NCBI GenBank assembly: GCA_903960515.1
Contig: CAJCBL010000125.1
Span: 1-34,598 of the forward strand
Source: an uncultured Verrucomicrobiota bacterium
Lineage (GTDB): Bacteria > Verrucomicrobiota > Verrucomicrobiia > Opitutales > Opitutaceae
DNA: 34,598 nt
Direction: 5' to 3'
Under the pieces are notes generated by a model. The model was given only the letters and a program-made list of their open reading frames with translations, was not told where the DNA came from and searched no databases. Position numbers and translations under genes: made by a program. Of this stretch, positions 1 to 34,598 are shown in pieces; positions within the stretch are counted from its first letter, which is position 1, and each line of letters opens with the position of its first letter.

Positions 1-62
1 GGCCGGGGTGCCGTGGCGCCTCGCAGGGGTGCTGCTCGTCGGCCGGCGCAGGGGGGCAAAAC

Positions 63-90
63 GAAGCGCCGCCCGTGGGGGCGGCGCTTC
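63..90 (-). terminator. GC-rich hairpin, terminator-like (unit 1 of the array)
   Basis: A perfect 12-bp stem (63-74 with 79-90) has a 4-nt loop. On the minus strand it is followed by GTTTTG, a short T tract. Equivalent hairpins lie in units 2 and 3 with one and two stem mismatches respectively. Read from glgP this would be a series of tandem Rho-independent terminators. The short T tract makes function uncertain. Confidence 0.5.
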
Positions 91-93
91 GGG

Positions 94-131
94 ATCGCGA
101 GCAAGCTCGCTCCTACATCAGGCACTGGAGT
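94..131. repeat. REP palindrome, unit 1
   Basis: The core ATCGCGAGCAAGCTCGCTCC is an imperfect palindrome (GCGAGC/GCTCGC), followed by TAC and then a GCACTGGAGT extension. It closely resembles the REP elements known from Pseudomonas and other genomes that carry RAYT transposases. The same core recurs in units 2 and 3 and at 15215. Confidence 0.85.
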
Positions 132-251
132 CTGGACACTGTCCGAGCGAGACCCGGTGCGCCTGAATAGTTACAACTCAGGCCACCGGGGCCGGGGTGC
201 CGTGGCACCGCACAGGAGTGCGCCTCGCCGGCCGACGCAGGGGGGCAAAAC

Positions 252-279
252 GAAACGCCGCCCGTGGGGGCGGCGCTTC
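252..279 (-). terminator. GC-rich hairpin (unit 2 of the array)
   Basis: This is the same hairpin as in unit 1. The inner 8-bp GC stem is intact, and an A/C mismatch interrupts the outer stem. GTTTTG follows on the minus strand. Confidence 0.4.
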
Positions 280-282
280 GGA

Positions 283-320
283 ATCGCGAGCAAGCTCGCT
301 CCTACATCGGGCACCGGAGT
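283..320. repeat. REP palindrome, unit 2
   Basis: The core is identical to the copy at 94, with the extension GCACCGGAGT. That extension matches the flank of the REPIN at 25481-25552, which ties the two REP subtypes into one family. Confidence 0.85.
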
Positions 321-440
321 CTGGACACTGCCCGAGCGAGTCGCGGTGCGCGCGAACGCTTACAACTCAGGCCATCGGGGCCGGAGTGCCGTGGCGCCTC
401 GCCAGCGTTCCGCTCGCCGGCCGACGCAGGGGGGCAAAAC

Positions 441-467
441 GAAACGCCGCCCGTGGGGCGGCACTTC
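441..467 (-). terminator. GC-rich hairpin nearest glgP (unit 3 of the array)
   Basis: A 7-bp GC stem (446-452 with 456-462) has a 3-nt loop. Two outer mismatches and a lost G separate it from the perfect copy in unit 1. This is the first hairpin a glgP transcript would meet. Confidence 0.4.
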
Positions 468-470
468 GGA

Positions 471-508
471 ATCGCGAGCAAGCTCGCTCCTACATCAGGC
501 ACCGGAGT
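471..508. repeat. REP palindrome, unit 3
   Basis: The core is identical to the other two array copies, with the extension GCACCGGAGT. The core has stayed intact while the neighbouring hairpin has drifted. Confidence 0.85.
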
Positions 509-554
509 CTGGACACTGTCCGGGCGAGACCCGGTGCGCCTGAATGTTCACAGC

Positions 555-3101
<2,547 letters not shown>

Positions 3102-3192
3102 ACGGTGGAGCGTTGGGATCGGGCCGGTTATCGGCGCATTTCTTGCGCAATGAAGCAAACAACGGGCCGGCATCCTGCCCCAGCCCAGATTC

Positions 3193-5205
3193 CTAGCAAC
3201 GGTCTTTTTGAAAACGCCGCGCCAATTCCCCACGGCTGAGCTCGATCAGAGTGGGCTGACCGCCCGGCGTGAGCAACGGATGCGCACAACCCAGCAGCCG
3301 AGCCGCCAATTCGCCGCCGCTATCCCCGCGCCCGGCGCCGCGCACTGCTCTCCCCGCCGCCAAGCGTGCCAACTGCTCGCGGGCCACCTCGGGGCGACGC
3401 GGGTCGATCTGCCCGTCGCGCAGCCGCCCCAGGATGTCGCGCAAAAATGGTTCCGCCTCCGCAGGGTCCAGCCATGCCGGTACCGCTTCGATACGGAAAA
3501 AGTTTCTTCCGAATGCCGCCACCTCCAGACCGTGGCCGGTGAGAAAAGCGATCTGGTCGACCAGCATCGCCGTGGCCACCGGGTCGAGCTCCACCGGCAC
3601 CGCGAAGAGCAGGCGCTGGCTGAGGGTGTGGCCCTCGGCGAACTCGCGCTGCAACTGCTCGAAAAAGATGCGCTCCAGCGCAGCCCTACGGTCGAGCAGC
3701 ACCACTCCGCCGCTCGTCTCGAAAATCTCACAGTCGCCATGCGCCGTGCCCAGGTGCCTCCAGCCCGACCGACCGCCGGCCGGCACCGTGCCCGCTGGCC
3801 GCCCCGCCGCCTCGGGCACCGACAGCGCGGAGGCCGCCAGTACCGAGGCCCTCAACGCGCCCACCGTATCCACCAGCAGCGGGTCCAGCGCCGGCGCGGG
3901 CCGCGCCAGCGGGTTGGCCGCCGGCGGGCCGCCGGGGGCAAAACTCGAATCCACCGCGGCTGGTGCCGGCAATACCAGCGCCGGCAGCGGAGCGGGAGCA
4001 GCCGCCGGGGTAGTGGCCGCCGCGGAGGCGTACGAAGAAGCTGCGGGCAACCCCAGCCCCGCCACCGCTCTCGGCGCCAAGCCGGCGATCGGAGCAGCGC
4101 CCGCGGCCGCCGCATGCGGCTCCCGCGCAGCAGCACCGCCGAAACCCGCAGGCGGCAACGTCGCTACCGCCTCCACCCGAGTCGCGCCCGGTGGCAGCCC
4201 GCCGCCCACTTCGTGGGCCGCGGCGCGCAGCGCCTCCAGCAACGAGCGTACGATGAAGGTGCGCACCGCCGCATCATTGCGGAAGCGCACCTCGCGCTTG
4301 GTCGGATGCACATTCACATCCACCGCCGCGGGGTCGATCTCCAGGAAAAGGAACGCCAGCGGGTAGCGCCCCTTGGGCAGCAACTGCTGGTAGCTCTCGA
4401 TCAGGGCGTAGGAGAGGGTGCGAGTATCCACCGGCCGGCGATTGACGAAGGTGATCATCTCGTGGCGCGTCGAGCGGCTTGCGCCCGGCTTGCCCACCAG
4501 GCCGGTGAGCCGCATCCCGTCGCCCCGAGCCTCCACCGGCAGCAACGCCTCCGCCACCTGCCGGCCGAAGATTTCGGTTACACGCTCGCGCAGCGACGTG
4601 CAGGCCGGCGAGCGGAAGATCGTGCGCCCGTCCTCCACCAGAGTGAAGGCCACCTCGGGGTTGGCCAACGCGTAGAACCGCACGCACTGGATAAGGTGTG
4701 CCCCCTCGGTGGAGTCGCTCTTGAGGAACTTGCGCCGCGCCGGCACCGAGTTGAAGAGGTTGGTCACCGCGATCCTCGTACCCGGGGGCATCCCGCAGTC
4801 GCGCACATGCACGAACTTGCCGCCGTTGACGACGATCTCCGTACCCATCTCCGCGGCGGCAGGACGCGTGCGCAGCTCGAAGTGACAGACGCTGGCGATC
4901 GAGGGCAGCGCTTCGCCGCGGAAGCCGAAACTGCACAGCGTATCGAGATCCACCGCCTCGGTGATCTTGCTGGTGGCGTGGCGCTCCAGGCAGAGCAGGG
5001 CGTCGTCGCGGTCCATGCCCTTGCCGTTGTCCTCCACGCTCATCAGCGAGCGCCCGCCGTGGCGGAATTCCACCACGATGCGCGTCGCGCCGGCGTCGAG
5101 GCAGTTCTCCACCAGTTCCTTCACCACCGCAGCCGGCCGCTCAACCACCTCGCCGGCGGCGATCTGGTTGGCCACGCGGTCGGAGAGGATACGGATGGTG
5201 GACAT
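3193..5205 (-). CDS. mutL: DNA mismatch repair protein MutL
   Basis: MutL couples mismatch recognition by MutS to downstream repair. The 670-residue protein has an N-terminal GHKL ATPase with [24 protein letters not shown] and [10 protein letters not shown], then the transducer domain (HPTKREVRF). A long Ala/Pro-rich linker (about residues 340-460) precedes a C-terminal dimerisation domain. In MutL proteins with nuclease activity this domain carries DQHA(x)2E(x)4E. Here the aligned stretch reads [12 protein letters not shown], keeping Asp and both Glu but replacing Gln-His with Arg-Arg, and the terminal CPHGRP motif is stretched to [12 protein letters not shown]. Nicking activity is therefore doubtful. 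The start at MSTIRIL is standard for the family. A small unknown gene lies just upstream. Confidence 0.95.
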
Positions 5206-5279
5206 GGGGTGCGGGAGAAGGGAGACGGAACGTGAAAGGCCAGTTTCGATAGAGAATACTTGAAGCAGCCCTACACCAA

Positions 5280-5843
5280 TCACTCCTTCGGCCACTGGAT
5301 CTTGAGAGCAAGAAACCCTTCGTTCACGTGACGGATTAACGCCTCATCACGGACAAACGGCAACGCGTTGTATTCCTGGTTCCAAGCAGAGACCTTCTCA
5401 CTAATTGCGTCTTCCGCGTCCTCGTCGTCCAAATTGAACAGCCGCTGACGCTCAGCGTGATTTCGCGCCTGCAAATATCCGGGGAAGATATCGATCAATC
5501 TCTGAAACCGTGCGGCCAGGGCCGGTGACGCATCGGCGAGGAGTAGACGCATCGGCGGAACATCATCAGCGGCATCGCCTAGCAGGAAGTTCTCCGTCGA
5601 GTAATTAGTCGCTGACACATCTAGAGAGACCAAGCCGTAGACCGCACATTCGAACTCTGACAAATCCACCCCATTCCGTCCGTGCCATTGCACTATGGTG
5701 TTCATGATCGAGAACACCTCCAACGGCTTCGGGAGGAGTGCGAGGATCTCCGCGTTCGAGCTCCCGTAACTCCGCCTGATCATCCTTAGGTCGCGAGCCA
5801 ATCCCGAGAGTATCGTGTCTGGGTGCATTGTCTGTGCGTGCAA
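5280..5843 (-). CDS. Hypothetical protein, unrecognised family
   Basis: I do not recognise this 187-residue protein. It is acidic and mostly helical by eye, with no signal peptide, membrane segment or obvious catalytic motif. The start is ambiguous: ATG at 5843 or a second ATG at 5828 (MHPDTILSGL). It begins 5 bp after the argH stop on the same strand and ends 74 bp before mutL, so it could be co-transcribed with both. Its base composition is clearly less GC-rich than argH or mutL, with many A/T-ending codons, which suggests later acquisition. The even codon-position pattern and the close fit between two genes argue that it is real. Confidence 0.65.
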   Translation of the reverse strand: MHAQTMHPDTILSGLARDLRMIRRSYGSSNAEILALLPKPLEVFSIMNTIVQWHGRNGVDLSEFECAVYGLVSLDVSATNYSTENFLLGDAADDVPPMRLLLADASPALAARFQRLIDIFPGYLQARNHAERQRLFNLDDEDAEDAISEKVSAWNQEYNALPFVRDEALIRHVNEGFLALKIQWPKE

Positions 5844-5847
5844 TGTC

Positions 5848-7251
5848 TCACTCCGCCAGCGCCTTGCGCCAGCGGGCTACCTGCTTTTTCACCTGCGCGG
5901 GCGATGGCATGCCCGTGCCACGACGCGCTTCCATGGCGCGATCGAGGTCGAAGACTTCCGGCCAATCCTTCGCGAACTCCTTGTGGATCTTCTGCGCCTC
6001 GTCCTGGGGCACCTGGGGCAGCGGCACCCCGAGCCCCTCGGCGCATTTCACCAGAGCGCCCACGGCGTGGTGAGCGTCGCGGAAGGGCACGCCGCGGTTT
6101 ACGAGGTAGTCGGCGAGATCGGTGGCGAGTAGGAGCGGATCGGCGACAGCGGCTGCGCAGGCTGCCGGGATCACCTTCGCCCCGGCGAGGGTGCCGGCCA
6201 GCACCTCGGCGCAGATCACCAAAGTGTCGTGACTATCGAAGAGCGGCGGCTTGTCCTCCTGCAGGTCGCGGTTGTAGGTCATCGGCAACCCCTTCACTAG
6301 CACGAGCAAGTTCGTGAGGTTGCCCACCAGGCGCCCACTCTTGCCGCGCAGCAGCTCGGCGGCATCCGGATTCTTCTTCTGCGGCATCAGGCTGGAGCCG
6401 GTGCAGAAGGTGTCGGGCAGGTCGATGAAGCGGAACTCCGCCGAGCTCCACAGGATGAGGTCTTCGGCGATACGGGAGAAGTGCACGCCCGCGATGGCGG
6501 CGGCGGAGGCGAACTCCAGGAAGAGGTCGCGGTCGGCCACGGTATCCATGCTGTTGGGCGTCACCTGCGGCCGGCCCTTCGCATCCACAAAGCCGAGCTC
6601 CTTCGCCACGAACTCGCGGTCGATGGGCAGGGTGGTGCCGGCGATCGCGCCGGCGCCCAGGGGGCAGATGTTGGCGTGCTCGGCCACCTCGGCGAAGCGG
6701 CGCACGTCGCGCCCGATCATCTCCACCCAGGCCAGCAGGTGGTGCGCTATCGACACCGGCTGCGCGCGCTGGAGATGGGTGTAACCGGGAATCAACACCT
6801 CGCGGTGGAGCTCGGCCAGGTCGACCAGCACCCGCTGCACGGCGCGCAGCCCGGCCACGACCTCGACGCAGGCGCTCTTGAAATACAGGCGCATGTCCGT
6901 GGCCACCTGGTCGTTGCGGCTGCGGGCGGTGTGGAGCTTGGCCGCGGCGGGCACGCGCTGCTTGAGGGCGTGCTCGATGTTCATGTGCACATCTTCCAAC
7001 TTCACGTCCCAGACAAACTTGCCCTCGACGATCTCGGCGGCGATCACGTCGAGGCCCTTGTGGATGGCGTTGCGCTCGGCCGCAGTGATGAGCCCCACGT
7101 GGGCGAGCATCGCCGAGTGGGCTTTGCTGCCCGCGATGTCGAAGGGCGCCAGGCGGCGGTCGAACGTCACGGATTCGCTGAAACGCAGCATCAGTTCGGC
7201 GGGACCGCTGGAGAAGCGACCGCCCCAGGTGGCTTGGGAAGGCTTGGCCAT
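5848..7251 (-). CDS. argH: Argininosuccinate lyase
   Basis: ArgH splits argininosuccinate into arginine and fumarate, the last step of arginine biosynthesis, in the cytoplasm. The 467-residue protein has the usual length and opens with [19 protein letters not shown]. It carries the fumarase/aspartase superfamily signature [12 protein letters not shown] (about residues 285-296) and the conserved [15 protein letters not shown] and HLQRAQPVS stretches. The ATG at 7251 ([11 protein letters not shown]) fits the family. No Shine-Dalgarno is visible upstream. The next gene downstream, on the same strand, starts within a few bases of the stop codon. Confidence 0.97.
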
Positions 7252-7356
7252 AAGCGAGAAGCAACGGCGCGCCTCAGTCGCTGGCAACGGGAAAGGTTGC
7301 GCCGGCACGCGATGGAGGCGCCGCCCGGGCATGCAGGAGCTGAATCACCCCTGAAA

Positions 7357-7373
7357 ACCGGTCGGAGACCGGT
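7357..7373. repeat. Short perfect palindrome upstream of argH
   Basis: A 7-bp perfect stem ACCGGTC/GACCGGT has a GGA loop. On the minus strand it reads GGACCGGTCTCCGACCGGT, the same layout as the window's REP palindromes (GGA followed by a GC stem) but with a different stem. It could be another REP-like family or an operator in the argH upstream region. One copy is not enough to decide. Confidence 0.4.
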
Positions 7374-7454
7374 CCTGCCCGCATGCGCCTGCCGCCGCCG
7401 ATCCGCGTAACTGAAGTGCGGATCCCGTAGCTGAAGCGCGAGGCAATAGAGCCC

Positions 7455-7516
7455 TTCCTCCTTCAGCCTCCCTTTCCCGAGTTCGGCCTTCCGCCTTCAG
7501 TATTCAGCCTTCTGCA
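7455..7516. repeat. Heptanucleotide array (TTCAGCC type) abutting the osmC stop
   Basis: Five consecutive 7-bp units run TTCGGCC, TTCCGCC, TTCAGTA, TTCAGCC and TTCTGCA (7482-7516) and end exactly one base before the stop codon of the OsmC gene. Two earlier units (TTCCTCC, TTCAGCC) lie at 7455-7468 in a slightly shifted register. On the OsmC sense strand the array is purine-rich (GAAGGCT-like). Confidence 0.75.
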
Positions 7517-7927
7517 TCACTCTTGCCAGTGGAAGACCACCGGTTTCTCGATCTCGGCGAGCAGGCTGCGGTGCACCGGGCAGGTGAGCGCGGCGCGCTC
7601 GAGCTGGCCGGTGGGATCGGCACTGCGCGGCAGCGGGATCCAGATCTCGGTGATGAGCTTCTCGATCCGGCGCGGCGGCTGCGGTGTCATCTCCTTGGTC
7701 ACCTCCACCCGGGCTCCCTTCAGCTCGAGCCCGAGGCGGCGGGCGGCCATGCCCATGATCGTGAGCATGCACGAGCCCAGCGCCGCAGCCACGAGATCGG
7801 TGGGCGAAAAAGTTTCGCCGCGCCCTTGGTTGTCCACCGGGGCGTCGGTCTCAAGAGTCCGGCCCGAGGGGCCGTGGGTGGCCACCGTATGCAGATCGCC
7901 TTCATAAACTGCGGAGAGCTTGACCAT
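7517..7927 (-). CDS. OsmC-like peroxiredoxin family protein
   Basis: The 136-residue protein matches the OsmC/Ohr fold family in length and pattern. The two conserved cysteines are present: C53 in AALGSCMLT, inside the long central helix, and C116 in LTCPVHRSL. OsmC and Ohr proteins use this pair to reduce organic hydroperoxides in the cytoplasm. The [14 protein letters not shown] stretch fits the broader OsmC/YhfA-like group better than Ohr proper, so the substrate is uncertain. I chose the ATG at 7927 ([11 protein letters not shown]) because it aligns with family starts; longer in-frame starts add a non-homologous extension. It is transcribed divergently from asnS. Confidence 0.85.
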
Positions 7928-8103
7928 GCCGGCAGCCAACGCGGGCCCAAAGCCGGCGGCAACGCGAAAGCCCAGCGCGCGAATTTTCGTTTGTGACTTC
8001 CGCCCCGCTTTACGGCACCACTGCGCCAGCCGCCCCCGGCCCACCGTGCCGGGCAGCTCAACCTCGGCAAACGTGGCCACGTAACCACTCCATCCTTCCC
8101 GGC

Positions 8104-8138
8104 TTCAGCTTTCAGCAACCAGCCTTCAGCCTTCGCCC
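8104..8138. repeat. Heptanucleotide array (TTCAGCC type) directly before asnS
   Basis: Five units in perfect 7-bp register are TTCAGCT, TTCAGCA, ACCAGCC, TTCAGCC and TTCGCCC. One base separates the last unit from the asnS ATG. The array occupies the position where a ribosome binding site would be expected, and there is no Shine-Dalgarno. Confidence 0.75.
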
Positions 8139-8139
8139 C

Positions 8140-9521
<1,382 letters not shown>

Positions 9522-9525
<4 letters not shown>

Positions 9526-9687
9526 GGCCGGGAGCGCTGCCGCCGCTTCGCGCTTTGGCAGTGCATGAACTCCGGCGTCCGCCGTAGGAGCGTGCTTGCA
9601 CGCGATCTGCGCACTGAATCGCGTGCAAGCACGCTCCAACGAAAGAAGGGTTACGGCTAGGGCCGGCTGCGCTGCTGCCGCTTCGCG
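9522..9687. repeat. REPIN inside a composite repeat, next to asnS
   Basis: Two REP palindromes in inverted orientation (9584-9606 and 9618-9640) form a near-perfect 23-bp hairpin with an 11-nt loop. The core is AGGAGCGTGCTTGCACGCGA. The leader GAACTCCGGCGTCCGCC (9567-9583) is shared with the second REPIN in the window. The unit is flanked by imperfect 31-bp direct repeats (9522-9552 and 9657-9687, three mismatches) offset by 135 bp. The left copy includes the asnS stop codon. Confidence 0.85.
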
Positions 9688-10128
9688 TAGTTGCGCACCC
9701 ACGCGCGCGAAATCCCCGCCCACGGCACGCGCTTCGCACCGCGAGCAAGGGCGCCGTGCCCGCCCGCGCCCCTTGTCCGCCGGAGCCGCTTTCGCTAGAA
9801 CGCGAAGCTCCCGGCCCCGAGCAGCGCTTCCGTTAATGCCCCTTGGACTATCATGCGAATGCCCCTACCTACGGCGCCGCTCCAGTTCGAGGGACCCAAG
9901 CAAAGCCGCTTCCTACGCCGGAACGTCCCTCTCCTGCAGCGCCTCTTACATCGGGGGAGCGGGCTTCTTCCTCGCCCCGCGGCGCTCGACGAGACGGGAT
10001 AGCTCCAAGCTGATTGGCATTCGGATGTGGCCGCGAATTGGTCGAGATTCGGGGAAGATTCCTGCGGAACGAGTTTCCTGTTTACTCGCGCCGGGAAACC
10101 CACCTCAATGGCTCCCCTTTCTGGTGCC
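9688..10128. other. Intergenic region before tRNA-Ala, no gene seen
   Basis: Open frames here have no recognisable protein and skewed composition. The stretch around 9945-9985 (GGGAGCGGGCTTCTTCCTCG) weakly resembles a decayed REP. The promoter of the downstream tRNA must lie here, but I cannot point to it. Confidence 0.6.
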
Positions 10129-10204
10129 GGGGTCGTAGCTCAGTTGGAAGAGCGCCTCGTTCGCAACGAGGAGGTCGTCAGTTCGAACCTGATCGGCTCC
10201 ACCA
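10129..10204 (+). tRNA. tRNA-Ala (anticodon CGC)
   Basis: The 76-nt cloverleaf is complete. The acceptor stem GGGGTCG pairs with CGGCTCC using two G-U pairs, one of them the G3-U70 pair that identifies alanine tRNAs. The D arm is GCTC...GAGC. The anticodon stem CCTCG/CGAGG encloses the loop TTCGCAA, with anticodon CGC at 10162-10164. The T arm is GTCAG-TTCGAAC-CTGAT. The discriminator is A73 and the CCA end is encoded. It reads GCG codons. Confidence 0.95.
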
Positions 10205-10210
10205 GAATGA

Positions 10211-10240
10211 AAACAGGCCGGTCGAAAGACCGGCCTGTTT
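10211..10240 (+). terminator. Terminator after tRNA-Ala
   Basis: A perfect 13-bp stem AAACAGGCCGGTC/GACCGGCCTGTTT has a GAAA tetraloop and ends in TTTC. It lies 6 bp after the tRNA CCA end. It is symmetric enough to act in both directions and could also stop transcripts of the convergent transposase gene. Confidence 0.85.
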
Positions 10241-10297
10241 CGTTGGCACTCACCAGAATTCCGGTCGCAGGCGGAAAATCACCGGAGCAGCAGGCTT

Positions 10298-11281
10298 CTA
10301 CCCGAAGGGGTTGTGGCGCAGGGCGCGAAGCACGTTGAGTCCGCCCCAATCCGTGACGGGCAGCAGCGGGCGAGGGGCGCTGCGTTGGCGAGCGCCATAG
10401 CGGCGGCGATACGCAGCCAGATGCAGGGCAACAAAGGCCTGAGAGCCCAGCACGGCCGAATCGGTAAAGTAGCGTACCCGGCAGCGCAGCACCGTGGAGA
10501 GAGGCAGTCTACCCTTTTGCCGCAGCACCTCGGCGAAGGCCTTTGGGGCGATGGTGGTGCCGGCAAGGCGAGGGGCAGAACCAGTGCCGAACAGCCCGAT
10601 ACGATGCGCGGCATGGGCTTGTTGCCACTTCCCGCCATGCACCTGACACAGGCCGGCCCGGGCGGCGGGATTGCCGGCTACAGCCTCACCGTAGCCGCAG
10701 AATCGATAGTCCTTGGGGTCGGAGGCCATGCCGGCGCGCACGGGGTTGAGGTCGATGTAGAAGGCCATCGTGCGCAAGGCGTTGCTGGAGCACTCCACCA
10801 GCACGGACTTGAAGCGCTCGGCAAAGAGCGTGCCATAGCGGCCGTGGGCCTTGTTGAACCAGATGGCGAAACGCTGCTTCAAGAGCTTCATGAAGTTGGA
10901 GACATCTCCCATGAGCGTGAGCTGACGCCGCCGCCAGGCCTCACCCTCGGGGCCGCCGGCCACCAACTGCGCTTCGATCACCTCGATACGCGCCTGCTGG
11001 TACTTGGTCGGTTTGGGGTGGAGCAGACGGTAGCGGCGCAGCAACTCGGTATCCGGCGGCGTGATCTTTTGCGGTACGCGCACCAAGATGTGGAAGTGGT
11101 TGCTGAGGATGGCGTAGGTGAGGATTTCGACTCCGCAAAACTCCGCCACCAGCCAAAGCTGACGTCGCAAGATTTCCTTGGCCGGATCGTCGATGAGGCG
11201 CTCCCCCGCCACCACGCGCGTCATGCAGTGGTAGGCTGCCGGCCCCTCCTCAGGCGAAACCTTGATACGCCCCAGCCTCAT
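10298..11281 (-). CDS. REP-associated tyrosine transposase (RAYT, Y1 HUH family)
   Basis: RAYTs are single-copy, IS200/IS605-related HUH endonucleases thought to mobilise REP/REPIN sequences by cutting single-stranded DNA. The 327-residue protein has the HUH motif as HFH (residues 62-64, in SNHFHILV). The likely nucleophile is Y175 in YIDLNPVRAGM, matching the position of the IS608 TnpA tyrosine. The conserved GRYGTLFAERFKS segment lies between them. A C-terminal extension of about 120 residues is longer than in simple IS200 transposases. No IS boundaries, terminal repeats or partner TnpB are visible. A 23-bp tandem repeat lies 44 bp upstream of the start, and a REPIN lies about 0.65 kb beyond the 3' end. 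Confidence 0.88.
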   Translation of the reverse strand: MRLGRIKVSPEEGPAAYHCMTRVVAGERLIDDPAKEILRRQLWLVAEFCGVEILTYAILSNHFHILVRVPQKITPPDTELLRRYRLLHPKPTKYQQARIEVIEAQLVAGGPEGEAWRRRQLTLMGDVSNFMKLLKQRFAIWFNKAHGRYGTLFAERFKSVLVECSSNALRTMAFYIDLNPVRAGMASDPKDYRFCGYGEAVAGNPAARAGLCQVHGGKWQQAHAAHRIGLFGTGSAPRLAGTTIAPKAFAEVLRQKGRLPLSTVLRCRVRYFTDSAVLGSQAFVALHLAAYRRRYGARQRSAPRPLLPVTDWGGLNVLRALRHNPFG

Positions 11282-11324
11282 AACGCCCGGAGTTTAGTCA
11301 CAACGGGGCCCGTGTCTAAGATTT

Positions 11325-11370
11325 CCGACCTGTCCCTTCTGGTTTCGCCGACCTGTCCCTTCTGGTTTCG
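11325..11370. repeat. Perfect 23-bp tandem duplication upstream of the RAYT gene
   Basis: Two identical head-to-tail copies begin CCGACCTGTCCCTTCTGG (11325-11347 and 11348-11370). From memory, similar GACCTGTCCC strings, or their complement GGGACAGGTC, are common beside Y1 transposase genes in other bacteria. They may be the target or end sequences of this transposase. Confidence 0.8.
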
Positions 11371-11397
11371 AGGTCCCTTCGGCATCCAGTGTTCAAT

Positions 11398-11486
11398 GGC
11401 GCCAGCCTCACGAGCCCGAACACTACCTCACCGAGATGCACTTCAAGTGCCCGACCACGATCTTCAACTACCCGAAGGAGATCAGA
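11398..11486 (+). pseudogene. Relic fragment of a second asnS
   Basis: The segment translates to YLTEMHFKCPTTIFNYPKEI, against [20 protein letters not shown] in the intact asnS at 9154-9213. About 64 bp align with roughly seven mismatches, some of them silent. The preceding 25 bp (GCGCCAGCCTC...) also resemble asnS, with gaps. Similarity stops on both sides and no start, motif or stop remains, so it cannot be functional. The mixture of silent and conservative changes suggests a diverged homologue rather than a fresh copy of the neighbouring gene. Confidence 0.75.
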
Positions 11487-11539
11487 CACTGGAGCCAAAC
11501 CACCGGCTGCAAGGGCAGCCGGTGGTGCGGAGGCTACTG

Positions 11540-13945
11540 TTACGGAACGATCTCGAACTGGCTGTGCAGGGTGGCCTGGCAGTTGTTGCCCACCCAGATA
11601 TCGAATTGCTCGGGCTCGACCACCCAAGTGCGGGTGTGTGGGCTCCAGAATTCAAGCTCGGCGCGGGCAAGGGTGAAGGTCACGGTCTTCTTTTCGCCCG
11701 GGGCAAGATTGATGCGCTGGAAACCCTTCAACTCACGCACGGGCCGCACAATGCTGCCGGCCTTCTGGTGGATGTAGAGCTGCGCGACTTCGTCGCCGGC
11801 CACCTTGCCGGTATTCTCGACGACGACCGACACCTTGATCTGTTCGCCGTCCTTGAGGGTGGTGGCGACAGGGTTGAGGTTGGCGACGGCAGCAGCGGTG
11901 GCCGCTTTCGACTGCTCGACCGCCTTGAGGCTGGTGCGATCCAACACCAGATTGGAGAACGAGAAGCTGGTGTAGGACAGGCCGTAACCGAAGGGATACA
12001 GCGGGGCCGAGGTGGTGTTGGCGGCGTAGCGGGAGGTGAACAAGGGGTCCGCCTCGGGGGAATGGGTGAGGGGATGGTTGTAGTAGTAGGGCAGGTGGCC
12101 GGTGCTGCGCGGCCAGGAGACCGGGAGCTTGCCGCCCGGGTTGTATTCGCCGAAGAGCACATCAGCAATTGCGTTGCCGCCCTCGGTGCCAGGGAACCAG
12201 GCGGTGAGGATGGCCGGCACTTGGTTGGCGGCCCATGTGATGTCGAAAGGCCGGCCGCCGAAGAGCACGAGCACAACCGGCTTGCCGGTGGCAACCACCG
12301 CCTCAAGCAGTTCCTGCTGGTTGCCTTGAAGGCGGAGGTCGGAGACAGAGGCGGCCTCGCCGCTCATGCCGGCACGTTCACCCAAGGCTAGGATGACCAG
12401 TTCGGACTTGTTGGCGGCTTCCACAGCTTTGGCGACCTCCAGCTTCATCTCCTCGGGCGACATGATTTCAGGGGCTTTCTTGCCCTTGATCGCATCCCAC
12501 GGCATGGCGTAGGGGCGCTGCATGTCACCGCCGCGGACAAACCCGACATGGGTGCGGGGGAGTTTGGCGCGAAGGCCTTCGAGCAGGGAGACGGCGGCAC
12601 CGCCTTCGACAGTCCATGAGCCCTTGATATCTTCGGTGGAGTCGCCCAAGGGGCCGATGAGCGCGATGGTCTTGAGCGAGCGCTTGAGGGGGAGCAGGTC
12701 GTTTTGGTTGCGCAGGAGCACTATGGAGCGCTGGGCGGCTTCGCGGGTGGCGGCGCGGCTGGCGGGATCGTTGAAGACTGCGTCGCGTTGGTCGAGGTCA
12801 GCGTAAGGTTTCTCAAACAGGCCCATGCGGATTTTAACGGCGAGAACATTGCGCACGGACTGATCAACCAGGGCGATGGGGAGCTTGCCGGATTCGACAG
12901 CTTTGGCGAGGAACTGCTGGTAGGTGAGGCTGCCCATGTCCATGTCGACCCCGCTGCGCAGCCCGCGGAAGGCGGCATCGGCACCGTCGCGGGAGAAGCC
13001 GTGGGGGGTTAGGGAGTTGACCGACCAGGCGTCGCTGATGACAAAGCCGGTGAAGCCCATGTCGGTGCGGAGCACGTCGCGCAGGAGCCAGCTATTGCCG
13101 CTGCAAGGGACGTCGTTGAGCACCATATAGCCGCACATGGCGGCGCCGACGCCTGCGTCAAAGGCGGCTTGGAAGGGCTTGAGGTAGGTGTTGCGGAAGG
13201 TGGTCTCCGGGATGTAGCAACTGTCGTAGTCGCGGCCACCGTCGGCGGCACCGTAGCCGGCGAAGTGCTTAACGCTGGCGAGCACGCGGTTGGGTGTGCC
13301 GAGTTTGGGGCCCTGGAGTCCGAGGGTCTGGGCGCGCGCGATGGCGGCGCCCAGATAGGGGTCCTCGCCGGCACCTTCGGCGATACGGCCCCAGCGGGGG
13401 TCCCGGGCGATGTCGACCATCGGGGCGAAGGACCAGTTGATGCCGGAGACGGCGGCTTCGTGGGCGGCGATGGCCTGGGCGCGCTCAACCAGCGCCGGGT
13501 CCCAGGTCGCGGCCATGCCGATCGGCATGGGGAAGACATTTTTATAGCCGTGGATGACGTCGAAGCCGAAGAGCAGGGGGATCTTCAGGCGGGACTCTTC
13601 CACCGCGATCTTCTGGTATTTCTGGATGAGGGCGGTATCGATGGTCCACAGCACGGAGCCTGCGCGGCCGCTGCGGATGAGGTCCTCGGCCGGGATGTTC
13701 TCGGGTTCGACCGGCTCGGGGCCGATCTGGGTGAGTTGACCGATCTTCTCCTGTAGGGTCATCTGCTTGAGCAGAGCCTCAACACGTTGGTCGACCAAAT
13801 TGCTATCGGCGACAATGGCGGACTGAAGGGGGATGGCTTGCGCTGCGGGCACAGCTAGGGTCATGGAGCCGGCCACGGTCATGGCGGCGGCGAGCAGGGG
13901 AGCCGACTGTGCCACGCGGAGACGGTTGAGACAGTGATGGAGCAT
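11540..13945 (-). CDS. Beta-glucosidase, glycoside hydrolase family 3 (BglX-like)
   Basis: This 801-residue secreted or periplasmic enzyme should remove terminal beta-linked glucose, or related sugars, from oligosaccharides. It starts with a signal peptide ending near AQA (about residue 37). The GH3 N-terminal TIM barrel contains LLFGFDVIHGY, KHFAGYGAADGGRDY and the nucleophile region FVISDAWSV (D305). The C-terminal alpha/beta sandwich carries the candidate acid/base Glu in MSGEAASVSDL, followed by a fibronectin-III-like domain (residues about 700-795). Order and length match E. coli BglX. It stands alone; no transporter or sugar regulator lies beside it. The relic asnS fragment and the RAYT gene lie downstream. 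Confidence 0.93.
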   Translation of the reverse strand: MLHHCLNRLRVAQSAPLLAAAMTVAGSMTLAVPAAQAIPLQSAIVADSNLVDQRVEALLKQMTLQEKIGQLTQIGPEPVEPENIPAEDLIRSGRAGSVLWTIDTALIQKYQKIAVEESRLKIPLLFGFDVIHGYKNVFPMPIGMAATWDPALVERAQAIAAHEAAVSGINWSFAPMVDIARDPRWGRIAEGAGEDPYLGAAIARAQTLGLQGPKLGTPNRVLASVKHFAGYGAADGGRDYDSCYIPETTFRNTYLKPFQAAFDAGVGAAMCGYMVLNDVPCSGNSWLLRDVLRTDMGFTGFVISDAWSVNSLTPHGFSRDGADAAFRGLRSGVDMDMGSLTYQQFLAKAVESGKLPIALVDQSVRNVLAVKIRMGLFEKPYADLDQRDAVFNDPASRAATREAAQRSIVLLRNQNDLLPLKRSLKTIALIGPLGDSTEDIKGSWTVEGGAAVSLLEGLRAKLPRTHVGFVRGGDMQRPYAMPWDAIKGKKAPEIMSPEEMKLEVAKAVEAANKSELVILALGERAGMSGEAASVSDLRLQGNQQELLEAVVATGKPVVLVLFGGRPFDITWAANQVPAILTAWFPGTEGGNAIADVLFGEYNPGGKLPVSWPRSTGHLPYYYNHPLTHSPEADPLFTSRYAANTTSAPLYPFGYGLSYTSFSFSNLVLDRTSLKAVEQSKAATAAAVANLNPVATTLKDGEQIKVSVVVENTGKVAGDEVAQLYIHQKAGSIVRPVRELKGFQRINLAPGEKKTVTFTLARAELEFWSPHTRTWVVEPEQFDIWVGNNCQATLHSQFEIVP

Positions 13946-15214
13946 GGAGGATACGGGGGTTGGTAGGTTGTAAAGTGGGGGGAAATTGGTGGAGTTGGAG
14001 GGGCTCGTAAAGGTCTGTTCGCGGCAACTTACACCTTGGCCGACCCGGGTTTGCGCGCGAATCTTGCCGGTACTATCCGACCAGTGTAGCCACCATTTCG
14101 CTCAAATTGCCGGATCGTCTGCTGGAAGTGCTGCATACGAAGCCCGAGCACGAGGCCTGATCGGCCATGGTTCGAGAGTGCCTGTCCAAGTCGAGGGAAG
14201 GACTCCGCTCTGGCTAGATATCAACTGCTACGATTCCGCATGTTATCCCACCAGCTCGCCCAAGGGATCCACGCGCGATCTAGCGACCAATCTCAAGCAC
14301 CAGTATGGGTTCGTCCAATGGTGGGCGCGGTGTTCGAAGACACCGGCCCGGAGGATGTCCAGCGGCGAGTCATCGATTTGGCATCACGATCGGGTCTGCG
14401 ACCAAGGGCGGCGGTATCATCCTCGGCTTCCGACCGGTGAACCGGTGCTGACCGAGGCGGCCATCCCCCTCAACCGGGCCGGCATGTATGCCGGCCCGCT
14501 ATTCGCGCTGGTGGAAAGTCGGGTCATTCCAGCGGGGATGGAGATCGGCGATCAGGTCACCGATTTGCGGGTACTCACGCGTCGCCATCGGGTTCTATCC
14601 ATGCCGCTGGCCGATGCCGGCCTGGTGCGTAGGGCCGGAGTGCACTTCACCAGTACGATCTTCACCCGCGTTGGGGATTTCCTTTTTTACCGCGAGCACG
14701 GCTACGAACTCGTCCCTGGGCTCACGCCCGGCACATAGCAGAGGCAGGGGGAGCTCAGATTCATTACTCATGGCACCGGGGAATCCGCCGCCGGGTCCAC
14801 AGATGGGAAGGCCCTCAATTCGGGGTGCCTACGGTATTCTACCCACCATGATGAGCGTCGCTGGCATCGGCTTCCTGGTGAACGGTTTCCCGAGGAGAAC
14901 GGCCGCCACCGATGCCGGGCGGCAGATCCGGACCGGCCTTGTTTTGGGCCTCACCGCGCTGCTCGGCGGTGCTCAGGTATCGATTACAGCGGCCCGCAGG
15001 CTCGGCGGTGATCATCGTGCGGGCAACCACTCCGGAGGGATCTTCCCAGAGCGAGTCTCAGAGCCTGCGCTGCACGCTGCCGTAACGGCAGAGTGGACCG
15101 CGAGTCACTAATTCTACGTCGCGTTCAAGATGAGACTAATGCCGAGTCCGTGTAGGTGCATGCCCACACGCGATCCGCCGGCAGCGCCGGCCTCAATCCT
15201 CCAGATCCCAAGCC
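13946..15214. other. 1.3-kb region without a convincing intact gene
   Basis: Open frames exist on the plus strand (for example 13986-14738), but no plausible start or family is visible. The part at about 14443-14738 (PLNRAGMYAGPLF... to FTRVGDFLFYREHGYEL) has normal-looking protein composition. Its tail weakly recalls the C-terminal end of apolipoprotein N-acyltransferase-like proteins, in which YTRxGD is common. Just upstream a different frame reads TIGSATKGGGIILGFRP, so a frameshifted relic is possible. The bglX-like promoter should lie near the left end. I see nothing recognisable between 14740 and 15214. Confidence 0.4.
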
Positions 15215-15237
15215 ATCGCGAGCAAGCTCGCTCCTAC
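15215..15237. repeat. Single REP palindrome
   Basis: The core ATCGCGAGCAAGCTCGCTCC plus TAC is identical to the copies in the array at the left end of the window. The CACCGGAGT extension is missing. It lies 12 bp beyond the stop of the zinc-ribbon gene, so once more a REP sits at a gene 3' end. Confidence 0.8.
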
Positions 15238-15249
15238 AGCGCGCTGGAC

Positions 15250-19231
<3,982 letters not shown>

Positions 19232-19236
19232 AACCA

Positions 19237-19264
19237 GTAGCGAGTAGTGAGTAGCGGGTAGCGA
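19237..19264. repeat. Heptanucleotide array (GTAGCGA type) after gyrB
   Basis: Four units, GTAGCGA, GTAGTGA, GTAGCGG and GTAGCGA, start 5 bp after the gyrB stop. They are the inverted complement of the array before gyrA, and the two can pair into a long hairpin. Confidence 0.8.
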
Positions 19265-19306
19265 GCATTCCAGACCTCCTGCCCCAGCCTCCCCTCGCTT
19301 TCTTCC

Positions 19307-19341
19307 TACTCACTACTCGCTCCCCGCTACTCGCTACTTTC
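19307..19341. repeat. Heptanucleotide array (TACTCGC type) directly before gyrA
   Basis: Five units, TACTCAC, TACTCGC, TCCCCGC, TACTCGC and TACTTTC, end three bases before the gyrA GTG. The array occupies the place of a ribosome binding site. It is inverted relative to the array after gyrB. Confidence 0.8.
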
Positions 19342-19344
19342 CCC

Positions 19345-21942
19345 GTGTACACCGCCAACGAAAAAGTCGCACCGGCCAACATCTCCGAGATCATGCAGAC
19401 CGCATACATCGAATACTCGATGTCGGTCATCATCTCGCGCGCCCTGCCCGACGCCCGCGACGGCCTCAAACCCGTCCAGCGCCGCATCCTCTACGCGATG
19501 TTGCGCGAAGGCCTCCTGCACAACCGCGCCTACGACAAGTGCGCCGGCGTCGTCGGCGAGGTACTCAAGAACTACCATCCCCACGGCGACTCCTCCGTAT
19601 ACGACACCCTGGTACGCCTCGCGCAGACCTGGGTGATGCGCTACCCGCTCATCGACCCCCAGGGCAACTTCGGCTCCGTGGAAGGCGACCCGCCAGCAGC
19701 CTATCGTTACACCGAGTGCCGCCTTGCCGGCATCGCCGAGGAGCTCCTCTCCGACATCGACGAGGATACCGTCGACTTCGTACCCAACTACAAGGAGTCC
19801 ACCACCGAGCCCACCGTGCTGCCGGCCGCGTTGCCCAACCTCCTGATGAACGGCTCCACGGGTATCGCCGTGGGCATGGCAACCAACATCCCGCCGCACA
19901 ATCTCGACGAGATCATCACCGCCGCCTGCGCCGTGATGGACCGCCCCGGCATCTCGCTGGAGGAGCTCATCGAGATCATCCCCGGGCCCGACTTCCCCAC
20001 CGGCGGCCTCATCGTGGGCCGCGAGGGCATCCGCAGCTACATGACCACCGGCCGCGGGATCGTGCGCATGCGAGGCCGCGCCCACACCGAGGAGCTCAAG
20101 AACGGCCGCGAGCAGATCGTCGTCACCGAGATCCCGTACAACGTCAATCGCGAGACCCTCGTAAAACACATCGCCGCTCTCGTCACCGAGAAGAAGCTCA
20201 CCGAGGTATCCGACCTGCGCAACGAGTCCGACCGCAACACCCGCGTGGTCATCGAGCTCAAGCGCGGCGAGTCCTCCGATGTTGTCATCAACAAGCTCTT
20301 CCAGCTCACGCAGCTCGAGACCACCTTCGGCGTAACCCTGCTCGCCCTCGACCATCGCCGGCCCAAGCAGATGAACATCAAGGAACTCCTTGAGTGCTAC
20401 ATCGCCCACCGCCGCGAGGTCATCACCCGCCGTACCCAGTATCGCCTGCGCAAGGCCGAGGAGCGCGCCCACATCCTCGAAGGCTACAAGATCGCGCTCG
20501 ATAACCTCGACGATTTCGTGCGCATCATCCGCGCCTCCTCCAACAAGGACGAGGCCAAGGTGCGCTTGATGGAGAAGTATCCGCTCTCCGAACGCCAGAC
20601 GGAGGCCATCCTCGAGCTGCGCCTCTACCAGCTCACCGGCCTGGAGCGCGGCAAGATCGAGGCCGAGTACTTCGAACTGCTCAAGCTGGTCGAATACTAC
20701 CGCTCCATCCTCGCCTCCGAGTCCCTGCTGCTTGAGGTCATCAAGACCGAGCTCCTTGAGCTCAAGGCGAAGTACACCCAGCCGCGCCGCAGCGAGATCA
20801 TCGCCGCCGCCGGCGAGTTCCGCATGGAGGACGTGATCGTCAACGAGGGCTGCGTGATCACCGTTTCCCATCAGGGCTTCATCAAGCGCACCCGCGTGGC
20901 CGACTACCGGGTACAGAAGCGCGGAGGCAAGGGCATCATCGGCACCGAGACCTACGAGCAGGATTTCGTGGAGCAGCTCTTCACCGCCTCCACCCACGAC
21001 TACATCCTCTTCGTAACCTCCACCGGCAAATCCTACGCCAAGAAGGTCTACGACGTGCCCGAGGGCGCGCGCACCACCAAGGGCAAGTCGGTCTCCAGTT
21101 TCCTTAAACTGGTCGAGGGCGAGAAGATCGCCGCGATGGTCTGCTTCAGCGCCTTCACCGACGACCGCTTCCTCGTGCTCGCCACCCAGGCGGGCATCGT
21201 GAAGAAGACCATGCTCTCCGAATACGAGGGAGCCACCCGCGAGCGCGAAGGCGGACTGGCCGCCATCAACCTGCGCGCCGACGACCAGGTGATCGGTGGT
21301 GTCCTCACCACCGGTACAAACGAGATCGTCCTTGTATCCCACCAGGCCCTCGCCGTGCGCTTCCAGGAAGGCGCGGTGGACTCCGCCGCCGAGGAGGATT
21401 CCGCCGCCGCCGCGACCGCCGAGCCCTCTGCCGAGGTGCCGCCAGCCGAGGGTGCCGAAGGCGAAGCTGCCGAGGTCCGCGTAGGGTTGCGCGCCACCGG
21501 CCGCGCCACCGGAGGCGTCACCGGCATGCGCTTCAAGAAGAAGGGCGACTACCTCCAATCCATCGAGGTGTGCGATTCCACCGCGCGGCTGCTCATCGCC
21601 CGCGAGGACGGTATCGGCAAGCGCACTCCGTTCGCCGACTACCGCCTCACCCGCCGCGGCGGCTCCGGAGTCATCGCCATCGATCTGCCCGACGACGGCT
21701 CCATCAATGTGGCCGGCGCACTCAGCGTGCACGACACCGACGAGATCATGCTGCTCACCGCCAAGAACCAGAGCGTGCGTTGCCCGGTGATGGGTATCCG
21801 CGAGACGGGACGCGGCGCCAAGGGCGTACGGCTCATCAACCTGGCCGAGGGCGACAAGCTCCTCTCCGTGGCCCGCATCGTGGATACCAAGGACGACGAC
21901 GAGGCCGGCGAGGCCGAGGCCCCCGCGGCTCCGGTCGTCTGA
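19345..21942 (+). CDS. gyrA: DNA gyrase subunit A
   Basis: GyrA cuts and rejoins DNA in the gyrase A2B2 complex. The 865-residue protein has the catalytic Y122 in [11 protein letters not shown]. The quinolone-resistance region [10 protein letters not shown] has Ser83 and Asp87 at the same numbers as in E. coli, i.e. the sensitive form. The C-terminal beta-pinwheel begins near EFRMEDVIV and carries a GyrA box (QKRGGKG), which supports gyrase over ParC. Within the pinwheel an Ala/Glu-rich low-complexity insert (about residues 673-710) separates blades. GTG is the start; no ATG lies between it and the conserved [18 protein letters not shown]. It lies 113 bp after gyrB. Confidence 0.96.
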
Positions 21943-21966
21943 GCCGCCGCACTCCTGCCTGTTTGC

Positions 21967-22005
21967 AAACCCCGGTGCCGCCCAGCGGCCCGGGGTTTTT
22001 GCCTT
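21967..22005 (+). terminator. Rho-independent terminator of gyrA
   Basis: The 9-bp outer stem AAACCCCGG/CCGGGGTTT encloses a second small stem (GCCGC/GCGGC), followed by TTTTTGCCTTTTT. It starts about 25 bp after the gyrA stop. Confidence 0.9.
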
Positions 22006-22113
22006 TTTCACCACGAAAGCACCAGTCCGCCAGCATCGCCCCGGCACCGCGACAACAACTCGCACACGCGGCGCTTGCATGCCGGCCACCTCGCCCACAT
22101 TCCCTGCGATCGA

Positions 22114-24318
22114 ATGGATACACCAGCTCCCGCGCCCAAACAAAGTCCGCTTCAGCCATTCCTACGCCGGAGCGTCTTCCTGCTGGTCGGAGGCCTGCTC
22201 GTGGCGAACATCATCGCGTTTGTGCTCCAGAACGCGGTGGCGCTGCCCTTCTCCGACCAATGGGATCTGCACCAACCCGTCTGGCAGCATGCGCCCGTCT
22301 GGACACTGATCCACCATCAGCATGGCCCGCACCGGCAGGGCGTGTTCTTCCCGCTCACAGCCCAGGTGCTCCAGCTCTCCCATGGCGATATCCGCGTGGA
22401 AGGGCTTTGGATTGCCGCCTGGCTCATCGTTGGCGGAGTGCTCGCGTGGTGGCTGCCCCGGAGGTTCTTCGGCCAATGGCACTGGACGGATGTGTTGCCG
22501 CTCGCGTGCGGGCTCTCGTTGCTTCCCAACGAAACCCTCACCACGACACCAAACCTTTCCCACAGTATTGGGCCCTTGGTGCTGGTGCTCCTCGCCGCCC
22601 ACGCCCTGCTGGTGGAGCGAGTATGGGTGCGCTGGGTGCTGTTGGGGCTCATCGGTCCCGCCCTGACCTTCACCGGGTTCGGCCTGTTTGCCGCGCTGGT
22701 CCTCCTCGCGCTCGGCCTCTTGACGGCACTGCGCCGCGGACCCGAACGCTGGCCGGCGACCGTAGCCACCGCAATGCTGACGGCCGGCTGGGTGTTGTTC
22801 TTCTTCGATTACCGTTTCGAACCCGCGGCCCCCGGATACCAGTTCCCCCATTTTCCGCTCTGGGATTACGGTCCGTTCCTGATGGCCATGCTTAGCACCC
22901 CGTACGGGTTCACTTCACCGGCGCAGCCCGGGCTGATGATCGGAGGCATGCTTCTGTTGCTCGGGGTCGCCGCTCTTGTTTTCGCCTTGGCCCGTCTGTT
23001 CCGCCCGGCCGCCGACCGTCGCCGCGAGATGGTGATGGTCCTGCTGCTGGGCTCGAGCCTGCTGTTTGCTGCCAATACGGCAATCGGTCGGGTGCAGCTC
23101 GGGGTGCAATGCGGCATGGCCCCGCGTTACCTGTCACTGCTGCTGCCACTCACACTTGCCCTCTATCTCCTCTTTCGCGGAGCCTCGTCCGCAGCGCTGC
23201 ACCGCATCGGCCTGATCGCGTTGGCCGCACTCGCGCTGTGGCCCTACCGCGACCTGCCAAAGGGAAGTGGCAGGGTAGGCACCTGGGGCTTGCCCCAGGG
23301 TGCGCTTTCGGAAGCACTGCGCGTGCGCGACGCCAAGCTGGGCTGGCTTTGGGCATACTCGGATTCTTCCGACACCGTGAAGGCCGGCGCACTGGTGCGG
23401 ATTGAACCCATCCCGCCGGCCGCAAAGCTCGCCCGCCTGCAGTCGATGCATTGGTCACCCTTCCGCCAAGGGGACCAAGCAGCGGACTATGCGCCCTTGG
23501 CTGGTTCGCCCGCCGTGCTTCCCGTAGGGTTTCATTCCATCGAGGAAGGTGGGCAACGCTGGATGCCAGCCCAAGCGTATCTAGTGGCCGATGGAAGCCG
23601 CGGTCGCTGGCTCAACATCGAGATCCTCTCCCGCATCCCCTCGCTGCCCGCGACCGCCCCTCTGGTGATAGAATTCGCAGGACGCCGCCTCGCCTTCGAG
23701 CCAGCCAAGACCACGGGCATTTCGCTGCCCCTTGGCGACTCTTCCGCTCAGGCCGCTCACCTGATCAGTACCGCAGGCACAGGCCGCCCGGCCGACGGCG
23801 GGATCTCCACCGACACTCGAGAGCTATCCTTCTGCTTCGGACGGCTCACGGTGGACCCGATCCCCCTGTTCACCGCCTGCGCACCGCTCGACGAATACAC
23901 TTGGGCTTGGCAAAGAGTGATCACCTCGATCGGAGGGTTCCATGGCTGGGAAAAGGGCTTCGGCTGGATGGCCGCCGTTCTTGAGCTGACCGTCGAATCA
24001 ACCGGCCCCACGCAGCTTCGCATCGGCATCGGTGGCCGCTTTGCCGGTCTTCCCGGGGCAGGGGGCCTGCGGCTTTCGGTCGATGGCGCGAGTGAAACCC
24101 CTGTCGGCCTCGACCACGAGAAAGGGGAACTGTTGATCCAGCTCCCACATTCCGGCCTCCACACCATCCGCCTTCGCAGCGAAGACGGTGCCCGCAGCCC
24201 GCAGAGCTGTGGCGGCGCTTCGGATGCGCGAGAACTCTCGTATCGCATCACTGCCATGACGTTAAGTTCCGCCGTCCCAGCTCCCGAGGCCGGCCAGCGC
24301 GATATGCCTGCGCAGTAG
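22114..24318 (+). CDS. Polytopic membrane protein with C-terminal soluble domain
   Basis: The 734-residue protein is not assigned to a named family. The first 370 or so residues contain roughly ten hydrophobic segments, beginning with SVFLLVGGLLVANIIAFVLQ. Just after the first segment comes FSDQWDLHQPV, an acidic loop in the position where GT-C glycosyltransferases carry their catalytic Asp, so a membrane sugar-transfer role is possible but not shown. The last 280 or so residues look soluble and beta-rich (RLSVDGASETPVGLDHEKGELLIQLPHSGLHTIRLRSEDG), like a jelly-roll or carbohydrate-binding module. I chose the ATG at 22114 (MDTPAPAPKQ). It stands alone after the gyrA terminator. Confidence 0.7.
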   Translation: MDTPAPAPKQSPLQPFLRRSVFLLVGGLLVANIIAFVLQNAVALPFSDQWDLHQPVWQHAPVWTLIHHQHGPHRQGVFFPLTAQVLQLSHGDIRVEGLWIAAWLIVGGVLAWWLPRRFFGQWHWTDVLPLACGLSLLPNETLTTTPNLSHSIGPLVLVLLAAHALLVERVWVRWVLLGLIGPALTFTGFGLFAALVLLALGLLTALRRGPERWPATVATAMLTAGWVLFFFDYRFEPAAPGYQFPHFPLWDYGPFLMAMLSTPYGFTSPAQPGLMIGGMLLLLGVAALVFALARLFRPAADRRREMVMVLLLGSSLLFAANTAIGRVQLGVQCGMAPRYLSLLLPLTLALYLLFRGASSAALHRIGLIALAALALWPYRDLPKGSGRVGTWGLPQGALSEALRVRDAKLGWLWAYSDSSDTVKAGALVRIEPIPPAAKLARLQSMHWSPFRQGDQAADYAPLAGSPAVLPVGFHSIEEGGQRWMPAQAYLVADGSRGRWLNIEILSRIPSLPATAPLVIEFAGRRLAFEPAKTTGISLPLGDSSAQAAHLISTAGTGRPADGGISTDTRELSFCFGRLTVDPIPLFTACAPLDEYTWAWQRVITSIGGFHGWEKGFGWMAAVLELTVESTGPTQLRIGIGGRFAGLPGAGGLRLSVDGASETPVGLDHEKGELLIQLPHSGLHTIRLRSEDGARSPQSCGGASDARELSYRITAMTLSSAVPAPEAGQRDMPAQ

Positions 24319-24816
24319 GCGCCGGGGGGGCCTGCGGATGGCGCCCTCCAATCACAGGCACACGCCTCCAACGCGGGTATGTGTGCCGGGGCGGGGGGGG
24401 CGCCTCGCACATGCTTACTCGGAGACACCGAGCAGTCTCTTTCCGCCAGACTTCTGAAGCCCGGAGCCTACAGCGAGGACACTTCCTTCGGCCGGTCTCG
24501 TGGGATCTACTACAGACCGAAGCACCCGTCCCGGCCACAGAGAGGGAATCCAACTCAGTTGTACGACTTGAGCTTCGTCCGCCCACCCTAGCGACGTTCA
24601 CTGCAAACGCCTTCCACATAGGCGAAACGCATTCCGGTCAGCCCCCACCTCTCACCCCGCCGGCGACAACAACCCCGAATGCATTCGCGGCCTGCGAGTC
24701 CTCACCTCCGATTTGCCAGGGGGCGTAGCCGGAGGTCGGCTTCCCAATCCACCCAAGATCATGAGGAATACCTCGCCACGGCATTTGGCCACGGTTTCGT
24801 AGCTTACGACCAGCCC
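24319..24816. other. Intergenic region, nothing recognised
   Basis: No protein-like frame or known RNA is visible. There are two long G runs (near 24325 and 24391), the second inside a weak TGTGC/GCACA stem. The upstream sequence of the small immunity-like gene lies at the right end. Confidence 0.5.
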
Positions 24817-25182
24817 ATGATCCGCTTTTCCGCATCCACCCTCCTTGCAGAGACCTCGCAGTACGGACTGCTTGTGTTCCATCTCTCGTCCGACGACCAC
24901 TATCTCACGATCCAGCGGCGGGCGGACCTCAAGCCGAGCCGCTTTGGGAACATACGTTTCGAGTGCGATGGCCAAACCTGGAGCGGGTACGACGTCATCC
25001 AGCGGCTCGACGCCAGTCCGGAGCGACTGCTTGTCTCGCTCGATCCCAAGCGGGCGAGCAAGTTCGAGGGCCGCTGCGAATACCATATCGATCTCAAGAT
25101 CGACCCTGCCGACAAACCGGCGGCGCTGCGTTTTCTTCTCCGGATCTTCACCGGCACCGAACTGCTGAACCCACAGGCTTGA
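24817..25182 (+). CDS. Small protein resembling the Imm10 immunity family
   Basis: The 121-residue protein has the pattern I associate with Imm10: a lone beta-rich domain with HYLTIQRRAD, then an aromatic/Gly segment (FECDGQTWSGYDVIQRL), a strand with LLVSLDPKRA, and an IDLKID...ALRFLLRIF ending. Imm10 proteins are usually antidotes beside polymorphic toxins. No toxin is visible next to it, so it may be an orphan, or the match may be wrong. The ATG at 24817 (MIRFSAST) is preferred; a longer in-frame start at 24679 adds an Arg-rich stretch that looks non-coding. The neighbours are a membrane protein upstream and, 0.8 kb downstream, a GHKL-nuclease gene. Confidence 0.5.
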   Translation: MIRFSASTLLAETSQYGLLVFHLSSDDHYLTIQRRADLKPSRFGNIRFECDGQTWSGYDVIQRLDASPERLLVSLDPKRASKFEGRCEYHIDLKIDPADKPAALRFLLRIFTGTELLNPQA

Positions 25183-25288
25183 GGCGCTAGTGTAGCGCGG
25201 CCGACGGCGGCCCGATTGCGCTATTCCAGCGAGCCAGACTATGCAGTGCGAAGGTAGGACCTTGCGCCTGTGCCGCCCCGAGAATGCT

Positions 25289-25393
25289 GGAAGGCGAAGG
25301 CTGAAGTTGTGTTGCAGGATTCTCGCTGGTGGACTGGCGCGCTTCGGTCACCGGTTTCCGGGGCCAGCCTTCCACATTCAGCCTTGCTGGAAG
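25289..25393. repeat. Degenerate heptanucleotide arrays, GAAGGCT and CAGCCTT types
   Basis: The left part (25289-25316) reads GGAAGGC, GAAGGCT, GAAGTTG, TGTTGCA. The right part (25364-25391) reads CCAGCCT, TCCACAT, TCAGCCT, TGCTGGA. They are roughly inverted, purine-rich on the side of the preceding gene and pyrimidine-rich on the side of the following one, as between gyrB and gyrA. They are more decayed than the other arrays. Confidence 0.5.
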
Positions 25394-25448
25394 CGGCCCT
25401 ATACCGCCTGCGCTGGAGAAGATACCAAAGCGAGCACATCGTCTGACG

Positions 25449-25612
25449 GCATGGCCACGGCTGAGCCGTGACCATTCAGCAGGAGCGTGCTTGCACGCGA
25501 TTCAAAGCGCAGATCGCGTGCAAGCACGCTCCTACGGCGGACACCGGAGTTCGTGCGCTTCCAGAACGCAAAACGGTACGTTTGCATGGCCACGGCTAAG
25601 CGGTAACCATTC
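25449..25612. repeat. Second REPIN inside a composite repeat
   Basis: The inverted REP pair (25481-25501 and 25513-25535) gives a perfect 21-bp hairpin with an 11-nt loop, the same loop length as the REPIN beside asnS. The right side carries the extension GGCGGACACCGGAGTTC, the complement of the leader at the asnS copy, so the two REPINs lie in opposite orientation. Flanking direct repeats of 29 bp (25449-25477 and 25584-25612, three mismatches, GCATGGCCACGGCT...) are offset by 135 bp, exactly as at asnS. Confidence 0.85.
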
Positions 25613-26001
25613 GGTCGAGAGCCCAGAGCAGAGCGCCGAGGGCCTGTTCACCGAGCAAGCAGAAGCACTCGCGGTATTGTCCCGCCGCAGACGCCAGAAT
25701 GCAGCAGCATTGAAGCGGCCCGGCCCCGTTGCCGCGATTTCCCGGCTAACTGGTCAACGACAATTAGAAACCGCCATGCCGGCAGGGGGGCGCTAACCCT
25801 GCGTTTCCCCGCGCAGGTCGAGCATAGGCCCTTGGGTTCCTCTCGCGTCACCTTGGGGGCGCCACGCAAGCCCTTCCTTTTCACGGCCGCCTTCCGAGAG
25901 CAGCGGGCCCGCTCGCCTCCAAAACCGCCGTCTCCCCTTCGGGTTTTCGCCGCCTCGATCAAGGGTTGCCACCGCCCAAGCGGTCCTCTCTGCTGGTCAC
26001 C
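25613..26001. other. Intergenic region upstream of the GHKL gene
   Basis: I see no further gene here. The GHKL gene's promoter must lie within this stretch, but no clear -10/-35 pair or Shine-Dalgarno is visible. Confidence 0.5.
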
Positions 26002-27963
26002 ATGTCCGAGCGCATCTCCATCCTCGTAAAACAAGATCATCTCGCGCAAATGGCCAACGCGCGCACGCCACTCGAAGCGATCGCCGAGTTGGTCTGGAAC
26101 GCATTCGACTCCGATGCCACCAAGGTCGTCGTTTCCTTCACGACGAACGCCCTTGAGGCTCTCGACGAGATCCGGATCACGGACAATGGCCACGGGGTCT
26201 TCCATTCCGACGCCAAGCAGCTCTTCGGCAATTTGGGCGAGTCCTGGAAACGGGCCAAGCGCCGCACGGACGGCGGGCGCACCATCCACGGCAAGCAGGG
26301 CAGGGGGCGCTTCAAGGCCTTCTATTTGGGCAGTGGAGCGAGTTGGAATACCACCTACCGGATGACCGATGGCACCTTGTACGACTACTCCATCGCCGGC
26401 GACTATGCTACGCTCAACGCCTTCACCGTATCGGCCCCGATGCCGGCAAAGGGGAACAGCACCGGCACCGAAGTGGTGATCCGCAACCCTCATCGGAATT
26501 TTCGCGCGCTGTTGGAGGATGACGTCCGGACTCTCGCCGCCCAGCTCTTCGGAGCCTACCTGACCGCCTATCCCTTCGTGTCCGTGGTCTTCAATGGCCG
26601 GTTGATCGACCCGCAGGTGGTGCAGGCGCGTTCTACCGAAGTGAATCTGGATTTGCTCCTGCCTGACGGCGCTACTGTCCCCGCCGCCCTTCGAGTTATC
26701 GAATGGAAGCACGAGACCGATCGCATGCTACACCTGTGCGATGGGAGCGGGGTATCGTTCCACTCCGTGGGTCTAGGCTCGGGGCTTAGGGCAAAGGGGT
26801 TTAATTTCACCGCCTATCTCAAGACCGACCTCGTCCGCGAACTCGACAAGGAGAACCGACTCGAACTCGACGACCTCGACGAAGTGGTGAAGACCTTGGT
26901 CCACTCCGCCAGAGAGACCCTGCGCGCCTACTTCAAGAAACGGGAGCTTGAAGAATCCTCCGCACTCGTCGTGCGGTGGCAGGCCGAAAATATTTATCCC
27001 TACGAGGAGAAGGCCCAACTCGAGCTGCTGGATTCTGTAGAAAGGCAGGTCTTCGATATTTTGGCGGCGAACGTGGCCGGCTATCTCAAGTCGTTTGAGG
27101 GGCTGGACCAAGCCACGAAGCGTTTCACCTTCCGCCTGATTGCCCACTCCCTACGGGCGAATCCTGATGGGATTCGCAACCTGATCACGGAGAGTTTGAA
27201 CCTCAACAAGGAGGATCAGGAGAACCTCTCCCGGCTCCTTGGGACCACCTCCCTCTCTCAGATTATATACTCGGCGCAAGTTATTCGCAGCCGCCTTGGC
27301 TTTCTGAGCGAGCTTGAACAGTTCACGTCGGCAACGGGAACCAAGGAGCAACTCTTGGAGCGCAACCAACTCCATAAAATCCTCGAAAAGGAGACCTGGC
27401 TGTTTGATGAGAGCTTCCAACTGGGCGCCGGAGAGGAAGTGCTGGATGCGGTGCTCAAAAAGCATCTGGGCCTCTTGGGCGATCGTGCCGATTCTGCGGC
27501 TACAGCGGGCTCCGAGGACGGGCTGCGCGGGTGCCGCGACCTGATGCTCAATCGCACCGTTCAAATCCGCGCTGGCGAGTACGAGAACTTGGTGGTGGAC
27601 CTTAAACGGCCGTCGCTACGGATCGATCCGGCGGTATTGGCGCAGGCTCGGCAGTACGCAACCACGGTGTCGACCGACAAACGTTTCCAAAGCGCTAAAA
27701 CACGCTGGTTGTTCTGGGTCGTAGGCAACGTGCGCTCCGAAGAGGCCACGCTTGAGCTCGAACAGAATGGCCCCAGTGAAGGGATCGTTCTTGAGCAAGG
27801 CAATGTGACAGTGCTGACGAAGACGTGGGCGGAGTTGATCGACTCCGCCCGGGTTAGCCTTGGCTACTGTCAGCGACAGCTTGCTATACAGGCCGAACGA
27901 GAAGCCGCTAAATCATGCCTGTCGCGCTATCACGAGAAATATCTGCCGGCGCCGCAGAGCTAA
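26002..27963 (+). CDS. GHKL ATPase fused to a Shedu-like PD-(D/E)XK nuclease domain
   Basis: The 653-residue protein begins with a GHKL (Hsp90/MutL/MORC-type) ATPase: the N-box AELVWNAFDSDA (E29, N33, D36), DNGHGV (D61-G65), GKQGRGRFKAF (G97-G102) and STGTEVVI (T156). A central helical region of about 200 residues follows. The last 200 residues look like the nuclease domain of Shedu/DUF4263 proteins: RNQLHKILEKETWLF (454-468), then GEE (477-479), CRDLML (D513), VVDLKRP (D533, K535) and QARQY (Q548, Y552). GHKL-nuclease combinations of this kind occur in restriction-like and phage-defence proteins. No methyltransferase lies nearby. The ATG at 26002 (MSERISILVKQDHL) is chosen by domain start. 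ATP-dependent DNA cleavage in defence is an inference. Confidence 0.75.
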   Translation: MSERISILVKQDHLAQMANARTPLEAIAELVWNAFDSDATKVVVSFTTNALEALDEIRITDNGHGVFHSDAKQLFGNLGESWKRAKRRTDGGRTIHGKQGRGRFKAFYLGSGASWNTTYRMTDGTLYDYSIAGDYATLNAFTVSAPMPAKGNSTGTEVVIRNPHRNFRALLEDDVRTLAAQLFGAYLTAYPFVSVVFNGRLIDPQVVQARSTEVNLDLLLPDGATVPAALRVIEWKHETDRMLHLCDGSGVSFHSVGLGSGLRAKGFNFTAYLKTDLVRELDKENRLELDDLDEVVKTLVHSARETLRAYFKKRELEESSALVVRWQAENIYPYEEKAQLELLDSVERQVFDILAANVAGYLKSFEGLDQATKRFTFRLIAHSLRANPDGIRNLITESLNLNKEDQENLSRLLGTTSLSQIIYSAQVIRSRLGFLSELEQFTSATGTKEQLLERNQLHKILEKETWLFDESFQLGAGEEVLDAVLKKHLGLLGDRADSAATAGSEDGLRGCRDLMLNRTVQIRAGEYENLVVDLKRPSLRIDPAVLAQARQYATTVSTDKRFQSAKTRWLFWVVGNVRSEEATLELEQNGPSEGIVLEQGNVTVLTKTWAELIDSARVSLGYCQRQLAIQAEREAAKSCLSRYHEKYLPAPQS

Positions 27964-28360
27964 GCCGGGGCGTAACTCTGGAGTTCGCGGCGTTGCCGCA
28001 CGGATCTGTTTTTCGGGGGAGAGCCGGTTAACAACCTGCTTTCCGTGGGAACGGCGGCGACACAAGGGGCCACTATACGGGCGCCGCTCCCCGTGCATAT
28101 AGGACGTGGGATGGATGTTATCTCTTGGCACCCGTTGCGGGTAGGCCCTGTGGGAGGGGCGTGCTTCGATGCCCTGGACCGGTTCGTAAAGCGCTTATCC
28201 GTGTTCTCCTCCCGCCGCTCCATCCCGCCGCGGTGACGTGTCTGGCCTGCGGTTTCCGGGCTGAATATGGTCCGGCACCAACGATCCTTCGGCACAGCGG
28301 CGATCAAGACCTCAGGTGGCGGCGCCGGAATGCTTGCCCTGAAACCCGAAAGGTGGAAAG
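27964..28360. other. Intergenic region between convergent genes, nothing recognised
   Basis: No coding frame of interest is seen. The segment around 28147-28175 (GTGGGAGGGGCGTGCTTCGATGCC) might be a decayed REP, but it no longer forms the palindrome. Confidence 0.5.
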
Positions 28361-28393
28361 AAAAAACCCCGCCGGCCCAAAGGCCAGCGGGGT
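28361..28393 (-). terminator. Terminator of the C25-like peptidase gene
   Basis: The stem ACCCCGCCGGCC/GGCCAGCGGGGT has one mismatch and a short loop. On the minus strand it is followed by six T residues. It lies 28 bp after the stop of the large gene. Confidence 0.9.
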
Positions 28394-28420
28394 GTTGAAC
28401 TCGAACTATCGCTCGGAGAC

Positions 28421-31400
28421 TTACTTCAAAACAACATTATCCAACCACACTATACTCGTGTTGAACGAGCCGAAGTGGAAGCCAAGCTTCACTTGTGAAT
28501 CGCTGGCACTGGGAGTGAACGTGATCACGAAGTGCTGATTGGTATTGACTGCGGCGGTCACGGTATACTGCTGCTCGTGATATTTGGTGTAGGTACCGCC
28601 ATCGTGCTCCACCACCACCTTGAAGTTCTTCGGCGTTACAACAGCCTTCATGTCGAACTCAAGCGTATAGGTCTTGTTGGCCGTCAAGGATATCAACTGG
28701 TAGAGTTGGATATCGTAAGGATTGGGCCCAGCGACCGCAGGCGCGATCTTGGCTGCGCCAGCGTCGTTGCTGATTGTTCCAGCGGCGCCATCCATGTACA
28801 ATGTCTGCCAGCCTACGACACCATTGGAAAAGTCGCCATTGGGCACGAGATTCCCGCCAGCGGTGACCTCAAGATAGTTGAGATTGATGCCACTGCTTCC
28901 AAAGTTGATCTTCAGGAGGTGGGTGCCTGCGCTCAGGCTGACATTGGACACCACATAATCCTTCCAGCTTTGCCACCCCGATGAGTCGCTAACGCTGAAG
29001 GTCCCAACAATCACGCCGTCCACGGTCACCGTCATCGTTTTGGCGCCACTCGCACCCGAGGCCGCACGAGCGGTGAGGTTGTACAAGCCCGTGGCCTGCA
29101 CGTTCACGTCGTACGCCAGCCACTCGCCTGCCTCGGTCCAGCCTACGTCGTAGCCTCCGCCCTGGTCCAAGGTGCTCTCGATATCGACGTTGTCGGTCTT
29201 GTAGGTCGCGCCGGTATTGTTGAGCGTCGTATCATGGTAGCCAATGCCCTCGCCGCCGGCCTTGTAGTCCTCGGCTTGGATGCGGCTGGGCAGTGGGATA
29301 TACACGCCAACCGTTTTGAAGGCGGCAGTGATCGAGTGATTACCTTGCACGTTCGTAAACGTATACGAGGCGACCGCCCCTTGGCTGACCCCATCCACGG
29401 TCACAACATCCACCACATATCCCGCATTCGCGACGATGGTGAATGTCTGGCTGCCGGCCTTGGCAACGCTAACGCTGCCGGCAGGCGAGATCGAACCATT
29501 GGCACCAGCGGAGGCCGCAATCGTGAAACCCGTTTGGGTAAACACGGCAGTGACGTTCTTGTTGGTGTTCATGGCAACCGTGGCAGGATTCGCGGTTCCG
29601 GTAAGGTCACCGGTCCAATTCACGAAAGTCCAGCCTGCGCTGGGCGTCGCCGTGAGTGTGGCGATCGCGCCGTCGCTATAAGTCCCGCCGCCAGTTACCG
29701 TGCCACCGTTTGTCGGGCTCGAGGCAGTGCTCAGTGTATAGGTGACCGGGGCCGCCTTGAAGGAAGCACTGATCGAATGATCCCCGTTGAGATTGGCGAA
29801 TACATACGAAGAGATCGCTCCCTGGGATATGCCGTCTACGATCACGGAAGCCACGAGGTAGCCGCTATTGGGAGTGATACCGAAGGTCTGGCTCGCGCCC
29901 TGATTCACCTTCACGCTGCCCGCGGGAGAGATCGAGCCGTTGGCACCGGCGGTTGCTGTGATGGTGTAGCTGATCTGAATCCCACCCGAGTAGAAACGCG
30001 CATCATAGATCGAGTAACCGTAGCTGGTATTGCGAGCCGTACCGGTGATGCGATAATAGCGGTACGAACCGGTGAGACCAGTGATGCTATCGATGCGGTG
30101 ATTGCCGGTGGCCATATTGGCCTTGGTCGCGAGTAAGGTCTTCGCGGTGAACGCGGAATCGTTGGAGCCTTCCAGTACATAGTTCTTGGCGTTGGCCGTT
30201 TCCCAATCAAGCTCCACGGACACGATAGCCTTAGCGCTGCCCATGTCGAACATGATCCATTGCGGATCGGAGAATGTGCTCGACCATCGGGTTGCAGTGC
30301 TAGGATCAATAGCCATCGCCGCCGAGTAGGTTCCGCTTTCGCTGGTCGATGCGGTCGCAACGGAGACCGTCTCTTTGGTCAAGGTGACCAGCGCAAAGTT
30401 GGCGATTGCCGTGGTATTCTTGGTCACGCTCAACGCATAGGGGGTGGCCATGCCGGAGATGTCGCCACTCCACCCAGTGAACGCATAGCCCGCGTTGGGG
30501 GTGGCCACCAGATTCGCGTTTGACCCAGCGGTATAACTCCCGGCGCCGCTCACTGTACCACCGATAGCCGGGTTGGCTGAAGTAGTCACCGTGAAGAGCA
30601 CATCGTTAACCGTGATCGGTACATTCGCGCTATTCGTGGCCTGGCCGTCACTCACTGTGAGCTGGAAGGTGTATATTCCAGCCGCATTTGGAGTGAAAGT
30701 CGGCTGCGCGGTAGATGCGCCCACCAAAGAAACCGTGGCGGGTCCAGAAACTTGACTCCACGCGTAAGTCAGCGGCTGTGGTCCGCTATCAGGATCGCTT
30801 GAAGCACGCCCGTCAAGAGTCACCAAATTGTTGATGGTAATCGTCTGATTTGAGCCGGCACTGGCTACAGGGGACAGGTTAGACGATACGAAGTTGGCGG
30901 TCACCGTCATGTTACTATTCACGCTCACTCGATAGGGGTTAAGCGTTCCAGACAGGTCGCCACTCCAGCCAGAAAATTGAAAGCCGGCGCTGGGCGTGGC
31001 CGTCAGGTAAGTGCGTGAACCCGGGACAATGCCGCCACCGCCGCTCACGGTTCCCCCATTGGCCGGACTGGCTATTGTCGTAACTGTGAACAGCAGCTCG
31101 TTGGACGTGATCGAAACATCGGCGCTGCTCGTGGCGAAACCATCATAGACCGTGAGTCGGAAGGTGAATATTCCTGAGACATTGGGGGTGAAGGTCGGCT
31201 GAGCTGTGGTTGCCCCCGTCAATGCAATAGTAATAGGACCGCCGACCTGGACCCAGGCGAAAGTCAGAGGCTGGGGGCCACTGTCAGGATCGCGCGTGCC
31301 GCGTCCGTCGAGAGTCACCATCGTATTGATGGCCACCGTTTGATTCGAACCGGCATTGACCACCGGCGGCACCCCGCTAGTGAACGGCACGAAGTTGGCG

Positions 31401-34282
31401 ACCGCCGTCGTATTGGCGATGACGCTCAATTGGTAGGGGTTGGCCCGGCCGGAAATATCACCGCTCCAGCCGGAAAAGGCATAGCCGGTATTGGGCGTTG
31501 GTACCAGTGGCGTTTGCACGCCATGGGTGAAGATTCCGTTGCCGCTTACGCTGCCACCGTTAGCCGGATTAGCCGGCGTGGTCACTGTATAGTAGGCCTC
31601 GTTGACGGTCACCCAAACAATCCCGAGGCCCGTCGACTGCCCGTCGCTGACGCTGAGGCGGAAGGAGTAGGTTCCCGCCGTATTAGGCGTGAAGGTCGGC
31701 TGGGCCGTTGTAGCGCCATTCAAAGTGACATTAGCTGGCCCCGTGAGCTGGTTCCACGAATAGGTCAACGACTGAGGCGCATTGTCCGGGTCGCTGGAAG
31801 CGCGACCGTCTAGCGTCACAACAGTGTAGTTGATGGCAGTCTGATTGGCTCCGGCATTGGCCACTGGTTGCAAATTAGTCGCCAGCAATTTGTATACGAC
31901 GAAAGCACAGACTTTTGGCTGATCCACCGAGGCATTGGTGAAGCTGATATTGAGCGTCCCATCGGTCACCGGGATCGATTGAGTGACGTCGTAGGCTACG
32001 TTCTTCCCGCCTGCAACAGCAAAGACATCAAGTTGGGGGAACAACGTTTGGCCTTCGGCGACAACGTCGAACTTGCGGGCGTTGGCGCTATTCCAATAGG
32101 TCTCCGCAAACCGGAACCGAATCTCGTAGGTACCGCTGGCAAGGTTCGGAATACTGTAGGACGAGGCGCCCCACCGCTCGGACTGATAGAGGGTGGCATC
32201 GTTGCTATTGGCGATGGCCCCGCTGCTTGTTGCAGCGTTTCCTCCAGTAAAATTCTTGTCGGCGGCATAAACGACGCCATCGGAACCCGTATAGCCATTC
32301 CCTCCCGCATTCACCGCGAATACAACCTGCTTGGTCTGGCCGCCGGTGCCGCAGGAATTGATGCCCAGGGATGGATCGCCGTAGAGGTTATAGCACAGTA
32401 GGTTCATCCAAATCGGCCTGGCGATAGCGCTCTTCACTCGGTTCAACGCATCGCCTGCGGACAAGGATTGGCCTAATAGGTAGCTCGAAAACTGAAACGC
32501 CATTCCTGCTATGCCATCATCGTGAGTTAGGAAATAGGTGCTACCAGGGGAATACCAGTTGCCCATGTTGTACGAACCGACTTCTGTCGCACCAATTGCT
32601 CCGATCGCGCCATTCAACAGCAACGAGTAGGACAAATTGTCGTTGAAGCTGGGCATGGCATTCTCGCAGCTACCTTGGAAAACAAAGGAGGGATAGTCAT
32701 CGTTGAGCTGCGAAACATTCGGGCTTGTTATGATGTCTGACGCGCCCAGAGGCCAGCCGTGAGTTACCCAGACAACGGCACCAAATGGCTTGTTCTTCCA
32801 AACGTTGAGGACACTGGCATCGGTACAAGGCATCGTTTCCGGCTGCGGATTGAGCTGGGCGATACCTTCAGTGGGGAGGTTAGTGAAAGGATTGATATCG
32901 TCATAGATTCGATGGTAGCTCCATCCACTCGGTACAAGGATCTCGTTTTTGATCGCCTCACCAAGGCCGTACGCAGGGGTATCGGCATCGGCAGGCACCA
33001 TGGGCAACAGCATATTTTTGCGCCAGCCAATCTCGCCAGCCGGCTCATTCTCATACGCAACCGTCTTAGCCAAAATCCGGTCCAAATTTGGAATGTTATT
33101 GTCGTATACAGGAATGCGTCCGACTGAAACTTCGGCGTAGATATCTGCCCCGCCGGGACCAACATCGTAATATTCCCCGAACTGGCCATTATTGTTCAAA
33201 TCCCAGTTTCCAGACAGTTCCGCGAAGCAGAAATCGGATTCAGCAAAAGGATAAGACGGCTGAGTGTTCGGCCAGCACATTTTCATCGGCACGTCGCCGG
33301 TATCGGCCACGGGGTTGCCGATCAGAAGTACATACGCAATGTTGTCTGCGAGGAAGCGAGACTTCAAATAGGCACGGATGTGGTCCGCTGCGACATCCCC
33401 GGTGCCGCCGCCCCAGGTGCTCTCGGTAGCAACTTGCACGGTGAAACCCTTTGCCTGTTTGGAGGCCACGAAATCCTGCAAGTGAGTCGATGCGTTTACG
33501 ATGGCATTTGTCGTGATGACTAGATAGCGCTCGGCCGCCCCCGCTGCAGGAGCCGCGGCAGTTGCTGCAGCAGCTCCCGCTGCTGGAGCCGCTACAGCTT
33601 GAACTTGAGCCTGCCCATAAGTGGAAAGATTTCCGCCGTTGACGACCATTCCAGCGATCTGTCGGCTGAGCGAGTTCTGAACGGTCGTTGGCGCCGGCGC
33701 CGGAAGCGCATAGCTGGCCGTGACTGCGTCTGCACCGCGTACAACGACCGTACCACCGGTGAGTTGTTTTAGCGCACCGGTAACGGGATTGAAGCGATAG
33801 GGGCAGATGGTGACATCAACCAGCTTGTATTGGCGCAATTGGCCAAAGGTGACCGCTCCTTTATTTGAGGCGGGGAAGAAGGCATTATTGCCGTAGACCG
33901 CAATATCCTGACCATTGACGATGGTGACACCCGCCGGCCAAATTATGGATGACTTGATCCTCGGTGGCAGAGCCGGAGCGACGGAATAGACACCAGCTAC
34001 ATCCATTTCAGTCACGTTTTCGACGTCGACGGTGACATTTCGCATGTCGGCGTTGGCCGGCAATAGAAAGGTGAGTGTGTAGTAAGGGAGTTTGGGTTGG
34101 CCCGGCTTGCCATAGAGCGCCGCGCCCTGGAAGGCCGCGACGCCGCTCTGCGAGCTCAGCGTCACGTTTTTATAGGGCAGAGCCTGCGTGATCTGGCCGA
34201 TGGCCGTCATCGCCATACTGCACAACGCAAGGATGCAGCTTCGCCGGAACGCATTTATCTTAAGACTAGAGTAAGATTTCAT
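28421..34282 (-). CDS. Secreted C25 (gingipain-like) peptidase with PKD and carbohydrate-binding domains
   Basis: The 1953-residue protein starts with a signal peptide (to about residue 34). A propeptide-like region and an Ala/Pro linker (about 228-250) precede a caspase-fold C25 peptidase (about 252-645). Candidate catalytic residues are H508 in VVWVTHGW and C539 in VFQGSCENAM, a spacing close to gingipains. Next come a malectin-like domain (about 651-800), three PKD domains (from 804, 971 and 1136), each followed by an InlB/Flg_new-type beta repeat with FSGWSGD, a discoidin-like F5/8C domain (about 1303-1432), three more beta repeats, a CBM6 (about 1660-1800, IQAEDYKAGGEGIGYHD) and a CBM4/9-like end (NGDFSNGVVGWQ). 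It is probably exported to act on glycan-rich or glycoprotein substrates. No PEP-CTERM or Por sorting tail is visible. Confidence 0.85.
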   Translation of the reverse strand: MKSYSSLKINAFRRSCILALCSMAMTAIGQITQALPYKNVTLSSQSGVAAFQGAALYGKPGQPKLPYYTLTFLLPANADMRNVTVDVENVTEMDVAGVYSVAPALPPRIKSSIIWPAGVTIVNGQDIAVYGNNAFFPASNKGAVTFGQLRQYKLVDVTICPYRFNPVTGALKQLTGGTVVVRGADAVTASYALPAPAPTTVQNSLSRQIAGMVVNGGNLSTYGQAQVQAVAAPAAGAAAATAAAPAAGAAERYLVITTNAIVNASTHLQDFVASKQAKGFTVQVATESTWGGGTGDVAADHIRAYLKSRFLADNIAYVLLIGNPVADTGDVPMKMCWPNTQPSYPFAESDFCFAELSGNWDLNNNGQFGEYYDVGPGGADIYAEVSVGRIPVYDNNIPNLDRILAKTVAYENEPAGEIGWRKNMLLPMVPADADTPAYGLGEAIKNEILVPSGWSYHRIYDDINPFTNLPTEGIAQLNPQPETMPCTDASVLNVWKNKPFGAVVWVTHGWPLGASDIITSPNVSQLNDDYPSFVFQGSCENAMPSFNDNLSYSLLLNGAIGAIGATEVGSYNMGNWYSPGSTYFLTHDDGIAGMAFQFSSYLLGQSLSAGDALNRVKSAIARPIWMNLLCYNLYGDPSLGINSCGTGGQTKQVVFAVNAGGNGYTGSDGVVYAADKNFTGGNAATSSGAIANSNDATLYQSERWGASSYSIPNLASGTYEIRFRFAETYWNSANARKFDVVAEGQTLFPQLDVFAVAGGKNVAYDVTQSIPVTDGTLNISFTNASVDQPKVCAFVVYKLLATNLQPVANAGANQTAINYTVVTLDGRASSDPDNAPQSLTYSWNQLTGPANVTLNGATTAQPTFTPNTAGTYSFRLSVSDGQSTGLGIVWVTVNEAYYTVTTPANPANGGSVSGNGIFTHGVQTPLVPTPNTGYAFSGWSGDISGRANPYQLSVIANTTAVANFVPFTSGVPPVVNAGSNQTVAINTMVTLDGRGTRDPDSGPQPLTFAWVQVGGPITIALTGATTAQPTFTPNVSGIFTFRLTVYDGFATSSADVSITSNELLFTVTTIASPANGGTVSGGGGIVPGSRTYLTATPSAGFQFSGWSGDLSGTLNPYRVSVNSNMTVTANFVSSNLSPVASAGSNQTITINNLVTLDGRASSDPDSGPQPLTYAWSQVSGPATVSLVGASTAQPTFTPNAAGIYTFQLTVSDGQATNSANVPITVNDVLFTVTTSANPAIGGTVSGAGSYTAGSNANLVATPNAGYAFTGWSGDISGMATPYALSVTKNTTAIANFALVTLTKETVSVATASTSESGTYSAAMAIDPSTATRWSSTFSDPQWIMFDMGSAKAIVSVELDWETANAKNYVLEGSNDSAFTAKTLLATKANMATGNHRIDSITGLTGSYRYYRITGTARNTSYGYSIYDARFYSGGIQISYTITATAGANGSISPAGSVKVNQGASQTFGITPNSGYLVASVIVDGISQGAISSYVFANLNGDHSISASFKAAPVTYTLSTASSPTNGGTVTGGGTYSDGAIATLTATPSAGWTFVNWTGDLTGTANPATVAMNTNKNVTAVFTQTGFTIAASAGANGSISPAGSVSVAKAGSQTFTIVANAGYVVDVVTVDGVSQGAVASYTFTNVQGNHSITAAFKTVGVYIPLPSRIQAEDYKAGGEGIGYHDTTLNNTGATYKTDNVDIESTLDQGGGYDVGWTEAGEWLAYDVNVQATGLYNLTARAASGASGAKTMTVTVDGVIVGTFSVSDSSGWQSWKDYVVSNVSLSAGTHLLKINFGSSGINLNYLEVTAGGNLVPNGDFSNGVVGWQTLYMDGAAGTISNDAGAAKIAPAVAGPNPYDIQLYQLISLTANKTYTLEFDMKAVVTPKNFKVVVEHDGGTYTKYHEQQYTVTAAVNTNQHFVITFTPSASDSQVKLGFHFGSFNTSIVWLDNVVLK
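30394..31873 (-). repeat. Three internal coding repeats (PKD plus beta repeat), about 0.5-kb period
   Basis: Within the peptidase gene a PKD module and an FSGWSGD beta-repeat module recur three times, about 165-167 codons apart. Stretches such as TLDGRASSDPDSGPQPLT and TTAQPTFTPN are nearly identical between units, so the region can expand or contract by recombination and is easily misassembled. Confidence 0.8.
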
Positions 34283-34463
34283 AATACGCCCCGCGTTTTT
34301 ACATTTTCTTCAAACGGATCAAATCAATTCCACCTCTTCACTACGCAGCAAGGGGCGAAGCCCTTGGGGATCTTATCCTTGTACCACTTTAAAGTGCGGA
34401 AGGCGGGTTGGCTGGTCTGTGGCCAATGGCGAGGATGAGCGAAACCGGGCCCCTAGCCCCCTA
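34283..34463. promoter_or_regulatory. Upstream region of the C25-like peptidase gene
   Basis: This AT-richer stretch should hold the promoter. On the minus strand TTGATT and, about 17 bp on, AAAATGTAAA could be weak -35/-10 elements. A small hairpin CAAGGG/CCCTTG lies near 34350-34367. Nothing is strong enough to assign firmly. Confidence 0.3.
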
Positions 34464-34598
34464 GGAGCCTGTCGGACTGAGAAATCAGCCCTGCCGTCGG
34501 TGCGACCCATATTTTCACGGTTATTGGCCTAAAACCGTTTTCCGAGGAACCGAAACCGATTGAGTCCTCGCATCGGGCGCGTTGTCGCTGCAATTTAC
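34464..34598. mobile_element. Possible insertion-sequence end, cut by the window edge
   Basis: GGAGCCTGTCGGACTGA at 34464-34480 looks like an IS terminal repeat (a form I recall from transposases, not verified). It follows the short palindrome-like CTAGCCCCCTAG. On the minus strand a frame stays open from 34598 to near the putative end. The other end and any transposase core lie outside the window. Confidence 0.2.

Follow-up and report, generated by a model that had tools for sequence, protein, structure and literature searches.

A MITE family that very probably carries REPINs as cargo in an uncultured Verrucomicrobiota bacterium

Introduction

The spread of REPINs is usually discussed in terms of RAYTs. 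As described in the excerpts consulted of PMC3116915 and PMC3733652, REPINs (GTAG-type REP dimers) consist of two inverted REPs, form one long hairpin and are present in many copies per genome, and the former excerpt also describes tandem clusters of REPINs with their flanks. According to section 7 of PMC3733652, most REPs seem untied to other repeats, but long palindromes enclose some REP dimers. Mobile elements of another kind, those of the IS1031 group (IS5 family), are described in the consulted part of PMC12016507 as preferring TNA targets and producing a 3-bp duplication.

The two REPINs considered here show the paired, inverted REPs and high copy number of the described systems, and differ from them in that repetition continues for 19 and 63 bp past the REPIN and ends in MITE tips. 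With the REP dimers of A. variabilis, T. roseum and H. neapolitanus they share a regular frame of other repeated sequence (PMC3733652); the frames in those three species are described as insertion targets, and section 7 of that paper mentions neither a TNA duplication nor sister MITE subfamilies. TNA targets, a 3-bp duplication and short inverted ends are shared with MITEs of the IS1031 group, a likeness drawn from the group description in the same part of PMC12016507 rather than from an element-to-element comparison. The differences are the tip, which is unlike that of ISLrh (the sole IS1031-group tip compared), and the REPIN cargo. Among the literature matches listed, searched as titles and the beginnings of abstracts, no REPIN inside a TNA-type MITE was found, the closest being PMC3733652; REP dimers inside longer palindromes are already in print (PMC3733652), and the framing of a REPIN by a TNA-type MITE appears to be new.

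The window is the whole stretch of DNA analysed, 34,598 nt of contig CAJCBL010000125.1 (assembly GCA_903960515.1, Opitutaceae). Its two REPINs are very probably cargo of a single non-autonomous MITE family, with a tip-to-tip array of elements accounting for the site at 25449 and probably a local joining event for the site at asnS.

Results and Discussion

Paired direct repeats in the window

Each REPIN is flanked by a pair of direct repeats (Table 1). The pair at asnS (D17, 31 nt) and that at the second site (D18, 29 nt) are both 90% identical, and the repeat listing of the window confirms the observation of an earlier note on this DNA that the offset is 135 bp in each. The note was also right that the REPINs lie in opposite orientation, their 95-nt bodies being inverted copies (pair I1, 9543–9637 against 25482–25576, 89% identity), and the leader it had seen at both, GAACTCCGGYGTCCGCC, belongs to the long arm of one repeat family. 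The direct repeats of the two sites are unrelated to each other in sequence. Both REPINs form hairpins of two inverted REPs (inverted repeat I23 in the 25449 copy), and the RNA fold z-scores of the two copies, −6.16 and −5.57, are strong, as expected of a REPIN.

Table 1. Features of the two REPIN-bearing sites in the window
Feature	Position	Strand	Evidence
Class II tRNA synthetase, D/K/N type (named asnS in the earlier note)	7993..9525	+	Pfam PF00152, E 2.5e-64
31-bp direct repeat, copy 1; starts one base before the asnS stop codon	9522..9552	+	repeat listing, alignment
Second MITE copy, consensus positions 21–135; right tip GGTTACGGC intact, left 20 bp missing	9543..9657	+	consensus alignment
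REPIN of the asnS copy	9586..9638	.	inverted repeat, alignment, fold
31-bp direct repeat, copy 2; in flank unmatched elsewhere in the fetched segments	9657..9687	+	repeat listing
29-bp direct repeat, copy 1 (tip 13 + TNA 3 + tip 13)	25449..25477	+	repeat listing, flanks
Right-tip remnant of an adjoining element that has the same ends	25449..25461	+	tip junction listing
Left TNA triplet, TGA	25462..25464	+	flank comparison
MITE copy with REPIN, 132 bp (oriented like the consensus, with the long arm first)	25465..25596	-	tips and length; L001
Left terminal inverted repeat GCCGTGACCATTC	25465..25477	+	tip comparison; mostly paired with the right tip in the fold
REPIN of the 25449 copy, two inverted REPs	25481..25533	.	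inverted repeat I23, hairpin fold
Right terminal inverted repeat GCATGGCCACGGC	25584..25596	+	tip comparison
29-bp direct repeat, copy 2	25584..25612	+	repeat listing, flanks
Right TNA triplet, TAA; middle base unlike the left	25597..25599	+	flank comparison
Left part of a different MITE subfamily (141–148 bp) with the same ends, joined via TAA	25600..25660	+	matches elsewhere

Other repeats were seen in the window. Positions 1–576 hold a 189-bp tandem repeat (3.1 copies), each copy with a REP of a different type (GAGCAAGCTCGCTCCTAC) that recurs at 15220, and two 23-bp units stand in exact tandem at 11325–11370.

A MITE family around the REPINs

The family that contains both REPINs has members mostly of 131–136 bp with 13-bp terminal inverted repeats (GCCGTRACCATTC...GCATGGTYACGGC). 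When oriented, the copies show one anatomy, namely GCCGTRACCATTC, a short arm, the REPIN, a long arm and GCATGGTYACGGC, flanked on both sides by a triplet, in most cases TNA; L004, L026 and the asnS row (106 bp, paired with a wrong right tip) were left out of this comparison (30 loci). The family consensus, built from 26 copies, is 135 bp long and places the REPIN (53 bp) off-centre between arms of 63 and 19 bp.

A search of the genome (5.52 Mb, 379 contigs) with 25400–25650 returned 544 candidates, of which the best 40 were scored. The best 39 apart from the query's own row are 80–92% identical to the 25449 element, and many matches span query positions of about 62 to 201, i.e., 25461 to 25600. 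The tip pattern GGTNACGGCTNAG matches the genome 153 times, against 6 times for its reversed control, and the stricter GGTYACGGCTNAG, with Y for the first N, gives 146 matches against 5.

Copies were collected from fetched segments (346,891 bases including the window) gathered by REP, tip, element similarity or transposase. Selection by tips, length and REP alone, giving no preference to equal triplets, yielded 62 REP-bearing elements with good tips between 120 and 150 bp, and 52 of these fall at 131–136 bp (12 of 131, 3 of 132 and 23 of 135 bp). In a second analysis, in which ends could carry up to 3 mismatches and equal triplets were preferred, 146 exact ends gave 95 paired elements (65 with a REP, 30 without) and 29 unpaired ends.

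Terminal inverted repeats, target duplication, short length and many copies are all found, as in a MITE, and the length suggests an element without coding capacity. Tips, length, TNA flanks and copy number are directly observed, as are subfamilies that share the tips and lack the window-type REPIN. A DDE-type transposase acting on the tips would have moved the whole unit into C-TNA-G sites, duplicating the TNA, and the REPIN would have been amplified together with the MITE.

These results support the proposal of the earlier note that a mobile or amplifying unit larger than the REPIN is present, this being a MITE of about 131–136 bp that has ends and a target duplication of its own. The 135-base spacing is mostly the length of this MITE with its hairpin cargo. 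Its equality at the two sites is no coincidence in kind, one element family and one length class being involved, and is partly a coincidence in detail, arising as 132 + 3 at 25449 and as 115 + 20 at asnS.

The 25449 site

At this site the series reads as the right tip of a neighbour, TGA, a whole element, TAA and the left tip of another element. Positions 25442–25464 weakly match the tip of a 173-bp element in C242 (23 letters, 91%, E 0.003). For 25597–25660, 39 matches besides itself were found in the fetched segments, several of them in 141–148-bp elements, and 22 of the 24 matches listed end at 25659 or 25660. With a right tip on one side of the copy and the left portion of an element from another subfamily on the other, the 29-bp repeat is made of 13 + 3 + 13 bp, and the 132-bp element plus the 3-bp TNA gives the spacing of 135.

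Joins of this kind recur in the family: 19 of the 146 exact ends meet a next tip with at most 2 mismatches, at 17 separate junctions (an end in C372, with three bases at the contig edge, was excluded). Long flanking direct repeats are rare, reaching a score of at least 15 in 4 of the 95 paired copies, of which the 25449 copy ranks first; among the top rows listed, 9 direct repeats reach at least 15 letters when mismatches are allowed.

The equal offset and the real direct repeats at two loci had led the earlier note to suggest a fixed-length unit amplified in tandem and cut at differing points, and Pseudomonas is known to have REPIN units in tandem together with their flanks (PMC3116915, in the excerpt consulted). 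That explanation is extremely improbable here. TRF found no tandem array at either window site, and a head-to-tail 135-bp array was rejected on this ground and on the rarity of long direct repeats. The repeats of the two sites do not resemble each other, the asnS flanks are unmatched elsewhere in the fetched segments, and just the 19 ends counted above run into another full tip. Among REP loci unselected for tips, those with two tips cluster at 126–137 bp (15 of 19), so the cut points are identical rather than differing.

The asnS site

The MITE copy next to asnS arrived at the same spacing in another way. It resembles the family from 9543, consensus position 21, as far as the intact right tip at 9657, and most genome matches of this copy are limited to about 9543 and the tip, with a few starting at 9536–9542 or reaching 9672. 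The first 21 bp of repeat copy 1 are non-MITE sequence that is repeated after the right tip, and its last 10 bp belong to the MITE and are similar to the flank (CCGCTTYGCG). The spacing of 135 is therefore the sum of a 115-bp element and a 20-bp locus-specific duplication. Neither 9501–9542 nor 9658–9860 has a match elsewhere in the fetched segments.

Two other origins were considered and rejected. A variant left tip used by other copies is not supported, none of the best 40 of 511 candidates matching before 9536. A second MITE directly downstream of asnS would have to lie in 9657–9860, where the best alignment to the consensus has a weak score of 23, above the 95% point (21) and below the maximum (29) of 300 shuffles, and falls near 9774–9805, away from the tip. 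The left 20 bp of the MITE have instead given way to a second copy of the asnS 3′ flank, with the junction at CCGCTTYGCG. This replacement is a separate local event, probably driven by microhomology or by one-ended joining.

Beyond the Y1 transposase-type gene that follows in the window, the 80 nt at 11411–11490 are 86% identical to 9141–9220 in asnS and probably represent a gene fragment.

Target triplets

MITE copies are flanked by TNA in a C-TNA-G context. Among the 62 REP-bearing elements, 43 have TNA on both sides, and the middle base is identical in 34 of these, compared with a mean of 12.4 and a maximum of 23 in 2000 shufflings; the test was confined to the middle base since T and A hardly vary in these flanks. 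In the 95 paired elements, where pairing preferred equal triplets, identical flanking triplets occur in 49, against 7/95, 2/93, 3/95 and 1/95 at positions further out. Elements without a REP show the same tendency, the middle base agreeing in 15 of the 21 that have TNA on both sides (equal triplets again being preferred in pairing). Of the window copies, that at 25449 has unequal triplets, and that at asnS has TAG on both sides, its left tip being absent.

Of the 62 REP-bearing elements, 58 have C just before the left triplet and 60 have G just after the right one. Part of their segments were fetched with a pattern containing that G; the 30 loci fetched by similarity alone show the same context by eye. 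A TNA target with 3-bp duplication, as in the IS1031 group, is thus found here, and a 5-bp duplication fits as well. The near invariance of these outer bases allows that the duplicated target is the palindrome CTNAG, with the element one base shorter at each end. This refinement, which is compatible with a MITE carrying REPIN cargo, is a tentative possibility to which we give the lesser weight, as we do to its corollary that the mover need not be of the IS1031 type. Nothing decisive speaks against it, the 3-bp and 5-bp readings being inseparable by sequence alone, and the arithmetic of 135 bp is the same under both.

REPIN cargo and REP loci

REP loci unselected for tips came from 405 exact REP matches, of which the first 100 listed formed 70 groups; 52 were used and 18 left out (10 without sequence, 8 near an edge). 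The earlier note had asked whether other REPIN loci have flanking repeats or randomly spaced ones, and the answer is mixed: both tips are present at 19 of these 52 loci, 15 of them in the length range given above, one tip at 16 and no tip at 17. With scrambled tips, the two-tip class had a mean of 0.065 (maximum 3) and the one-tip class a mean of 2.98 (maximum 20), which makes the two-tip class the more secure of the two. The 17 loci with no tip within range show that REPs exist outside the MITE too.

From the other direction, 95 of 97 loci with the long arm exceed the REP threshold, and the remaining two contain REPINs judged by eye to be decayed (8 further loci at segment edges were left out). 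The loop points one way at 84 loci and the other way at 10, with 1 tie. REPIN and long arm move together, and in MITE-borne copies the repeated unit, rather than ending at the REP pair, continues past it to the tips. These counts suggest that the REPIN was already part of the MITE when amplification took place.

The reverse history would make the REPIN itself mobile through a RAYT, the conserved arms being an ancient sequence favoured by REPINs as a target for insertion. The REP loci without tips are consistent with it, as are the REPINs without the MITE seen by eye in the inspected stretches of other genomes of the genus, the presence of Y1 transposase genes, and the REP dimers inserted within longer palindromes in section 7 of PMC3733652. 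No clearly empty arm was seen in segments gathered by REP, tip, similarity or transposase, a collection that empty arms without an exact tip would escape. The near-complete occupancy of the arms, the strongly biased orientation and the TNA duplication at the outer tips make this history very unlikely.

The two modes may also be combined. Tip-sharing MITE subfamilies would then carry REP-type hairpins, REPINs would spread by both a DDE transposase and RAYTs, and the hairpin may aid the MITE, e.g., through folding of the donor strand or access for the RAYT. We regard this dual mobility as rather improbable.

A different flank (about GGACTCGNATTGGTCTCATCTTGAACGCGA) recurs beside some REPs, as noted by eye at C6, C9, C84, C98 and C302 of G000, and is perhaps a further composite repeat.

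Tip-sharing relatives

Elements that share the tips without the window-type REPIN include a cluster of 10 (163–308 bp, six of them at 163–179 bp), two single elements, and those of 141–148 bp, which clustering linked to the REPIN type. Sister elements of about 175 bp at C182, C242 and C315 of G000 seem, by eye, to carry REP-like inverted arms of their own (about TGTAGGGNCGGACCTTGTGTCCG).

Across 200 genomes of the family Opitutaceae, including this one, GGTYACGGCTNAG occurs at most 6 times in any other genome and is absent from 130. A 21-letter tip pattern matched six records of the genome collection, in a scan that may omit the window's own genome and where about 1 is expected by chance on our own estimate and single matches prove little. 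Two of the records, both from Verrucomicrobiota MAGs, contain 163-bp elements with the tips at both ends and a different interior, one flanked by TCA on both sides (L117, 2732–2894) and one similar to it with unequal triplets (L120, 5035–5197). The tip system is therefore probably wider than this genome. The 135-nt consensus had no match in the plasmid collection, and one viral contig gave a single tip-like match, with no partner at up to 3 mismatches beside TNA.

No clean empty site was found in the two other genomes of the genus, whose intergenic DNA does not align. Next to the matching genes no such element adjoins, as far as the contigs reach: asnS of G001 ends without the flanks of the window's asnS, the G002 contig ends inside the gene at asnS, and G002 has no match to the genes of the second site.

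Transposase genes

The genome was searched with the profiles PF01609 and PF01797. No parent transposase with the MITE tips was found among the 9 PF01609 matches and their flanks in this draft of 379 contigs, from which an IS could be lost; none of the 9 has tips adjoining TNA on both sides. Tip-like 11-mers, exact or with 2 mismatches, flank L061 and L066 on both sides away from TNA, about 1 such 2-mismatch hit being expected per locus and motif on our own estimate. One exact tip each lies near the transposase at L063 (791) and L066 (2832–2842), not beside TNA, and these are perhaps MITE remnants.

Y1_Tnp genes form a multi-copy gene family in this genome, with 17 matches, most covering profile positions of about 6–67 and several in frames of about 331 aa. 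Exact REPs were present in the fetched flanks of 4 of the 17, close to the expectation from REP density by our own estimate. The window itself has a Y1 (IS200-like) transposase-type ORF of 327 aa at 10298–11281 on the minus strand.

Implications for REPIN biology

If REPINs have a second vehicle, then REPIN counts in some genomes would reflect bursts of MITE activity, and tests of REPIN-RAYT co-evolution should first separate the copies that are framed by MITE tips. The 25449 site illustrates how insertion of MITEs tip to tip can make long direct repeats that mimic larger tandem units.
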